Positions 1 through 64,000 of a DNA stretch of 64,000 nucleotides are shown here, piece after piece; position 1 is the stretch's first letter; each line of letters starts with the position of its first letter. The notes under the pieces were generated by a model, which saw only the letters and a list, made by a program, of their open reading frames with translations, ran no database searches and was not told where the DNA came from. Where the stretch lies: positions 2,790,001-2,854,000 of the forward strand of contig NZ_AP025018.1 of NCBI RefSeq assembly GCF_019977735.1, written 5' to 3'. This stretch comes from Calothrix sp. PCC 7716. GTDB taxonomy: Bacteria; Cyanobacteriota; Cyanobacteriia; Cyanobacteriales; Nostocaceae. The position numbers and the translations under genes are program-made.

Positions 1-473
1 ATTTGGATGAACTAGGAGATATTCGTACACTCCCAATTTGGGTTGCTGTAATGGTGTTGACTACACTGAGTGAAGCAGTGGCGCCAACAGAAGCAAGATA
101 TTTGCTCGAACGCTCACGACAAGAACCGGAAGTTTCAAGTGGCGCCGTACTTGAGGTGGTAACGTCGATAATGGTTTACAAGTTTGAACAACTGAGTAGA
201 AACGATATAGATACTATGTTAGGCATAACAATAAAGGAAACACGAGTTTACCAAGAAGCTAGAGAAGAAGGACGAGAAGAAGGACGAGAAGAACAAGCAG
301 TCAATTTCATCGCCCGTCTTTTAAAGAAACGATTTGGGCACTCACTATCTGAAGAGATGCGCGAGCGACTAGAGAATTTACCCTTACCTAATCTTGAAAG
401 TTTGAGTGAGGATTTATTGGATTTTAGTTCTTTCGCTGATTTACAACCTTGGTTGGACACGAAGGTAATTTGA
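1..473 (+). CDS. DUF2887/DUF4351 (Rpn-like nuclease) protein, C-terminal part
   Basis: The frame is open from the left edge, so the N-terminus lies outside the window and the TTG at 3 is not a credible start. The visible part begins with the DELGD...LPIWVAVMVL segment that follows the nuclease domain in DUF2887 proteins. It then has the YKFEQLSR..I..MLG linker, an acidic REEGREEGREE stretch, and the DUF4351 tail ending in LLDFSSFADLQPWL. The family is placed in the Rpn/PD-(D/E)XK transposase-like nucleases, which promote recombination. Two further copies of this tail follow within 1.2 kb. The family call is firm; activity cannot be judged without the catalytic domain. Confidence 0.8.
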   Translation, partial: LDELGDIRTLPIWVAVMVLTTLSEAVAPTEARYLLERSRQEPEVSSGAVLEVVTSIMVYKFEQLSRNDIDTMLGITIKETRVYQEAREEGREEGREEQAVNFIARLLKKRFGHSLSEEMRERLENLPLPNLESLSEDLLDFSSFADLQPWLDTKVI

Positions 474-527
474 TTTTCGCCTTGGCTTATGCATCCAAAC
501 ACTAAAAATATTATTACCAGGTGAAGA

Positions 528-779
528 ATGAAACGAGACTCAATATTTTACGAATTTTTTCAACAATATCCATCGATACTATTTCAATTACTTAAGACAC
601 CACCGCCCAATGCGGACGCTTACACATTTGATAGTGTTATTCTAAAAGAGTCGAAATTTGAAATTGATGGCATATTCTTGCCACCGGAAAGCAAAGAGCC
701 TGGAACTGTGTATTTTTGTGTTCGCGTAGCATGCCGTCAGGCACAGTGCAATTCCAGAAGGACGAGAGGTAAAATTTGA
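528..779 (+). pseudogene. DUF2887 protein N-terminus, broken
   Basis: The first 64 or so residues (MKRDSIFYEFFQQYPS...FEIDGIFLPP...VYF) are a typical DUF2887 N-terminus. After VYF, where the family continues with the VEVQF catalytic strand, the sequence turns into an unrelated Arg/Cys-rich tail and stops. A MITE-like element begins 23 bases later. A decayed DUF4351 tail lies beyond it at 1066-1305, so this is probably one gene that lost its middle and was interrupted. Confidence 0.75.
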
Positions 780-802
780 AGCAGAGGCGCCCGTTGTTTC
801 TG

Positions 803-1025
803 TAATTAGGGCTTGCTGAATAGAATTAAAACCTTTACCATGTAAGGGTTTCAAACATTTAGATTCCAAATAGACGCAAGAAAAAGGTGCCTACAGGCTC
901 AAAATCCGTGTATTTGGATGGAAAAATTAGGGCTTGATTTTTAAGCCAACCTCCGAAACAACCATTTTTTGTACTGTGAGCGCGTCTAGATTCATTTTGT
1001 GGAGTTTTTCAGCAACCCCTAATTA
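803..1025. mobile_element. MITE-like element with 18-bp terminal inverted repeats
   Basis: The ends are TAATTAGGGCTTGCTGAA (803-820) and the reverse complement of TAATTAGGGGTTGCTGAA (1008-1025), an 18-bp inverted repeat with one mismatch. The outer TAATTA is itself palindromic, so the true element may start at GGG with a short AT-rich target duplication. The 223-bp interior has no open frame of note. It sits inside the remains of a DUF2887 gene. A transposase with GGGCTTGCTGAA ends elsewhere in the genome would be the expected parent. Confidence 0.7.
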
Positions 1026-1065
1026 GCTTAACGGGAGCGCAAGTTTGAAAAATTAAGCTGAAAAG

Positions 1066-1305
1066 GTATAGATACTATGTTGGATATAACACGCTCAGGA
1101 AACACGAGTTTGTCGAGAAGCTAGAGAGGAGGAAGCCGCTGATGGTATCTTGAGCCAGTTGAAGAAAAGATTTAGGCAAAAAGTATCAGAAGATATGCGT
1201 GCGCTTTCTAGAAGTTTACCTCTAGCTACTCTACACAACTTAAGAGAGGCTTTACTAGATTTTAGTTCTTTAGCTGATTTACAACCTTGGTTGAAGGCTC
1301 AATAA
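1066..1305 (+). pseudogene. Decayed DUF4351 tail
   Basis: Translation across a frameshift gives IDTMLDIT, then REAREE, LSQLKKRF, and finally LREALLDFSSLADLQPWLKAQ and a stop. These are the landmarks of the DUF4351 tail seen intact at 1-473. The reading frame breaks near 1090-1110. It may be the 3' part of the gene whose N-terminus is at 528, cut off by the MITE at 803-1025. Confidence 0.7.
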
Positions 1306-1336
1306 ATTTTATCCCCTAACCCTTTTATTTTGGGTT

Positions 1337-1642
1337 ATGGGGACAATGGTTTACTTCACACGCGAACAATTGAGCGAAAAAGATGTGAATACTATGTCAT
1401 ACACAGCATTAATAAAGCACACACGAGTTTATCAAGAAGCTAGAGAAGAAGGACGAGAAGAACAAGCAGTTAATCTCATCGTCCGTCTTTTAAAGAAACG
1501 GTTTGGGCAGGAAGTATCTCTTGAGACGCGCGCGCAAATAGAGAGTTTATCGTTGCCAACTCTCGAAACTTTGAGTGAGGATTTATTGGATTTTACATCT
1601 TTCGTTGATTTACAACCTTGGTTGGACGCGAGGACAATCTAA
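1337..1642 (+). pseudogene. Short DUF4351-type tail (third copy)
   Basis: The 101-residue frame contains only the linker and tail of a DUF2887/DUF4351 protein: MVYFTREQLSEKD..TM, an acidic REEGREEQAVN segment, KKRFGQEVS, and LLDFTSFVDLQPWLDA. The nuclease domain is missing, so it is a 5'-truncated copy even though the frame is clean. It may still be expressed as a small acidic protein; nothing in the sequence indicates a function. A terminator-like hairpin follows at 1649-1680. Confidence 0.65.
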
Positions 1643-1648
1643 TTTTTC

Positions 1649-1680
1649 AAGCCCTCAATACCTTCTTCGGGGGCTTTTAA
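1649..1680 (+). terminator. Rho-independent-type terminator
   Basis: AAGCCC (1649-1654) pairs with GGGCTT (1671-1676) and is followed by TTTAA. It lies just after the stop of the 1337-1642 frame. Confidence 0.5.
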
Positions 1681-1726
1681 TCAGGATAAAATTTTAACTA
1701 GTAGTTTATGTCATTAAATTTGGTTA

Positions 1727-1755
1727 GTAGAGACGCGATTAAATCGCGTCTCTAC
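1727..1755. repeat. Dispersed palindrome, GTAGAGACGCGAT family
   Basis: Arms GTAGAGACGCGATT and AATCGCGTCTCTAC (14 bp) are separated by one base. Related copies are at 16901-16950 (decayed), 23528-23555, 36015-36042 and 46900-46926, always between genes. The rest of the 1756-1863 spacer shows nothing I recognise. Confidence 0.8.
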
Positions 1756-1863
1756 AATATTTTTTTATTTACGCTGGACTACTTGCGGCGCCCATTTGGG
1801 AACAATAACAATATCCGGCGCCTGCGCGTGAATATTTTATACGTGTATTATTGAACAAAAATT

Positions 1864-2622
1864 ATGAAAATGAAACTTGCCTATATTACAGAATATGACG
1901 TACTAGACAAAACATCGTGGTCAAGAAACCATCAAGGACTTTGTGCAGCAGGTAACTACATAGGGCACCAGCTAACCGAGCAAGATGTATCAATAGACTA
2001 TATCGGCGCCCTTGCTAAAAAATATAAAATTATAACAAGAGCAAAGTGGAGCATATACAGGAATATATATAAAAAAGATTATTACCGTTCTTACGAGCCA
2101 TTAATATCTAAAAACTATGCACGTCAAATCGAACAAAAATTAAAACAATCAAACGCCTCGATAGCATTGTGTCCAGAAAATATAGTACCAATAGCCTATG
2201 TTGAATGTAAACAGCCCTTAGTGTTGTGGACAGATGCAACATTGAGTTCGCTGATAAAGTTTTATCGACACATGGAAAACTTGTGCGATGAGAACATCAA
2301 AAACATCTACAAAATGGAAGCATCAGCACTTCACAGATGTGATTTAATAATGTATACATCAGAATGGGCGGCACAAACGGCAATTAAAACTTATGGTATA
2401 GACTCATGTAAAGTAAAAGTCATACCTTGGGGTGCCAACATTGAGTGTAATCGCACGTTAGATGATATACACACTATAATCAAAGCGAAAAAGCCAAGTC
2501 CATGTAAATTACTATTTATTGGCGTTGACTGGGTAAGAAAGGGAGGCGATACTGCACTTGAGGTAGTTAAAGAATTAAACGAGAATAGGTTGGATAGTAC
2601 TGAGAGTACGTGTATTCACTGA
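1864..2622 (+). pseudogene. GT-B glycosyltransferase (family 1/4), truncated
   Basis: The 252-residue frame matches the N-terminal domain of a GT-B fold glycosyltransferase (LAYITEYDVLD..SWS, DLIMYTSEWAA, VKVIPWGANIE) and enters the C-terminal donor-binding domain at LLFIGVDWVRKGGDTALEV. It then runs into an unrelated tail and stops about 130 residues early. A matching C-terminal tail in another frame survives at 2655-2747, so most of the donor domain has been deleted. It lies at the edge of a polysaccharide locus and probably once added a sugar to an exopolysaccharide. Confidence 0.75.
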
Positions 2623-2654
2623 TGTTAAACTATGATAATTACATAACACTAGTA

Positions 2655-2747
2655 TTATCATCATTCGAGCAATATCAAGCACGCTTAAATTGTAAAGTTG
2701 CTGTTAAAGCTGCCAAGCGTCTTATGAGTAAGTTAGCAAATTTATGA
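2655..2747 (+). pseudogene. Glycosyltransferase C-terminal tail remnant
   Basis: This frame reads LSSFEQYQARLN, then KVAVKAAKRLMSKLANL and a stop. That is the usual end of GT-B glycosyltransferases (F..Y..RLNW..A...). It is in a different frame from 1864-2622 and lacks a start, so it is the detached end of that gene. Confidence 0.65.
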
Positions 2748-2871
2748 AGATTGTGTTATCTTGATAGTATCTTTAATTTAAAAATTACGCGAATATACTG
2801 AAGCTACCTGTTATTAAGTGGTTCTAAGATATAAGTAGTTCTTACCAATAAGTAGCTAGCACATATCAATT

Positions 2872-3864
2872 ATGCCCATCATTAGCGTAATTATACCAGT
2901 CTACAATGCTCAAAAAACTATCAAAAGAACAATTGAGAGTGTATTAAGACAATCATTTACTGATTTTGAATTAATTATTATCAATGCAGATTCTACGGAC
3001 TCGACGCTCGAAATTATTTCGCAAATAAAGGACTCTCGACTACAAGTATATTGTTACCCAAAAGCAAATGTTGCAGTTAATCGTAACCGTGGCTTTGAAC
3101 ATGCAACAGGTGAGTTTGTTACTTTTGTGGATGCTGATGACCTTTGGACATTTGATAAACTTGAACTTCAGTATAAAGCATTGCTAGAAAATTCTAATGC
3201 CGCAGTTGCATACAGCTATACAGATGCTATTGATGAAGATGATAACTTTTTACGCCCTTGCAGCCGCGCGTCTTGGAATGGGGATGTTTTTTCTAAGTTG
3301 CTTTTAAATAATTTTATTGCTAGTGGTTCTAATATAATGGTACGCAGTAGCGCGTTTACAGAAGTCAATGGTTTTGATTGTGTACTAACTAACTGTCAAG
3401 ATTACGATTTATGTGTACGTTTAGGCGCCAGGTATAATTTTGTTGCTGTAGAGAAAGTACAAATTTTGTATCGTCAGATAGCAAATTCAATGTCTTCTAA
3501 TGTTTTGGGGTTAGAGAAATCTTGCTTGAAAGTAATTGAAAGAGCTTTTGCTGAAGAGAAAGCTCTGCCATATAAGCATCTTAAAAAATACAGACTCGCA
3601 AATATGTATAAATATTTGAGTTGTAAAGCGCTGGCAGAAATACCAGGAAAACACAATACTTTCCAAGCTACAAGGCTTATTTGGCAAACTGTGATATCAG
3701 ACCCTACTCTCTTGCTCAAGCCAATAATATACAAAGCTTTATTGAAATTGGCTATAATGTCGCTTATACCTCCCAAAAGTGCTTCAAAGTTGCTAAATAA
3801 ATTTCCTCGTCTTTCAAATACAAGTACATTTTTCGGTTACATCAAAGTCAACTATCGCTACTAA
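2872..3864 (+). CDS. GT2 family glycosyltransferase
   Basis: This is a full-length GT-A fold glycosyltransferase of 330 residues. The N-terminus ISVIIPVYNAQ is the nucleotide-sugar binding strand and VDADD (about 86-90) is the metal-binding DXD. NGFD...QDYDLCVRL near 165-185 is the acceptor and catalytic region. The usual NDGSTD loop reads NADSTD here, so the first Asp is Ala. It is a clear paralogue of the protein at 15875-16858 on the other side of the hps genes. The probable role is transfer of one sugar during exopolysaccharide assembly on the cytoplasmic face of the membrane. The sugar cannot be told from sequence. Confidence 0.85.
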   Translation: MPIISVIIPVYNAQKTIKRTIESVLRQSFTDFELIIINADSTDSTLEIISQIKDSRLQVYCYPKANVAVNRNRGFEHATGEFVTFVDADDLWTFDKLELQYKALLENSNAAVAYSYTDAIDEDDNFLRPCSRASWNGDVFSKLLLNNFIASGSNIMVRSSAFTEVNGFDCVLTNCQDYDLCVRLGARYNFVAVEKVQILYRQIANSMSSNVLGLEKSCLKVIERAFAEEKALPYKHLKKYRLANMYKYLSCKALAEIPGKHNTFQATRLIWQTVISDPTLLLKPIIYKALLKLAIMSLIPPKSASKLLNKFPRLSNTSTFFGYIKVNYRY

Positions 3865-4016
3865 TGAGCTTTTTCATCTTCATGCAATAATACTTGATTA
3901 AGACATTAACTTAAAATTAATCTCCGGTGGATTAAAGTTATTGATCGAGTACTATTGCATCTTCATGTTAATACCATAATTTAAATATCAAGCTGTAATA
4001 ACTGTATAAATTAGCT

Positions 4017-4106
4017 TTATCATCGTTCCAGCAGTATCAAACACGGTTAAATTAGAAAGTCGCTCTTGAAGGCGCCATGCATTTAATAAGCAATTTAGTA
4101 AACTAA
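4017..4106 (+). pseudogene. Second glycosyltransferase tail remnant
   Basis: This frame reads LSSFQQYQTRLN, a TAG where Trp is expected, then KVALEGAMHLISNLVN and TAA. It matches the GT tail at 2655-2747 at both DNA and protein level. A second GT-B gene has therefore been lost here, leaving only its end. The remainder of the 3865-4258 spacer holds nothing I recognise. Confidence 0.6.
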
Positions 4107-4258
4107 CGGAGAGCGGAACGTATACTTGTAGTTCCTAGTTAAATTATACGTGTTTACACGCTAGTTAAAAGATTAATGAATACATATTATATAGTTAATA
4201 AGACAACTTAGCTGCTTATTATAACGTTTTATACTTAGCATTATTGTATATTTTAGCT

Positions 4259-5779
4259 ATGAGCTTTACAAGAATTATTCCAAAAGTAAAGTGGTTGGAA
4301 ACTAAGTTTTTTCCTAATGTTCCTAAATTGACTAGACTAAAATTATTTTTTCGTCCTGTTTCCGGATGGTCGATGCATGTAAAGCCTTATGATGGATACG
4401 AGCAAGATGATATTAAAATCAAAAACTTATTTCTTACAACTACAGAACACCCTAGAGAATTGAATTTACGCTACAAAGCACTTTTTGAGTATTTCGCAAA
4501 TGGATTTATTAAATACCGTTCAGTTAATGGTGCATCTGTTTTTTATCCTGGAACTAGAAGTATACATGGTCTGACTATAGAGGGTTTGGAAGGTTTTGCT
4601 CGCTTTTTTCCACTTGTCGCAGCTTGGGTTGCATCAGGAAATGACGAAGTTATTCAGCTTGGAGGGGAAGAAGTTGAGTTAGTTAAAGTTTTACGTCAAG
4701 GAATAATTGCAGGGACTGACCCACAAAATATAGAATACTGGGGTCATATAAATAGCTTAGACCAGCGAATTGTAGAAGCCGCAGATATTGCTCTTGGTCT
4801 ATGGATTAGCCGTGAGTATCTTTGGTCTGTATTATCTAATGAGGAGAAAAGCAAAGTTATTGCTTGGCTTGAACCAGTAGCATATAAAAAGGTATACGAA
4901 AATAATTGGTTACTGTTTCCTGTTATAATTTTGAAGTTTTTACAAAGTGTAGGAATTAATAATTTAAAATTAGAAGAAGTTATCAAAGAACGATACGAAA
5001 AATTCAAGAAAAACTATATTGGAGAAGGTTGGTTTAACGACCCTCCCAAAGGAGTTGATTATTATAATGCCTGGGCAATTCATTATAGTTTATTCTGGAT
5101 AGACCAAATTGATTCTAGCTTTGACCATGATTTTATCAAAATAACTCATCAGGAGTTTATTGAGTTTTACAAACACTTATTTAGTAAAAATGGATTTCCT
5201 GTAATGGGGAGAAGTGTATGCTATCGAATGGCTGCTCCTGCTCCATTAATTACAGGAACACTACTAGCTCCTGAAGTTATTAAACCCGGTCTTGCCTATC
5301 GTGCTTTAGATTTAACTTGGCGTTTTTTTGTAGAAAAAGATTCTTTACAGTATGGTAGCGTGACTCAAGGCTTCTGTTGTAAAGATTTGAGTGTTCTTGA
5401 TAAGTATTCGGGTTCGGGTAGTTGCTTATGGTCTTTAAGGTCTTTAACTGCGGCTTTTTACGTTAGTAAGTTTATTCCTTTTTGGCAATCTTTCTCAGAA
5501 AAACTACCGATAGAAATTTCTGATTTCTCTGTTGTAAATGATTCTATTGGTTGGAAAATTAAAGGTAACTATTCTACACAAACAATAGAGATTTATCTAT
5601 TAAAGGAGCAAGGTAACAAAAAACCTAGGCTTAAGAAATATGGAATATTCAATCAGGTTCTTGAAGTGTGGTTCAAACGTCCTTTTCGTCCTGATAACTA
5701 TAAAGCATTATATAGGCGCCCTGTTTATTCTACTGCTTCTACAATTGTAAAGTGCAATAAAAGTAAATTCAAAGAGTAA
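4259..5779 (+). CDS. DUF2264 domain protein, possible polysaccharide-active enzyme
   Basis: I place this 506-residue protein in DUF2264 from its family landmarks: LEGFARFFPL (about 110), AGTDPQNIEYWG (about 152), DQRIVEAADIALGL, NNWLLFPV, and an aromatic segment FPVMGRSVCYR near 325. Tryptophans and tyrosines are scattered through an all-helical protein, as in alpha/alpha-toroid carbohydrate-active enzymes. There is no signal peptide. I chose the ATG at 4259 over the TTG at 4244. It sits between glycosyltransferases and hpsA, so trimming or modifying the exopolysaccharide is a reasonable inference. No catalytic residue can be assigned. Confidence 0.7.
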   Translation: MSFTRIIPKVKWLETKFFPNVPKLTRLKLFFRPVSGWSMHVKPYDGYEQDDIKIKNLFLTTTEHPRELNLRYKALFEYFANGFIKYRSVNGASVFYPGTRSIHGLTIEGLEGFARFFPLVAAWVASGNDEVIQLGGEEVELVKVLRQGIIAGTDPQNIEYWGHINSLDQRIVEAADIALGLWISREYLWSVLSNEEKSKVIAWLEPVAYKKVYENNWLLFPVIILKFLQSVGINNLKLEEVIKERYEKFKKNYIGEGWFNDPPKGVDYYNAWAIHYSLFWIDQIDSSFDHDFIKITHQEFIEFYKHLFSKNGFPVMGRSVCYRMAAPAPLITGTLLAPEVIKPGLAYRALDLTWRFFVEKDSLQYGSVTQGFCCKDLSVLDKYSGSGSCLWSLRSLTAAFYVSKFIPFWQSFSEKLPIEISDFSVVNDSIGWKIKGNYSTQTIEIYLLKEQGNKKPRLKKYGIFNQVLEVWFKRPFRPDNYKALYRRPVYSTASTIVKCNKSKFKE

Positions 5780-6332
5780 ATTAAATTTTATTTTAGTTCC
5801 TATCTCGTGGTACTACCCGAAGATAAGCATGAGCAATATCGAATTACATATTGCCATTGCAAAGCTTTGAGGCTTTATAAATCCTTCATATAGTTCACCA
5901 ATAAAGATGTTTAATGTGTCATTATCTTGTGCCACGACAATCCAGTGTGATGTTTTCACAAGCAACTGATATGTTTTAGCTCGCTAGTGGGTAACATAAG
6001 TCTACTCTCCTAATAACTTTTCACAAGTCCGTCTTGTGTAGAGTTGATCTTTCACAAAGTTAATGTAAAGTTATGGCATTATTATTCTCTCTCGGCTATA
6101 AATCTATTAGTACATATGAAATCCTCATTAACCCGAAAATTTTCTATAAGTACTATGAATTGGACATTATGTAAGTTTTTTTTAAACTATCTTTATTTGT
6201 TTAGCTTAACAGGGGGCAGGGTCAAAAACTTGTCTTTGCAAACAAGCCTATGGTTGTTTGTTTATTTCACGTAAACATAATCTCAGAAAACATTTTTACA
6301 AAAAAATTTATTCAATTGGCAGGAAAGGGGCT
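5780..6332. other. Leader and spacer upstream of hpsA
   Basis: This stretch of about 550 bases, AT-rich, holds no convincing gene; the open frame at 6044-6274 lacks coding character. It must carry the promoter and leader of the hps genes. I could not pick a -10/-35 pair with confidence. An AGGAAAGGGG ribosome binding site at 6321-6330 precedes the ATG at 6333. Confidence 0.5.
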
Positions 6333-9300
6333 ATGTCTCGAAATCGCAAGTTAGTCAGGGCTATCCGGAAGTACTATAGAACTATTTACAGCACTGTCAC
6401 TAGACTCAGAAAGCTGTTATTGTGGTTATTGCAATATTTACTGCTTGTAAAGAAAAAACCAAGGTCGGCAAATGCAGGTTTTGTCTTGCCTACAGTCGCA
6501 ATGGTTTCAATAGTTGTAGTGTTGCTAACTATGGCGATTTTATTCCGCTCATTTGAACGCTCTCAAAATGCAAGTAATGTTCGTGTCAATGAAGCTGTTT
6601 TGAGAGCCGCGACTCCTGCACTTGATAGAGCTAAAGCGAAAATAAGCGAATTATTTGCTGACCCGTCATTGCCACGTGCTGTTCCGTCAAATGCAACTCT
6701 TTATAATACTTTAACATCCAAAATAGATGTATACACTTTAGGTGATGAAACACCTTTAACTTTAGCTACAAACTTAGATGCAAATGCAGAAATTACATCT
6801 CGAAATGATGGACCACTAGAAAATAAAGAAATTTTGGAAACCGCTTGGAAATTCCCCGTAGACACAGATAATGATGGTAAATTTGACAGCTATACTCTCT
6901 ACGGTATTTATTTCCGAACTCCACCCCAAAATGGTGTTAACCCGACTCGAAATCGTATTTCACTTGATGCTAGAACACCGCCTATGCTCTCTGGCAGAGC
7001 GGGCAATGCTTGTGATGCACAAGGAGATACAAGTGCCAGCTTAGTTGGTAATTCTGGTTGGTATAAAATGCAAACAGGAGAATTAAAAAAGAGCTTCTTT
7101 GTTTACGCTGCGACAGTTCCTATTTCTCAAGTTCCACTAAACAATGGAAGTCCAGATAGTAAATATGAGCAGTACAAAGGAAATAAAAGTTTTTCAGCAA
7201 TCGAATTACAACAAGACCGTACTCAGTTACCTATTACAAACAATGCTGTTGTTTATGAGGATGACTTGGACATTACACCAGGTCCAAAATTTCGCTTGAA
7301 TGGACGTGTGTTTACCAATAGTAACTTAATGATAGGAAAGGCAAGTTCGCCAGGTTTATTTCCGATTACGCTATTCCAAGTAAGTAGTAAAGACTCTTGT
7401 TATTATGAGCGAGAAAACGGCAAGATAATTGTTGGTGGAAATTTAGCTGGTGCTGGTCCTGTCGAAGCAACAGATAGCGGTGGAGACGAAATTCATTTAT
7501 TTAGGGAAAATAATTCACCAGATACAAGTAAAAAACTTTCATCTACAAATAAATCAACCACTGACGCTCCAAATCAAGTTGCTTATAACAGCCAAGCTTA
7601 TGCCGAACGTATTGATTTATTGGTAACGGCACAATTTGCTCGAAATCAAAGTACTGACCCAACTGAAGTAACAGATAATATTACCAGACGAAGGTCTAAT
7701 GACCCTAGTTTGAACTTTAATAGAGTACGTCGAGACGAGATAGAAAATTATTTTAGAAAACGTACTAGGCGAGTACCATTTAAAGAGGTTCTCTACACTA
7801 ATCCTCCTACGCCTGCTACTACTGGTTTTACGACAGCAAATGTCCTACAAGGAACAGAAACTGGAGTTCCCAATGACAAACTGCGACCTCCCAATGAGTG
7901 GATATATCCCCAAGCAGTAACAGTTCCAAGCCAAAGACTGAATTTAGCTCCTGCACAATTACCAGCAACAGACCCAGAACTAGTTGAAAGAAGCCCTTCT
8001 GAGGAAAGACTGCTAGCTGATCGTATTCTTATTGGTAACAACTTGCCTGAACTTAGATGGGATAACACTAAGCAAGAGTTCGTTGGAGAAGAAGAAAATG
8101 AAGACATTACGGGTCAGAAATGGAAAGACACCAGTGGAAATGACACAAGTAACACACGTTATAGAAATACTCGTGTTAAACAACTAGCTGACTTGGGTGT
8201 AACTGAACGCGATGGTTTTTGGGAAAATTCCGCAGCTTCGCCAAGACTTAACGTTCTTGATGTTGTAGGTGGTTTAAGAATAGTTACTGGCGCCGGAGTA
8301 TATAGAAGCGCTGATTCATTTCTACCTACACCTCCACGACCTGCTAACAATCCAAACACAACTGGGAACGAAAATGCTGCTCCTGTAGTTTGGTCGGATG
8401 CAATGCCTATGGTTGTGCCAAATCCAGCCAACCCTGCTCAACAGTCGCGTGGTCACTTGGTTATGCGTGCTTCAGCAGTCTACCATTACAATAGAGATGC
8501 CTACGATCCTCGAAATACCACACCGGATAGGTTTCAAACTCCAATAGCCTGTGTAAGTAGCTACTACAATCCTACTAGTCAAAATACTGCAACAACTCCT
8601 GGTTTTAATCCTCGAAACCCCGCAACTGTAGAAGCATCTAATAATGGTGTTAGTTACGCAGCACCTACAACCACAGCAGCAAGTATTACTAGAGGTATTT
8701 CTCTAAATGCAAATGGTTTATTTGATACAGTTGCCGAAGATGTAACGAATAGTGGATTAAGCTTGGTAGAGCGCTTAAAGTATCAAGCTAACTTAGTATT
8801 TCCTAACGGTCGCATCGTTAACCCACTACTTTGGCAAGCACTTCAAAAGCCCAGCACAGAAAATTTAACTCTAGCTGAACAATCAGCAATTGATTCAACA
8901 ATCTGTGCAATACAAATAGCTGATGGCAGCCTTAGCCCTAATAGTGCAATTATTCCAGATAACGCGATCAGAGAGATAGCTTTTCTTGATGCAAGACAAA
9001 TTAAAGCTATAGATGCAGGCGCACCTTCAGGAGCATATGATTTAGAAATTGAAGAGCGCCAGCCCTTAGAAATTCGTGCGACACAAATAGACCTAAATTT
9101 ACTTCGCACCACATCGATTACAGGTACTTGGGCAAACGAGTATCTTTTACCTAATAGTGGTGTAATCTACGCGACTCGCGATGATGCTCAACCAGATCGG
9201 AGCAATCCAACTAGCGCTAACGTCAGCGCAACAGACTACAGGCTCGACCCAACTCGTCGTCCTAACGCTATCATGCTGATCAACGGTAGTAATTTAAGTC

Positions 9301-11075
9301 GTCAAAATAATTACAGACCAGAAGAGAAGGGTTTAATCTTAGCGACAGACTTACCTGTTTACGTTAAGGGAAACTTCAACCTGCACACGAAACAAGAGTT
9401 TAAAGGCTCGGATGTATTAAATTCAGCTACTGAGTGGGACACCAAATTTTATACTCGTTCAAACCGGGATAGTGACTTTGCTTGCCGTCCTAATGACCCA
9501 AGACTACCTAACTGTACAATAGGGGAAACTTGGCGACCTGCATCAGTTATAGCTGATGCTGTTACCTTACTTTCTGATAACTTCCGTGAAGGTTATCGCA
9601 ATGAGGGTGATTATGACCTAAGAAATAATCAAACAGATACGACAACAGAACCCCAAGTGGGAGCTAATCCGCCTAAAAATGCAACTGATGTTAGAACAAG
9701 CAGATTGAGTAATGGTTTTTGGAATAATAACTTTGTAACATCTACCGCTGTTGATGACAGTTACTACAGGGCAACTCCTACTGCTGCTGATCCTGTTAAT
9801 CGAAATAGCTCTTACCTTAATAACTTTGTTACTCCTGTTCAAAGGCGAGGCGCTTTCTCTGAGTATGTAATGGAAATGTGCTTCAAACTACCAGTTTCAG
9901 AGTGTGGAGCAACTGATTGGTATGTTGGTTATGACGCAGATAATAATAACACAATTACAGATGCTGAAAGAGATATAAGATCCAGTAGTTTACCAGCTGT
10001 CGCAAACGCGACTCAATTAGTGGCTGGCACTACAGCTAGATCACCGAAGGCAGGTTATGAAAGATTTGCCCGAAGAGTTGCTTTTCGACGTACTGCTGGT
10101 GGTAACTTAGCAAATTCAGGTGGCACTGATTTGAATATTGCATCTCAACGCCCAATACCTTTGGGAATAGTAGCTGGTGTAGTAAACACAGTAGCAGCTT
10201 TGCCTGATAGTCCAGCAAACGCTTTGTGGTTTACAACCACAAATGCTGCTGCTCCAGCCGTAAATCCAGGCGCTGGCACTAAGAGATATAACAATACTGA
10301 TCGTTTATTATTTTATAGTCTTCCTGTTGGCGCCCCATTAACAAGTCAACCACGCTTAGAGCCAATTTTGCAAATCCAATCTCCGAGAACTAGTTTTGGA
10401 ACTAATTTTGGTGACATATCAAGAATAGGTACAGAGACAGAGCGTGTAAAAAATACTCGGTGGTTGTCAAAAGCAAGAGCAACAACATTTAATCTTGTAA
10501 TGGCAGCAGGTGATACTCCAGCACGTGCAGGGGTTGGCAACTACGAACGAAATGGTGGTTTACATAACTTTGTACGCTTCTTGGAAAACTGGGATGCAGT
10601 TGATGCAACTATTGCAGGTTCTTTCATCCAATTCAAACGCAGCGAATATGCTACGGCGCCTTGGCAAGTATTTGTTAGACCAAACCCAGGTGATGCGCCG
10701 ACTGTAAGAACTTTATTTACAGGTAGAGAAAATTTTGCTTATGTGACTGACAGTACACCAAGAGGAGAAGCACCTTTCTATATGGCTCCTGGTCGTAGCT
10801 GGGGTTTCGACGTGGCACTTTTGTCACAAAACCCTGACTTGTTCGCACAACGCTTTGTAATTCCCTCGACAGACCCACCAAACGAGTATTACAGAGAAAT
10901 TAGCCGTGACGACAAGTGGGTACAAACTTTGTTATGTGCAGTTCAAGATAGAAACGAAGGTTTTGGTAATGGTTTCAGCATAAGAATTACAGAAGGTGCC
11001 ACAGTTACAACAAAAAATACTCAGTACGCTGTACCTAGTAATGTGCGTCCTAGTACTTGCCCTGCAAGTCCCTAA
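6333..11075 (+). CDS. hpsA: Hormogonium polysaccharide protein HpsA
   Basis: This is a giant protein of 1580 residues. A basic N-terminus is followed by a single hydrophobic segment, GFVLPTVAMVSIVVVLLTMA at about 47-66, that looks like a prepilin helix. The next segment, AVLRAATPALDRAKAKISELF, is characteristic of HpsA. The rest is a long Asn/Thr/Pro-rich extracytoplasmic region with several Cys. Where type IV prepilins have Glu at mature position 5, this protein has Thr (F-V-L-P-T), as minor tip pseudopilins can. Start 6333 was chosen for its strong ribosome binding site over a TTG at 6258. HpsA belongs to the system that secretes polysaccharide during hormogonium gliding. Pseudopilin genes hpsB, hpsC and hpsD follow on the same strand. 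Confidence 0.9.
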   Translation: MSRNRKLVRAIRKYYRTIYSTVTRLRKLLLWLLQYLLLVKKKPRSANAGFVLPTVAMVSIVVVLLTMAILFRSFERSQNASNVRVNEAVLRAATPALDRAKAKISELFADPSLPRAVPSNATLYNTLTSKIDVYTLGDETPLTLATNLDANAEITSRNDGPLENKEILETAWKFPVDTDNDGKFDSYTLYGIYFRTPPQNGVNPTRNRISLDARTPPMLSGRAGNACDAQGDTSASLVGNSGWYKMQTGELKKSFFVYAATVPISQVPLNNGSPDSKYEQYKGNKSFSAIELQQDRTQLPITNNAVVYEDDLDITPGPKFRLNGRVFTNSNLMIGKASSPGLFPITLFQVSSKDSCYYERENGKIIVGGNLAGAGPVEATDSGGDEIHLFRENNSPDTSKKLSSTNKSTTDAPNQVAYNSQAYAERIDLLVTAQFARNQSTDPTEVTDNITRRRSNDPSLNFNRVRRDEIENYFRKRTRRVPFKEVLYTNPPTPATTGFTTANVLQGTETGVPNDKLRPPNEWIYPQAVTVPSQRLNLAPAQLPATDPELVERSPSEERLLADRILIGNNLPELRWDNTKQEFVGEEENEDITGQKWKDTSGNDTSNTRYRNTRVKQLADLGVTERDGFWENSAASPRLNVLDVVGGLRIVTGAGVYRSADSFLPTPPRPANNPNTTGNENAAPVVWSDAMPMVVPNPANPAQQSRGHLVMRASAVYHYNRDAYDPRNTTPDRFQTPIACVSSYYNPTSQNTATTPGFNPRNPATVEASNNGVSYAAPTTTAASITRGISLNANGLFDTVAEDVTNSGLSLVERLKYQANLVFPNGRIVNPLLWQALQKPSTENLTLAEQSAIDSTICAIQIADGSLSPNSAIIPDNAIREIAFLDARQIKAIDAGAPSGAYDLEIEERQPLEIRATQIDLNLLRTTSITGTWANEYLLPNSGVIYATRDDAQPDRSNPTSANVSATDYRLDPTRRPNAIMLINGSNLSRQNNYRPEEKGLILATDLPVYVKGNFNLHTKQEFKGSDVLNSATEWDTKFYTRSNRDSDFACRPNDPRLPNCTIGETWRPASVIADAVTLLSDNFREGYRNEGDYDLRNNQTDTTTEPQVGANPPKNATDVRTSRLSNGFWNNNFVTSTAVDDSYYRATPTAADPVNRNSSYLNNFVTPVQRRGAFSEYVMEMCFKLPVSECGATDWYVGYDADNNNTITDAERDIRSSSLPAVANATQLVAGTTARSPKAGYERFARRVAFRRTAGGNLANSGGTDLNIASQRPIPLGIVAGVVNTVAALPDSPANALWFTTTNAAAPAVNPGAGTKRYNNTDRLLFYSLPVGAPLTSQPRLEPILQIQSPRTSFGTNFGDISRIGTETERVKNTRWLSKARATTFNLVMAAGDTPARAGVGNYERNGGLHNFVRFLENWDAVDATIAGSFIQFKRSEYATAPWQVFVRPNPGDAPTVRTLFTGRENFAYVTDSTPRGEAPFYMAPGRSWGFDVALLSQNPDLFAQRFVIPSTDPPNEYYREISRDDKWVQTLLCAVQDRNEGFGNGFSIRITEGATVTTKNTQYAVPSNVRPSTCPASP

Positions 11076-11218
11076 TTAAACACAGTAACTGAGGATAAAT
11101 TCACAAATTTTTAAGACCTACATAGGTTTACGTGAAAACAGCAAAAGCAGCTAATTGCAACACACAAGCTAAACAAAATTGTCACCCATTAATGATAATC
11201 ATTTTTTAAACAAGAGAT

Positions 11219-11887
11219 ATGAAATTTAAGCAACAGCAAGCAACTTCACAAGAATCAAGCGAATCTGGTTTTACGATTATTGAGTCGTTAATGGCAATAA
11301 TCGTAGTCAGTATTTTACTGGCTGCAATTGCACCTGTTCTAGTCTTATCTACTGCAACTCGTGTTCAGGCAAGACGTGTAGAACTAGCAACTCAAGCAGC
11401 AAAGGCTTTTGTCGATGCGATTCAGTCTAAAACTATAGCTGACCCAAGTATAACCAAACCAGTTAATCCTGCGACCTCTGCTCTACCTCGAACACTTAGC
11501 AGTGCCAGCAATGATTATTTGTTAAACGTTGATACTCCTAATAATACAACTGGTTTGTACTGTTTTAGTAGAAATGGTTCTATAACTGAACCTGGTAGTT
11601 GTCCTTCCCAACAAAATGTCAGATTTTATATCCAAGCTATTCGGCTTGCGGTAAATTCTAGCGAACCCGATAAAGGTCAGGGTTATCGCTTGGGAATTAG
11701 AGTATATCGAAACGACACTAATTTTCCTGCAAAAGCAGCAAAAGATGGAGAAGAAGGAAAAAACCAATCAACTTTTACAGGAGGACTGGGTAGTCGCAAA
11801 AAACCGTTAATAGAAATGACTACTGAAATTGTTAGAGGTCAACCATCTTATGGTGCCCTATGTAGTCGCCTTGGAGGTTGCCAGTAA
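11219..11887 (+). CDS. hpsB: Pseudopilin HpsB
   Basis: This is a 222-residue protein with a short hydrophilic leader and the prepilin cleavage motif G-FTIIE (about residues 17-22). A hydrophobic helix runs from there to about 42. The helix continues into TRVQARRVELATQAAKAFVDAIQ, typical of HpsB. Glu5 of the mature protein is present. It would be cleaved by PilD and assembled in the inner membrane with the other Hps pseudopilins. The gene lies 143 bases after hpsA and 51 before hpsC, consistent with one transcript. Confidence 0.88.
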   Translation: MKFKQQQATSQESSESGFTIIESLMAIIVVSILLAAIAPVLVLSTATRVQARRVELATQAAKAFVDAIQSKTIADPSITKPVNPATSALPRTLSSASNDYLLNVDTPNNTTGLYCFSRNGSITEPGSCPSQQNVRFYIQAIRLAVNSSEPDKGQGYRLGIRVYRNDTNFPAKAAKDGEEGKNQSTFTGGLGSRKKPLIEMTTEIVRGQPSYGALCSRLGGCQ

Positions 11888-11938
11888 TTTTTAGTCAACT
11901 GCGTTAGTAAGTTATCAATTCAATTGGCATTCTTATCA

Positions 11939-12916
11939 ATGAAAAATAACAACAAGATAAATATACTGAGGAAGCTGTTAACAATCCAGTTAAAGCAATC
12001 TCATGACTCTCAAAAAAATAATGGTTTTACCTTGATTGAATTATTAGTAGCAATGATACTAGCAGTGTTAGTTATCACTCCCCTACTAGGTTTTATGCTA
12101 GATGTTTTACAAACAGATCGCAGAGAACAAGTTAAAGCTAACTCAGAACAAGAAATTCAAGCCGCGACAGACTATATCGCTCGCGATTTGCAACAAGCTC
12201 TTTATGTATACGATGCAACAGGTGTTGATACAATTAAGTCTCAATTACCAACAATAACTGGTGGAACACCAATTTTAGTATTTTGGAAACGAGAGTTTAG
12301 TGAAGCAAGTATTTCTTTAACAGGTGTTGCAAACAGAGATGATTCTTTTGTTTATTCATTAGTTGCATACTACTTAATCCAAGACAGTAGTACAACTTGG
12401 TCAAAAGCTGCTCGTATCGCTAGATTTCAAATTAAAGATGGCGTAGCAAGTAGTTTTAATACCGCAGACTGCACAGGTAAAACATATAGTTCAACTGTAA
12501 CTTTCAGTAAATGTCCAGATAAAGGATATAGGCCTTTTAATCTATCCCAAAAAGGTAAAACTTTGCAAGAGAAAATGAATAGTTGGACACCTGTAACAAC
12601 TGCATACGATGAAAAAGCGTTAGTTTTAGTTGATTACATCGACCAAAGTACTCCAAGTGCGAGTGCTACAAATTGTCCAGCGAATACAACAACAACGACA
12701 TGGAGCAAAATTCCTGCAAATCCTCAAATGGCGGGTTTTTATGTTTGTGTTGATTCACTCGATGGAAACAATAGAAGCGTTGTAGAAGTTTACTTGCGGG
12801 GAAATGCGCTAGCTCGCTATCAAAATAACAATATTGCTTTTAACGATAATCAAAGCTCTTTTTTCCCAACGTCAAGTGCAAGAGTGCAAGGACGCAGCTT
12901 TATTTTCAGCAAGTAA
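11939..12916 (+). CDS. hpsC: Pseudopilin HpsC
   Basis: The protein has 325 residues. After a leader of about 28 residues comes the cleavage site NG-FTLIELLVAMILAVLVIT, then LQTDRREQVKANSEQEIQAATDYIARDLQQAL, a signature of HpsC. The globular part is large for a pseudopilin and has several Cys. I chose ATG 11939 rather than TTG 11924. It is expected to be a PilD-processed component of the hormogonium polysaccharide secretion pseudopilus, together with HpsB and HpsD. Confidence 0.88.
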   Translation: MKNNNKINILRKLLTIQLKQSHDSQKNNGFTLIELLVAMILAVLVITPLLGFMLDVLQTDRREQVKANSEQEIQAATDYIARDLQQALYVYDATGVDTIKSQLPTITGGTPILVFWKREFSEASISLTGVANRDDSFVYSLVAYYLIQDSSTTWSKAARIARFQIKDGVASSFNTADCTGKTYSSTVTFSKCPDKGYRPFNLSQKGKTLQEKMNSWTPVTTAYDEKALVLVDYIDQSTPSASATNCPANTTTTTWSKIPANPQMAGFYVCVDSLDGNNRSVVEVYLRGNALARYQNNNIAFNDNQSSFFPTSSARVQGRSFIFSK

Positions 12917-12953
12917 AGTGTATAAATTGCAAACGTTAATAAGGACGAATCAC

Positions 12954-13664
12954 ATGCAAAATCGATCTAATGTAAAAGTCAAAAAGCAATTTAAGTCAAA
13001 TAACTTAGCATTAATTTTAAAAAAATTATATACCACACCTCACTTTTATACACCCAAACAGTCAAATAAAAATGGAGGTTTTACATTAATAGAACTTTTA
13101 GTAGTGGTAGTAATTATCGGAATATTATCAGCAATTGTCGCTCCATCTTGGCTTGGTTTTTTAGAAAGACAACGTGTTAATAAAGCTAGTGATGCCTTAT
13201 TTGCAGCACTACAGGAAGCACAGCGAGAAGCGAAAAAGAGTAAAGTTAATTACAGTGTTGGCTTTAGAAACAAAGATAATATTCCTGAATTTGCTGTGTT
13301 TCAAGGAACTAGTATACCCGCAGGTGATCCAAGATGGAAAAAATTGGGTGAAAATATGCAATTTCAAGCCGGACAGCTTTTAGTATATACAAACCTAGAT
13401 GCTTCCAATAGCAACAAAAAAACAGCCTCAAATATCAACTTTAGTACACCTGGTGGTAGTATCATTACCTTTGACTACATGGGTACTGTGTCAAAACCAG
13501 ATTTTGGAACATTTGGAGGTTCATCAGATCTTCTTGGTCTAAAGGTTGCAGTTGCTGTACCTCAAAGAGGCTCTAACGCCGCTGGTTACTTAAAGAGATG
13601 TGTATTTATAGATACTTTAATTGGGGGAATGAGGACGGAGAAAGATGAGGAATGTAAAGAATAA
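12954..13664 (+). CDS. hpsD: GspH-like pseudopilin HpsD
   Basis: The protein has 236 residues. A long basic leader of about 43 residues precedes GG-FTLIELLVVVVIIGILSAIVAP and SWLGFLERQRVNKASDALFAALQEAQREAKK. This is the N-terminal architecture of GspH/FimT-type pseudopilins. ATG 12954 has AAGGA about 9 bases upstream and is preferred to the longer frame, which overlaps hpsC. Position four in the hpsA-B-C-D order supports the HpsD name. A shorter paralogue is at 22947-23477. The 13665-13866 spacer shows nothing distinctive. Confidence 0.8.
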   Translation: MQNRSNVKVKKQFKSNNLALILKKLYTTPHFYTPKQSNKNGGFTLIELLVVVVIIGILSAIVAPSWLGFLERQRVNKASDALFAALQEAQREAKKSKVNYSVGFRNKDNIPEFAVFQGTSIPAGDPRWKKLGENMQFQAGQLLVYTNLDASNSNKKTASNINFSTPGGSIITFDYMGTVSKPDFGTFGGSSDLLGLKVAVAVPQRGSNAAGYLKRCVFIDTLIGGMRTEKDEECKE

Positions 13665-13866
13665 TCGGGAAATTGCCGTAATCAACAATATCTGAATAAT
13701 AGTCAAAAATACTGAAGCCGTAACTTTACCCAGAGTAGAAAATAGAAACACTGGGTGTATTTTTATTTGTAAATAGCTGATATATAAAGTCACTAAAAAC
13801 TCGCATGATTGAAATTTGATTTAATCGTGCATAAATTTTATATGGATTATTGAAAAACTTTGTATT

Positions 13867-14835
13867 ATGAATAAATGCATTGAATTTAGTATAGCTATTC
13901 CCACCTACAACGGCGAAAAATATTTATATGAGCTAATTAAAAGATTACAAAATCAATTAGATGTAGAAAATATTTCTTGGGAAATAATTATTGTAGATAA
14001 TAACAGTACTGACAATACTGCCAAACTTATTCAAGAATATCAAGCAACATGGCGCCACCCCTTCCCATTAAAATACTACCTAGAAACAAAGCAAGGTGCC
14101 GCATATGCCAGACAACGTGCAGTAGAAGAAGCAAAGGGTAAATTCATCGGTTTCCTAGACGATGATAACTATCCAGCACTCGACTGGGTGTCAGCAGCTT
14201 ACAAATTTGCTCAACAAAACCCTAACGTAGGAGCGTTTGGTAGTCAAATTCATGGTGACTTTGAAGTTGAACCACCAGATAACTTTGATAAAATAGCTTG
14301 CTTCTTAGCTATTAACCAACGAGGTTCACAACCACATTGTTACGAACCTAAAAAGAAAATGCTACCTCCTGGCGCCGGCTTAGTAGTTCGTAAACAAGCT
14401 TGGTGTGAAAGTGTTCCAAAACAGCTAGTTTTAAATCACAAAGGTAGAGATGCTCTTTTAGCAAGTGAAGACTTAGAAGCAGTATTACATATTCAGTTAG
14501 CTGGTTGGGAAGTTTGGTATAACCCAGACATGCACATCTACCACCAAATACCAGCATGGAGACTGCAAAGAGAATATTTACTTCGTCTTATTCGCTGTAT
14601 AGGTTTAAGTCGTCACCATATACGTATGCTGAGAACTCAACCGTTACTAAGACCCTTAGCAAGCTTGGGATATATATTTAATGATTGCCGGAAAATTTTA
14701 CTTTATCTTCTTAAATCTCCAAGTAGGTTTAGTCAAGATTTAATTGCTTGCTGTGAAAGAGAATTTTTAATCAGTAGTTTAATTAGCCCTTTTTATCTTT
14801 TACTCAACAATAATTTTATTAAACGGTATGACTAA
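13867..14835 (+). CDS. hpsE: HpsE-type GT2 glycosyltransferase
   Basis: This 322-residue GT-A glycosyltransferase opens with FSIAIPTYNGE. IIVDNNSTDNT lies at about 41-51, QGAAYARQRAVEEAKG at 76-91, and the metal site LDDDNYP at 97-103. An acceptor segment follows with LPPGAGLVVRKQAW, SEDLEAVLHIQLAGWEVWYNP and HQIPAWRLQREYL. These match the HpsE family of the hormogonium polysaccharide locus. It overlaps the next gene by 8 bases, implying translational coupling. Several decayed copies lie downstream. Confidence 0.87.
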   Translation: MNKCIEFSIAIPTYNGEKYLYELIKRLQNQLDVENISWEIIIVDNNSTDNTAKLIQEYQATWRHPFPLKYYLETKQGAAYARQRAVEEAKGKFIGFLDDDNYPALDWVSAAYKFAQQNPNVGAFGSQIHGDFEVEPPDNFDKIACFLAINQRGSQPHCYEPKKKMLPPGAGLVVRKQAWCESVPKQLVLNHKGRDALLASEDLEAVLHIQLAGWEVWYNPDMHIYHQIPAWRLQREYLLRLIRCIGLSRHHIRMLRTQPLLRPLASLGYIFNDCRKILLYLLKSPSRFSQDLIACCEREFLISSLISPFYLLLNNNFIKRYD

Positions 14836-15787
14836 TTTATATTTTACAGTTGCAATTCCAACATTCAACGGCGAAAAGCGTTTAGTTCAATTATTAGAAC
14901 ATTTACATTCACAAGTTGGACTTGAAGACATTCAATGGGAAATAGTCATTGTTGATAACAACAGCACAGATAAAACAAGTGAATTAATCCAAAATTTTCA
15001 ATCTAACTGGAATTATAATTACCAATTAAAGTACTTTTTAGAAACAGAACAAGGCGCCGCTTTTGCTAGGTTGCGTGCTGTCCGCGAAGCTAAAGGTCAT
15101 ATCATTGGCTTTTTAGACGACGATAACTTACCTGCACCTGACTGGATAAAGCAGGCAATTAGTTTTGCTAATGAGCATCCACAAGCAGGCGCCTGGGGAG
15201 GTCAAATACACGGTGACTATGAAGTGACTCCACCAGACAACTTTAAAAAAATTCAAAGCTTCTTAGCAATAAGAGAACGTGGAGATGTACCAAATCTCTA
15301 CGACCCAGTAAATTTAAGCCTCCCTCCTGCTGCGGCAATTGTCATTCGTAAACAAGCTTGGTGCGATAATGTACCCTCACGTCCTTCGCTAAGTGGAAAG
15401 TTACCAGGGAAAATGCTACAGGGTGATGACTATGAGCCACTAATTTACATGCACAAAGCTGGATGGGAAATTTGGTATAACCCAACAATGCATACCTACC
15501 ACCAAATACCGCACTGGCGCCTAGAAAAAGATTATTTAGTCAATTTAGCTCGTGGTTGTGGTTTGTGTATCTGTCAACTAAGACTGTTAAATGCTACTAG
15601 ATGGCAAAAACCGTTAATTTATACCAAGATTTTTCTAGGGAATTTACGCCGAGTGTTGAAGCACTTGTTTAAAAACTTTGGAAAATTAAGGACTGATACT
15701 GTTGCACTCGTTGAAATGGAATTTTATGTAAGTAGCATGATGAGTCCATTTTATTCTTTCAAACGCTACTTATCAAAATTAACGTAG
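14828..15787 (+). CDS. Second HpsE-type glycosyltransferase
   Basis: The protein has 319 residues and is collinear with its upstream neighbour: TVAIPTFNGE, VIVDNNSTDKT, QGAAFARLRAVREAKG, LDDDNLPAPDW, LPPAAAIVIRKQAW and HQIPHWRLEKDYL. It starts inside the end of the first hpsE (ATG 14828). The two are tandem paralogues that have diverged well beyond recent duplication, so they may add different sugars. All GT-A landmarks are intact. Confidence 0.85.
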   Translation: MTNLYFTVAIPTFNGEKRLVQLLEHLHSQVGLEDIQWEIVIVDNNSTDKTSELIQNFQSNWNYNYQLKYFLETEQGAAFARLRAVREAKGHIIGFLDDDNLPAPDWIKQAISFANEHPQAGAWGGQIHGDYEVTPPDNFKKIQSFLAIRERGDVPNLYDPVNLSLPPAAAIVIRKQAWCDNVPSRPSLSGKLPGKMLQGDDYEPLIYMHKAGWEIWYNPTMHTYHQIPHWRLEKDYLVNLARGCGLCICQLRLLNATRWQKPLIYTKIFLGNLRRVLKHLFKNFGKLRTDTVALVEMEFYVSSMMSPFYSFKRYLSKLT

Positions 15788-15866
15788 GTTGTTTTCCGTG
15801 CAACGGAACCCAACATTATCATATTATTCAACATCATTCATTTGTTGGGTTTCACCCAACCTACTT
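15785..15866. repeat. Imperfect inverted repeat, TGTTGGGTT family
   Basis: The left arm contains GTAGGTTGTTTTCCGTGCAA and the right arm TGTTGGGTTTCACCCAACCT, and together they can fold into a long hairpin. Related elements with ACCCAAC/GTTGGGT cores are at 26486-26515, 32222-32253 and 32417-32462, always between genes. Confidence 0.6.
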
Positions 15867-15874
15867 TTAATTAT

Positions 15875-16858
15875 ATGCCACGTATATCTGTAGTCATCCC
15901 TGCTCATAATAGTGAAAAAACTATTGTAAAAACGATTGATTCTGTTTTAAAACAGTCGTTTACAGATTTTGAACTAATTGTTATAAATGATGGTTCACAC
16001 GATAAAACCTGTGATGTTGTTTCAAAAATTAACGACTCACGTATCAAAGTATTATCATATCCAAAAGCAGGCGCCAATGTTAGCCGTAACCGTGGATTAG
16101 CTCTTGCTCAAGGAGAATTTGTTAGTTTTTTAGATGCAGATGATATTTGGGCGCCAGATAAATTAGCAAGCCAACTTCAAACTTTAGAAAATAATTGTAA
16201 TGCAAAAGTTGCTTACAGTTGGACTAATTATATTGATGATGAAGATAAATTTTTACTTACAGGTACTCATATTACAGCAAATGGAGACGTTTATGAGCAA
16301 TTATTAATCACTAACTTTTTAGAAAGTGGTTCTAATCCTTTAATTTGTAAAGACACTATATTAACATTAGGTGGATTCGATGAGTCACTAACCGCTGCCC
16401 AAGATTGGGATATGTGGTTACGACTAGCCAACAAATATAATTTTGTATGTGTCCCTAAACCTCAAATTTTATATCGAATTAGAGCAAATTCACTCTCTTC
16501 AAATCTTGCCCGTCAAGAAAAAGTTTGTTTAGATGTTTTGAGCAAAGCTTATAAAATTAGACCGAATACTAATCAACAGGTTATTAATTTAAGCCTAGCT
16601 AAACTTTATAACTATCTGACATGTAGAGCTTTATACCAACCGCATAATCGACAAAAAGGTCTTTTGGCGGCATCTTTTATAATTAAAAATTTTATTTACG
16701 ATTCTTCAAGATTAAAAAGACTCAAGTTAACGTTAAAGCTTGTATTTAAAATTAGTGTCATAATTTTATTTCCTTCTGCTTGGTCTACAGCTATTTTAAC
16801 AAGCATTAAAGGCGCCAAAACTCCAACGAATGAACTGGAAACAACTGGGACGTTGTAA
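15875..16858 (+). CDS. GT2 family glycosyltransferase
   Basis: The protein has 327 residues from ATG 15875; the longer frame would translate the upstream repeat. It shows ISVVIPAHNSEK, VINDGSHDKT, NVSRNRGLALAQG, LDADDIWAPDK (DXD) and LGGFDESLTAAQDWDMWLRL, so all GT-A motifs are present. It is a paralogue of the protein at 2872-3864, which has a degenerate NDG loop. Its position after the HpsE pair fits the additional glycosyltransferases (HpsF/HpsG type) found in hps loci, but I cannot choose between those names. Confidence 0.83.
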   Translation: MPRISVVIPAHNSEKTIVKTIDSVLKQSFTDFELIVINDGSHDKTCDVVSKINDSRIKVLSYPKAGANVSRNRGLALAQGEFVSFLDADDIWAPDKLASQLQTLENNCNAKVAYSWTNYIDDEDKFLLTGTHITANGDVYEQLLITNFLESGSNPLICKDTILTLGGFDESLTAAQDWDMWLRLANKYNFVCVPKPQILYRIRANSLSSNLARQEKVCLDVLSKAYKIRPNTNQQVINLSLAKLYNYLTCRALYQPHNRQKGLLAASFIIKNFIYDSSRLKRLKLTLKLVFKISVIILFPSAWSTAILTSIKGAKTPTNELETTGTL

Positions 16859-16900
16859 CTAGACATGGCATCCTACGCATCATTTATAAAATCACATGTT

Positions 16901-17045
16901 GTAGAGACGCGATATATTCCCTGTGGGACACTACGTGAACGTGTCTCTACATTTAGATTATTGAGATGCTTCACTACGTTCAGCATGACATACCTCACAT
17001 CTTGCACCTTCTCAACAATGGTAAGGTGGGCAGTGCCCACCCTAC
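16901..17045. repeat. Cluster of three dispersed repeats
   Basis: Position 16901-16950 is a decayed GTAGAGACGCGAT palindrome. About 16965-16995 carries GAGATGCTTCACTACGTTCA, also present at 25497-25525. Position 17021-17045 is a GGTGGGCAGTGCCCACC palindrome, found again at 32505, 47065 and 63096. No gene is seen in 16859-17148. Confidence 0.7.
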
Positions 17046-17148
17046 GCTAAAATAAGCGTTACAGGCTTTTTTATTCTCAATAATTTTATGGTGCAAGATG
17101 TGAGATACGGTATTTTCGTATTCCATTTTAATGGAATTAGGCTATTAG

Positions 17149-18000
17149 CATGGGGATTTTCAATCCCATGCGGGTAATGAACAAAGCGAAAATCCATCTA
17201 AAATAGTACACGAATATCAAAAAGACTGGCGCCACCCCTTCCCACTCAAATACTGTCGCGAAACCCAACAAGGCGCCGCACACGCGCGTAAGCGCGCAGT
17301 ATCTGAAGCGCACGGTGTACTCATAGGTTTCCTTGACGATGATAACTATCCAGAACCAAATTGGGTATATACTGCATATACATTTAGTACACTGCATCCT
17401 AAATGTGGCGCCTATGCAAGTCAAATTCATCCAGCTTGGGAAACTGAACCACCACCAAACTTTAAACGCATTACACCTTTTCTGGCTATCACCGAACGTG
17501 GTGATATTCCCTTACTGTACGACAAGCGTAAAAAAATGCTGCCTCCATCCGCAGGTTTAGTTGTTCGTAAACAAGCATGGCAAGATATTCCACATAACCC
17601 AATCCTCACTGGTAGAGCCAACGGTAACATGCTTACTGGTGAAGATACTGAAATGCTCTCATATATCCAAAAAGCCGGATGGGAAATTTGGTACAACCCT
17701 GCTATGGAAATTCACCATCAAATCCCACACTGGCGCCTGCAAAAAGAATATTTACTACCTTTCTTTCGTGGTATCGGTTTAAGTAGATACGTTACCCGAA
17801 TGGTTAATATTAAACCAGCATTAAGACCAATTGTAAGTTTTGCTTACATGATTAATGATTTACGCAAAATAATAACTCATGTCATTAAATACAGGCGCCG
17901 AGCTTTCACAGAATTAGTTGCTGCTTGTGAAATGCAGTTGTTTGTTAGTAGTTTGATTAGTCCGTTTTATTTGTGGAAACATGGGTATTTGAATAAGTGA
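17149..18000 (+). pseudogene. hpsE-type glycosyltransferase lacking its N-terminus
   Basis: From about 17190 the frame reads NPSKIVHEYQKDWRH, QGAAHARKRAVSEAHG, LDDDNYPEPNW, MLPPSAGLVVRKQAW and HQIPHWRLQKEYL, closely matching the two intact HpsE proteins. The first 50 or so residues, including the nucleotide-binding IPTYNGE strand, are missing. An in-frame TAG sits at 17146-17148 and the first ATG is deep in the protein at 17536. A functional enzyme from that ATG would lack the DXD motif, so I call it a 5'-truncated pseudogene. Its 3' half is the closest match to the scattered fragments at 18786, 19687, 20771 and 22538. Confidence 0.8.
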
Positions 18001-18010
18001 ATCCCCCCAA

Positions 18011-18113
18011 CCCCCCTTGATAAGGGGGGCTAAGAGTGTGTTAGGTTTTTTGTCAAGAAGATTGAAGTTGTAAATATCTGAAATTCCTCTTAAAGTCCCC
18101 CTTACTAAGGGGG
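18011..18113. terminator. Two C/G-run hairpins
   Basis: CCCCCCTT-GAT-AAGGGGGG (18011-18029) and CCCCCTT-ACT-AAGGGGG (18097-18113) are strong hairpins after the truncated hpsE. They resemble dispersed hairpins common in cyanobacterial spacers and could terminate transcription, although the T-run after the second lies some bases away. Confidence 0.45.
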
Positions 18114-18137
18114 ATTTAGGGGGATTTTTTACTTATT

Positions 18138-18164
18138 ACAGGTGCCGAGCTTTCACAGAATTAA
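18138..18164 (+). pseudogene. 27-bp hpsE 3' fragment
   Basis: The bases ACAGGTGCCGAGCTTTCACA and those that follow repeat the hpsE 3' region around 17893-17920 almost exactly. The match ends abruptly on both sides. The rest of 18030-18350 shows nothing coding. Confidence 0.6.
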
Positions 18165-18350
18165 GCTATAGGTCAGTATATTCATTATAGAATGATTATT
18201 AGGTATCAAAATCTAGGACGTATTCTCTATCTTGCGGTACCATTGTCTGTTTACGAAAAAGAGTTAAACCAATCATTTTATCAAGCTAGTGTTACCGAAA
18301 ATCAAATAAACTTGCGCGCTTGTAAATGATACAACACAGGAGGTAGAGCA

Positions 18351-18731
18351 ATGGATACCGAATCTAGAACAGTAACAAATCAAACCGTTGAGGATTCTCA
18401 TAATCAAGTCGAGGCGCCTATAAAAGAAACATATCGTAAGCTAATAACGGAAGTCCTTTCCGCCCACGCTGATCTCCCAGAAGATAATTTGCAAATTAAA
18501 ATTGTAACTATTTTTGATACTCATAGCGACCGTTATCAACTATTGCGAACAGGCTGGAACGGGTCTAAACACATTTTTAATCCAATTCTTCATGTTGATA
18601 TTATTGAAGATAAAGTTTGGATTCAAATAAATAAAACAGATATTGAGATTGGTGAAGAATTAGCAAAAGTAGGTATTCCAAAATCGAACATTGTTTTAGG
18701 ACTAATACCAGCTCATCTTAGAAGCTCATAA
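18351..18731 (+). CDS. xisI: XisI family protein
   Basis: The protein has 126 residues and a strong GGAGGT ribosome binding site ahead of ATG. After a variable N-terminus it shows the XisI pattern: YRKLITEVLSAHA, VTIFDTHSDRYQLLRTGW, HVDIIEDKVWIQINKTDIEIGEELAKVGIPKSNIVLG. XisI was named as a factor for excision of the fdxN element in Anabaena. Most copies in cyanobacterial genomes are far from any such element, and their function is unsettled. This copy has no XisH next to it. It lies between pieces of hpsE, and its 5' end is duplicated at 20693-20772. Confidence 0.85.
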   Translation: MDTESRTVTNQTVEDSHNQVEAPIKETYRKLITEVLSAHADLPEDNLQIKIVTIFDTHSDRYQLLRTGWNGSKHIFNPILHVDIIEDKVWIQINKTDIEIGEELAKVGIPKSNIVLGLIPAHLRSS

Positions 18732-18785
18732 CCCAGAATATTGTATTCTTTAATAAATACGCTCACGGGAATCAATACAATATGC

Positions 18786-18909
18786 AGGTGCCGCACACGC
18801 ACGTAAGCGCGCAGTAACTGAAGCGCAAGGTCAACTCATTGGTTTCCTTGACGACGATAACTATCCAGAATTTTTCATTGGGCATTTCAAGCATATACAT
18901 TTAGTACAA
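18786..18909 (+). pseudogene. hpsE fragment A (middle of gene)
   Basis: In the hpsE frame this reads GAAHARKRAVTEAQGQLIGF, then LDDDNYPE, before the match weakens. At DNA level it follows 17267-17390 closely, with a short internal deletion. It is the first of three collinear fragments (A, B, C) of one shattered hpsE copy. Confidence 0.75.
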
Positions 18910-18976
18910 AGTTGTTACAGCTTCACGCTTCAAACTGTAGTAATATTAGAATAATGTTGTTATCTTTGGATCAGCT

Positions 18977-19261
18977 ATGCGAACGTTGGTAACAGAAGTC
19001 ATTAATGGAGAAACTTATTGCTATCAACCTCTTGGAAAGCACATTGTGCGAGCGGTAGGTGTTTGTGGGGAACGACCAACTTTCAAATATACCCGCATTG
19101 AAATTACTGGCGTACTCGAACGACTGGCTGCTGGAGAGAATATTGATGCAATTGTACAAGGTTTTCGCGGGCGCGTTTGCAAAGACGCTATTGCCGAAGC
19201 TGGCTGGATTGTTACAACCCTGTTCCTTGAGAGTTTACCAACTCTAGAAGCAGCAGCATGA
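18977..19261 (+). CDS. DUF433-type antitoxin-like protein
   Basis: The 94-residue protein has YTRIEITGVLERLAAGENIDAIVQGF, the helix-turn-helix-like core of DUF433 proteins. These are usually paired with PIN-like DUF5615 proteins in presumed toxin-antitoxin modules. Its TGA overlaps the ATG of the next gene by four bases, so the pair is translationally coupled. The N-terminal extension is longer than in the DUF433 protein at 21494. It was apparently inserted into a decaying hpsE copy. Confidence 0.7.
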   Translation: MRTLVTEVINGETYCYQPLGKHIVRAVGVCGERPTFKYTRIEITGVLERLAAGENIDAIVQGFRGRVCKDAIAEAGWIVTTLFLESLPTLEAAA

Positions 19262-19659
19262 TTGTACTTGACGAACAGCTTTTAGGGCGCAATCTTGAAG
19301 AATCAATTTCCGCATGGTATCCAGGTAGTGTTTGCTTTATTACTGACCTTCGTCCCGATACTATTATAAAGGATGATGCAATCCCAATGCTATTACGGCA
19401 ACAGTCTCAACCAACATTTGTTACCATTAACGAGCGTGACTTTTGGCGTAAAGTAGAAATTGACAATAATTTCTGCATTGTTTGCTTTGCTTTTCCAGAT
19501 CATCGGGCATGGGAGATTGCATCTTCACTTCGGACTATATTGCAGCATCCTGAATTTAATACTAAAGCCAAAAGAATGGGTAGGGTGCTTCGAGTTACTG
19601 ATAGTAGTGTTGCTTACTATTCAGTAGAGCGTAGAGAAATATTAGAGATTATTTTATAA
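19258..19659 (+). CDS. PIN-like (DUF5615-type) toxin-like protein
   Basis: The protein has 133 residues. The start VLDEQLL, the DDAIPMLLRQQSQPTFVTINERDFW segment and a C-terminal VAYYSVER match the compact PIN-like fold of DUF5615 and related proteins. The acidic residues at D4, E5 and D65 or thereabouts could bind metal. It follows the DUF433 gene with an ATGA overlap. An RNase toxin role is inferred from family and pairing only. Confidence 0.65.
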   Translation: MIVLDEQLLGRNLEESISAWYPGSVCFITDLRPDTIIKDDAIPMLLRQQSQPTFVTINERDFWRKVEIDNNFCIVCFAFPDHRAWEIASSLRTILQHPEFNTKAKRMGRVLRVTDSSVAYYSVERREILEIIL

Positions 19660-19686
19660 AAATTTATAGATTATAAATATTTAATT

Positions 19687-19827
19687 CCTTTTTTCGTGGT
19701 ATCGGTTTAAGTAGATACGTTACCAGAATGGTTAATATTAAACCAGCTTTAAGACCAATTGCAAGTTTTGCTTACATAATTAATGATTTACGCAAAATAA
19801 TAACTCATCTCATTAAATACAGGCGCC
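19687..19827 (+). pseudogene. hpsE fragment B
   Basis: The DNA from TTTCGTGGTATCGGTTTAAG onward matches hpsE at 17762-17900. It reads FFRGIGLSRYVTRMVNIKPA, then LRPIASFAYIINDLRKIITH. The match ends exactly at a GGCGCC site (19822-19827). It continues in gene order from fragment A. Confidence 0.78.
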
Positions 19828-19926
19828 AGGTTAGGAGTGAGTTGGGCACTTATCATCATTTGCATTATAGTATGATTACATCCTATATTGAGCTATAATA
19901 CAGGTGTCTATCCTAAAATAACGCCC

Positions 19927-20343
19927 ATGCCAGCAAAAGACATCTATCATAATGCTGTGAGATTTGCATTAGTCAAGGATGGCTGGCAAATTTTAAAAGA
20001 TGATTATACTCTAGAGTATGGAGGTGACCGCTTATACGTCGATATTGCAGCAGAAAAATCAATCACGGCAGAAAAGCAGGGTCGGAAAATCCTGGTAGAA
20101 GTTAAAAGTTTCTTGGGTAAATCGTTTATCAACGACTTGGAGCAAGCTGTAGGTCAATATGTTGTTTATCGAGATGTTTTGGTAGAAACGGCATTAGATT
20201 TTAAATTATATTTGGCAATTACACAAGGAACCTATAAAAGCAATTTTCAAAGCAAACTAGCTCAAATGATTATCAATCGCAATCAAGTTAAGTTGTTAAT
20301 AGTTGATGCTGAAAGTGAGGTAATCGTGCAATGGATAGATTAA
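19927..20343 (+). CDS. xisH: XisH family endonuclease-like protein
   Basis: The protein has 138 residues from ATG 19927; TTG 19888 would add a tail unlike the family. It starts MPAKDIYHNAVRFALVKDGW and has the PD-(D/E)XK signature D39 (RLYVDIAAEK) and E58-x-K60 (ILVEVKSF). These residues are typical of XisH, which has a nuclease-like fold. It overlaps xisI by 13 bases, the standard xisH-xisI arrangement. The natural substrate and partner outside fdxN element excision are unknown. Confidence 0.88.
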   Translation: MPAKDIYHNAVRFALVKDGWQILKDDYTLEYGGDRLYVDIAAEKSITAEKQGRKILVEVKSFLGKSFINDLEQAVGQYVVYRDVLVETALDFKLYLAITQGTYKSNFQSKLAQMIINRNQVKLLIVDAESEVIVQWID

Positions 20344-20669
20344 AGCATTATCGAAAAATTATTCAGGAAGTATTGACAGAATATCATCAACTGAATGAAA
20401 AATCTGGTTCTACAACTGAAAGCGCTTTAGCCTTTGACGAAGTACACGACCAGTACCTATTACTACTGATGGGTTGGCATAAAGATGAGCGGATTAAAAG
20501 TGTAATGATTCACACTCGTTTGAAGAATAATAAAATTTGGATTGAGGAAGATAGAACAGAAGATGGAGTGGCAACAGATTTGTTACAGAAGGGAATCGCA
20601 AGAGAGGAAATTGTTTTAGCGTTTCATCCCCCTCATGTAAGACAATATACAGAGTTTGCAGTTGCATGA
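20331..20669 (+). CDS. xisI: XisI family protein paired with XisH
   Basis: The protein has 112 residues: MDRLKHYRKIIQEVLTEYHQ, DEVHDQYLLLLMGWH, NNKIWIEEDRTEDGVATDLL and IVLAFHPPHVRQYTEFAVA. These are the landmarks of XisI proteins encoded with XisH. The start lies within the xisH end. It differs clearly from the orphan XisI at 18351, so they are separate acquisitions rather than a local duplication. Confidence 0.87.
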   Translation: MDRLKHYRKIIQEVLTEYHQLNEKSGSTTESALAFDEVHDQYLLLLMGWHKDERIKSVMIHTRLKNNKIWIEEDRTEDGVATDLLQKGIAREEIVLAFHPPHVRQYTEFAVA

Positions 20670-20692
20670 CTTTCTCCTATCTAACTTTAACG

Positions 20693-20772
20693 CAAGAGGT
20701 AGAGCAATGGATACCCAATCAAGAACAGTAATAAATCAAACCGTTGAGGATTCTCGTAATAAAGTCGAGGCG
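20693..20772 (+). pseudogene. Duplicated 5' end of the orphan xisI
   Basis: The bases from the ribosome binding site AGAGGTAGAGCAATGGATAC to GTCGAGGCGC repeat 18336-18417 with few changes. The copy stops at the GGCGC of a GGCGCC site and continues directly into hpsE fragment C. Confidence 0.8.
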
Positions 20773-20912
20773 CAAAATTTTAACTCATCTGATTAAATAC
20801 AGGCGCCGAGCTTTCACAGAATTAGTTGCTGCAAGTGAGATGCAGTTGTTTGTTAGTAGCTTGGTGAGTCATTTTTATTTGTGGAGGAATGGCTATTTGC
20901 AATGGTGTCACT
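20771..20912 (+). pseudogene. hpsE fragment C (3' end)
   Basis: It begins CGCAAAATTTTAACTCATCT, as in hpsE near 17868, and runs through the shared region encoding RRRAFTELVAASEMQLFVSS to a tail encoding FYLWRNGYL. It is collinear with fragments A and B and overlaps B by about 30 bases up to the GGCGCC site. The rest of 20670-21049 shows nothing else coding. Confidence 0.78.
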
Positions 20913-21049
20913 CCTGTAACGGATAGTTTGTTGGTACAGTTTGTGATTGTGGGCGCCGTCAATCACGCTCTTCAACAGCGAAAATTAATTGCTAATGAAT
21001 TATCCGCAACCGGATAATTCAGTTATAATTATCAAAAACAGGGAAACTT

Positions 21050-21350
21050 ATGGCAACAAACCAACCAGAGTCTGTAAATGACCGCTTAAGTCGTTTAGAA
21101 AATCGTTTTACAAATACCGAACAAGCGGTTGCTGCACAAAGCAATACCATTGATGTATTAGTAGCCAATATTATCCAGCTAACTGAAAACGTCAATAACT
21201 TGGCTCTTCAAGCAGCGCAAGATAGAGAACAAGCAGCGCAAGACAGGCAGCAAGCAGCCATTGACCGACCGCCAAGAGTTCAGAAGCCAAATATAGGGTA
21301 TCTTGGAATATTTGCGAGACCGTAACGGTGGCAGCAGTCCACCAAATTAA
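21050..21350 (+). pseudogene. Small coiled-coil protein with frameshifted end
   Basis: The first 75 or so residues form a coiled coil (ESVNDRLSRLENRFTNTEQA ... AAQDREQAAQDRQQAAIDR). In frame +1 the translation then changes to PPRVQKPNIG and stops at 21325. In another frame the DNA reads EFRSQI, a stop, then GILEYLRDRNGGSSPPN to 21350, the ending I would expect for this cyanobacterial family. A frameshift near 21265 has therefore altered the C-terminus. The N-terminal coiled coil could still be made. Confidence 0.55.
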
Positions 21351-21371
21351 GCAATTGCTTGGTCAATTTAA

Positions 21372-21428
21372 AGAAGCTGGATTGATTGTTACAACCTAGT
21401 TTCTTAATAATTTATTAACTCTTTAATT
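21372..21428 (+). pseudogene. Remnant of a DUF433 gene end
   Basis: GAAGCTGGATTGATTGTTAC and the bases after it match the end of the DUF433 gene at 19195-19245 (EAGWIVTT.FL..L.TL), with stops. Only the last twenty codons or so survive. Confidence 0.5.
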
Positions 21429-21493
21429 CATCAGTCAGCTAGAATGTAGTTAATTATAAATATATTTTATAAATGCGCGCGTAAATAGATAAA

Positions 21494-21820
21494 ATGACTT
21501 TTACAGAATTAAAATCTCAATTACTCTCGTTAACGCCAGCAGAAAAAGCTGAAGTCATTCAATTATTATCCCAAAGTCTGGCTAACACTTGGCAAGGAAT
21601 AAACAAGACTCCAGGTGTCATGGGTGGTGATGCTTGTATTAGAGAAACTCGTATCCCTGTTTGGTTATTAGTAAGTTACCAGCGCTCAGGTTTAAGTGAA
21701 GCCAAAATTTTAGATAATTATCCTAGTTTATCATCTGTTGACTTAGCAAATGCTTGGTCTTACGCTCAAACATACGCTAACGAGATCGAAGCAGCAATCG
21801 CAAAGCATAACGAAGTATAA
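21494..21820 (+). CDS. DUF433 antitoxin-like protein
   Basis: This 108-residue protein has a typical DUF433 layout. An N-terminal helical part (LKSQLLSLTPAEKAEVIQLL) is followed by the core GVMGGDACIRETRIPVWLLV, then YQRSGLSEAKILDNYPSLSSVDLANAWSYA. Three bases separate it from the DUF5615 gene. It is probably the antitoxin of a VapBC-like pair, repressing its own promoter; that role is inferred from the family. Confidence 0.85.
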   Translation: MTFTELKSQLLSLTPAEKAEVIQLLSQSLANTWQGINKTPGVMGGDACIRETRIPVWLLVSYQRSGLSEAKILDNYPSLSSVDLANAWSYAQTYANEIEAAIAKHNEV

Positions 21821-21823
21821 TTA

Positions 21824-22162
21824 ATGGCACGTCTATACACTGATGAACATTTTCCGCGTGAAAGTGTCCTTATGCTTCGCACTTTAGGACACGACGTTCT
21901 GACAGTTCAAGAAGCGGGTAAAGCTAACCAGAGAATTCCCGACGACCAAGTTCTTGCATTTGCGGCAAGTATTCAGCGTGCAGTTGTAACACTTAATAGA
22001 CATGATTTTATTAAACTGCACGCAAAACAACCACAACACGCTGGTATTGTTATATGTACAGAAAATCCAGACTTCGTTATGTTAGCAACACGAATTCATG
22101 AAGCACTTTCTGATGTAGAAACATTAAGCGGACAGCTTATTCGAGTATATAAAAACCAGTAG
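21824..22162 (+). CDS. DUF5615 PIN-like toxin-like protein
   Basis: The protein has 112 residues. It shows LYTDEHFPRESVLMLRTLGHDVLTVQEAG, IPDDQVLAFAASIQRAVVTLNRHDFIKLH and HAGIVICTENPD. These are the D-E, D and N-x-x-D-F motifs of DUF5615 PIN-like proteins. It is encoded directly after its DUF433 partner. Ribonuclease activity is plausible but not shown for this protein. Confidence 0.87.
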   Translation: MARLYTDEHFPRESVLMLRTLGHDVLTVQEAGKANQRIPDDQVLAFAASIQRAVVTLNRHDFIKLHAKQPQHAGIVICTENPDFVMLATRIHEALSDVETLSGQLIRVYKNQ

Positions 22163-22537
22163 AACAGGGCAGGGTGTTTGCTCGGATGCCCGCTCCACAA
22201 GAGTATGTCCATTTGCATAAGATTTTAATTTGATTTGATTATCATTCTTAGCCCCCCTTCCACGCGCTACGGTGTACACACAAGTCTCTCAAAGTTACTT
22301 TTTCTCTTTCTACCCTGCGGGAAAAGCTCCGCTTTACGTGTTCTTTGTGTCTTTGTGGTTCCTTAAAAAGATAAACCACATAATCCGCAGGATTTCCCGC
22401 TTTCTTAGACACGCTCGTACACAAAGAGGGAAAAAAGGGGGGTTATTTAAAGATGTGTGTACACGGTAGCTTCCACGCGGGGGGTTGGGGGGATCAAATT
22501 CATATGAGTAATCATACTTAAAAAAATATCTGATCTC
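22163..22537. other. Repeat-rich spacer
   Basis: It contains a decayed GGATGCCCGCTCCACAAGAG repeat near 22184 (also at 34081-34117). A region of about 230 bases between 22255 and 22495 has ends that pair imperfectly (CCACGCGCTACGGTGTACAC against GTGTACACGGTAGCTTCCAC). I see no gene; the open frames here are unlike known proteins. Confidence 0.5.
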
Positions 22538-22775
22538 CAGCAAATTCTGCACTGGCGCCTATAAAATGCAGTTTTAATTCCGTTTTTTTGCGGTTTCGGT
22601 TTAATTTGGTGCGTGATTAGAATAATTTTGTACAAGCCACAGTTATGACCTTTGCTTGTTTAGTTTACATGACCCGTAATTTGCAGAAAAATTATCGGCT
22701 CATCTAATTACTTTTAACGAGCTTATACGGAATTAGTAGTCGCTTCTAACATTTTACTGTTGTTAAGTTTTTGAG
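22538..22775 (+). pseudogene. Heavily decayed hpsE 3' remnant
   Basis: Aligned by eye with 17712-17950, the DNA keeps order and many words: CCAGCAAATTCTGCACTGGC, TTTGCGGTTTCGGTTTAA, GTTTACATGACCCGTAATTT, ACGGAATTAGTAGTCGCTTC. It carries many substitutions and small indels. It is a still older hpsE copy. Confidence 0.6.
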
Positions 22776-22822
22776 TTTATTTGGCTCGCGCGAGTTGGGT
22801 GCGTCTACTTAGTTAGTGTCGA

Positions 22823-22889
22823 AGAAACCCGGTTTCTTTTCGTTTACTTGAAGATTGTAATTTTTAGTGTCGAAGAAACCGGGTTTCTT
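22823..22889. repeat. Pair of GAAACC(C/G)GGTTTC palindromes
   Basis: AGAAACCCGGTTTCT (22823-22837) and AAGAAACCGGGTTTCTT (22873-22889) are both preceded by AGTGTCGA and separated by an AT-rich linker. The layout matches the REP arrays beside the RAYT gene at 47.6-49.1 kb. Confidence 0.75.
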
Positions 22890-22946
22890 GGGTTATAGGG
22901 TGCATTTACCGCTTGTAAATTTTCTGAATGCATTTACCACCCTATA

Positions 22947-23477
22947 ATGCGGAATAAATATAGCTTTTCTACCAGTAGTGGTTTTACTTTACTGGAAACA
23001 TTGGTTGTGGTTTTTATTATTGGTATATTAGCCGCAATTGCTGTTCCTAGCTGGCTTGGTTTTATTGAGGCTCGGCGCCTTGGTGCTGCTAGTGACCAAG
23101 TTTACCTAGCTTTGCGTAATGCTCAAAGCCAAGCGATGAAGGATAAGGTTAAGTATCAGGCGAGTTTTAAGGTTGAGGATGAAGTTGTTAAATGGGCTGT
23201 TCATCCTGTTAGTGTTAGTGCTGAACAAGCTCAGTGGTTTGAGCTTGAGTCTAATATTGTGTTGGATACTGAAACTACTATGCAACGTCATAATGGTGTG
23301 CGTAGAACTGTATTTGATTTTCGAGGTACTGTAAATCCTCCTTTGGGTAGGGTTACGTTATCTACCAAATATGGTGGCAAAATTAAGCGTTGTGTTTTTG
23401 TGTCTACTATTTTGGGCGCCATGCGTTCTGGTACTGAACATGATGAACCTGATGATAATGGCAGATTCTGTTATTAA
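22947..23477 (+). CDS. GspH-like pseudopilin, HpsD paralogue
   Basis: The protein has 176 residues. A ten-residue leader is followed by the cleavage motif SG-FTLLETLVVVFIIGILAAIAVPSWLGFIEARR. The C-terminus KRCVFVSTILGAMRSG closely resembles that of the HpsD protein ending at 13664 (KRCVFIDTLIGGMR). It is thus a second hpsD-like minor pseudopilin, presumably cleaved by PilD. It lies downstream of the hpsE graveyard and upstream of hpsJ, probably the other arm of the same hps locus. Confidence 0.82.
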   Translation: MRNKYSFSTSSGFTLLETLVVVFIIGILAAIAVPSWLGFIEARRLGAASDQVYLALRNAQSQAMKDKVKYQASFKVEDEVVKWAVHPVSVSAEQAQWFELESNIVLDTETTMQRHNGVRRTVFDFRGTVNPPLGRVTLSTKYGGKIKRCVFVSTILGAMRSGTEHDEPDDNGRFCY

Positions 23478-23479
23478 AT

Positions 23480-23620
23480 AGTGCTGAGTAGAAAGTGCTG
23501 AGTGCTGAGTAGAATTAGGAGTTATGAGTAGAGACGCGATTAATTGCGTCTGTACGAGTTATAAGTTAACACTAACCACTCAGCACTCAGCACTCAGCAC
23601 TCAGCACTCAGCACTCTTCA
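23480..23620. repeat. Heptanucleotide tandem repeats and palindrome
   Basis: GTGCTGA-type heptamers at 23481-23512 face CACTCAG-type heptamers at 23577-23616, so the block can fold on itself. A GTAGAGACGCGAT palindrome (23528-23555) sits in the middle. The block ends a few bases before the next start codon. Confidence 0.85.
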
Positions 23621-23626
23621 CTCTTT

Positions 23627-24226
23627 ATGCATCATTTAATACTCTTTACTCGTTACCCTGAACCTAACCGGACTAAAACTCGTTTAATTCCTAAACTTGG
23701 AGCAGAGGGTGCGGCAAAGCTTCATCGTGAAATGACTGAGCATACTTTGTCTCAGGTTTTACCTCTAAATGTTTCTATGGAGGTGCGTTTTGCTGGTGGT
23801 AGTTTGGAGTTGATGCAGGCTTGGTTAGGTTCTGGTTTAGTATATCAGCCACAGGGTGAGGGTGATTTGGGTGAGCGGATGGCGAGCGCTTTTCATGATT
23901 CTTTTAAAGTAGGCGCCTGTAAAACTATTATTATTGGCAGTGATTGTCCTGGTATTGATGCACAAATCTTAACTACGGCGTTTGCACATCTCAACGACGT
24001 AGATTTGGTGCTGGGACCAGCTTTGGATGGAGGCTATTATTTAATTGGGTTACGCCGTTTAATTCCTGAGTTATTCAAAAATATCAATTGGGGAACCTCT
24101 GAAGTGTTACAGCAGACTATAAATGTTGCTCATACTTTAGGGCTATATTATCAATGCTTGGCGCCGCTTGCTGATGTTGACCGTCCCGAGGACTTGGAGG
24201 TGTGGCATAATTTACAACAGAATTAA
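23627..24226 (+). CDS. TIGR04282/DUF2064 GT-A-like nucleotidyl/glycosyltransferase
   Basis: The protein has 199 residues: LILFTRYPEPNRTKTRLIP (the nucleotide-binding loop), QGEGDLGERMASAFHDSF, IIGSDCPGIDAQIL and LGPALDGGYYLIGL. These match the family often annotated as arsenosugar biosynthesis glycosyltransferase (TIGR04282, DUF2064), which has a GT-A fold. In cyanobacteria it is not always linked to arsenic genes, and none is visible here. A sugar-nucleotide role linked to hps is possible but unproven. Confidence 0.82.
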   Translation: MHHLILFTRYPEPNRTKTRLIPKLGAEGAAKLHREMTEHTLSQVLPLNVSMEVRFAGGSLELMQAWLGSGLVYQPQGEGDLGERMASAFHDSFKVGACKTIIIGSDCPGIDAQILTTAFAHLNDVDLVLGPALDGGYYLIGLRRLIPELFKNINWGTSEVLQQTINVAHTLGLYYQCLAPLADVDRPEDLEVWHNLQQN

Positions 24227-24437
24227 CCAGAGTATAAGGTATATTTTAATACCGTAATTTTTCTGAAGACACTGTGAAAAGTAGATGCTAGCGTGGTGTA
24301 GTTCTGAAAAATGAAGTAAAAAATTATTACTATCTATAAATTGTTGTCGTAAACGTAAAGAACAGATAAGGTTATGGGAACCATATTCCAGTAACTTTAA
24401 GTAATAACAATCACTTGTACTACAAAAACTAGAACGT

Positions 24438-25277
24438 ATGATTAACAGTTTTGCTGCCGCGACTGCTTCAAGAACCCTTAAGGTAGGGGGAATTATCCTA
24501 CTTTTGTCTTTTCTTATTGACTTTATAATTTTGCTGTTTCCTTTTCAGCCAACTGATAGAGGTTGGCAAATTGGTTTGGCTACTGCTTTGGTAGACCGGG
24601 GTATTGTGCCTATGGTCGGATTAGGATTATTAATTGCAGGATATTGGGCAGATAGCTTTGAAGGTGATGAAAGATTTGGCGGTTTTGATTTAAGATTACC
24701 CGCATTTGTTTTATCTAGTGTTTTAGGCTTGATGTTTTTGCTGATTTTTCCTTTGCACTTAAATAACGTTCGTCAAGCTAGCGCACAAACCGTTGAGCAA
24801 ATTGGTAGACAAGCTGAACAGCAAGAAACCCGACTCAATAACCAATTAACTCAGGTTCAAGCTCAGTTAGGTAACGACCAAGTTAAAGCTGAACTTGAAA
24901 AACAAAAAGCTCAAACCAAAGCACAGTTAAACGACATTCTTAAAGACGAGCAAAAATTTAAGCAAGCACAAGAAAATCCAAATGTTCCTCCTGCTGTAAA
25001 AGATGTGCTTAAAAAAGCTAAGACAGACCCCAAAGTACTCGATGACTTTATCGCTTCACAAAGCGACCCTCAAAAGCTTGCAGACCAACAAAAGCGTCAG
25101 ATTCGTGAGCAAAAAGAAAGTGCCGAAAAACAAGCTAAAGACCAAGCTTGGAAATCTGGTTTACGTATTGGTATGAGCAGCTTGTTACTTTCTATTGGTT
25201 ACATCATTATAGGTTGGACTGGTATGAGAAGCATGGGTATGGGACAAAGTAGCACACGCAAAGCGACCGCAAGGTAA
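24438..25277 (+). CDS. hpsJ: HpsJ family membrane protein
   Basis: The protein has 279 residues. It has membrane segments at about 16-34 (VGGIILLLSFLIDFIILLF), 52-66 and 88-106. A long Gln/Lys/Glu-rich coiled coil runs from about 115 to 235, and a last membrane segment lies near 243-262. This topology, with both ends membrane-anchored and a helical stalk, is what I recall for the HpsJ family. It lies in an hps locus, which supports the name. The family has also been linked to cyanoexosortase; a broken PEP-CTERM gene occurs at 47287 but is not adjacent. Role within secretion is unknown. Confidence 0.75.
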   Translation: MINSFAAATASRTLKVGGIILLLSFLIDFIILLFPFQPTDRGWQIGLATALVDRGIVPMVGLGLLIAGYWADSFEGDERFGGFDLRLPAFVLSSVLGLMFLLIFPLHLNNVRQASAQTVEQIGRQAEQQETRLNNQLTQVQAQLGNDQVKAELEKQKAQTKAQLNDILKDEQKFKQAQENPNVPPAVKDVLKKAKTDPKVLDDFIASQSDPQKLADQQKRQIREQKESAEKQAKDQAWKSGLRIGMSSLLLSIGYIIIGWTGMRSMGMGQSSTRKATAR

Positions 25278-25284
25278 GAGTGAT

Positions 25285-25570
25285 GAGTTGAAAGTGCTGA
25301 GTGCTGAGAATAGTTAGGAGTTGGGAGTTGGGAGTTAGGAGTTAGGAGTTAGAAGTTAGGAGTTAGGAGTTAGAAAGGGTGTAAATTGTCATTCTGAGCG
25401 TAGCGAAGAATCTTTAAAGCTTCACTCAGTTGTAGAGAGCTTCACTCGATTATAGAGATGCTTCACTCAGTTATAGAGATGCTTCACTCGATTATAGAGA
25501 TGCTTCACTACGTTCAGCATGACAAGACACTCACAACTCCTACTCAGCACTCAGCACTCAGCACTTTTTA
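25285..25570. repeat. Several tandem repeat blocks
   Basis: In order there are GTGCTGA heptamers (25288-25305), GTTAGGA-type heptamers (25316-25375), about four 21-bp units GCTTCACTCGATTATAGAGA (about 25420-25505) and CACTCAG heptamers (25545-25567). The 21-bp array lies between GAGCGTAGCGAAGAATCT and TCACTACGTTCAGCATGACA, which pair partly as a hairpin stem. Confidence 0.8.
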
Positions 25571-25623
25571 CTTTTTAGTCCTATTTGATACAATCAATTA
25601 AATATTTCCACGACGTAAAAATA

Positions 25624-26487
25624 ATGATATCCATTTACATATTGACTTATAACGAAGAATTAGATATTGCTGCTTGTATAGAGTCAGCAATGCTTTCGGA
25701 TGATATTATCGTCGTGGATTCAATAAGCAGTGACCGCACCGTTGAAATTGCTAATCGCTACAGCGTGCGTGTCGTTGAACACGCTTTTGAAAGTCACGGG
25801 CGCCAGCGAACTTGGATGCTCGAAAATATACAACCTAAATACGACTGGGTATATATACTCGAAGCTGATGAGCGCATGACACCAGAATTATTTGCCGAAT
25901 GCGTCGAAGCAAGCAAGTCTAATTCAGAATATATAGGTTACTATGTAGCGGAACGAGTCATGTTTATGAATTCATGGATTCGTCGCAGCACTCAATACCC
26001 ACGCTATCAACTGCGATTATTCCGTCATGGTAAAGTTTGGTTTAGTGATTACGGTCATACCGAACGTGAAGTATGTGATGGCGCCACAAGCTTTTTGAAA
26101 GAAACTTACCCACATTATACTTCCGGCAAAGGATTAAGCCGTTGGATTGATAAACACAACCGCTATTCCACCGACGAAGCTAAAGAAACAGTAAATCAAC
26201 TCCAACACGGCAGCGTCAAATGGCGAGACTTATTTCTCGGTAACTCCGAAGTCGAACGGCGCCGCGCACTTAAAGATTTATCATTACGCTTACCTGGGCG
26301 CCCTATTATTCGTTTTATCTATATGTATTTTTTACTCGGTGGCTGTCTAGATGGACGCGCCGGTTTCGCTTGGTGTACACTACAAGCCTTTTACGAATAC
26401 CTAATATTACTCAAAGTCTGGGAAATCAAAAACACGGCGCCGACCTATACCGAACCCAAAACCCTAGAAGCACTCAACAAATCGTAG
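25624..26487 (+). CDS. GT2 glycosyltransferase (WaaE/KdtX-like)
   Basis: The protein has 287 residues from ATG 25624. It begins ISIYILTYNEELDIAACIES, has VVDSISSDRTVEIA and the metal site LEADERM near 80, and then SHGRQRTWMLE. These are typical of the compact lipopolysaccharide core-type GT2 proteins. The C-terminal half carries Arg-rich and aromatic segments that may touch the membrane (IIRFIYMYFLLGG). It follows hpsJ on the same strand, so it may be the HpsI-type glycosyltransferase of this locus; the name is not certain. Confidence 0.8.
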   Translation: MISIYILTYNEELDIAACIESAMLSDDIIVVDSISSDRTVEIANRYSVRVVEHAFESHGRQRTWMLENIQPKYDWVYILEADERMTPELFAECVEASKSNSEYIGYYVAERVMFMNSWIRRSTQYPRYQLRLFRHGKVWFSDYGHTEREVCDGATSFLKETYPHYTSGKGLSRWIDKHNRYSTDEAKETVNQLQHGSVKWRDLFLGNSEVERRRALKDLSLRLPGRPIIRFIYMYFLLGGCLDGRAGFAWCTLQAFYEYLILLKVWEIKNTAPTYTEPKTLEALNKS

Positions 26488-26579
26488 GTTGGCTTGCGCG
26501 ACAGCGTAACCCAACACAATCCCAATATAAAATTAAAAGCGAACTATTGTTGAATTAGGAACAGGCAGGATGCCTGTTC
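26486..26579. repeat. Two dispersed inverted repeats after the GT2 gene
   Basis: CGTAGGTTGGCTTGCGCGAC with GCGTAACCCAAC (26486-26515) belongs to the ACCCAAC family. AACAGGCA-GGA-TGCCTGTT (26560-26578) belongs to the family at 45445 and could act as a terminator. The rest of 26580-26895 is AT-rich and shows no gene or clear signal. Confidence 0.6.
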
Positions 26580-26895
26580 CACAAGATGGAAGTGTAATAT
26601 AAATTAATATTTAGATTAAATTTTCTTATCTTTATCAGAATTACGGCGCCTGTATTGCCTGAAGATACCTGTATAAGGCGGCTATTACCTTTATAAGTTC
26701 GGCATTCCGGCAGATTTAAATTTGGCACGGTAATATTAGAATAAATATTAAAACTCGCAACATTCAGTTACAAGGTTAAAAAATATTGGCATCTGGCAGG
26801 TAACTGCTGTAACCTGAGCGTGGTTAGCGAGAGTAACACCCTCATAAATTTGTCGAAGAGCGCGTAAATGGCTGAAATATGCGCGCATTGGTTGT

Positions 26896-27651
26896 ATGAG
26901 TACCTATATAAAAAGTTTTACTAGCCTAAACAAGGAGAGTCGGGGATTGGTAATCGAACGCTTAAAGCAGGATTTAAAGAATGACTTGATTGCTGGGTTG
27001 CTGGTTGTCATACCTCTAGCAACTACAATCTGGCTGACGATTACCATTGCTAATTGGGTAATTGACTTTCTCACGCGCGTACCCAAGCAACTTAATCCTT
27101 TTGATGGGCTGCACCCTATTTTAGTTAATTTACTTAATATTTTGGTGGGCTTTGCCGTTCCACTATTAGGTATTCTTTTAATTGGGTTAATGGCTCGTAA
27201 CATCGCTGGACGCTGGTTGCTTGATTTTGGTGAGCAAACAGTACAAGCGATTCCTTTAGCTGGACAGGTTTATAAAACTCTTAAGCAACTTCTTGAAACT
27301 TTATTCAAAGACTCTAATGGTAAGTTTCGCCGAGTGGTTTTGGTAGAATATCCCAGACCCGGTGTTTGGTCTGTCGGATTTGTAACAGGCGCCATTAGCA
27401 ACGAAATCCAAGCGCAAATGCCGCAACCTGTATTAAGCGTTTTCGTGCCCACTACTCCAAACCCAACCACAGGATGGTATGCTGTAGTACCTGAGAATGA
27501 AGTTGTTAATCTATCAATATCAATCGAAGATGCCTTTAAAATTATAGTCTCAGGCGGTATAGTTGCCCCGAATACCCCTATACCCTCACTTGTAATGACG
27601 GAGCATAAAGTCGAAATTCCTTCTTCGGAGTCACGGCAGATAATACCGTAA
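26896..27651 (+). CDS. DUF502 membrane protein
   Basis: The protein has 251 residues. Membrane segments lie at about 33-58 (LIAGLLVVIPLATTIWLTITIANWV) and 76-99 (LVNLLNILVGFAVPLLGILLIGLM). The conserved soluble part follows: IPLAGQVYKTLKQLLETLF, VVLVEYPRPGVWSVGFVTG and VFVPTTPNPTTGWYAVVPENEV. These are DUF502 signatures. It sits 43 bases before nusB, and this gene order is familiar from other Nostocales as far as I recall. Function is not established. Confidence 0.88.
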   Translation: MSTYIKSFTSLNKESRGLVIERLKQDLKNDLIAGLLVVIPLATTIWLTITIANWVIDFLTRVPKQLNPFDGLHPILVNLLNILVGFAVPLLGILLIGLMARNIAGRWLLDFGEQTVQAIPLAGQVYKTLKQLLETLFKDSNGKFRRVVLVEYPRPGVWSVGFVTGAISNEIQAQMPQPVLSVFVPTTPNPTTGWYAVVPENEVVNLSISIEDAFKIIVSGGIVAPNTPIPSLVMTEHKVEIPSSESRQIIP

Positions 27652-27694
27652 GGGTTTCTATTATTAATCTATCTAAAATCCATTCATAAAAAGT

Positions 27695-28348
27695 ATGCAA
27701 GAGCGTAAACCTCGTCAAATTGCGCGTGAACTGGCACTCCTATGTTTGAGTCAGTTACCTACCAATCCTAAAAAGCTAAACGAAGAACACTTACCAAAAC
27801 TTGTACTTGCCGCTGTTCGTACTCTCCGTTCTGAAGTTCAAGATACCCTTGATAATGCCGCAGGCGAATTACAGCGTAGTAATGACAGATTACTTACTAG
27901 CGAAACACGTGCTAGCGATTTAAACACCGCGCGCACTATGCTCAAAGAAGCTGTTACTTATGCCCAGAAGGCAATTAATCAACTAGGTGCTGCTATTGAG
28001 TTTCCCGAATTAATTCAACTTGCTAACCAGGACAAGGATGTTGCACGCTATGCAATTGATATTGTTCGCACTGTAAATGAGAATCAAACTCTTATTGATG
28101 AAGAGATTTCTCAGGCATTAGTAGATTGGCAAGTTAATCGTCTCGCCCAAATTGACCGTGATATTTTACGTATTGCGGTGGCTGAAATGTTATTTTTACA
28201 GCTTGATGAGCGTATGGCTATTAATGAAGCTGTGGAGTTGGCAAAACGTTATAGTGAAGCTGATGGGCATCGGTTTATTAATGGAGTCCTACGTAGGGTT
28301 ACTGAGAGTAACAGTGAATTGAGTCTGCAAAAAATAAAGGGCAGGTAG
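27695..28348 (+). CDS. nusB: Transcription antitermination factor NusB
   Basis: The protein has 217 residues. The N-terminus [15 protein letters not shown] and the C-terminal half ([45 protein letters not shown]) are classical NusB. The middle holds a helical, coiled-coil-like insertion of about 70 residues that makes it longer than the E. coli protein of about 140; this is usual in cyanobacteria. NusB binds boxA RNA with NusE to support rRNA antitermination. It lies between DUF502 and ftsY. Confidence 0.93.
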
Positions 28349-28404
28349 AGTGCAACGGATGTAACGGATGGGTTACTGGTTTATTTTGGGATTATATGTT
28401 GGTG

Positions 28405-28458
28405 GGGCGGGTTGACGTATATCCTGTTCAATAATGGAAAATTTAGGTTAACCCGCCC
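28405..28458 (+). terminator. Inverted repeat between nusB and ftsY
   Basis: GGGCGGGTT (28405-28413) pairs with AACCCGCCC (28450-28458) across a 36-base loop. There is no immediate T-run, so it may be a dispersed repeat with weak termination or mRNA-stabilising effect. Confidence 0.4.
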
Positions 28459-28485
28459 TTACTAAACCATATTTTTTTTATCACA

Positions 28486-30084
28486 ATGGCTTTTAATTGG
28501 TTCCGTCGTCAACATAACGAATCTTCTAATACTCCTGCTGAGGTAGAAAAAACTGAGCAGTCCCAAGACCAGGCGCCTTCTACTACACCCGATGCGGCGC
28601 CTCCTACCACACCCGATGCTTCTGACCTTTTGGCATTTGCTAAGGCTGCTTACAAGAATATTCAGCAAAAACAACAAGATGCTCCTATAGAAACTGAACC
28701 TGCTACTGAAGCTGTGACTGAGGCGCCTGTCGTTGAAGAGCAGAAAATTGAAGAAGTTAGCTCTCTTGCGCCCGAAGTTGAATCTGTTGAAGAATCTGTC
28801 GAAGAATCTGTTGAAGAGCCGGTAGAGGAAAATACAGTTGACATTGTTGATTCTACTGAATCTGTGGCGGAAATCAACGATGAAGTGGCGCCAACGGCAT
28901 CGACTAATTTATCTAATTTATCTTTTATCGAACGTGCAGCAGCAGAAAGAGAAGCTAGACAACAACGGTTGATGCAAAGCGCCATTGATGTTCCGGCGCC
29001 ACAAGCAGAAACAACAGATGCAAACGTAGTATATGATACAAGTGCTACGGAAACAGAGGAAACATCTGATTTCGATTCAGATTTAGAGTTTGATGAGGGG
29101 TTTGTGTGGTCGGCAGAAGTTCTTGCGGCACAAGGTCGGCGCCCAGAAGATGTATCAATAGAAGAAATAAATTGGCTTAAAAAGCTGCGACGGGGTTTGA
29201 GTAAAACTCGTCGTAATATAGTTAACCAATTAAAGGCGATTGTTGGCAAGGGTCCACTAAACTCTGCTGCGGTTACAGAAATTGAAGCGCTGCTTTTACA
29301 AGCTGATGTTGGTGTCGAAGCAACTGACTATATTATTGAGGCTTTACAAACTAAGTTACGCTCAGAAGCGCTTCCTGCTGATGCTGCTATTGCATATCTC
29401 AAGACTATCCTTAAGGATATGCTCGAAGCTCCTATTCAAAAATCAGTCTTCGCTCCAGAAAAAGATACTCTCAATATTTGGCTGATGACTGGTGTTAATG
29501 GCGCCGGTAAAACTACAACTATTGGTAAGCTTGCTCATTTATCCCAAAAATCAGGCTACCGCACTTTGATTGGCGCCGCTGATACTTTCCGTGCGGCTGC
29601 TGTTGAACAAGTCAAAGTTTGGGGTACACGTAGTAATGTTGAAGTCATTTCAAATCCGGGTAAAAATACAGACCCAGCAGCTGTGGTGTTCGACGCAATA
29701 ACGGCTGCAAACGCTCGTAATACAGAACTACTGTTAGTAGATACCGCAGGACGCTTGCAAAATAAGAAAAATTTGATGGATGAACTCAGTAAAGTCCGTC
29801 GCATAATCGATAAAAAAGCCCCCACAGCTAAAGTAGAATCACTGTTGGTGCTTGATGCAACGCTAGGTCAAAATGGTTTGCGGCAAGCTGAGGTTTTTTC
29901 CCAAGCTGTACAGTTAAGTGGTGTAGTTTTAACTAAACTTGATGGTACTGCTAAAGGTGGTGTTGCACTTGCTGTTGTAAAGCAGTTGGGTCTACCAATT
30001 CGATTTATTGGCGCCGGTGAAGGTATAGAAGATCTACGTCCTTTCTCTAGCTACGAATTTGTCGAAGCTTTACTTAGTAACTGA
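28486..30084 (+). CDS. ftsY: Signal recognition particle receptor FtsY
   Basis: The protein has 532 residues. An acidic, Pro/Glu/Thr-rich N-terminal A domain spans about 1-230. The N domain follows (LKKLRRGLSKTRRNIVNQLK ...). The G domain has P-loop GVNGAGKTTT near 336-345, DTFRAAAVEQ, DTAGRLQNKKNLM, TKLDGTAKGG and the closing IRFIGAGEGIEDLRPF. All GTPase motifs are intact. It docks ribosome-nascent chain complexes carrying SRP at the membrane. Runs such as SVEESVEESVEEPVEE in the A domain come from short DNA repeats and look variable. Six GGCGCC sites fall in the first 700 bases. Confidence 0.96.
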   Translation: MAFNWFRRQHNESSNTPAEVEKTEQSQDQAPSTTPDAAPPTTPDASDLLAFAKAAYKNIQQKQQDAPIETEPATEAVTEAPVVEEQKIEEVSSLAPEVESVEESVEESVEEPVEENTVDIVDSTESVAEINDEVAPTASTNLSNLSFIERAAAEREARQQRLMQSAIDVPAPQAETTDANVVYDTSATETEETSDFDSDLEFDEGFVWSAEVLAAQGRRPEDVSIEEINWLKKLRRGLSKTRRNIVNQLKAIVGKGPLNSAAVTEIEALLLQADVGVEATDYIIEALQTKLRSEALPADAAIAYLKTILKDMLEAPIQKSVFAPEKDTLNIWLMTGVNGAGKTTTIGKLAHLSQKSGYRTLIGAADTFRAAAVEQVKVWGTRSNVEVISNPGKNTDPAAVVFDAITAANARNTELLLVDTAGRLQNKKNLMDELSKVRRIIDKKAPTAKVESLLVLDATLGQNGLRQAEVFSQAVQLSGVVLTKLDGTAKGGVALAVVKQLGLPIRFIGAGEGIEDLRPFSSYEFVEALLSN

Positions 30085-30749
30085 GATGTAACAGTATACC
30101 AAACAGCCATTCTATTAGTTAAGAGAGAGGCTCGGATTTATTAAAAATTCAAAACTTCCCAAAACTAATTATTTAAAAATGCGCTTGAGCTGCTATCATC
30201 AGTTGCATCCTAAAAATCTAGTATGAATAGGCGCCATATCTCACTCATTGAGAGATAGCGTCTTAAGTCCTACTACGCCTACATTCTTCATTTATTAATA
30301 TTCTCTAGCTAAGAAATTAAGGGTTGTAATTTATGTTCAAATAAAACTGTTCAAATAGAACTAAGGCGCCGGAAATCAAATGTATTTGACAAATCCTCTT
30401 ACCCCCTATACCTCTAACCCCTTTGTCAAAAATAGTTAACATACCGAATAACTAATGAAGGTTCTATAAATTGTCTACCTTTTGATACATGATGTATTTA
30501 TCAGGTTATGAGAGTATTAATAACCTTCAGTACGTAGTAGAAAATACTGCTTTTGCAATCAAGGTAATTAAGTAAGAACTACTAAAAATTATGTTGAAAT
30601 CAAATTTGTTATATTAAGAAATTTAATTATACAATGAAATACTTATAAAGTTTTTATCCTACGTCATAATACGCTTGCTAAAATTACAAGCTTTGCTCCA
30701 ATATGGTGTAGCAATACCAAGCTAAAAGTTTAAACGATAATAAACACCT
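30085..30749. other. Spacer between ftsY and the SpoIIE phosphatase gene
   Basis: This 665-base AT-rich spacer has no credible gene on either strand. The only structure I see is a small hairpin, ATCTCTCA-type arms at about 30238-30257. It presumably carries the promoter of the downstream phosphatase gene. Confidence 0.5.
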
Positions 30750-32183
30750 GTGCCTCAACCACCTTCTCAACCAACTAACAGCAATACCAGCACTACGACC
30801 GATGTCACTCCAGTGGTAGCGCTGAAAGAACTTGTGGCAAGGCTGCATCGCGAGCAAAATAAAATTCAAGACTTGCTTAGTTCGTTGGGATTTGCCCTTA
30901 GAAGCTTTAACAATTTAAATCAGTTTTTAGAGTTAATTCCACTGATGGCAACGCGAGTCACTGACGCTGATGGTAGTGCCTTATTTCTCTATAAACCAAA
31001 TGGACAAGTGCGGTTAGAGCAACTGCATTGGCAAGATAGTCTTCAGCGTAAAAATATTCGTAAAGCGCTCGAAACAGCCAGTAGCCAAATTACTTTATTA
31101 GCAAATGCTGTTCCCCTAACAGCTACAACAGGGATGTTAGACGACCAAATGCATCGCTGTTTAGGTCCTGGTGTACAAATATTTGGTACTGCTATTCTCG
31201 TCAAACATAATGAACGTGGATGGTTATATGTATTAAGTCGTGACCCCGATTACACTTGGACAGAAACACGTCAAAAGCTAGTTCGTTTAGTCGCTGACCA
31301 AACCGCAGTTGCCATTGAAAACGACGAATTAGGTGTTGAATTACGTAAAAAAGAACGTTTAGACCAAGAACTTGAAATTGGCGCCGAAATTCAAAGGCGC
31401 CTGTTACCCCGTCAATGTCCTACAATACCAGGTTTAGCCCTAGCCGCGCGCTGCAAACCAGCTAACCGTGTAGGTGGAGACTACTACGATTTCATCCCAA
31501 CCAACCATAACCAAATTCAACCAAGCGCAAAAACCTCCGTAATAAGTACTTCAGTACTTTCCCCTCCACCACTTAACAACGAAAACAACAAAGAACGCTG
31601 GGGGGTAGTAGTTGGTGACGTAATGGGTAAAGGAGTTCCCGCAGGGTTAATAATGACAATGATGCGGGGGATGTTACGGGGTGAAGTATTACACGGTCAT
31701 CCACCCAAACGAATATTACAAAACCTAAACCGCGTCATGTACGCCGACTTAGAAAACTCCAATAGATTTGTCACACTTTTTTATTCAGAATTTGAACCAG
31801 AAACGCGAACTTTATATTTTAGTAACGCTGCTCACAACCCCCCATTATGGTGGCACGCTGCAACCAGAACAATAACGCGCTTAGACACGCTTGGAATGTT
31901 AATTGGTTTAGACGCCAATAGCCAATACGAAGACGGTCAAGCACAGCTAGAACCTGGTGACGTTGTAATTTATTATACCGATGGATTAACAGATGCCGCC
32001 TCCGCCAGTGGCGATAGATTCGACGAAGACAACTTAATTAAAGCACTTAGCACAGCCTGCCGCATTTATAGCGAACCCCAAGAAATACTAGATTATATGT
32101 TTGATACAGTACACGAATTCATTGGCGCCGATAAACAAAACATCGACGACATGACATTAGTAGTTCTACAAATAAGAGAGTAA
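30750..32183 (+). CDS. GAF-SpoIIE (PP2C-type) serine phosphatase
   Basis: The protein has 477 residues from a GTG start. A GAF-like sensor domain lies at about 50-195 (LELIPLMATRVTDADGSALFLY ... VRLVADQTAVAIEND). A coiled linker follows (ELEIGAEIQRRLLPRQ), then a PP2C/SpoIIE domain with GGDYYDF (about 241), GDVMGKGVPA (about 289), NAAHNPPL and YYTDGLTDA (about 408). The metal-binding Asp residues are present. Such RsbU-like phosphatases act on anti-sigma-factor antagonists in partner-switching pathways. A Ser-rich insertion follows the GGDYYDF motif. No partner gene is adjacent. Confidence 0.92.
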   Translation: MPQPPSQPTNSNTSTTTDVTPVVALKELVARLHREQNKIQDLLSSLGFALRSFNNLNQFLELIPLMATRVTDADGSALFLYKPNGQVRLEQLHWQDSLQRKNIRKALETASSQITLLANAVPLTATTGMLDDQMHRCLGPGVQIFGTAILVKHNERGWLYVLSRDPDYTWTETRQKLVRLVADQTAVAIENDELGVELRKKERLDQELEIGAEIQRRLLPRQCPTIPGLALAARCKPANRVGGDYYDFIPTNHNQIQPSAKTSVISTSVLSPPPLNNENNKERWGVVVGDVMGKGVPAGLIMTMMRGMLRGEVLHGHPPKRILQNLNRVMYADLENSNRFVTLFYSEFEPETRTLYFSNAAHNPPLWWHAATRTITRLDTLGMLIGLDANSQYEDGQAQLEPGDVVIYYTDGLTDAASASGDRFDEDNLIKALSTACRIYSEPQEILDYMFDTVHEFIGADKQNIDDMTLVVLQIRE

Positions 32184-32186
32184 AAA

Positions 32187-32692
32187 GTGCTGAGTGATGA
32201 GTGCTGAGTGCTGAGTGTTGAGTAGGTTGGGTTGAGCGACAGCGTAACCCAACAAAACATACATTTTCAATAATGCAACTTCTTGGCGCCTATGCCTAAT
32301 GATTTAGTTTCAATCTATACTTACGTGCAATATAAAAAGGCGTATTTTAGTCAATATTATTACTTACTTTGAAGTATTTAGGTTATATAAAATACTTTAC
32401 TAATCAAGAATAAAAAATGTTGGGTACAAAATGTTGGGTTGCGCTGTCGCTATACCCAACCTACTAGTTCGTGTCATAAGTTTTGGTATATTGGCGCCTG
32501 TCGTGTAGGGTGGGCAGTGCCCACCTTACAACACCCCAAAACTTTTGATACGAACCACTACGTTACTCAGCACTCAGCACTCAGCACTCAGCACTCAGCA
32601 CTCATTACTCAGCACTCAGCACTCAGCACTCATTACTCAGCACTCAGCACTCATTACTCAGCACTCATTACTCAGCACTCATTACTCAGCAC
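32187..32692. repeat. Repeat-filled spacer with long CACTCAG array
   Basis: It starts with GTGCTGA heptamers (32187-32219). Two ACCCAAC-family elements follow (32222-32253 and 32417-32462), then a GGTGGGCAGTGCCCACC palindrome (32505-32529). The last part is a long array of CACTCAG and CATTACT heptamers from about 32570 to 32690, ending at the stop codon of the next, opposite-strand gene. No gene is present. Confidence 0.85.
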
Positions 32693-33681
32693 TAAAAAGT
32701 GATTGTCCAACCTTCTTTGGTTACTTTGTCTTTGGTGTAAGAAACACCATCTATTTTTAGACCACCGTTATCGAGAAGGGTAATAATACCACCCTCGTTG
32801 TCTAGGTTGATTTTGTTACTTAAAGTCACTTTTAAAACTTCACCTGGATTGATGGTACCAGTGAGTGGGAGTTTAGACTTGAATTTGTCAGCTATTGCCC
32901 ATCCCGTTAAATCAACTGGTTCAGGTGAAGTATTAAGTAAAGTAACAGTTTCTTTATTTGTGTCCTTACCTACAGGGTTTACCATTGCTGCAACAATACG
33001 AATCGCTGCGGTTGTTTCTGGTATAATTGTATCGATACGGTTGCCGGTTGTATCGTCGGTATGGAAAGATTGTGATTGGAAAGCTAGAAAAATTCCTACC
33101 CATGTCGAACGTGATGGATAGTGTATTAATAATCCTCCGTCTTGCCAAACTCCATTGTCTCGTTGGAACTTGCCATCATTACCCTGGTTCATATGGATAT
33201 CGTGGATACCGTTACCAGGTAGGAAACCAAAATATTTGTCTTTAACGTCGGTTTCTGGACCCCATCTTTCTCCAAAAGCGTATATTGCAGTGTCTTCACT
33301 TTCTACTGCACGATTAATATATAGTTCGATTAACTCGTTTAAGTCATTATCTGGGCCTGGAACATTGTGTGGTAAAGGTTTCATTTGCGTTGTGTCAAAC
33401 AAGTTACCCCGAATAAAGTCCAACGCTAATCCACCTGGTTTTCTTGAAAGTTCATGAAACCCATTATCTAGTTCAACCAGTCCTTTAAGAATAGGATGGT
33501 TGAAGTTTTCGTCTACGTAATAAAATAATTCTGATGGCGCCAGTTTTGATTTGACGTTGACGGCAATACGATATTTGGTGTCTCCATCACTTAGAAGCAC
33601 TTGGTAATGAGGTGTTTGTCCTTCACCTAGCTTACGGTCAATAACTCGACCTTTCAGTACGCCATAATTCTTTAAAGGCAT
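32692..33681 (-). CDS. DUF2278 protein with C-terminal lamin-tail domain
   Basis: The protein has 329 residues. It opens MPLKNYGVLKGRVIDRKLGE and continues YRIAVNVKSK, KPGGLALDFIRGNLFD, NVPGPDNDLNELIELYINRA and FGFLPGNGIHDIHMNQGN, all matching DUF2278 (YukJ-like) proteins. Residues from about 235 on (VTLLNTSPEPVDLTGWAIAD) form a lamin-tail (LTD) beta-sandwich, a fusion often seen in this family. There is no signal peptide. Biochemical function is unknown; its stop codon abuts the heptamer array. Confidence 0.87.
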   Translation of the reverse strand: MPLKNYGVLKGRVIDRKLGEGQTPHYQVLLSDGDTKYRIAVNVKSKLAPSELFYYVDENFNHPILKGLVELDNGFHELSRKPGGLALDFIRGNLFDTTQMKPLPHNVPGPDNDLNELIELYINRAVESEDTAIYAFGERWGPETDVKDKYFGFLPGNGIHDIHMNQGNDGKFQRDNGVWQDGGLLIHYPSRSTWVGIFLAFQSQSFHTDDTTGNRIDTIIPETTAAIRIVAAMVNPVGKDTNKETVTLLNTSPEPVDLTGWAIADKFKSKLPLTGTINPGEVLKVTLSNKINLDNEGGIITLLDNGGLKIDGVSYTKDKVTKEGWTITF

Positions 33682-34135
33682 TTAAGTCTCCACACAATGT
33701 TTTACTTGTATTTAATTTTACTTATTCCTCATCCGTAATTAGAAGGTAATTTATTAATCACCTCATAACTAGTTGTGTAAATTACATCTACGCCTAACAA
33801 GCCTACAAAACAAGCACACACAAATGTGTTTGCTATCCTACCAAACGGTTTTATATTTAACCTTAGCCATGATGACATATGTTTTTTAATTTGACCAAAA
33901 TTAAATTCTATTTTTCAGATAACGATGAAAAATATCCAGTGATTAGCCTGATATATAGGAGCTTAATTTTACTCAGTATCTGCTGGCTGGCACGTTTCCA
34001 TAAAGAAATTTATCTATTAGGGAAGTAAAAAATAAACTATACAGCAGGATGAAACGACTAATGTAGGTTCTTTCTTGGGCACAGGGGCGGGCAGGGATGC
34101 CCGCTCCACAAGAGTAAAGAATAATAAATATAATT
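33682..34135. other. Spacer between two divergent-side genes
   Basis: This is AT-rich sequence with no gene. The only recognised element is the ATGCCCGCTCCACAAGAG repeat with its GCGGGCAGGGATGCCCGC hairpin at 34087-34104, shortly after the stop of the next minus-strand gene. Confidence 0.5.
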
Positions 34136-34750
34136 TTAAATAAAACTATCTATCCAATGAGGATAAGCATATGAATCATTTCTTTGTAGTTCAATACCTT
34201 GATAATCAGTAAATAAATAATTAGCTGTCGCATGTAGACTATCAACTAAACCAGCTTTTTCTCCACTAGCTTCTAAGGCTATACTCCACCAAGTTTTGTT
34301 ATATATTTCCAATAATGTTAGTTCGACGTTGCAACTGTTTTTAATATTATCTAAATTTATATTATCGTTTAACAATTCTGGAACGGTGCCTGGTAAAATT
34401 TGATATGACTGTAAATAACGACTTTTTTTCACACTTACCCATGTAGAGTTATTTTCTACTTGAATTGGCAGAAAAGCTTCTTTTGTAGAGTCGCTACACA
34501 TCCATTTACGCCATTTCTCCACTTTACCTGTAACTGAGTTGGTAAATTGCACGGCGCCTAACTCTGATATTCGCCATTTAATTTCTAGGCGCCCTTCACG
34601 TAACTTAATACCAACAAAATCATTTTCTGGTGTGTATAAATAAATATCAGTACGCTGTTCTGGTTGTTGTGATGGTTCAAACCAGGTTTTAAAGCTAGTA
34701 GGGATGGCGCCGGGAATAAACCAGCGTACTTCACATGTTGTATATGACAT
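34136..34750 (-). CDS. Hypothetical protein, possibly CYTH-like
   Basis: I do not firmly recognise this 204-residue protein. The N-terminus MSYTTCEVRWFIPGAIP leads to a beta-rich pattern VGIKLREGRLEIKWR near 48-62. That alternation of Lys, Arg and Glu on strands recalls CYTH/triphosphate-tunnel proteins, but the ExExK motif is not exact. Aromatic residues are frequent and there is no signal peptide or membrane segment. It is transcribed away from the psbP-like gene, with about 100 bases for both promoters. Confidence 0.6.
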   Translation of the reverse strand: MSYTTCEVRWFIPGAIPTSFKTWFEPSQQPEQRTDIYLYTPENDFVGIKLREGRLEIKWRISELGAVQFTNSVTGKVEKWRKWMCSDSTKEAFLPIQVENNSTWVSVKKSRYLQSYQILPGTVPELLNDNINLDNIKNSCNVELTLLEIYNKTWWSIALEASGEKAGLVDSLHATANYLFTDYQGIELQRNDSYAYPHWIDSFI

Positions 34751-34854
34751 GGTTCCTTAATGGTCACGCTTGATGAGACAATGTTAACGAAATATTACAA
34801 AAATATTTTTTTGAAATATATTATTGCTTGGCGCCCCTAAAGGATTGAAAAGAA

Positions 34855-35400
34855 ATGTGGAAACGTATTGGATTGATTGTACTATTGGTTTTGAGCTTTA
34901 GCTTTAGCTATTCGGATATTGCTACTGCGGCTGGGTTGAAGAATTATACAGATACTGATAATGGTTTTGAGTTCTTATATCCCAACGGTTGGGTGCAAGT
35001 TAAAGTTGGGGATGGTCCAGTTGTAGTGTTCCATGATATTATCGAGCCTTCTGAAAATATATCTGTGGTAATTAGTCCTGTTCCTGATAATAAGACACTG
35101 ACAGAACTGGGAACACCTGGAGAAGTTGGATATAAACTTGGTAAAAATGCTTTGGCGCCAGAAGGTTCAGGTCGCGAAGCTGAATTAATAAATGATGCTC
35201 AAAGGGAAGTTGATGGCAAACTGTATTATAAGTTGGAATATTTAATCAAGCTCCCTAATAATCAAAAACGCCATAACCTTGCGAATGTAGTTGTTAGTCG
35301 TGGTAAGTTGTTTACTTTCAACGCTTCAGTTACAGAAAGACGTTGGCCAAGAGTTAAACGTTTGGTTGAAGATTCGATAGATTCGTTTATAGTTTACTAA
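34855..35400 (+). CDS. PsbP-like photosystem II protein (CyanoP type)
   Basis: The protein has 181 residues. A hydrophobic signal segment ([17 protein letters not shown]) is followed by the PsbP fold: [63 protein letters not shown] and [21 protein letters not shown]. CyanoP is an assembly-associated lumenal protein, usually a lipoprotein. No Cys is present in the first 40 residues, so the lipobox appears lost and the protein may be cleaved by ordinary signal peptidase. It ends TAATG, overlapping maf by one base. Confidence 0.88.
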
Positions 35401-36011
35401 TGATGGGTGTTCCACAATTTGTTCCACAATTTGTTCTTGCTTCTGCTTCCCCTGCGCGTCGTCGCTTGTTACAGACTATTGGTATTGAGCCAATAGTTTC
35501 TGTAAGTTATTTTGACGAATCACAAGTGCAGTCGCGCGACCCTGTATTATTGGTGCAGATACTTGCCCAGCGTAAAGCTGAGAGAATTGCACCAAAATTT
35601 GAAAATGCTGTTGTTATGGGTTGTGATTCGGTATTGGCTGTCAACGGTGAAATTCACGGTAAACCAGCTAGTTCCGAAGAAGCTATTGATCGTTGGCACG
35701 AAATGCGCGGTCAAGTTGGTGACTTGCTAACTGGTCACGTTTTGATAGATACTACACAAAGCAGAATGATTGTCAAGTGTCAAATTACAAAAGTTTACTT
35801 TGCCAACGCGAGTGATTCGGAAATTAGAACATATGTAGCAACAGGTGAACCTTTAAATTGTGCAGGCGCCTTTGCTTTAGAAGGTAAAGGAAGTGTGTTT
35901 GTAGAGAAAATAGAAGGTTGTCACAGTAACGTGATTGGGTTGAGTTTACCTTTATTGAGACACATGTTAGCTGATTTGGGTTATTCAGTCAGCGATTTTT
36001 GGAAACAATGA
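35400..36011 (+). CDS. maf: Maf-type nucleoside triphosphate pyrophosphatase
   Basis: The protein has 203 residues. It shows [84 protein letters not shown] and [12 protein letters not shown]. This is the complete Maf signature set, including the catalytic Asp in GCDSV. Maf proteins hydrolyse non-canonical or modified NTPs and affect septum formation. Two consecutive ATG codons overlap the upstream stop; the gene is translationally coupled to the psbP-like gene. Confidence 0.93.
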
Positions 36012-36014
36012 AAT

Positions 36015-36042
36015 GTAGAGACGCGATTTATCGCGTCTCTAC
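36015..36042. terminator. Palindrome between convergent genes
   Basis: GTAGAGACGCGAT and ATCGCGTCTCTAC form a 13-bp stem with a two-base loop. It fills the 36-base gap between the maf stop and the stop of the minus-strand gene at 36048, so it may terminate both. It belongs to the dispersed family seen at 1727, 23528 and 46900. Confidence 0.6.
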
Positions 36043-36047
36043 ATTAA

Positions 36048-36353
36048 TTATTTACCGCCGTAATAAAATGCGACTTCTTTTTCTTTCAGTTCTGCAAAAC
36101 CGGCGCCATTAAGCATTTGGTTAAGTTCATCTTGGGGAATATGTTTGGCGCCTATGCGGACTATACGCGAACGCATGGTATTAGATACACCACTACGTTG
36201 ACGGTTTGCTTCGAGTCCCATGACTTTGTTATACAATTCTAGTTTTGCTTCTGGAATAGGAGTTCCATCAAAATCAATTCCACGTGCGATTGCTTCATCA
36301 ATGGCATCAGCACCTTTGGTATCTTGGTTTGCTTGGCTGGTTTCGGCAGACAT
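36048..36353 (-). CDS. DUF4090 family protein
   Basis: The protein has 101 residues: DAIDEAIARGIDFDGTPIPEAKLELYNKVMGLEANRQRSGVSNTMRSRIVRIGAKHI, then NQMLNGAGF and AFYYGGK. I recognise this as the small, strongly conserved cyanobacterial family DUF4090. It is soluble and without known function. It converges on maf. Confidence 0.75.
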   Translation of the reverse strand: MSAETSQANQDTKGADAIDEAIARGIDFDGTPIPEAKLELYNKVMGLEANRQRSGVSNTMRSRIVRIGAKHIPQDELNQMLNGAGFAELKEKEVAFYYGGK

Positions 36354-36524
36354 GACTTTTTTATTTCTGGCATTGCATTGTAAATTTTACCAACTCGCGG
36401 CGCCTCCTCAACGATTCGCTTCAAAATGCTGTCTATTAGAGGATTTTGATGAAGATACTTGCCAGTAAGGGGTTTTATGGTTTAACCTAAGCACCAGTCA
36501 TGTGTTGCGATAGGTGGTAATGCT

Positions 36525-36896
36525 ATGTCGGACCTGGATGTTCCAGATATAAAAAATCGTTCGCTGGAGCAAGCTCTGACCAATAAAATTATTGATAGCT
36601 ATTTCGATAGTTCCGAAAGTTGGTTGCGTGCGATTTTACGGATGTGTTTTTTTTCACTAACACATCTCGATGATTTGCCTGTTTTTGTTGTGGAATGTCC
36701 AAATCAAGCGGTTGCTAAACGGCTGAGTCGCAAAACTTTTCCGTTTCGCGGTGTTTTATACTACTTAACTGATGATTTTAGTGCTGGTAGTCGTTCGCTT
36801 TTTTGTTATCGCGGTAAAGATGGGCAATGGTATTGTTACGACACCAGTACCAGCGAATGGACAAGTTTGGCTGAATTGGAGTTTACTTCTTTTTAG
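36525..36896 (+). CDS. Hypothetical cyanobacterial protein
   Basis: I do not recognise a named family. The 123-residue protein has a helical first half (SLEQALTNKIIDSYFDSSESW) and an aromatic, strand-rich second half (FRGVLYYLTDDFSAGSRSLFCYRGKDGQWYCYD). It has four Cys and no signal peptide. It overlaps the end of the convergent gene at 36883-37131 by 14 bases. The codon pattern and compact frame look real. Confidence 0.6.
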   Translation: MSDLDVPDIKNRSLEQALTNKIIDSYFDSSESWLRAILRMCFFSLTHLDDLPVFVVECPNQAVAKRLSRKTFPFRGVLYYLTDDFSAGSRSLFCYRGKDGQWYCYDTSTSEWTSLAELEFTSF

Positions 36897-37131
36897 TCAC
36901 CAAACCACCTGCAAAGGCGCCTAAAATTGTGCCCGTCCATAAACCAGTAGTGCTTCCTGACCACATGGCGCCAGGAGCAACTGCTGCGGTGCATAATTCT
37001 CTTACTCCCCAAACTTGATTTTGACACTTTTGGCTCTTGAGATTCATCGAGATTTGCCAACCTGTAAAGCCTGCAAAAAATCCTGATGTTAAAGCTATAA
37101 AAGTACAAATTAATACACGGTTTTTAGTCAT
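36883..37131 (-). CDS. Small membrane protein, unknown
   Basis: The 82-residue protein has an N-terminal hydrophobic segment (VLICTFIALTSGFFAGFTGW) and a Gly-rich C-terminal one (GLWTGTILGAFAGGLVT) ending in KKK. Two Cys lie between. No family recognised. It shares 14 bases with the convergent gene. Confidence 0.5.
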   Translation of the reverse strand: MTKNRVLICTFIALTSGFFAGFTGWQISMNLKSQKCQNQVWGVRELCTAAVAPGAMWSGSTTGLWTGTILGAFAGGLVTKKK

Positions 37132-37151
37132 ATTCTCTCTATACCCTCTCT

Positions 37152-37230
37152 TCCTCTGTGTACTCTGCGCCTCTGTGGTAAAAAAGAAGAATCTATTTTA
37201 TTACCACAGAGACACAGAGACCACAGAGGG
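37152..37230. repeat. CTCTGTGGTAA inverted repeat
   Basis: CTCTGTGGTAA (37171-37181) pairs with TTACCACAGAG (37201-37211); flanking CCTCTGTG and CACAGAGG words extend the structure. It ends at the ppc stop codon (37232) and may terminate ppc. Confidence 0.65.
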
Positions 37231-37231
37231 G

Positions 37232-40200
37232 TCAGCCTGTATTTCTCATTCCTGCGGCAATACCATTAATGGTAAGTAAGGCGCCTCGTAACAGTTCACC
37301 TTTACTGTAACGAGAATGAATAACACCCGATGTTGTAATGTTTTTGGCTTGACGTAAACGCTTGAGCAAAGAAACTTGTATGAATCCTAGCGGTACAATT
37401 GTTCCATTACGCAACTGAACGGAGCGTTGTAAAACTGGGTCGCCATCAAGGAGATTTTTGTGTCCGGTGATTTGCAGTACAATGTTGCGGGTGAGATAAA
37501 ATTCTTTGGCTATTTGGTCGAACACAACAGCGAATCTTGCACGGTCGTCTGGATGTGATAATTCTTGGACGTAATGTTGTGCCATTAGCAAGTCTACTTT
37601 TGCTAATGTCATTTCGGCTTTAGAAACAACCATTTTAAAGAATGGCCATTTCATGTAGAAATATCGCAGCAGTGTCATATGTTCTTTTGGTTCTTCGTCC
37701 AAAAATTCCTGGAGTGCTGTTCCAACTCCATACCATGATGGCAATAAGAACCGGGTTTGTGTCCAACTAAATACCCACGGAATAGCACGTAAAGAAGTTA
37801 AGTCTTTTTTACCAGATGGGCGCCTTGCTGGACGCGAACTAATTTGTAATTGGCTAATTTCTTCAATGGGTGTGCATGAATGGAAGAAGTCGATAAAATC
37901 GGGTTGTTCGTATATCAATGCGCGGTAATGACTACGCGAACGAGTCGCTAATTCCTCCATTATCTCGTTCCAAGGTTCGATATCATCAAACCCTGTTCGC
38001 AGTAAACTAGCTTGAATTACAGCACTGGTTATTGTTTCTAAGTTATATAATGCTAAATCGCGTAACGAGTACTTCGATGCTAGCACTTCACCTTGTTCTG
38101 TAATTTTGATGCGTCCGTTTATACTGTGCCCTGGTTGCGCCAAAATAGCTTCGTATGCTGGCCCACCCCCACGACCCACTGAACCACCTCGACCGTGAAA
38201 TATGCGTAAGTTTACACCGTATTTCTCCGCAATTCCTTGTAAACTTTTTTGGGCTTTGTGAATTTCCCAGTTGCTACTTAAGAAACCTGAGTCTTTATTA
38301 CTATCTGAGTATCCCAACATTACTTCTTGAAGGTTGGGTGTTAAAGGAGGTGGAGACTCAGGAGAACGAGGTAATGGTGGTGTTGGAGGAGATAGTAAAG
38401 ATGGCGCCAATGATTCTTTATGCTCCATTACAGCATACCCACCTGCTAGTAAAGCACGGTATAAAGGCAACTCGAATAATTGCTGCATTACAGCGTGCGA
38501 CCGCAGTAAATCTTCGACGGTTTCAAATAATGGAACTACTTGTATTGTTCCTACTGCCGTTCCTGGGTCATAAAGTCCTGCTTCTTTGGCAAATAGTAAT
38601 ACTTCTAACACGTCGCTAACTTCGCGACACATGCTAATAATGTAGGTTTGACAAATGTTATAACCAAACTCTTGTTGTAATGACCTAACAATACGCATCG
38701 TTTCGATAACGTCGTTAGTTTTTTCAGAGAATGGTAACTCCGCAGAAGTTAAAGGGCGCCGAGTTTTAAGTTCACTAATTAACCATTCGACACGTTCAGC
38801 CTCAGAAAGCTCATTGTAGGGTTTTGAATGAATACCCATGTATTCGAGAATTTCGTTGAGCGCATCACTGTGGCGCGATGATTCTTGGCGAATATCTATT
38901 TTTGTTAAATTAAAGCCGAAAATTTCAACTTGACAAATCAGATTTTCGAGAAGTTGCGAAGTTAAACCTGTTTCCTTGAGGTTTCGCTGAATTAATCGCA
39001 GTTCCGCTAAGAAATCTTCGCCCGACCCATAAGCAGGAGTAGAAATTTCTTTAATACTCTCGCCTTTTTGCAGCGCTGAGTTACGTGAGAGTGTATTTTC
39101 TAATCGCTTGAGAATATACGATAACTTCAGACGATATGGCTCTTGACGATACCGCAGTGCCAGTTCATCGTAAACTTTGCTCATCTGCGATTGTTCGAGT
39201 TCTAACGATTCGAGTAAATCAGGTAGTACATCACTCCACTGCATCGAAACGCTTAATAATTCACGCAGTTCTTTTACGGAGTCAATATATTTTTGTAGAA
39301 CGATATTGCGCTGGTAACAAGCTGTTTCCCAAGTAATAGCGGGTGTTACAGAAGGATTTCCGTCTCTGTCACCACCAACCCATGAACCAAATTTACAAAA
39401 GTTTTTGCTTGGTGGTTCTAACCAAGGATACGTCGCGTTTAGGGTTTGTTTAAAGCGTCGGTATAGCTGGGGAATACCATCGAATAATACTTCTTGGAAG
39501 TAGTGCAGCGCATAATCAACTTCATCTAACACCGATGGCTTAAACTGATGTAGTTCATCAGTACGCCACCATAAACGTATTTCTTCGATAAGCTGTAATC
39601 GTAACTCTTCTGCTTCCCAACGCTCTTGAAGTGCGGCGCCTCCTAAACGCTTTTCTAAAGCATCGAGTTCTTGCAATAATTGTACAACTCGACGCTGTTT
39701 ACCACGAATTGTATGGCGAACAATTTCTGTAGGGTGCGCTGTGAACACTAACTGTACATCGAGTTGTGCTATTAATCGTTGAATCAACTGTGGCGGCACG
39801 TTGAGCTTGAATAAATCAGGGAAGAGTGCAGCAAATGTACCCCTCTGTCGATTTGACGCTGAGTTACGCCAGCTTTTTGTTAGTAAATCTGCACCAAGCC
39901 CACTATTAACAGGAAGTCCCTCAACATTATCGCCTTGGACGATAGTAGGCAAGGTTTCCTCAACTTCGGCAGTTGGCTCCACCTCATACCTCGTCATCTG
40001 CTGCCTTTGCTCATAGTCCTGCTCAATGATATTAATCAATTGAAAGTACAGGGCAAATGCCCGTGCCGCGCGGATTGCTTCGTTAATACTAAGTTGTTCA
40101 ATCAACTTAAAAACTTCGGTTGCTTGGTCTTGAGTTGCTTGTCCTTCTGGCGAACATAAATCGCGTAACTGCCGCAGTAAGTCCACCATCTCCTGACCAC

Positions 40201-40321
40201 ACTCTTGACGCAGCACGGTTTCCCATAACTCCTCCATGACCTGGAGACGATGGCGCAAAAATAAATCAGATGCAGGGTAGTTATTAGCAGCTTCGGTGGA
40301 AGAGTATAAAAGGGAACTCAT
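37232..40321 (-). CDS. ppc: Phosphoenolpyruvate carboxylase
   Basis: The protein has 1029 residues and carboxylates PEP to oxaloacetate, feeding C4 acids to nitrogen assimilation. Motifs present: [14 protein letters not shown] (catalytic His196), [37 protein letters not shown] and the C-terminal MRNTG. A Pro/Ser-rich insert lies at about 638-664, between AVMEHKES and [10 protein letters not shown]. It breaks a normally conserved stretch but keeps the frame; it is encoded by a low-complexity repeat. As in other cyanobacteria there is no N-terminal phosphorylation motif like that of plants. Confidence 0.96.
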
Positions 40322-40447
40322 ATCCTGTTGTAGTAGAGCTATCGGACTTTTTAATTATTGGGCATTGAGAGAAATATGGGTAGGGAAAGTTCCGCAAACT
40401 TTTATGGATAAAATGTATTATTTGTTACAGAAAAAGTTTGTTTAACT

Positions 40448-40675
40448 TTACCTTGATTCGGTTGATTTATTCGTTGAATTGGGGAACTCTAAAATAGGTA
40501 AACGTTCACCTCGAAGTAATTCTTCGCTAGCTTGTCCCAATGCAGTTAAAGCGTCAGTTGCACTTTTTTGTGCTAAAACCAGCGTGAACACCGAAACTGT
40601 ACCAATTTGGAGGAGGATGGATTGAGGAATCAACGACAATGGGTTCGACCCGTGATTATCGGAATTAGTACGCAT
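40448..40675 (-). CDS. Small hypothetical protein with one membrane segment
   Basis: The 75-residue protein has a hydrophobic stretch (ILLQIGTVSVFTLVLAQKSA) and then TDALTALGQASEELLRGERLPILEFP. I believe similar small proteins occur beside ppc in other Nostocales, but cannot confirm. The function is unknown. Confidence 0.5.
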   Translation of the reverse strand: MRTNSDNHGSNPLSLIPQSILLQIGTVSVFTLVLAQKSATDALTALGQASEELLRGERLPILEFPNSTNKSTESR

Positions 40676-40838
40676 TATGTTTTTTGAGTTGTTGTAGGAT
40701 AAGTGGGAAAAAAATGTTAAAAAATTTCAAGATGTAATGATTCTATCGTTCTAGTTTACAGAGAATCTGTTGTTGTTAATAGCCCCCAACCAATAAGCCC
40801 CAAAATACCACTATCTTCTACCCCCCTAAGCCATTTCC

Positions 40839-43757
40839 ATGAAAACAGTACTACCAGACCGTCAAAAAACAATAGTGCAGTGGGTGAGTCAAGCAACTGG
40901 TATAAACACTCTAGGGGTGAAAATCCGGTTGCAGGGAAATGACCTACATATTTTATGTGAAGCTATTGAGTGTCCGCAGCGCTGGCAAACATTATCCGAT
41001 TTACTTAAAGCTTTACAGCAAACAGACTTAGAAGCGTTAAAAAATAGCGATGGTAGCGAACAGCCATCTATATATCAAGTATTTGTCTACGGTAGAAAAA
41101 AAGCAGTCAAGCGACCCGAATGGTGTCACCGAGTTTATCTTAATCAACTTGACCGTCATCTCGAACAAGTCAACGTAGCTTTACTTCGAGATGCTGAACG
41201 TACCCTCAATACAACTGGCGCCATAATTATCTCGAACGAGAGTTTAGCCAAAAAAGGCGACCCCGAGGCAATTGCTAGGTATTTAAGCGAAACTCTGAGT
41301 TCTTTGGGTATTGGTGTTCGCGTTAAAGTCAAAAACCAAGATAATAACAATAATAAGAATCGTCTATGGATACTATGTAAATCGACCTATAGTCCAGACC
41401 CCTCAATAATTGCTGAACCTGTTGCCCAAAAATTACGTCACCTTAAACTAGTAGGTTATCAAGATGCTGTAATTGTTTGCCACGTCCAAGGAGAACCAAA
41501 ACCTGACTGGATATTGCGAATTGATTTAACTCCAACCGAGGTTATGCTCAAAGACTGGGCACGTTGGGGAGATGTGCAAGCAATAGCTTCTTATTTGAAT
41601 GAAAAATTAGCTGAAAAAATTAAAGTTACTGCCTCACTCAACGAATCAACGCTTCACGTTTTCTGTACGAATGTTCGTTCAAATGGTGATACGGCGCCAA
41701 GACGCGGGTTATGCATAAAAGAAGTAGGTGTTTGCTTAAATGATATTGCACCCCAAGGAATAACAGCGGCGACTATATACGGGCAAGTTAGTACAGATGC
41801 GGAACCAGCTTGGATAGATTGGTTAACACTTCCCGCTCAAGCACACCCTGCTTTATCAATACCAACAATTGAACTTGCTTCAAATGGAGATGAACCAGCA
41901 CTTATATTTTTACTAGAGCGTTTATTAAATTCTGACTTAGATTGGCGCCTTAAAACAGGTGGTATGCGGGTATTGTTGCTGCGAAAAGGAGATTTAATGC
42001 ATGTGATGTGCGATGCAACCGTATCTCCAGACCGTAAACAAGTAACAACTCAAGTCGTTAAGTTGCTGCGACAACTCAAAATGCCAGGGATATTAGGAGT
42101 GCGTGTTTATGGGCGCCGTGCGGGCAATAAAGAAGCATCATGGCATTATGGTGTAGACTTTGCAGCAAGACAACGATATGTTCCCGAACCGGCGCCAGAA
42201 TTTGCAGCAACATCAAGTTATGTTCGCGAACTATTACCACCAACCGATGAACCAGTACTGCGTCAAGACTTAACATCAGAGGAAGTTCAAACTTTTGTTA
42301 AGCAAACAGTGCAAAATTGGGGTACAAGCGCAAGAAAACTTTTACTTGCCACACAGCTATTCAAAGACAAAGAGGATGCTTCGAGCGCACCAAGCTTCAG
42401 CGCGAAATCAAGTGCTTCGGCATTAGTATGGGGAACAGTCGGGTTATTGTTAACATTACAAACCGATTGGGTATTAAATAAATTTTCACAGCAACCCCTA
42501 CCAACATTAACTACTAGTCTTGCTCCGCAAACCCCCAATAAGAATGATGTTAATGCGTCCTTCACAGCAGACACCACCACACCAAAAGATAATCAAGCCT
42601 TTAACGCATCGGCATTTACGCAAACAACAGGTAGTGAAATTAGCCGTAGCCCATCAGGAACTGCAACGGCAATATTATTAGCAGCGCGTACTCAGTCGCC
42701 AACATTTAACGCGCGTCAACTCGATGAGCAATTGGCATTATATCGACAAAGATTACAGAAAAACGGCGGTCAGCCACCAGATATATTAATTATTGGTTCT
42801 TCGCGCGCTCTACGAGGTGTTGACCCAGTAGCCTTATCTAAAGCTTTGGCAACTCAAGGCTATCGCAATTTAGATGTCTTTAACTTTGGTATAAACGGTG
42901 CCACTGCCCAAGTCATTAACTTTATATTGCGTAAAGTCTTAGAACCATCTGAACTACCCAAATTAATTATCTGGGCAGACGGCGCCCGTGCGTTCAACAG
43001 TGGACGCGAGGACACTACATTCCGGTCAATAGCAGCATCTCCAGGTTATAAACAAGCCATTGAAAAATCAATAGCTCGTGGAGATACAGATACAGCACAA
43101 GAAACTAAATCTAAAACCAAATCAAACGACCAGCAAAAAAACAGTTATCAAGCAGCTAACGATTGGTTAAACGAAAAACTAGGTTCATTATCAGGAGCTT
43201 ACCAAAATCGTAACCAACTCAAAGCAGTACTAGGCGCCAAATTAGATGCTTTAACAGGTGTAGATAAAAATAAAACGTCATCAAATCAAACAAATGGCAA
43301 AGACGCAGAAGAAACAGTACAATCAGTTGATTTTGATGGTTTTTTACCACTATCAATACGTTTTGACCCAGGTATTTATTACCAAAAGCATTCAAAAGTA
43401 AGTGGTAGCTACGACAACGACTATAAAGGATTTTTACTTGGAGGAGACCAAAACTTAGCGCTGCAAGAAATATTAAAGTTCACCCAGTCGCAAAAAATAT
43501 CCTTAGTATTCGCCAACATGCCATTAACAAGTGAATACTTAGACCCAGTTCGTACACAGTTCGAGCAACTATTCCAGCAGTACATGATACAACAAGCTTC
43601 TGAACGTTCGCACTTTGTTTTCCGCGACTTAGGATTACTTTTCCCACAAAAAAATGAATTTTTCTCCGACCCTAGTCATCTTAACCGTTACGGCGCCTAC
43701 GAAGTGTCTAACAAGCTTGCCAAAGACCCAATGATTCCCTGGATTAATAAAAAATGA
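40839..43757 (+). CDS. DUF1574/SGNH-type protein with repeated N-terminal domain
   Basis: The protein has 972 residues. The first 500 or so hold four repeats of about 110 residues, each with a pattern like LHILCEA..CPQR...LL..L, followed by a VYGRK..PEW segment (near 30, 170, 270 and 380). A membrane segment lies near 527-545 (ALVWGTVGLLLTLQTDWVL), then a low-complexity linker. The C-terminal half is an SGNH-hydrolase-like domain: DILIIGSSRALRGVDP (about 647) and DPSHLNRYGAYEVS (about 943), carrying the catalytic Ser and Asp-His. It is followed 138 bases later by an MBOAT gene. The pair resembles AlgJ/AlgI-type O-acetylation machinery for exopolysaccharide. The N-terminal repeats are not part of any family I can name. 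Confidence 0.75.
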   Translation: MKTVLPDRQKTIVQWVSQATGINTLGVKIRLQGNDLHILCEAIECPQRWQTLSDLLKALQQTDLEALKNSDGSEQPSIYQVFVYGRKKAVKRPEWCHRVYLNQLDRHLEQVNVALLRDAERTLNTTGAIIISNESLAKKGDPEAIARYLSETLSSLGIGVRVKVKNQDNNNNKNRLWILCKSTYSPDPSIIAEPVAQKLRHLKLVGYQDAVIVCHVQGEPKPDWILRIDLTPTEVMLKDWARWGDVQAIASYLNEKLAEKIKVTASLNESTLHVFCTNVRSNGDTAPRRGLCIKEVGVCLNDIAPQGITAATIYGQVSTDAEPAWIDWLTLPAQAHPALSIPTIELASNGDEPALIFLLERLLNSDLDWRLKTGGMRVLLLRKGDLMHVMCDATVSPDRKQVTTQVVKLLRQLKMPGILGVRVYGRRAGNKEASWHYGVDFAARQRYVPEPAPEFAATSSYVRELLPPTDEPVLRQDLTSEEVQTFVKQTVQNWGTSARKLLLATQLFKDKEDASSAPSFSAKSSASALVWGTVGLLLTLQTDWVLNKFSQQPLPTLTTSLAPQTPNKNDVNASFTADTTTPKDNQAFNASAFTQTTGSEISRSPSGTATAILLAARTQSPTFNARQLDEQLALYRQRLQKNGGQPPDILIIGSSRALRGVDPVALSKALATQGYRNLDVFNFGINGATAQVINFILRKVLEPSELPKLIIWADGARAFNSGREDTTFRSIAASPGYKQAIEKSIARGDTDTAQETKSKTKSNDQQKNSYQAANDWLNEKLGSLSGAYQNRNQLKAVLGAKLDALTGVDKNKTSSNQTNGKDAEETVQSVDFDGFLPLSIRFDPGIYYQKHSKVSGSYDNDYKGFLLGGDQNLALQEILKFTQSQKISLVFANMPLTSEYLDPVRTQFEQLFQQYMIQQASERSHFVFRDLGLLFPQKNEFFSDPSHLNRYGAYEVSNKLAKDPMIPWINKK

Positions 43758-43890
43758 GGTCAGGAGTCAGGAGGTTAGGGGTCAGGAGTCAGGAGGTTAG
43801 GGGTCAGGAGTTAGAATTCTATATCCTGAATTCTGAATCCTGAATTCTGAATTCTGTATTCTGTATTCTGTGTTCTTGAGTGTAAAAAAT
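43758..43890. repeat. GTCAGGAG and TCTGAAT tandem repeats
   Basis: AGGAGTCAGGAGGTTAGGGG units repeat at 43757-43815, then ATTCTGAATCCTGA-type units to about 43880. No gene. Together they form a G-rich arm and a pyrimidine-rich arm. Confidence 0.8.
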
Positions 43891-43895
43891 AAAAC

Positions 43896-45398
43896 ATGAA
43901 TTTCATTTCGATATTATACGGATTATTTTTACTTAGTGTTATCGGTATTTATTGGTCTGTTGGTAATGAAAGACTGCGTTTGTTGATACTTTTGCTTGCT
44001 AGCGTAGTATTTTATATATCGTACCAGCCTCAATATTTACCACTATTACTAGTACTGGTTTATTTAAACTATCGTCTAGGACTTGAAATTGGACAAAACA
44101 CCTCACCCGGAGAACATAATCAAAATGCGGGTATATCTAACGAAGATTGGGAATACGCTCAAGCGGACTGGAATCGGCGCCGTTTAACTTTAGTATGTAT
44201 AGGTATAGTCTTAAATATATTTTTACTATTTGGTTTTAAATACCTAATACCCTTTTTAAAATTTGCTTTACCCGAAGCTACAATTAAAGGCTTGCGATTA
44301 GATACATTCAAACTACTGGCGCCGCTTGGAATATCTTACTTTGTATTTGAGTGCATCGCGTATCTAGTAGACGTTTATCGTGGCGCCCCTGCGACAAATA
44401 ATTTAATTAAATTCGCGACTTACAAGTTACTACTTTTCAAAGTCACTTCCGGTCCAATAACACGCTTTCATCAACTTGCAAATCAATTCAAAGCAGCATT
44501 GCCAAGTGCGAATGTCATATCTGACGCATTATGGTACATCGCGAAGGGCGCCGTCAAAAAAGGATTATTCGCCGATAATATTGGTGTTTTTGTCGATATT
44601 TGTTTCGGTAACTTACAACGTGCAGGTAGTACAGATATATGGTTAGCGACATTTGCTTATGGTTTGCAGTTGTATTTAGATTTTAGTGGATATGTAGATA
44701 TAGCTCGTGGCAGTGCGATGTTATTTGGGTTGGTGTTGCCAGAAAACTTTGATTCACCTTACTTCAGTACGAGTATTGCTGATTTTTGGCGCCGTTGGCA
44801 TATGACTTTGGGAGACTGGTTGCGAAATTACCTATATTTTCCACTTGGTGGTTCACGTGTTGGGTTGGAACGTACATGTGTCAACCTGGTAATTGTGATG
44901 GTTGTATGTGGTGTTTGGCATGGCGCCGCATTAGGGTTTATTGTATGGGGGTTCTGGCATGGTTTAGCTTTAGTCGTGCATCGACTAGTTGATAAAGTTA
45001 GTGACCGTATGGAATTTCTCGAATATTTTTGGCAGTCACCAATTGGTGTTATTGTGGCGTGGTTGGTTACACAGCTAATGGTATTTACATCATGGATATG
45101 GTTCCGCTTACCTGACCTACGGGACTCAATGGAAGCTACTTCTAAACTTTGGGGACATACAGCTGACGCTCAGTTTTCACAACTTGTGTATGTCGAAGCT
45201 TTGAAAATTAGTCAGTCTCAAGTTGCGCTGTTACTGGGTGCTGTGTTTTTAGGCATGGCGATATCTTATCTATTTAAGCGTCATCTCAAACTTGAATTCA
45301 ATTGGCACCTCAAAGTTCTGTTCGTACCGTTATGCTTTTATCTCGTTTGGATACTGGCGCCGCAAGGTAGCTTACCATTCATCTACTTTGAATACTAA
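43896..45398 (+). CDS. MBOAT family O-acyltransferase
   Basis: This 500-residue polytopic membrane protein is of AlgI/DltB type. It has about ten hydrophobic segments and the MBOAT core: LAPLGISYFVFECIAYLVDVYRG (about 143-165), FDSPYFSTSIADFWRRWHMTLGDWLRNYLYFPLGG (about 290) and the active-site His in VCGVWHGAALGFIVWGFWHG (about 335-354). It would move an acyl group across the membrane to the partner SGNH protein encoded upstream. The substrate is probably an extracellular polysaccharide; this is inferred from the pair, not seen directly. Confidence 0.9.
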   Translation: MNFISILYGLFLLSVIGIYWSVGNERLRLLILLLASVVFYISYQPQYLPLLLVLVYLNYRLGLEIGQNTSPGEHNQNAGISNEDWEYAQADWNRRRLTLVCIGIVLNIFLLFGFKYLIPFLKFALPEATIKGLRLDTFKLLAPLGISYFVFECIAYLVDVYRGAPATNNLIKFATYKLLLFKVTSGPITRFHQLANQFKAALPSANVISDALWYIAKGAVKKGLFADNIGVFVDICFGNLQRAGSTDIWLATFAYGLQLYLDFSGYVDIARGSAMLFGLVLPENFDSPYFSTSIADFWRRWHMTLGDWLRNYLYFPLGGSRVGLERTCVNLVIVMVVCGVWHGAALGFIVWGFWHGLALVVHRLVDKVSDRMEFLEYFWQSPIGVIVAWLVTQLMVFTSWIWFRLPDLRDSMEATSKLWGHTADAQFSQLVYVEALKISQSQVALLLGAVFLGMAISYLFKRHLKLEFNWHLKVLFVPLCFYLVWILAPQGSLPFIYFEY

Positions 45399-45410
45399 TT
45401 TACCTATATT

Positions 45411-45444
45411 GTGATTGTGATTGTGATTGTGATTGTGATTGTGG
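45411..45444. repeat. GTGATT hexanucleotide repeat
   Basis: GTGATT is repeated five times and runs into GTGG. It directly follows the MBOAT gene. Confidence 0.9.
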
Positions 45445-45468
45445 AACAGGCATCCCTGCCTGTTTTTT
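45445..45468 (+). terminator. Terminator hairpin of the MBOAT gene
   Basis: AACAGGCA-TCCC-TGCCTGTT followed by TTTT gives a strong stem with a T-run. Related sequences occur at 26560-26578. Confidence 0.7.
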
Positions 45469-45476
45469 AATTAATA

Positions 45477-45811
45477 TTGACAAAAATGAGATAAGTTATG
45501 TAAACTGATATTTAGATATATTGAGAATGCACCAAAACTTGCTTAATATATTGTTTACATAACTTAATATTATAGCATAGTGAAATCCTTGAAAGCTTTG
45601 TTCAGCAAGCATTTCAGGTAAACTCCGACCGCTAATAATTTAGACCTATAGAACGTTAGGTTAGATTTATCCATAAATAAATCTAATAAAAGGTATTAGT
45701 AAATTAAATACTGAGTAGATACTCTTATTAAGTGAATGCATGTAAAGTGGAAATTACAGGTAAATTAAATTTACTTGATCAAACTTCACATTATTTCGCA
45801 TTAATAAGAAC
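45477..45811 (+). promoter_or_regulatory. psbA upstream region with 14-bp dyad
   Basis: TAAGTTATGTAAAC (45492-45505) is repeated in perfect inversion as GTTTACATAACTTA (45553-45566), 47 bases apart. TTGACA (45477-45482) with TAAACT 18 bases on would be a possible promoter overlapping the left arm, though that gives a leader of about 300 bases. A second small palindrome GTAAATTAAATTTAC lies at 45760-45774, close to the start codon. I could not assign the true transcription start. Confidence 0.5.
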
Positions 45812-46894
45812 ATGACTGCAACCTTACAACGTCGCGATAGCGGAAACGTATGGGAACGGTTCTGCAACTGGGTAACCAGCACCGAAAACCGCATTTATGT
45901 AGGTTGGTTCGGAGTGTTGATGATTCCTACACTGTTGTCAGCAACCATCTGCTTCATCATTGCATTTGTAGCAGCACCTCCCGTTGATATCGATGGTATC
46001 CGCGAGCCAGTAGCTGGTTCATTGATTTACGGAAACAACATCATTTCTGGTGCAGTTGTTCCTTCTTCAAACGCTATCGGTTTACACTTCTACCCAATCT
46101 GGGAAGCAGCTTCTTTAGATGAGTGGTTGTATAACGGTGGTCCTTACCAGTTGGTAGTATTCCACTTCTTGATTGGTTGCTTCGCTTACTTAGGGCGCCA
46201 GTGGGAATTATCTTACCGCTTAGGAATGCGTCCTTGGATTTGCGTTGCTTACTCTGCTCCTTTGGCATCTGCAACTGCAGTATTCTTGATTTACCCCATC
46301 GGTCAAGGTTCGTTCTCTGATGGTATGCCTTTAGGTATCTCTGGAACATTCAACTTCATGTTGGTATTCCAAGCAGAACACAATATTTTGATGCACCCCT
46401 TCCACCAATTAGGTGTAGCTGGTGTATTCGGTGGTAGCTTATTCTGTGCAATGCACGGTTCTTTGGTGACATCTTCCTTGGTTCGTGAAACCAGCGAAAC
46501 TGAAAGCCAAAACTATGGTTACAAGTTCGGTCAAGAAGAAGAAACCTACAACATCGTTGCAGCACACGGTTACTTCGGTCGCTTGATTTTCCAATACGCT
46601 TCATTCAACAACAGCCGTTCCTTGCACTTCTTCTTAGGTGCTTGGCCTGTTGTATGTATCTGGTTGACAGCATTGGGTATTTCCACAATGGCTTTCAACT
46701 TAAACGGTTTCAACTTTAACCAATCAGTACTTGATAGCGAAGGTCGTGTTATCAATACTTGGGCTGACATTCTTAACCGTGCTAACCTCGGTATGGAAGT
46801 AATGCACGAGCGTAACGCTCACAACTTCCCTCTTGACCTTGCTAGCGGTAACGCTGCTCCTGTAGCTATTGCGGCGCCTGCTATTAACGGTTAA
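45812..46894 (+). CDS. psbA: Photosystem II D1 protein
   Basis: The protein has 360 residues and is complete. It carries Tyr161, Asp170, Glu189, His190, His198, and the C-terminal His332, Glu333, Asp342 and Ala344 that bind the Mn cluster. Position 130 is Gln, as in the low-light D1:1 form, rather than Glu. The C-terminal extension [16 protein letters not shown] is the part cut by CtpA. D1 is a reaction-centre subunit in the thylakoid membrane with rapid turnover. A terminator follows, and the end of a second psbA is found at 47129. Confidence 0.98.
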
Positions 46895-46899
46895 ATATA

Positions 46900-46926
46900 G
46901 TAGAGACGCGATTTATCACGTCTCTA
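46900..46926. repeat. GTAGAGACGCGAT palindrome after psbA
   Basis: GTAGAGACGCGAT pairs with ATCACGTCTCTA with one mismatch. It is a member of the family at 1727, 23528 and 36015. Confidence 0.75.
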
Positions 46927-46942
46927 AACCCTGGACATACAA

Positions 46943-46977
46943 CGCCTTCAGTGAACCACCACTGAGGGCGCTTTTTT
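46943..46977 (+). terminator. psbA terminator
   Basis: CGCCTTCAGTG (46943-46953) pairs with CACTGAGGGCG (46960-46970) with a G-T pair, followed by CTTTTTT. This is a well-formed rho-independent terminator. Confidence 0.8.
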
Positions 46978-47064
46978 ATTTACGTATATTCTTTACGTTT
47001 CTTAACATTAAAGCAGTATTAAGCAATTAAATCAATACCCATAGTGAGTAATTACTAGCCGATA

Positions 47065-47089
47065 GTATGGTGGGCACTGCCCACCATAC
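47065..47089. repeat. GGTGGGCACTGCCCACC palindrome
   Basis: GTATGGTGGGCACTGCCCAC and the bases following form a perfect palindrome. Similar elements are at 17021, 32505 and 63096. Confidence 0.85.
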
Positions 47090-47128
47090 AACGAACTAAC
47101 GAACCAAAACTTATGACATAAACCACTA

Positions 47129-47224
47129 GTAATGCACGAACGTAACGCACATAACTTCCCACTTGATTTAGCTAGTGGTACTGAAATACCTGTAGCATTA
47201 CAGGCGCCTGTTATTAATGGTTAA
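47129..47224 (+). pseudogene. 3' end of a second psbA
   Basis: The frame reads [20 protein letters not shown], then [11 protein letters not shown] and a stop. This is the D1 C-terminus from Met331 on, with a variant extension (TEIPVALQ in place of NAAPVAIA). At DNA level it differs from the intact psbA at many third positions, so it is not a fresh duplication of it. Upstream the match stops at once. Confidence 0.85.
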
Positions 47225-47286
47225 TTTATTTCTCAAAACCTAATATTTTTTATTAAAGGGGGAAATAGCTGTGATTAATTTTATAG

Positions 47287-47610
47287 ACAGGTGTTGACAA
47301 TTATGTTGATGCATTTGGTGAAATTGTACCACCTCCAGCCTTAGACGGCCCTCCCTACGGCAACCCACTCGACCTTGAACCAGGTAAGTTTAACTGGACA
47401 GGTGGTACAAGCCTCAAAGATGGCAAACTTTATGTAGGCGATTTTTTCCAAGGTCGCGTCCAAGTGTTAGATGTAAATAATACTAATAGCACTAGAATCC
47501 CAGAAGCTAGCTCAGTATTAGGTTTAGCAGTACTAGTAACTTTTGCTGTGGCTAGCAAACTCAAAAGAAACCTGGTTTCCCCAGCACTGAATAAAACAAT
47601 CCTCAAGTAA
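47287..47610 (+). pseudogene. 3' fragment of a PEP-CTERM protein gene
   Basis: This 107-codon open frame has no usable start and an in-frame TAG just before it. It reads GKFNWTGGTSLKDGKLYVGD, FFQGRVQVLDVN, then the sorting signal IPEASSVLGLAVLVTFAVAS and KLKRN. PEP-CTERM tails (V/I-P-E-P-like motif, membrane helix, basic end) direct proteins to exosortase. The preceding part resembles a beta-propeller blade. After KLKRN the frame enters a REP palindrome, so the last twelve or so residues may be acquired sequence. Confidence 0.7.
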
Positions 47611-47633
47611 ACCCAAAGGAAACCAGGTTTCTA
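47566..47633. repeat. REP palindromes left of the RAYT gene
   Basis: GAAACCTGGTTTCC (47567-47580) and GGAAACCAGGTTTC (47619-47632) are opposite-facing variants of the GAAACC(N)GGTTTC palindrome, 52 bases apart. They are 70 bases upstream of the transposase start. Confidence 0.8.
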
Positions 47634-47702
47634 AGATTTATTAAACAATTGGCATAAAAAAACAAAAAAAGCTATAAAATAAAAACTATAAAATACAACT
47701 TT

Positions 47703-48281
47703 ATGCCAATTCGCAAAACACAATTTAAATCAGGAAACTACTATCACATCTATAATCGAGGAAACAACCGTCAAAAAATATTCTTTCAAAATCAAAACTA
47801 CTCGTACTTCCAACGGCTCATCAAAAAACACCTAATAGACAATCAAGTCGAAATAATAGCATATTGCTTAATGCCCAACCACTACCACCTATTAATTCAC
47901 CTCAACAACGATAATCTATCAGAATTAATGCAAGCATTTGCCTTATCATACACCAAAGCCATCAACAACCGCTTCAACAGAGTCGGTTCACTCTTCCAAG
48001 GGCCATTTCAATCCATCCACGTAGATACAGACGAATACTTGTTACACCTATCACGTTACATTCATCTAAATCCAGTCGGCGCCAACTTAGTCAAAAAACC
48101 TCAAGATTGGATATACTCAAGTTACCTAGACTACATCATCCCGAAAAAAGATAGCTTTGTTAAAAAAGATAAGATATTGGAATACTTTGATTTAGAATAT
48201 CTAGCACCCGAAGATTCTTACCGCTCTTTCGTCGAGTCTCAGCAGGAAGAAGAAAGTTTTAAACATTTGATTTTAGAATAG
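47703..48281 (+). CDS. REP-associated tyrosine transposase (RAYT, Y1 HUH family)
   Basis: This 192-residue protein begins YYHIYNRGNNRQKIFFQ, a RAYT hallmark. It has the HUH pair in YCLMPNHYHLLIH (His60, His62), SYTKAINNRFNRVGSLFQGPF and YLLHLSRYIHLNPV. WIYSSYLDY near 137-145 probably contains the nucleophilic Tyr. RAYTs are single-copy, domesticated relatives of IS200/IS605 transposases that act on REP palindromes. Matching palindromes lie on both sides here, and inverted tandem copies at 48.65-49.13 kb. All catalytic residues seem intact. Confidence 0.9.
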   Translation: MPIRKTQFKSGNYYHIYNRGNNRQKIFFQNQNYSYFQRLIKKHLIDNQVEIIAYCLMPNHYHLLIHLNNDNLSELMQAFALSYTKAINNRFNRVGSLFQGPFQSIHVDTDEYLLHLSRYIHLNPVGANLVKKPQDWIYSSYLDYIIPKKDSFVKKDKILEYFDLEYLAPEDSYRSFVESQQEEESFKHLILE

Positions 48282-48291
48282 GCGCCTTCTA

Positions 48292-48651
48292 TTACTCACT
48301 AGCATAAGTTGGATTTAGCTCTCTAATAGAAGGTGGATGTAACCCCAAAACCATTTGCGATTTTGGAATACCATTATTTGATAGCTCTTCTCCAATATCT
48401 ACATCACTTTGGTTGTGTTGAATCCAAACTTTATCATTAATAATCTCAACGTGAATAACTGGGTGAAAAACTCGTTCTTCTTCATCTACCCAACCGTGAC
48501 AAAGCACTTGGAAACGATTTGATTGTCGGTCGAATATTTGTACAATCTGTAATGTCTTTGGAAATACGTTTGTAGAAATAGCTTCCGATAAAGTTTTGAT
48601 GATAGCTTGCTGATAAATTTTTATTATTGGTGCAGAATCGCGAGGTTCCAT
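48292..48651 (-). CDS. xisI: XisI family protein
   Basis: The protein has 119 residues from the ATG ending at 48651. It shows IYQQAIIKTLSEA, VQIFDRQSNRFQVLCHGWV, HVEIINDKVWIQHNQSDVDIGEELSNNGIPKSQMVLGLHPPSIREL, a clear XisI. A longer frame (to 48699) would translate a REP palindrome as KETRF and is not credible. No xisH is adjacent. It resembles the orphan XisI at 18351 more than the XisH-linked one. Its stop lies 10 bases from the RAYT stop, so the genes converge. Confidence 0.85.
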   Translation of the reverse strand: MEPRDSAPIIKIYQQAIIKTLSEAISTNVFPKTLQIVQIFDRQSNRFQVLCHGWVDEEERVFHPVIHVEIINDKVWIQHNQSDVDIGEELSNNGIPKSQMVLGLHPPSIRELNPTYASE

Positions 48652-48765
48652 AAACCGGGTTTCTTTTACACTGAAACTAAAAGAAACCCGGTTTCTCAAG
48701 CTCTATTGGCGCCCTAAAACCCAGTTTCTCTCACACTCAGTATAACAATCTCGAACTGAAACCTG
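48651..48765. repeat. REP palindromes upstream of xisI
   Basis: AAACCGGGTTTCTTTT (48652-48667) and AAGAAACCCGGTTTCTC (48681-48697) form an inverted pair over the xisI 5' end. Weaker copies follow at about 48716 and 48757. Confidence 0.75.
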
Positions 48766-48826
48766 ATTTGTTAAATTTTATTGGCGCCATGAAACCTTAA
48801 TGTTTATTTAATATTTTTTTGGTATT

Positions 48827-49138
48827 GGGAGATTTTTCGTGACGCTGAGAAACCGGGTTTCTTTTCGTTTATTTTGAGGATTGTTATGTTCAGTGTGGGA
48901 GAAACCCGGTTTCTTACTGATTTGGTTATTGGGGGATTTTTCGTGACGCTGAGAAACCGGGTTTCTTTTCGTTTATTTTGAGGATTGTTATGTTCAGTGT
49001 GGGAGAAACCCGGTTTCTTACTGATTTGGTTATTGGGGGATTTTTCGTGACGCTGAGAAACCGGGTTTCTTTTCGTTTATTTTGAGGATTGTTATGTTTA
49101 GTGTGGGAGAAACCCGGTTTCTTACTGATTTACAAAAT
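48827..49138. repeat. Three tandem 104-bp units, each with two REP palindromes
   Basis: Units start at 48827, 48931 and 49035 and are nearly identical. Each contains GAGAAACCGGGTTTCTTTTC, an AT-rich linker of about 35 bases, then GGAGAAACCCGGTTTCTTAC. The two palindromes in a unit are in inverse orientation, as in bacterial BIMEs. The array ends 200 bases before the CyRepA1 start codon. 49139-49340 contains no other recognised feature. Confidence 0.9.
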
Positions 49139-49340
49139 TTATGAGATGTAAAATATCACAATACATACTTATTGATTGAACGGTAAGCTTGGGGGGAGCA
49201 AAGTGGGGAGTGGGGAGCGAGGTATTTTAGGTTACAATATAATATAGATTACCCTAGAGTCTTTACTTAGTACCTATATCGAAAAAAGTGGATGCATGTT
49301 AAGTTGTTTGCATCGTATGAAGCATTGAAGCTCAGGTAAC

Positions 49341-52300
49341 ATGTATCGGTACTATCTGCATCCACAGCATTTTGACGAGTTAGTTCGAGATAGTGGTATT
49401 GATTCGGATATCGCGAGCTTAAATTTCAGTTCACTTCAAGATAATGGCGCCTATGATTACTTGTTGATTTCTGAGCAGGTTCCGCGTACTAATACGGGGA
49501 TGGTCAGAAATAGCTGGTTGCAGCGTTACGCACATGTTAGTTCTGGGGGTTGGTGGTGTTCGGGACTTGACCCGTTGAATAATTGGGAAAGTATGGAGTG
49601 GGGTTGTTTTAAGCCAAATCAACCTCGACTGAATCAGAAGGGTAAAAATATTAAGTATGAGCATCCTCCAGGAACAGCTACGCGCGTATTTTGCCTGCGT
49701 GTGACATTGCCTGTGTGGGAGAAAGTTTGTCAACGTTATGGTATAGATTTACCATGCAATATATATATTAATCAAAGTGGTGAAGCTGAGGGTTTTTGGC
49801 AGTGGGTGATTGAGCGTTCGATACCAGTTATTATTTGTGAGGGTGTTAAAAAAGCTGCTGCTTTATTATCGTTAGGTTATGTTGCAATTGCGATACCTGG
49901 AATTACTAGTGGTTATCGTGTTAATAAGAATGAATTTGGTAAAGTTATTAGTCGGCAGCTTATACCAGATTTAGCAGCTTTTACACTTACAGTCAGGCGC
50001 CAATTTTACATTTGTTTCGATTTTGAGACAGAACCGAGAAAAATTGCTGCTGTTGATAATGCAATTTCTCAGCTTGGTTTGCTGTTTCAATCTCAAAATT
50101 GTGCAGTCCAGGTGATGAAGTTACCTGGTAAAGAAAAAGGTGTTGATGAATTTATTGTTGAGCAAGGCGCCTCGGCCGTCGATAATATATATAGTCACAG
50201 TTTAGATTTAGAGACATATTTAGCTCTTTGTAAACCTCATGCTCAATTAACGGTTTCAGCTGCACTGACAGTAAATCGTCGTTATTTAGGTGAAATACCT
50301 CTGCCAAATTCTGGTTTAGTTGGTGTAAAGTCAGCAAAAGGAACGGGAAAAACAACTGCACTACAAAAAGTAATCGAATCGGCAAAAGTAAATAACTGTC
50401 CCATTTTATTAATCACCCACCGAATCCAACTTGGAAAATTCCTCTGCGACAAAATCGGTATCGACTGGGGATTCGGAGAACATACAACCACGTATTCAGC
50501 ACACCCAACACTCAAAACTCAGCACTCAGCACTTAGCACTCATCACTCTCTTGGTTTGTGTGTAGATTCAATTTGGAAACTTAATGCGAATGATTGGGCA
50601 GGTGGGATAATAATTTTAGACGAAGTTGAACAGTCTTTATCACACTTGCTTCATAGTACTACTTGTAAAGATAAGCGCGTCAAGCTTCTCAAAGCATTCC
50701 AGGAACTTATTAATATTGTGTTAACAACAGGTGGTTTAGTAATTGCCCAAGATGCTGACTTATCAGATATTTCCCTGGAGTACATACAGCAGTTAGCAGG
50801 AATAGAAATAACTCCTTGGGTGCTAGAAAATGAATGGCAACCTGAGAAAGGTTGGGATATCTCGTTTTATGATTCTCCTAACCCTACTCCCTTAATTCAA
50901 CAGCTTGAACTTGACTTAATAGCTGGACGTAAATGTTATGTTACTACCGATAGTCGTGCAGGACGATATAGTTGTGAAACTATTGAACGTTATTTAAGAG
51001 AACGTTTAGAGCGTTTATATAGAATATCTCCTAAATCATTGGTGATAAGCAGCAGCACAACTAATACTCCTGGACATGCAGCAGTAGACTTTGCTGCTGA
51101 AATCAATCAGAAAGTTACAGATTACGATTTAGTGTTAGTGACACCTAGTTTAGGAACAGGTGTTAGTATCGACGTTCAGCACTTTGACCGTGTTTACGGA
51201 ATTTTTCAAGGTGTAATTCCTGACTCAGAGGCAAGACAAGCATTATCACGTGTTCGTGACTCTGTACCACGTGCAGTATGGTGTGCAAAACGAGGAATTG
51301 GAATAATTGGCAGTGGTAGCACTAATTATCGATTACTATCACAGTGGTATCAGGAAAACCAAAAGGAAAATTTAGCCTTACTAAGTCCCTTACACCATGT
51401 TGATGTAGACTTACCGTTGGTATATGACCCTATACATTTACGAACTTGGGCAAAACTATCAGCACGTATAAATGCTTCGATTTGTATGTACCGTCAGTCA
51501 ATGAAAGATGGTTTAATCGCAGATGGTCATCAAATATGGTTACGCAGCAATGCTGTACATCAAAATATTATCCGCGATTTACGTCATGCTTTTTTGGCAA
51601 CAGACCCTGAAGACTTGCCAACTCGTCGCAGATTAATGTTAGAAATTGTTAAAGTCCAAAAAGACTGGCGCCATTCTCGGCAAAAGTCTAAAGAAATTAG
51701 CTGTAGTATTAAGAAAATTAAACGCCAAAATCAAATAGTTGGCGCCAATGCTGTTGCAAACGCCAAAGATATAGATAAAGTAGAGTACGAGAAAATATCA
51801 GCCAAACACTCACATAGCGAACAAGAACGTCATCAAATAGATAAATATACACTTCGACAACGCTATGGTGTCCCCGTAACCCCAGAATTAAAGATGCGTG
51901 ATGACCAGGGGTATTATGCTCAACTGTTAATACACTATCATCTCACACACGAAAGCGAATATTTTAGACTCAAAGACAAACAAGAATGGTATCAACAGTT
52001 ATTATCAGGTGACGGAAAAGTGTTTTTACCCGACTTAAAAACTTACACATTAAAAGTTGAAGCATTACGCGCGTTAGGAATGCAACAATTTTTAGAGTCA
52101 GGACGCACCTTTACAGAACATGAAACAGATTTACTAAGACTAAAAAATACAGTATCGCAGTGTAGTCAACATATCAAGCGAGTTTTGGGTATTAACTTGG
52201 TTAAAGATAACGACCAAGTTCCAACCATAAAAATACTCAGTCGATTATTAAATTTGCTAGGTTTAAAATTAAAGCGAGCAAACGGAATTTATCAAATTGA

Positions 52301-52469
52301 TTCGGTAACACTCAACGATGGTAGGGAGGAGATATTTACTATTTGGCAACAACGTGACGAGTTAATGTTGGTAAACACAAAGGTAAATTTTGATGTCGAT
52401 AAAAATCACGTTAATTCTTCTCCAACTCGCTCAGAAAGTAGTTTACCAATGGATAAAGTGCCGTTTTAA
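49341..52469 (+). CDS. CyRepA1-type plasmid replication protein
   Basis: This 1042-residue protein matches the large cyanobacterial replication proteins annotated as CyRepA1. A DUF3854/TOPRIM-like part has IPVIICEGVKKAAALLSLGYVAIAIPG (about 155-181) and FYICFDFETEPRK. A superfamily-type helicase follows: Walker A GVKSAKGTGKTTALQ (about 327-341), HRIQLGKFL, Walker B IIILDEVEQSLSH, and LVTPSLGTGVSIDVQHFDRVYG with QALSRVRD as late helicase motifs. Residues about 388-404 (TLKTQHSALSTHHS) are encoded by CACTCAG heptamer repeats inserted in frame between helicase motifs. It is surrounded by chromosomal genes, so it suggests an integrated plasmid. Confidence 0.82.
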   Translation: MYRYYLHPQHFDELVRDSGIDSDIASLNFSSLQDNGAYDYLLISEQVPRTNTGMVRNSWLQRYAHVSSGGWWCSGLDPLNNWESMEWGCFKPNQPRLNQKGKNIKYEHPPGTATRVFCLRVTLPVWEKVCQRYGIDLPCNIYINQSGEAEGFWQWVIERSIPVIICEGVKKAAALLSLGYVAIAIPGITSGYRVNKNEFGKVISRQLIPDLAAFTLTVRRQFYICFDFETEPRKIAAVDNAISQLGLLFQSQNCAVQVMKLPGKEKGVDEFIVEQGASAVDNIYSHSLDLETYLALCKPHAQLTVSAALTVNRRYLGEIPLPNSGLVGVKSAKGTGKTTALQKVIESAKVNNCPILLITHRIQLGKFLCDKIGIDWGFGEHTTTYSAHPTLKTQHSALSTHHSLGLCVDSIWKLNANDWAGGIIILDEVEQSLSHLLHSTTCKDKRVKLLKAFQELINIVLTTGGLVIAQDADLSDISLEYIQQLAGIEITPWVLENEWQPEKGWDISFYDSPNPTPLIQQLELDLIAGRKCYVTTDSRAGRYSCETIERYLRERLERLYRISPKSLVISSSTTNTPGHAAVDFAAEINQKVTDYDLVLVTPSLGTGVSIDVQHFDRVYGIFQGVIPDSEARQALSRVRDSVPRAVWCAKRGIGIIGSGSTNYRLLSQWYQENQKENLALLSPLHHVDVDLPLVYDPIHLRTWAKLSARINASICMYRQSMKDGLIADGHQIWLRSNAVHQNIIRDLRHAFLATDPEDLPTRRRLMLEIVKVQKDWRHSRQKSKEISCSIKKIKRQNQIVGANAVANAKDIDKVEYEKISAKHSHSEQERHQIDKYTLRQRYGVPVTPELKMRDDQGYYAQLLIHYHLTHESEYFRLKDKQEWYQQLLSGDGKVFLPDLKTYTLKVEALRALGMQQFLESGRTFTEHETDLLRLKNTVSQCSQHIKRVLGINLVKDNDQVPTIKILSRLLNLLGLKLKRANGIYQIDSVTLNDGREEIFTIWQQRDELMLVNTKVNFDVDKNHVNSSPTRSESSLPMDKVPF

Positions 52470-52670
52470 AATGCTGTTTAATGTTAGGTTTGATACAATA
52501 AAAGCTTAAGTAAAATGGACTCTTCTTTCTGCTCGTAATGGTACTGACTATAAACTAGTGCAGCGTGGCTAAAATAACTATCCAGTTAGAAAAAGTCAAA
52601 AAGCTTATCAAATAAGGAATATTCCTTCTGCCGTCTGCCTTCTATCTTCTGCCTTCTGGCACTAGTTTAC

Positions 52671-52979
52671 TTATTTAGGCGCCACTTACAACAAGGTATC
52701 AACCAAAAAGAATTTCTCGTAGCAGTAATCAAAAATCTCAGGCGCCAAAATATCAATTATGTAGAATTACAGGGTAGTTTGGCAAGAAGTGTATCATTTG
52801 ATGACTTTAGACAGATAGTAGGAAGTGAAACCCCTATCAATGTTCGTTTTCTTACCTTAGTAAATACTTATAGACTAGTCACAAAACCATCAAACCCAGA
52901 AAAATTAATATTAAAAGAAGATATAAGTATGAATTATTGCCCCCAGAGAAAAAAGATAACTTTGATATGTCACACCTGA
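52671..52979 (+). CDS. Unknown ORF, possible fragment
   Basis: From about 52671 a frame reads LFRRHLQQGINQKEFLVAVI, then KNLRRQNINYVELQGSLARS and FDDFRQIVGSETPINVRFLT, ending at 52979. The first ATG or TTG (52779) leaves 66 residues. The upstream part has protein-like composition, so it may be the 3' end of a broken gene. I do not recognise a family. Confidence 0.35.
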   Translation, partial: LFRRHLQQGINQKEFLVAVIKNLRRQNINYVELQGSLARSVSFDDFRQIVGSETPINVRFLTLVNTYRLVTKPSNPEKLILKEDISMNYCPQRKKITLICHT

Positions 52980-53093
52980 TTTTAGAAGCATAAGAATACC
53001 TACAAAACATTGTCCCGCGTTTGGGAGGACAACCAAAATAACTCGGCGCCATTCCAATACCCAGTGAGCGTAAAACTACGGAGCAATTGTACT

Positions 53094-53792
53094 ATGTCAA
53101 ATCAATCAAGGTGGCTTGTATATCTCTCAGATTTAAAATTGGAAGCTCATGAACAGTGGGTTAGTAACGGATGTGTTGATGATGGACGCTTAATGGTTCA
53201 TGAGCGTAACTTGTCAGGAGCAAATATACCAGGCGCCAATTTGATCAAAGCACAATTTATAAAGTGTAATTTGAGTAGTGTAAATGTACGAGGTGGTGAT
53301 TTAACCAGCATTGAGCTAGTAGAGTGTAACTTAGATTCGGCAATGCTAGAATTATCAACGTTAGATAAAGCCACTATTAAAGATTGTAAATTTGTTGGGG
53401 CTTATCTCAATGCTACAAATTTTATAGGTGCCAGAGTCTCAGGTGGAGATTGGAGCAAAACAGATTTACACAGGTCAGATTGGAATAGTGCGGTTATAGA
53501 AAGTGTATGCTTGGGTAGAGCTAGGTTGCAAGGAGCGAGACTTCATAGAGCTATTTTTAATGATTGTAACTTGCAAGCTGCCAACTTAATCGCCACAACC
53601 GCACACGACACTGTATTTAACCGTTGCGACTTTAGGAATACTGACCTAGAAGAATTTACTATAAAGAATACCACATTTTACAAGTGTGGATTTTATAACT
53701 GCACAGGCGCCCCTAAGATAAAAGGAAAGTGTGAGTTTATAGAACCTGATTTATCTGTATATTTTGATGGAAGTAAAATAGTCGAGCGTTGA
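53094..53792 (+). CDS. Pentapeptide-repeat-like protein
   Basis: The protein has 232 residues from ATG 53094, with GGAG upstream at 53081. After a leader (VYLSDLKLEAHEQWVSNG) it has degenerate A(N/D)LXX repeats from about 38 to 200: RNLSGANIPGANLIKAQFIK, GARVSGGDWSKTDLHRSDWN, CNLQAANL and CDFRNTDLEEF. These should form a right-handed beta-helix. It is often a protein-binding or DNA-mimic scaffold; no specific role can be read here. It lies just upstream of the NLR-like cluster on the same strand. Confidence 0.8.
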   Translation: MSNQSRWLVYLSDLKLEAHEQWVSNGCVDDGRLMVHERNLSGANIPGANLIKAQFIKCNLSSVNVRGGDLTSIELVECNLDSAMLELSTLDKATIKDCKFVGAYLNATNFIGARVSGGDWSKTDLHRSDWNSAVIESVCLGRARLQGARLHRAIFNDCNLQAANLIATTAHDTVFNRCDFRNTDLEEFTIKNTTFYKCGFYNCTGAPKIKGKCEFIEPDLSVYFDGSKIVER

Positions 53793-53837
53793 TAAACTTT
53801 TAACGCTTTGGAGCCAAGCATCACTCACTATATAAAA

Positions 53838-53930
53838 ATGCATACTGTAACTTTAAATGGAACCAGGTTTCAGGTATCAGAAGACCCTGATAAACTTATT
53901 GCCGATTTTTTAGCTGTCTTCACTATCTGA
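53838..53930 (+). CDS. Very small ORF
   Basis: It encodes MHTVTLNGTRFQVSEDPDKL, then IADFLAVFTI, 30 residues. It ends 10 bases before the next frame. Composition is protein-like, but it may be the start of a gene broken before 53941. No family recognised. Confidence 0.3.
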   Translation: MHTVTLNGTRFQVSEDPDKLIADFLAVFTI

Positions 53931-53940
53931 TTACTATATT

Positions 53941-54213
53941 TTGCAAGTTGAAGAACTTTTTATTCCTGATGGAGAAGGAATAGATGACCTTTATGGCGAT
54001 GTTAATATATATGCTTATCGCGCGCGGCACATAGATGATTTACCAGAGTATACATCTAAACTGGAACAACTTAATATCCTTGAAAACGAAGTCTGGATAA
54101 TTTCAGCATCTGGCTTTTGTTATGAAGTCCAGCCTATAATTATTTTTGGTGATGAACTAAGGCAAATAATTAAAGAAGCCCAGAAGTTCGTAAAATGTGA
54201 TAGGTTGAATTAG
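53941..54213 (+). CDS. Hypothetical acidic protein
   Basis: The 90-residue frame starts with TTG: VEELFIPDGEGIDDLYGDVNIYAYRA, then VWIISASGFCYEVQPIIIFGDELRQIIKEA. It looks like a small alpha/beta protein. I do not recognise it. Lack of an ATG and of a good ribosome binding site leaves the start, and possibly an upstream part at 53838, in doubt. Confidence 0.45.
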   Translation: MQVEELFIPDGEGIDDLYGDVNIYAYRARHIDDLPEYTSKLEQLNILENEVWIISASGFCYEVQPIIIFGDELRQIIKEAQKFVKCDRLN

Positions 54214-54311
54214 ACTGGCGCCGTGATAACAAATAGGACAATTTATACCTTATCCGACTTTTCAAACATCCTCTAAAACTTTATTCTCGCTCCTTGGAGC
54301 GAAAATCGAAT

Positions 54312-56495
54312 ATGACTGATAATCACAATATTCATATTGGTAGCGGTAATTATAATGAGCGTGTTGAAGGCGACTATATCCAAGGAAATTACAATGCACC
54401 TTTGATTCACGGTGGTAGTGGTAATAATATCACGTTTAACAGAATACAGGTGCCTGATTGGGAACGGTTAAAGTTAAATCCCCCAAAAAATCTTCAGTTT
54501 CAAGGCTCTGCCAACTTTGTAGGAAGACAGTATGAACTGACCTTACTGCGTGATAGGTTGCAACTCAGAAGTGTTTACGCCATAACTGCTGTTGCTGGTA
54601 TGGGTGGCGTTGGTAAAACTGAACTGGCGATTCAATTTGTATTGCAGCATGAAGCGGACTACCCTGGTGGTATATGTTGGTTATCAGCTAGAGAATCAGA
54701 TTTAGCTGCTTCTATTGTGCAGTTTGCCCAACTTCATATGAATTTGGAAGTCCCACAACAGGATGGACGTGGAAATTCCCTGAGTCTTACTAAACAGGTA
54801 GAGTGGTGCTGGCAGCATTGGCAACCATCATCCGGACTGGTACTAATCGTACTAGATGATGTTATGGATGTGGGGAATTATCGGCTCTGGTTGCCTTCAT
54901 ATAACCGTTTCCGCGTATTAATGACAACACGGTTGCGGAATTTAGACCCTAATATTGAAGAGATTTCCTTAGATATGCTGTTACCAGAAGAAGCTTTGCA
55001 ATTATTGATAGCATTGGTGGGTCAAAAACGAGTAGAAAAGGAATACCAAACTGCCCAGCAATTATGTGAATGGTTAGGTTATCTCCCGTTAGGTTTGGAA
55101 TTAGTGGGACGATATGTGGCGAAAAAACCTCCTAACTACAAGTTAGCCCTCTTGTTGCAGCGACTCAATGAACAACGACTAGAAAATGAAGCTCTTAACT
55201 CTGAGCAGCAGTCATTGCAACAAACCCTTAGCACAGCACAGCAAGGAGTTTTAGCAGCATTTGAATTAAGCTGGCTTGAGCTTTCTCCTACAACACAGCA
55301 AGTCGCTGCATTGTTAAGCTTGTTTGCACCAAATATCTTTGTATGGCAATGGGTGGAGTCTGCATGTGAATTGCTTAATTGGAGTGCAGCTAATGTTGAA
55401 ACAGCGAACGAGCAACTATACGCACTTCATTTGATTCAATCAGTAGAGGATACATCTAGTGAGTATAAAATAAAAATTCATCCATTAATTCGGGAGTTTC
55501 TGAAAGTTAAATTAGCAGCATTACCACAAGCATTGAATTTGAAACACGCTTTTGTAGAGGTAATGGTAGCGCAAGCAAAACTTATCCCCTATTTAATAAC
55601 GGCTGAGTTGATTAATTCAGTCAAAGATGTTATTCCACATTTAGTAGAAGTGGCACAATATTTGACTGAGGCTATTAGTGATGAAAATTTAATTTTGGTT
55701 TTTTCTCGTATTGGTAGATTTTATCAAGGGCAGGGTTCGTATGCTTTAGCAGAACCTTGGTATATTCAGTGCGCCTTCATTGTACGAAAACGACTAGGAG
55801 AGGAGCATCCAGATGTTGCCTCTAGCTTTAACAACCTAGCTTTACTCTACTTACACCAAGCTCGGTATGCGGAAGCTGAACCCTTGTTTCTGCAAGCATT
55901 GGCATTAGAGAGGCGCCTTAACGGAGAGGAGCATCAATCTGTTGCCTTTAGTTTCAACCACCTAGCTCATCTCTACTTAAACCAAGCTCGGTATGCGGAA
56001 GCTGAACCCTTGCTTCTGCAAGCACTGGCACTCAACAGGCGCCTCAACGGAGAGGAGCATCCATCTGTTTCCAGTAGCCTCGATAGTCTGGCTAGTCTTT
56101 ACTTACACCAAGCTCGGTACGCGGAAGCCGAACCCTTGTTTCTGCAAGCACTGGCATTAGAGAGGCGCCTGCATAGAGAGGAGCATACAGCTGTTGCCGC
56201 TATCCTCCAAAACTTGGCTAGTCTCTACTTAAAGCAAGCTCGATACGCGGAAGCTGAACCCTTGTTTCAGCAAGCACTGGCACTTAATAGGCGCCTGCTT
56301 TCCAAGGAGCATCCATTTATTGCCGATAGCCTCCAGAACCTGGCTAGTCTCTATTCAAAGCAAGCTCGGTACTCAGAAGCTGAACCCTTGTATCAGCAAG
56401 CATTGGAAATTGCTTCAAAAAGCTTAGGGGTAGATCATCCTACCACAGCCAATATCCGTGAAAATTTAAAATCCTTGCGCGATAATTATGCTTAA
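54312..56495 (+). CDS. NB-ARC STAND NTPase with TPR sensor
   Basis: The protein has 727 residues from ATG 54312; TTG 54294 is six codons upstream. The motif HIGSGNYNERVEGDYIQGNY lies at about 6-26. An NB-ARC domain follows: FVGRQYE, P-loop GMGGVGKTE near 96-104, Walker B LIVLDDV near 178-184, LMTTR, and GYLPLGLELVG. A winged-helix region leads to about six kinesin-light-chain-type TPRs (ARYAEAEPLFLQALALERRL) from about 480 to the end. Four repeats are nearly identical at DNA level with 126-bp period. STAND NTPases of this layout sense a ligand with the TPRs and oligomerise. Its stop abuts the next gene. Probably the sensor of an NLR-like defence cassette. Confidence 0.88.
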   Translation: MTDNHNIHIGSGNYNERVEGDYIQGNYNAPLIHGGSGNNITFNRIQVPDWERLKLNPPKNLQFQGSANFVGRQYELTLLRDRLQLRSVYAITAVAGMGGVGKTELAIQFVLQHEADYPGGICWLSARESDLAASIVQFAQLHMNLEVPQQDGRGNSLSLTKQVEWCWQHWQPSSGLVLIVLDDVMDVGNYRLWLPSYNRFRVLMTTRLRNLDPNIEEISLDMLLPEEALQLLIALVGQKRVEKEYQTAQQLCEWLGYLPLGLELVGRYVAKKPPNYKLALLLQRLNEQRLENEALNSEQQSLQQTLSTAQQGVLAAFELSWLELSPTTQQVAALLSLFAPNIFVWQWVESACELLNWSAANVETANEQLYALHLIQSVEDTSSEYKIKIHPLIREFLKVKLAALPQALNLKHAFVEVMVAQAKLIPYLITAELINSVKDVIPHLVEVAQYLTEAISDENLILVFSRIGRFYQGQGSYALAEPWYIQCAFIVRKRLGEEHPDVASSFNNLALLYLHQARYAEAEPLFLQALALERRLNGEEHQSVAFSFNHLAHLYLNQARYAEAEPLLLQALALNRRLNGEEHPSVSSSLDSLASLYLHQARYAEAEPLFLQALALERRLHREEHTAVAAILQNLASLYLKQARYAEAEPLFQQALALNRRLLSKEHPFIADSLQNLASLYSKQARYSEAEPLYQQALEIASKSLGVDHPTTANIRENLKSLRDNYA

Positions 56496-56527
56496 TGATA
56501 TCGAGCGAAACTTACCAAGGTAAAATT

Positions 56528-58603
56528 ATGACTGATTCGGAGGAGAGTCCCAATCGCAATATCTCGATTAACGAAGGTAATTATAATGAGCGTATTGAGG
56601 GAGATTATGTAGAAGAGAATTATTATAACGTTTCATTTAATTTTCGGCGACAGAATAAAAATTATGCTAATATTCGACGTAAATTATTACAAATTGTCAA
56701 TGAGCGAATTGAAGCTATAATAAACAGTTCGCTTAACAACAGGGTTTACATGGTTCTAGATATGGAGCAAGACCCGGAACAGATAGAAGCCCCTTTTTTG
56801 GCAGAAGTTAAGGTAAATTTTCAACATGAAACTCATTTAAATAATACAGAAATTATTAATGTTTTTGACGACTCAGAAGTGGCTGGTAGGTTACTAATTT
56901 TAGGACAGCCAGGTGCAGGAAAAACGACGATGCTTTATAAACTGGCTCTTGAGTTAGTTAAGCGCACGTTGGCTAATAGTAATCATCCGATACCAGTAAT
57001 ATTATCTTTATCTAGTTGGAAGAATGATAATCAAAGTATCAAGGATTGGTTAGTCAGTGAGCTTAAAGATAGATATGGAGTGCGAAAAGATATTGGTAAA
57101 GAGCTAGTAGAGAATCAAGAAATTATACCTTTACTTGATGGGTTGGATGAGCTGGCGGCAGAACGTCAAGAAAGTTGTGTTATTAAAATTAATGAATTTA
57201 TACAGCCTAGTAATTGGACTAATCCTGTAGTTGTTTGTAGTCGCCTATTTGAATACGAGCGTCATCAAGCTTTATTACAGCTAAATAATTCTATAGAATT
57301 ATGTCCTCTCTCTACTGAACAGATTCATCAATATTTACTTCATACTGGTCAATTGCAATTATGGGACAGTATTAGTAATGATGCTGATTTAAGCGAATTA
57401 GCCAAAACACCACTTCTATTAAATATTATTGTACTGTCTGCTAGTGAAATTTCAATACAAACATGGCAGCAATTTAAATCAAGAGAGGAACGATTAAGTT
57501 ATTTATTTGATACTTATATCTCAGAAATGTTTAGGCGCCCTTATAAAGGTAAACAACCGAAGCAGGAAAATACTAAACGTTGGTTATGTTGGTTGGCACA
57601 GCGGTTAATTGAGTCAAGTACTACTGAATTTTTGATTGAAAGAATGCAGCCATCTTGGTTGGTTAAGAAGCGATTCCAGGTTGTATATAATTCGATTGTG
57701 TGGGGAGTTACATTCGGGCTGATTTATGGGTTGATAAGAGGGCTGAGTTATGGGCTGATTTATGAGCTGATTTATTATGGGCTGATTTGTGGGGTGATAG
57801 GAGGGCTAATTTATGGGCTAATTGATGGGGTGATTTTTAAAATATTAGAAGAGAGGATTGAACTCAACAACATAGTATTTTCAAAAAGGCTAATTTATGG
57901 GCTGATTTATGGGCTGATTTATGGGTGGCGTTTTGGGTGGAATTTTGGGTTATCTTCTGGGCTGTTTTATGTGCTATTCTCTGGGCTGATTACTGACGAG
58001 ATTAAAACAATTGAAACTCTAAAATTTTCTTTGAAAAAGTATTTAAATGGGCTGCGTTTGATGCTGATAAGAGGGCTGCGTTTGATGCTGATACCCGGGC
58101 TGATGTTGTGGCTGATATCCGGGCTAAGTCAGCTAAGTTATACGCTGATGTTGTTGCTGATAATCGGGCTGATAGTCGGGCTATTTTTTGGAATTTATGG
58201 GTTAGAAATTCAATATAAAAAGATTCCTAATCAAGGCATTCACCAATCTATTATTAACACTATTATTATATCAACAGTAACTTGTTTATTACCTACGTTG
58301 TTAATCTTTATAATTAGAACTAGCCAGCCAAATATTGATTTCAAACAAACTTTAATTTCTAGTTTAGTGTCAGGATTATGTTTCGGGTTATTTATTGGAA
58401 TACCTAAAAGTGGAATACCTGCTATTAAACATTTTATTTTGCGTATAATTCTCTGGTTTAGCGGCTGTATCCCCTGGAATTATGCTAAGTTCCTCAACTA
58501 CTCTACTAACCGCCTATTTCTGCAACGAGTAGGTGGTGGTTATCGCTTCATTCATGACCTGCTACGCCAACATTTTGCTTCTTCTTATACTCGTAATGTA
58601 TAA
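56528..58603 (+). CDS. NACHT NTPase with glycine-rich multipass membrane region
   Basis: The protein has 691 residues from ATG 56528. ATG 56495 would overlap the previous stop, but the later start matches the N-termini of the sibling proteins. The motif INEGNYNERIEGDYVEENYY lies at about 14-33. A NACHT domain follows: RLLILGQPGAGKTTM near 121-135, LLDGLDELAAER near 202-213, VVVCSR, and TPLLLNII. From about 390 to 620 the chain is a series of Gly/Leu/Ile segments (GLIYGLIRGLSYGLIY) that look membrane-embedded. It ends with RLFLQRVGGGYRFIHDLLRQHF. The NTPase could gate a pore; that is inference. Confidence 0.87.
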   Translation: MTDSEESPNRNISINEGNYNERIEGDYVEENYYNVSFNFRRQNKNYANIRRKLLQIVNERIEAIINSSLNNRVYMVLDMEQDPEQIEAPFLAEVKVNFQHETHLNNTEIINVFDDSEVAGRLLILGQPGAGKTTMLYKLALELVKRTLANSNHPIPVILSLSSWKNDNQSIKDWLVSELKDRYGVRKDIGKELVENQEIIPLLDGLDELAAERQESCVIKINEFIQPSNWTNPVVVCSRLFEYERHQALLQLNNSIELCPLSTEQIHQYLLHTGQLQLWDSISNDADLSELAKTPLLLNIIVLSASEISIQTWQQFKSREERLSYLFDTYISEMFRRPYKGKQPKQENTKRWLCWLAQRLIESSTTEFLIERMQPSWLVKKRFQVVYNSIVWGVTFGLIYGLIRGLSYGLIYELIYYGLICGVIGGLIYGLIDGVIFKILEERIELNNIVFSKRLIYGLIYGLIYGWRFGWNFGLSSGLFYVLFSGLITDEIKTIETLKFSLKKYLNGLRLMLIRGLRLMLIPGLMLWLISGLSQLSYTLMLLLIIGLIVGLFFGIYGLEIQYKKIPNQGIHQSIINTIIISTVTCLLPTLLIFIIRTSQPNIDFKQTLISSLVSGLCFGLFIGIPKSGIPAIKHFILRIILWFSGCIPWNYAKFLNYSTNRLFLQRVGGGYRFIHDLLRQHFASSYTRNV

Positions 58604-59088
58604 TACGCGCGCTTGCTCCATTCGGGATATTGTTTAATAAAGGTAACGGCGCTCACCCTTGAGGTTACTTACTCCAAATAAAATTTAATGCTCGTAACTA
58701 TAATGCTTACTTTAACAATTTAAATTTTAATTCAGTTAGACATTATGCACATATTTTAATAAACTACACTAGACTAAAGTTAAGTTGTTAGCGCAGTAAT
58801 TATTAAAAATTGTAAATCAGGGAGTATTATAAGTGTCTGCTGTTATCTCAGTAAACACCCTATATAGCTATTCGTAAAAAATTTACATAAATTTATAGCG
58901 GATTACTGGAATCATATGTTGTACATTTGTAATTTTATAGGGATATTATTTTCTCTCTAACTACTATCCGTATAAGTGATGCACATTAGTATCGTAGATA
59001 ACACTCAAATCATGCAGACCGCAGCTTGTGCCATCTTTGAGGTGACTCGGAGCCAAGTAGTTTCTTCATGCAAGGAGCCAAATTAAAC
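58604..59088. other. Spacer upstream of the CHAT gene
   Basis: This AT-rich spacer of about 485 bases has no gene I would support. It separates the two-gene NB-ARC/NACHT unit from the CHAT/NACHT unit, so it probably holds a second promoter. AAGGAG at 59072-59077 is the ribosome binding site for the CHAT gene. Confidence 0.5.
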
Positions 59089-60045
59089 ATGAAGAAGATT
59101 TTGATTTTATTAGCAAATCCTATAGATACGAATAAGCTGCGCTTAGATGAAGAAATGCGGGAAGTTCAATCTGCGCTCTTGCGTTCCAGAAGCCGTGAGC
59201 AGTTTGAACTTATATATAGAACAGCAGTTCGTATTGATGATTTACGTCGCGCGCTATTAGATAACGAACCAACTGTAGTACATTTTTCTGGTCACGGCGC
59301 CGGAACTGATGGCATAGCGTTAGAGGATAACTATGGTGGCACCCAACTAGTTAGTACAGAATCACTAAGCAATCTATTTGAGCTATTTAAAGCTAAAATT
59401 GAGTGTGTTTTACTTAATGCATGTTACTCAGAAACACAGGCTCTTGCAATTTATCACCATATTGATTGTGTGATTGGTATGGAACGTGCTGTCAGTGATA
59501 AAGCTGCTATTCATTTTTCTACAGCATTTTATGACGCTCTTGGCGCCGGGAGAAGCTATAAAGAAGCTTACGATTTTGGTTGTAACAATATTGACCTCAA
59601 TAGCATACCAGAGTCTTTAACCCCAAAAATCAAAATTAAAAATAACTCTAAAACCTTATTTCCGCTCACAGAGCAAAAATCTAATATGACTGGTAATCGC
59701 AATATTCACATTGGTAGCGGTAATTATAACGAGCGTATTGAAGGTAATTATATTCAAGGGAATTATTACGATGGCACCAAGCAACAAAACCTTGCTGACG
59801 CTGCTGCGGAAATTCAAAAGCTTTTAGAACAGTTAGACAAAACCTATCCAACTGATACGACCTTGGGCAAGATGCAAGTAGCTGCGGAAACTATCAAGGC
59901 TATTGAAAATAATCCTACTTTAGCACAAAGAGTAACTAGTGCTTTAAAAGCTGGTGGTGTTCAAGCTTTAGCTCAACTGCTTAATCATCCTGCTGCTAGC
60001 TTTGCCATTGGTGCATTAGAGGATTGGCAGAAAACCAAAGGATAA
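59089..60045 (+). CDS. CHAT (caspase-like) protease with shared motif
   Basis: The protein has 318 residues. Start 59089 is chosen because AAGGAG lies 11 bases upstream; ATG 59068 is upstream of that site. A CHAT domain occupies about 1-175: KILILLANPIDTNKLRLDEE, VVHFSGHG with His69, and VLLNACYS with Cys112. These are the catalytic dyad of clan CD proteases. The motif NIHIGSGNYNERIEGNYIQG follows at 205-224. A helical C-terminal domain (ADAAAEIQKLLEQLDKTYP ... ALKAGGVQALAQLLNHP) ends the chain. CHAT proteases cut partner proteins in bacterial immune systems. The motif after the protease suggests recruitment by the neighbouring NTPases. Confidence 0.87.
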   Translation: MKKILILLANPIDTNKLRLDEEMREVQSALLRSRSREQFELIYRTAVRIDDLRRALLDNEPTVVHFSGHGAGTDGIALEDNYGGTQLVSTESLSNLFELFKAKIECVLLNACYSETQALAIYHHIDCVIGMERAVSDKAAIHFSTAFYDALGAGRSYKEAYDFGCNNIDLNSIPESLTPKIKIKNNSKTLFPLTEQKSNMTGNRNIHIGSGNYNERIEGNYIQGNYYDGTKQQNLADAAAEIQKLLEQLDKTYPTDTTLGKMQVAAETIKAIENNPTLAQRVTSALKAGGVQALAQLLNHPAASFAIGALEDWQKTKG

Positions 60046-60111
60046 AAATGGTTTTATGAATCTAAAACGTTTACTTTCCTTGACATTGAATAAATTTACT
60101 AAGATGAAATT

Positions 60112-62391
60112 ATGGCAGATAATAAGGCGCCTGACAATCAACGTATCGATATTAACGAAGGCAATTATAACGAGCGCATTGAGGGAGATTATATCCAAGG
60201 AAGAAACAACTTTCTTAACAATAATTTTGTACTGTTTGGACGCTCAGGTAGTAATGAGTCATCAGCAAAGCATTCTCGTCTGAGACAAGATTTATTAAAA
60301 CAGGTAAATTCAGAAGTTGAAATCAGAATCAACAGTTCTCTTCATAACCGGGTTTATATTGTTCTAGATACAGAACAAAACCCAGAACAGATTGAATTAC
60401 CTTGGTCAAGTGAAATCAAAGTTAGTACTCAACCTAAAACTAAATTAAATAATACAGATATTGTTAACATTTTTGACCGAGAGGATATTGCAGGAAGATT
60501 ACTAATTTTAGGACAACCAGGCGCCGGAAAAACTACCATGCTCCTTAAACTGGCAGAAGAATTAGTAAAACGGGCTGAAAACAATTTAGAACATCCTGTC
60601 CCATTACTATTTTCTTTATCTTCTTGGAAAAATGATAATCAAAATATTGAAGATTGGTTAGTTGACCAGTTTAAAGACAAATATGGGCTGCGAAAAGATA
60701 TTGGCAAACAATGGATAAAGAATCAGCAAATCATACCTCTTCTAGATGGTCTAGATGAACTAGCGGGAGAACGTCAAGAAAGATGCGTTACTAAAATTAA
60801 CGATTTTCTAAATCCGATAAATTGGACTAATCCTGTAGTTGTTTGTAGTCGAATTCAAGAATATCAAAATTATACAACTTTATTACAGTTGAATAATAGT
60901 CTCGAATTATTTCCTTTTACGACCCAACAGATTCATCAATATTTACAAAGCACAGATAACCTACAATTATGGGACAGTATTAGTCATGATGATGATTTAA
61001 GCCAATTAGCCCAAACACCACTTCTATTAAATATTGTTGTCCTCTCTGCTGAAGAACTATCAATACAAACATGGCAGCAGTTCAAATCTTCTGAAGAACG
61101 ACTAAGCTATTTATTTGATGTTTATATCAGTAGAATGCTTAAACGTCCTTACAAGGATAAACAACTTAAGCTAGAAAATACGAGAGCGTGGTTAAGTTGG
61201 TTGGCACATCGGTTAATTGAAGAAAGTACCACTGAGTTTTTGATTGAAAAAATGCAGCCTGATTGGTTGAGCAATAAATTTCAAAAAAATATTTATAGTG
61301 TAATAGTATGGGGAGTTATAGGTGCGCTGATTTGTGGGCTGATTGTTGGGCTGATTGTTGGGCTGATTGTTGGGCTGATTGTTGGGCTGACAGAAGGGCT
61401 GATTGTTGGGCTGATTGTTGGGCTGATTTTTGGGCTGACAGAAGGGCTGATTGGAGAGCTAATAGAAAATAAAATAAAAAGTATTCAATTAATTAATCAT
61501 CTAATAAATTTTAGGATAACTATAAAATGGCTGATTATTGGGCTGACAGGAGGGCTAATTATTGGGCTGACAGGAGGGCTGACAGAAAGGCTGACAGAAG
61601 GGCTGATAGCAGGCCTGATTTATGGGCTGATAGCAGGGCTGATAGCAGGGCTGATAGGAGGTGAAATTCAACCCGTTGAAAACCTCAAATTTTCTTTTGA
61701 GAAGTCTTTAAATGGGCTGATTTGTGGGCTGATGTTTGGGCTGATTTGTGGGCTGATGCTTGCGCTGAAAGAAGGGCTGATTGTTGGGCTGATTGTTGGG
61801 CTGATAGCAGGGCTGATTTTTGGATTTGATGGGATAGAATTAGAAAATAAAACTATTCCTAATCAAGGAATTAAACAATCAGTTATTAATACTATAATTA
61901 TATCAACAGTAACTTTTTTATTGGCTTCATTATTAATATTTGTATTTGTAATTCCAAGAGTTACACCACCGAACGTTAGTCTAAACCAAAATTTAATTGA
62001 TAGCTTAGTAAAGGGATTGTGTGCTGGACTACTTATTGGAATACCTAGAAGTGGAACACCAGCTATTAAACACTTTGTTTTGCGCGTAATTCTCTGGTCT
62101 AACGGTTATATCCCTTGGAATTATGCTAAATTTCTCAACTATTGCACCAATCGGTTATTTTTGCAACGAGTCGGTGGTAGTTATCGCTTCATCCATGACC
62201 TGCTACGCCAACACTTTGCTAATTCTTATACTCAAAGAAGTCTAGCACCTGTTCAAGAAATTCCAGTAGAAATTTCTCAACGAGTTAAAAATCACATTGT
62301 CTGTACCAATACCAATTGTAGTCATAATAATCCAGCTAATCTCAACTTCTGTAATAAATGCGGAACTCCATTAATTAAACCACATACTTAA
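60112..62391 (+). CDS. NACHT NTPase with GLIVGLIV membrane repeats and zinc ribbon
   Basis: The protein has 759 residues and is a paralogue of the one at 56528. The motif INEGNYNERIEGDYIQGRNN lies at about 14-33. NACHT: RLLILGQPGAGKTTM near 131-145, LLDGLDELAGER near 212-223, VVVCSR. From about 400 to 600 there are glycine-spaced hydrophobic repeats (GLIVGLIVGLIVGLTEG) encoded by a 12-bp tandem repeat GGGCTGATTGTT. RLFLQRVGGSYRFIHDLLRQHF follows. The chain ends with a zinc ribbon CTNTNCSHNNP..NFCNKCGTPL that its sibling lacks. The number of repeats differs between the two paralogues. Confidence 0.87.
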   Translation: MADNKAPDNQRIDINEGNYNERIEGDYIQGRNNFLNNNFVLFGRSGSNESSAKHSRLRQDLLKQVNSEVEIRINSSLHNRVYIVLDTEQNPEQIELPWSSEIKVSTQPKTKLNNTDIVNIFDREDIAGRLLILGQPGAGKTTMLLKLAEELVKRAENNLEHPVPLLFSLSSWKNDNQNIEDWLVDQFKDKYGLRKDIGKQWIKNQQIIPLLDGLDELAGERQERCVTKINDFLNPINWTNPVVVCSRIQEYQNYTTLLQLNNSLELFPFTTQQIHQYLQSTDNLQLWDSISHDDDLSQLAQTPLLLNIVVLSAEELSIQTWQQFKSSEERLSYLFDVYISRMLKRPYKDKQLKLENTRAWLSWLAHRLIEESTTEFLIEKMQPDWLSNKFQKNIYSVIVWGVIGALICGLIVGLIVGLIVGLIVGLTEGLIVGLIVGLIFGLTEGLIGELIENKIKSIQLINHLINFRITIKWLIIGLTGGLIIGLTGGLTERLTEGLIAGLIYGLIAGLIAGLIGGEIQPVENLKFSFEKSLNGLICGLMFGLICGLMLALKEGLIVGLIVGLIAGLIFGFDGIELENKTIPNQGIKQSVINTIIISTVTFLLASLLIFVFVIPRVTPPNVSLNQNLIDSLVKGLCAGLLIGIPRSGTPAIKHFVLRVILWSNGYIPWNYAKFLNYCTNRLFLQRVGGSYRFIHDLLRQHFANSYTQRSLAPVQEIPVEISQRVKNHIVCTNTNCSHNNPANLNFCNKCGTPLIKPHT

Positions 62392-62428
62392 TACTCAATT
62401 TCAACTTCGACAACCCTATAGATATCCT

Positions 62429-63058
62429 CTAAATAGTTAGTTCGCAATTAAATAAATCAAGTGCGTGCTGGCATTGCATAAATATATAGTTAAGCGCTGC
62501 AAATAAGCCATCTATATTAGATAATGTGTATGATTTTATTTCTCTGGTGTAGATATTGCCCTTTAATTTACCAAATTGCCAAAATTGTCCGTTGGATACA
62601 ATTCCATATATATCTTGTTCTAAATTTTGATTAATCTTTTGAATTGCTACCATTTCAGCTAAACACTGTCCCCACCCTTTAATAAAATCATCGCGTTTAG
62701 CTTCAACGGCAATTAAGAAGGGTTTTTCAAAAACTTCTTTACCTAATGGTGATTTATTAGCCAGAATATAATTAGGTATTCCAGTAAGATTTACATCATA
62801 TGTAAGGGTTTTATGACTCCATAGTGTAAAACTTTCTCGGTAATTACGGTAGACTTCTCTCAAGATTGGAAAAACTACAGCTTCACAAATAGCATACTCT
62901 GAGTCTTCAAAAGTAAATTCTCGCAGCGAAAAGTTTAATTCTTCTCTAAAAGTTTCTCTAATATCAAATTTAGTTTCAACAACAAAACTTGCTTCAGATG
63001 ATGTTATATTAAATTCCTGTAGAACTTGAGCGATGTTTCTGTATGACTCGAATGACAT
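62429..63058 (-). CDS. Hypothetical protein with PD-(D/E)XK-like core
   Basis: The protein has 209 residues. The middle reads LTYDVNLTGIPNYILA (Asp88) and FLIAVEAKRDDFIKGWGQCLAEM (Glu119-x-Lys121). Together these match the D...ExK core and following helix of restriction-endonuclease-fold proteins. The N-terminus is helical (FESYRNIAQVLQEFNIT). Similar stand-alone proteins are common in cyanobacteria, without known role. It converges with the NACHT gene, 37 bases apart. Nuclease activity is not certain since such folds are sometimes inactive. Confidence 0.65.
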   Translation of the reverse strand: MSFESYRNIAQVLQEFNITSSEASFVVETKFDIRETFREELNFSLREFTFEDSEYAICEAVVFPILREVYRNYRESFTLWSHKTLTYDVNLTGIPNYILANKSPLGKEVFEKPFLIAVEAKRDDFIKGWGQCLAEMVAIQKINQNLEQDIYGIVSNGQFWQFGKLKGNIYTREIKSYTLSNIDGLFAALNYIFMQCQHALDLFNCELTI

Positions 63059-63095
63059 AATTTTTTCCTTATTATTTACTGATTAGTTCAAATAT

Positions 63096-63120
63096 GTATG
63101 GTGGGCAATGCCCACCTTAC
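63096..63120. repeat. GGTGGGCAATGCCCACC palindrome
   Basis: GTATGGTGGGCAATGCCCAC and the bases following belong to the family seen at 17021, 32505 and 47065. Confidence 0.8.
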
Positions 63121-63256
63121 GTAGTATTTTCACGAAAAAAAGAATAATAAATTATATTAGTAATATATCATTTTGCTTTATAAGTACTGTTTAGGCGCCT
63201 GCTATAAAGCTATTATAATGCTGAGACTAGATACGTTACAAAGCAATCAGGTATTT

Positions 63257-64000
63257 ATGAAAGTCGCAGTATTTAGTACTAAAGCATTTGACCGTCAATT
63301 TCTCGAAGCTGCAAATTCAGATAAGCAACACGATTTAATCTTCTTTGACCCGCATCTAAATAAAGACACAGCTATTCTTGCAGCAGATTTTCCTGCTGTT
63401 TGTATTTTCGTTAATGACCAAGCTGATGCAGCGACTCTCGAAGTTCTTGCTTCACGTGGAACTAAACTAGTTGCTCTTAGATGTGCTGGTTTTAACAATG
63501 TTGATTTAAAAGCTGCTGCTGAGTTGGGTATTTCTGTTGTGCGTGTTCCTGCGTATTCTCCTGAAGCAGTTGCTGAGTATACAATCGCGATGATATTAAC
63601 GCTTAATCGTAAACTTTACCGTGCGTATAACCGTGTTAGGGAAGGTAATTTTTCTTTAGATGGTTTAATGGGGTTTAATTTACATGGACGTACTGTTGGT
63701 ATTATTGGCACAGGTCGGATAGGCGCCATTGTGACTCAAATACTCAAAGGATTTGGATGTAACTTACTAGTTTACGATGTTTACCAAAATCCTGAAATTG
63801 AAGCACTGGGGATAAAATACGTTGAATTATCAGAAATTTTTACAAAATCTGATATTATCTCGTTGCATTGCCCACTAAACTCCGAAACGCATCACCTTAT
63901 CAATGCTGATGCAATCGAACAAATTAAACCTGGGGTCATGTTAATTAATACTAGTCGAGGCGCCTTGATTAATGCCAAAGCCGTAACTTGGGGATTAAAA
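63257..64000 (+). CDS. D-lactate/2-hydroxyacid dehydrogenase, N-terminal part
   Basis: The gene is open to the right edge; 248 codons are visible. The catalytic domain starts MKVAVFSTKAFDRQFLEAAN and includes LVALRCAGFNNVDLKAAAELG and VVRVPAYSPEAVAEYTIAMI. The NAD-binding Rossmann motif is GRTVGIIGTGRIGAIV near 146-161, followed by DIISLHCPLNSETHHLIN and MLINTSRGALIN. This matches the D-lactate dehydrogenase (LdhA-like) branch of D-2-hydroxyacid dehydrogenases, reducing pyruvate with NADH. The catalytic Glu and His lie beyond the window. Confidence 0.9.
   Translation, partial: MKVAVFSTKAFDRQFLEAANSDKQHDLIFFDPHLNKDTAILAADFPAVCIFVNDQADAATLEVLASRGTKLVALRCAGFNNVDLKAAAELGISVVRVPAYSPEAVAEYTIAMILTLNRKLYRAYNRVREGNFSLDGLMGFNLHGRTVGIIGTGRIGAIVTQILKGFGCNLLVYDVYQNPEIEALGIKYVELSEIFTKSDIISLHCPLNSETHHLINADAIEQIKPGVMLINTSRGALINAKAVTWGLK

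Follow-up and report, generated by a model that had tools for sequence, protein, structure and literature searches.

Why would three predicted signalling NTPases and a protease, encoded side by side, all carry the same short peptide? The question is raised by a gene cassette in the 12.37-Mb genome of the cyanobacterium Calothrix sp. PCC 7716, at positions 54312-62391 of the window (the whole stretch of 64,000 nucleotides that was analysed; coordinates below refer to it, and all features lie on its forward strand). A first-pass annotation had described four same-strand genes for three STAND NTPases and one CHAT protease, each product bearing the sequence GNYNER(I/V)EG(D/N)Y. Open reading frames (ORFs), Pfam matches, P-loops and Walker B motifs bear out the gene content, and the motif is indeed common to all four proteins.

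Gene products of the cassette and their shared motif

The first gene encodes an NB-ARC/TPR STAND protein, a candidate soluble receptor (54312..56495; Pfam NB-ARC 8.2e-18, TPR_12 2.6e-62), with an ORF opening at 54294 and an ATG at 54312. It is followed by NACHT1 (56495..58603; Pfam NACHT 2.2e-12; alternative start ATG 56528), a CHAT protein (59089..60045) and NACHT2 (60112..62391; Pfam NACHT 3.8e-12). Hydropathy analysis gave no hydrophobic stretches in the NB-ARC/TPR and CHAT proteins, eight in NACHT1 (residues 396-638) and seven in NACHT2, marking the two NACHT proteins, which are 59% identical, as predicted membrane STAND proteins. P-loops (GMGGVGKT, GQPGAGKTT) and Walker B motifs (LVLIVLDDV, IIPLLDGLDE) are legible in the translations, and the NACHT proteins combine the P-loop and Walker B with the NBD-HD1-WHD fold of STAND proteins. 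The NB-ARC and NACHT1 ORFs abut and 66 bp separate the CHAT gene from NACHT2; NACHT1 and the CHAT ORF are 464 bp apart (485 bp counted to the probable CHAT start), so that a single transcript for the cassette is uncertain.

The third gene product is a predicted CHAT peptidase, as judged by profile and conserved catalytic residues. It matches Pfam CHAT (3.8e-11; PF12770 score of 43.4 bits against a cut-off of 24), the PADLOC chat profile (7.5e-19) and the CHAT domain-containing protein of PDB entry 8tl0_A (3.3e-16), in a host genome with 79 CHAT matches. Its ORF opens at 59068 and the probable start at 59089 yields 318 residues; a length of 318-319 aa is also found in 17 of the 20 next-best homologues. 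In the numbering of this 318-aa protein the catalytic pair had been correctly named as His69 (GHG, codon at 59293..59295) and Cys112 (NAC, 59422..59424), and both residues fall in the class of at least 90% conservation among the homologues of 290-390 aa within the best 120 of 3886.

The motif lies beyond the CHAT domain (residues 213-233 of 325) and about 92 residues follow it, including a C-terminal domain (CTD) of 85 aa (59788..60042) that is conserved in an alignment of relatives. An AlphaFold2 (AF2) model of a 125-aa piece of the protein predicts four helices, with mean pLDDT of 91-98 in every block of ten residues between 41 and 120, and gives the first 34 residues, motif included, a pLDDT below 50. 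No Pfam family matched the CTD above cut-off and no confident fold match was obtained in the PDB; the four predicted helices compare with six in the Death fold. A CTD profile detected the domain in 73 of 148 genomes of the order and in six strong copies plus one weak fragment in the host genome, where the linkers of the five other strong copies are unlike GNYNER and two neighbours (L124) share one linker.

The three STAND proteins carry the motif at the N-terminus. The copies lie at 54330..54392 in the NB-ARC/TPR protein (IHIGSGNYNERVEGDYIQGNY), at 56561..56623 in NACHT1 (ISINEGNYNERIEGDYVEENY), at 59704..59766 in the linker behind the CHAT domain (IHIGSGNYNERIEGNYIQGNY; pLDDT below 50) and at 60145..60207 in NACHT2 (IDINEGNYNERIEGDYIQGRN), where residues 1-49 have a pLDDT below 50. 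The motif is thus predicted to be disordered in both proteins modelled, the CHAT-derived piece and NACHT2. Predicted disorder of this kind is compatible with any linear motif.

The annotation had named a general cyanobacterial tag, unrelated to these partners, as a reading of the motif that would refute its proposal. Searching the 12.37 Mb of the host genome with a profile of the four copies brought up no fifth site at E<=1; such a profile recovers its own four copies by construction, and the informative part is the absence of a fifth, since the same profile does detect diverged copies in other genomes. A degenerate DNA pattern returned the four cassette sites and one other, around which no motif protein of the GNYNER kind was found. 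In this genome GNYNER is therefore no general tag but private to the cassette. Over the 21 codons, pairs of copies differ by 3-7 synonymous and 2-7 non-synonymous codons, which indicates that they are not recent DNA copies of one another.

Motif classes and neighbouring genes in related loci

A profile search (E<=0.01) found the GNYNE motif in 42 of 388 genomes of the order, and genome contigs, when scanned, yielded 35 named loci; Pelatocladus, Spirirestis, Hassallia, Westiellopsis, Nostoc, Hyella, Rhizonema and Calothrix are among the genera represented. At least two motif ORFs were present in 24 of these 35 loci, one in eight and, by profile, none in three. The motif proteins comprise 43 of CTD type, 36 with the motif at the start and 11 that fit neither description; 77-95 residues lie behind the motif in 40 of the 43, and it begins at residue 1 in 32 of the 36. 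What recurs is a two-gene module, in which a variable effector (or nothing) precedes the motif and CTD in the first protein and an NLR with an N-terminal motif follows as the second. In the named loci, 22 of 31 CTD-type proteins have a P-loop protein with an N-terminal GNY-type motif within 250 bp downstream (median spacing 74); among the other nine, L093 has only a short motif ORF downstream, and L106 and L111 lie near a contig end or on short contigs.

The effector position varies. The 43 CTD-type proteins, drawn from named and extra loci with a few duplicates among them, comprise five with CHAT, 18 with pentapeptide repeats (called by regular expression), 14 bare motif-CTD units and six others; with CHAT in only five, the module is not protease-specific. 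At L108 one GNYNE protein carries TRADD-like_N together with pentapeptides, and at L113 the motif-CTD module is fused to a response regulator, which might act on the input side instead of the output side. NB-ARC/TPR partners occur at L069, L096 and L073, CHAT and NACHT are paired at L089, at L092 and, with a NACHT ORF of just 250 aa, at L088, and CHAT is paired with NB-ARC/TPR at L069. Looking for co-occurrence elsewhere, as the first-pass annotation had suggested, thus recovered the pairing of a motif-CTD protein with a motif NLR, whereas the full four-gene set was not found again in the loci examined, only pairs.

The response-regulator and pentapeptide-repeat fusions suggest internal regulation, and they would be in keeping with a cassette that regulates development, for example heterocyst or filament behaviour, instead of serving defence; the name CHAT itself derives from HetF in the available text of PMC7889193. 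We consider this quite unlikely, as the patchy distribution (42 of 388 genomes), the frequent swapping of partners and the NLR architecture are better suited to conflict systems.

Relatives of the CHAT protein (290-390 aa, among the best 120 of 3886) share the CHAT domain and have different linkers, many of them ahead of the same CTD. The linkers include GNYNER, GDYRETS..DQGSYVEGNYYNN, SGISQ.VSGG..YGGM.A.QGNNNQQ, SQSFTIS..QFSGVQIGQ and GVGVNKGTINTDKLAGTINE. Among the best 120 of 3041 relatives of NACHT2, the N-termini include GNYNER, KKVSNNDLRNAQFGGGFINAENVNAQRIGGDI, GDYRE...DQ.TYVEGDYYN, IRQQADNS..GGMQAAIGD and QGNQNRVVQGDNNK and correspond to the CHAT linker classes; PF19955 and PF13676 (TIR) domains also occur there, and many of these relatives have no N-terminus of this kind or another one. 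Adjoining genes agree motif class by class. At L256, for instance, the CHAT C-terminus DNAIQLGQIGRADNI stands beside the NLR N-terminus DYAIQFGHIGHVEAI. The core of the RHIM is (I/V)-Q-(I/V)-G, and on this basis we take the occupants of the slot at L256 and L258 (AIQLGQIG, AIIFGSIGQVG) to be RHIM-like. Longer domains fill the slot as well: a CHAT pair at L257 is joined by a helical domain, L297 holds a similar pair (we label these domains, and that of L314, EAD-like), and one PF19955-bearing NACHT relative is named EAD1-containing in its source record. In the sister pairs L256, L258, L308 and L311 the motif is C-terminal on the effector side; at L308 and L311 the partners of NACHT relatives are small proteins with a C-terminal motif, which from their size and hydrophobic start we would guess to be Bell proteins.

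The agreement between neighbours was quantified from both sides. On the receptor side, the N-terminal segment of each NACHT protein was compared with those ORFs up to 3 kb away that do not encode a NACHT protein, and ranked against the ORF sets of other-class loci, a null from which class-mates (N-terminal score >=60) were excluded. The sample covered 181 loci (L068-L087, L132 and L169-L328, with L133-L168 and the named loci L088-L122 outside it), of which 80 were taken from the listed CTD sites and 40 were mostly top-ranking new ones from the NACHT-core search. It held 60 NACHT-core ORFs, and 50, including the two from the window, were kept once identical N-termini, N-termini shorter than 25 aa and ORFs that overlapped a larger one had been removed. 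A neighbour matched within the top 5% for 42 of the 50, and 30 beat all other-class loci. When four core segments, the last 60 residues or a shuffled N-terminus took the place of the N-terminal segment, the top 5% was reached in 1, 3, 3, 5, 3 and 3 of 50 cases, respectively, and all other-class loci were beaten in none or one. Loci obtained from the NACHT-core search alone (L289-L328) gave 25 of 31. Broken down by class, matches were found for GNYNE (12/12, counting L171, which is truly of YVEG type but fitted the regular expression), KKVS (6/6), QGNQNR (3/3), GRD (3/3), IGTNEGQ (2/2), GQQAAIG (2/2), GRDQFN (2/2), QQGIN (4/6), other motifs (8/13) and YVEG (0/1).

On the effector side, 45 loci (L069, L124, L130-L132 and L249-L288, the last 40 being hand-picked from a search listing for longer C-terminal parts) supplied 43 CHAT tails, 33 of them, that of the window included, having a P-loop ORF no more than 3 kb away. 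The N-terminus of this P-loop neighbour was matched in the top 5% by 26 of the 33 CHAT proteins, 24 beating all other-class loci; internal and C-terminal segments of the same neighbours scored 0, 3 and 2 of 33. At the 5% level eight of the 50 NACHTs and seven of the 33 CHAT proteins had no match. The motif of CHAT and NLR proteins in related loci thus co-varies with that of the neighbour, and the effector-side result supports the reading as a relay, whose estimated likelihood we left as it was.

The 42 receptor-side matches are not of one kind: four (L300, L310, L312 and L320) appear to reflect paralogy with a long domain nearby, two (L297 and L314) involve long EAD-like domains, and a further two (L305 and L316) are questionable.

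Could the motif still be a general tag, or have been spread by gene conversion, with functionally unlinked partners? It does occur in many cyanobacteria and in varied protein types, and outside its invariant core the non-synonymous differences (2-7 of 21 codons) equal the synonymous ones in number. Three things speak against this: the 3-7 synonymous differences per 21 codons, the confinement of the motif to this cassette in the host genome, and a co-variation of motif class between neighbours that exceeds the controls by far, seen from either side; we regard it as highly improbable. That the shared motif couples these partners is very likely.

How the motif might couple them is less certain. 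It could be a plain homotypic adaptor that forms no amyloid (a small beta-arch dimer, for instance, or a strand-exchange tag), or it could dock the proteins onto a third one that they share, with oligomerisation left to the CTD or to the STAND wheel; the wiring would be the same and the physics different. The slot accepts longer helical EAD-like domains (L257, L297, PF19955 on NACHT relatives), and the layout therefore does not demand a templated amyloid; the CTD, modelled as a confidently folded domain, is also retained with the motif. Short, disordered motifs rich in G, N, Q and Y nevertheless suit the amyloid class better, and the RHIM-like occupants at L256 and L258 represent a motif type with amyloid precedent in the available literature excerpts. 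We judge a non-amyloid adaptor or docking tag unlikely and lean, with moderate confidence, towards amyloid-type assembly of the motif.

The membrane stretch of the NACHT proteins

The transmembrane region of NACHT1 occupies 57680..58408 and holds 12-bp tandem repeats at 57716-57836 and 57888-57991 along with shorter arrays. Hydropathy and the AF2 model place that of NACHT2 at residues 389-663 (61276..62100) as a bundle of eight long predicted helices, with 12-bp repeats at 61326-61453, 61529-61661 and 61713-61823. In both proteins the repeats make up slightly under half of the membrane stretch, and the repeat unit GGGCTGATNNNN encodes in-frame GLIx units. Among 61 aligned proteins the stretch ranges from 165 to 438 residues, and it may grow and shrink through repeat slippage.

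The AF2 model of NACHT2 (pTM 0.75, mean pLDDT 78.9) continues after the bundle with a beta hairpin flanked by a helix on either side (671-705). VIA comparison with NLRP3, NOD2 and NLRC4 spans about residues 55-710 of the model and aligns only 315-350 residues (rows 1-16), as with NLRP3 134-537 (about 320 aligned); the listing reports first and last residues, and we take the skipped stretch to be the membrane bundle. The NTPase part of the model also matches Avs4 (8dgf). The modelled bundle thus appears to be inserted in the winged-helix domain of NACHT2. At the C-terminus (62302..62373) a weak zinc ribbon was seen, with both matches (Zn_Ribbon_1, E 0.0056; 4Cys_prefix_kin, 9e-4) below cut-off.

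NLR activation moves the winged-helix region. The position of this GLI-rich bundle of about eight helices at the site of that movement, as the NLRP3 alignments imply, allows for the two NACHT proteins being themselves executioners: an ATP-driven shift of the winged helix would open the glycine-rich bundle, on activation by the CHAT or the NB-ARC/TPR protein. Neither NACHT1 nor NACHT2 has the TPR sensor that is present in some relatives (P0125, P0142), which would also fit. The motif, however, sits at the NACHT N-terminus, the receptor position, and relatives pair with separate genes, including those for the small C-terminal-motif proteins of L308 and L311. Some relatives, moreover, carry PF13676 (TIR) or PF00069 (kinase), so that in those proteins the fused domain seems to be the effector and the NACHT-membrane part its switch. 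We consider an executioner role unlikely. Because the motif is in the receptor position in all three STAND proteins, a role as membrane receptors is the likelier of the two for the NACHT proteins. This revises the roles proposed in the first-pass annotation, in which the NB-ARC/TPR protein senses, the CHAT protein cuts and the NACHT proteins act at the membrane; a CHAT cutter controlled by STAND switches is still the most sensible reading. The CTD, the 12-bp coding repeats and the distance between NACHT1 and CHAT had escaped that annotation.

A proposed relay and its relation to known systems

Taken together, the predicted disorder of the receptor motif, its presence in the protease, the class pairing seen from both sides and the finding that RHIM-like and EAD-like elements can fill the slot argue for homotypic recruitment, which is most likely templated by amyloid. 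Comparable amyloid-type immune relays operate in fungi and in some bacteria. We propose that the cassette is probably an immune relay of the amyloid-signalling (BASS-like) type built on a homotypic motif. The NB-ARC/TPR protein would detect an invader or a stress product, and both NACHT proteins, seated in the membrane, would answer a membrane or other signal, so that three receptors converge on a single CHAT protease. ATP-driven oligomerisation, as in NLR wheels, would gather the disordered receptor motifs, which would then fold into a beta-type, probably amyloid, seed. The seed would template the motif of the CHAT protein, clustering the CHAT domains and switching on proteolysis by Cys112 and His69, with the CTD serving as a solubiliser, a dimeriser or a second contact. 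Cleavage would lead to cell death or dormancy and so restrict spread along the filament, and each motif class would insulate its own relay from the other CHAT/NLR systems of the same cell. We are fairly confident that the CHAT protein is the effector, and a role in defence or cell death is likely.

A broader reading is tentative and, to our mind, has somewhat less than an even chance of being right. Here a modular, prion-like wiring code would have interchangeable motif classes (at least eight in the matched neighbours, plus EAD-like domains) fill one CHAT/CTD slot and one NACHT/NB-ARC slot, each class an insulated channel, and in this cassette one soluble and two membrane NLRs would share one channel to the caspase-like CHAT protease. 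The bundle, grown in part from in-frame 12-bp repeats, would lie within the lever of NLR activation, and the state of the membrane would gate the NACHT ATPase switch; membrane NLRs with such a winged-helix insertion may form an unrecorded class. If this is true, amyloid-type NLR signalling is wired as a code, and motif swaps are natural experiments that predict receptor-effector partners. It would bear on whether signalling by bacterial NLRs proceeds through templated assembly, and it directs attention to NLRs that are embedded in the membrane in filamentous bacteria.

The first-pass annotation could not name a system with this combination of genes. Excerpts of the literature place the layout with NLR-associated amyloid signalling motifs (BASS) and with the principle of the EAD systems. 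In BASS signalosomes, as described in the available text of the sources, a motif is shared by the NLR N-terminus and an effector encoded by an adjacent gene, effectors include CHAT proteins, and the systems are found mainly in filamentous bacteria, cyanobacteria among them (Dyrka et al. 2020, as conveyed by PMC7889193, PMC8086366, PMC9815663 and PMC12261475). The cassette has the same adjacency of NLR and effector genes (66 bp between CHAT and NACHT2, abutting NB-ARC and NACHT1) and the same short motif (20-40 aa) in both proteins, at the N-terminus of the NLR, and NACHT relatives are partnered by small C-terminal-motif proteins at L308 and L311. It differs in having three receptors for one effector, and in an effector motif that is internal and followed by the 85-aa helical domain, where the excerpts describe BASS motifs as C-terminal on effectors; we therefore liken the cassette to BASS in its working without assigning it membership. 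The GNYNE string matched no relevant paper in the open-access collection searched, and the motif may yet be one of the classes BASS1-10.

In the EAD and TRADD-N systems, a homotypic adaptor is found on a core NTPase and on an effector of the same locus, and the adaptor copies of neighbours are the most alike, according to excerpts of Kaur et al. 2020, 2021 (PMC7159879, PMC8195603). The cassette likewise has a same-locus homotypic adaptor, EAD-like domains fill the slot in relatives, and TRADD-like_N occurs at L108. The adaptor here, unlike an EAD, is a short, probably disordered motif, and Pfam, which need not hold all EADs, gave no EAD match on the four cassette proteins or the CTD.

A CHAT protease fused to a part that gathers protomers, or triggered by a sensor, has precedents in the SAVED-CHAT protein of 8tl0, described in the available text as dimeric and stacked (PMC11417357), and in the sensor-driven TPR-CHAT protease Csx29 of CRISPR systems, likewise taken from excerpts. 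The cassette protein differs in having neither SAVED nor TPR; its trigger would be the motif shared with the NLRs. The bNACHT and Avs proteins are antiphage STAND proteins (PMC12169576, as excerpted), and the cassette resembles them in its NLR-type NACHT/STAND switch, with structural matches to NLRP3, NOD2, NLRC4 and, in the NTPase part, Avs4. Its NACHT proteins differ in carrying an N-terminal signalling motif in place of a fused effector and a bundle apparently inside the winged-helix domain. The principle of the relay is thus already known and the cassette is a new variant of it, unusual in its motif class, its CTD, its three receptors per protease and the build of its membrane NACHT proteins.

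Motif classes matched between neighbouring proteins

At two of the loci used for comparison (L256 and L258), the C-terminus of a CHAT protein and the N-terminus of the adjacent NLR were found to have common cores that we term RHIM-like (AIQLGQIG, AIMLGNFG / AIQFGHIG, AIIFGSIG), and these occupy the slot held by GNYNER in the cassette. A further matched channel was present at L260, L264, L266-L268, L270 and L276, where the CHAT tails carry NRSVSIGGSVTGSAIQTGDSNTANINFQ and the NLR N-termini are of the DRSIKIEKDAISSAIISGDGNKVVIYQ type. Within the genome containing the cassette, locus L124 (G000:C1:6518000-6532000) encodes two adjacent proteins with the CTD, the 85-aa helical domain that follows the motif in the cassette CHAT protein, and a CHAT protein lacking this domain lies near them. 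The two CTD proteins have the common linker NNNQGAN.ANFANQVKDNARQQANQYN, possibly an additional motif channel.

Coding repeats and flanks of the cassette

In each of the two NACHT genes, a 12-bp in-frame minisatellite, GGGCTGATNNNN, makes up part of the sequence coding for the GLIx membrane helices (57716-57991 in NACHT1; 61326-61823 in NACHT2), and the membrane region ranged from 165 to 438 aa among 61 aligned proteins.

Directly downstream, in convergent orientation, lies a gene for a PD-(D/E)xK nuclease-like protein (62429-63058, minus strand; PADLOC PD_DExK, 1.3e-46). Directly upstream of the NB-ARC gene is a 90-aa ORF (53941-54213), for which a Pfam search returned no family. Farther upstream, an IS200-type transposase (47703-48281) and a large DUF3854 protein (49341-52469) hint at a mobile stretch; a photosynthetic reaction-centre gene (Photo_RC, 45812-46894) is also close to the cassette.

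Motif proteins of other architectures

A GNYNE-motif protein at L108:11202-12620 also contains TRADD-like_N (PF20694) and pentapeptide repeats, with the motif at the position expected for an effector-associated domain. Small proteins of 136-137 aa at L308:4715-5122 and L311:6230-6640, without a family in a Pfam search, bear a C-terminal GRDQFN-type motif that is matched at the N-terminus of the next NACHT, and they may be Bell-type partners.
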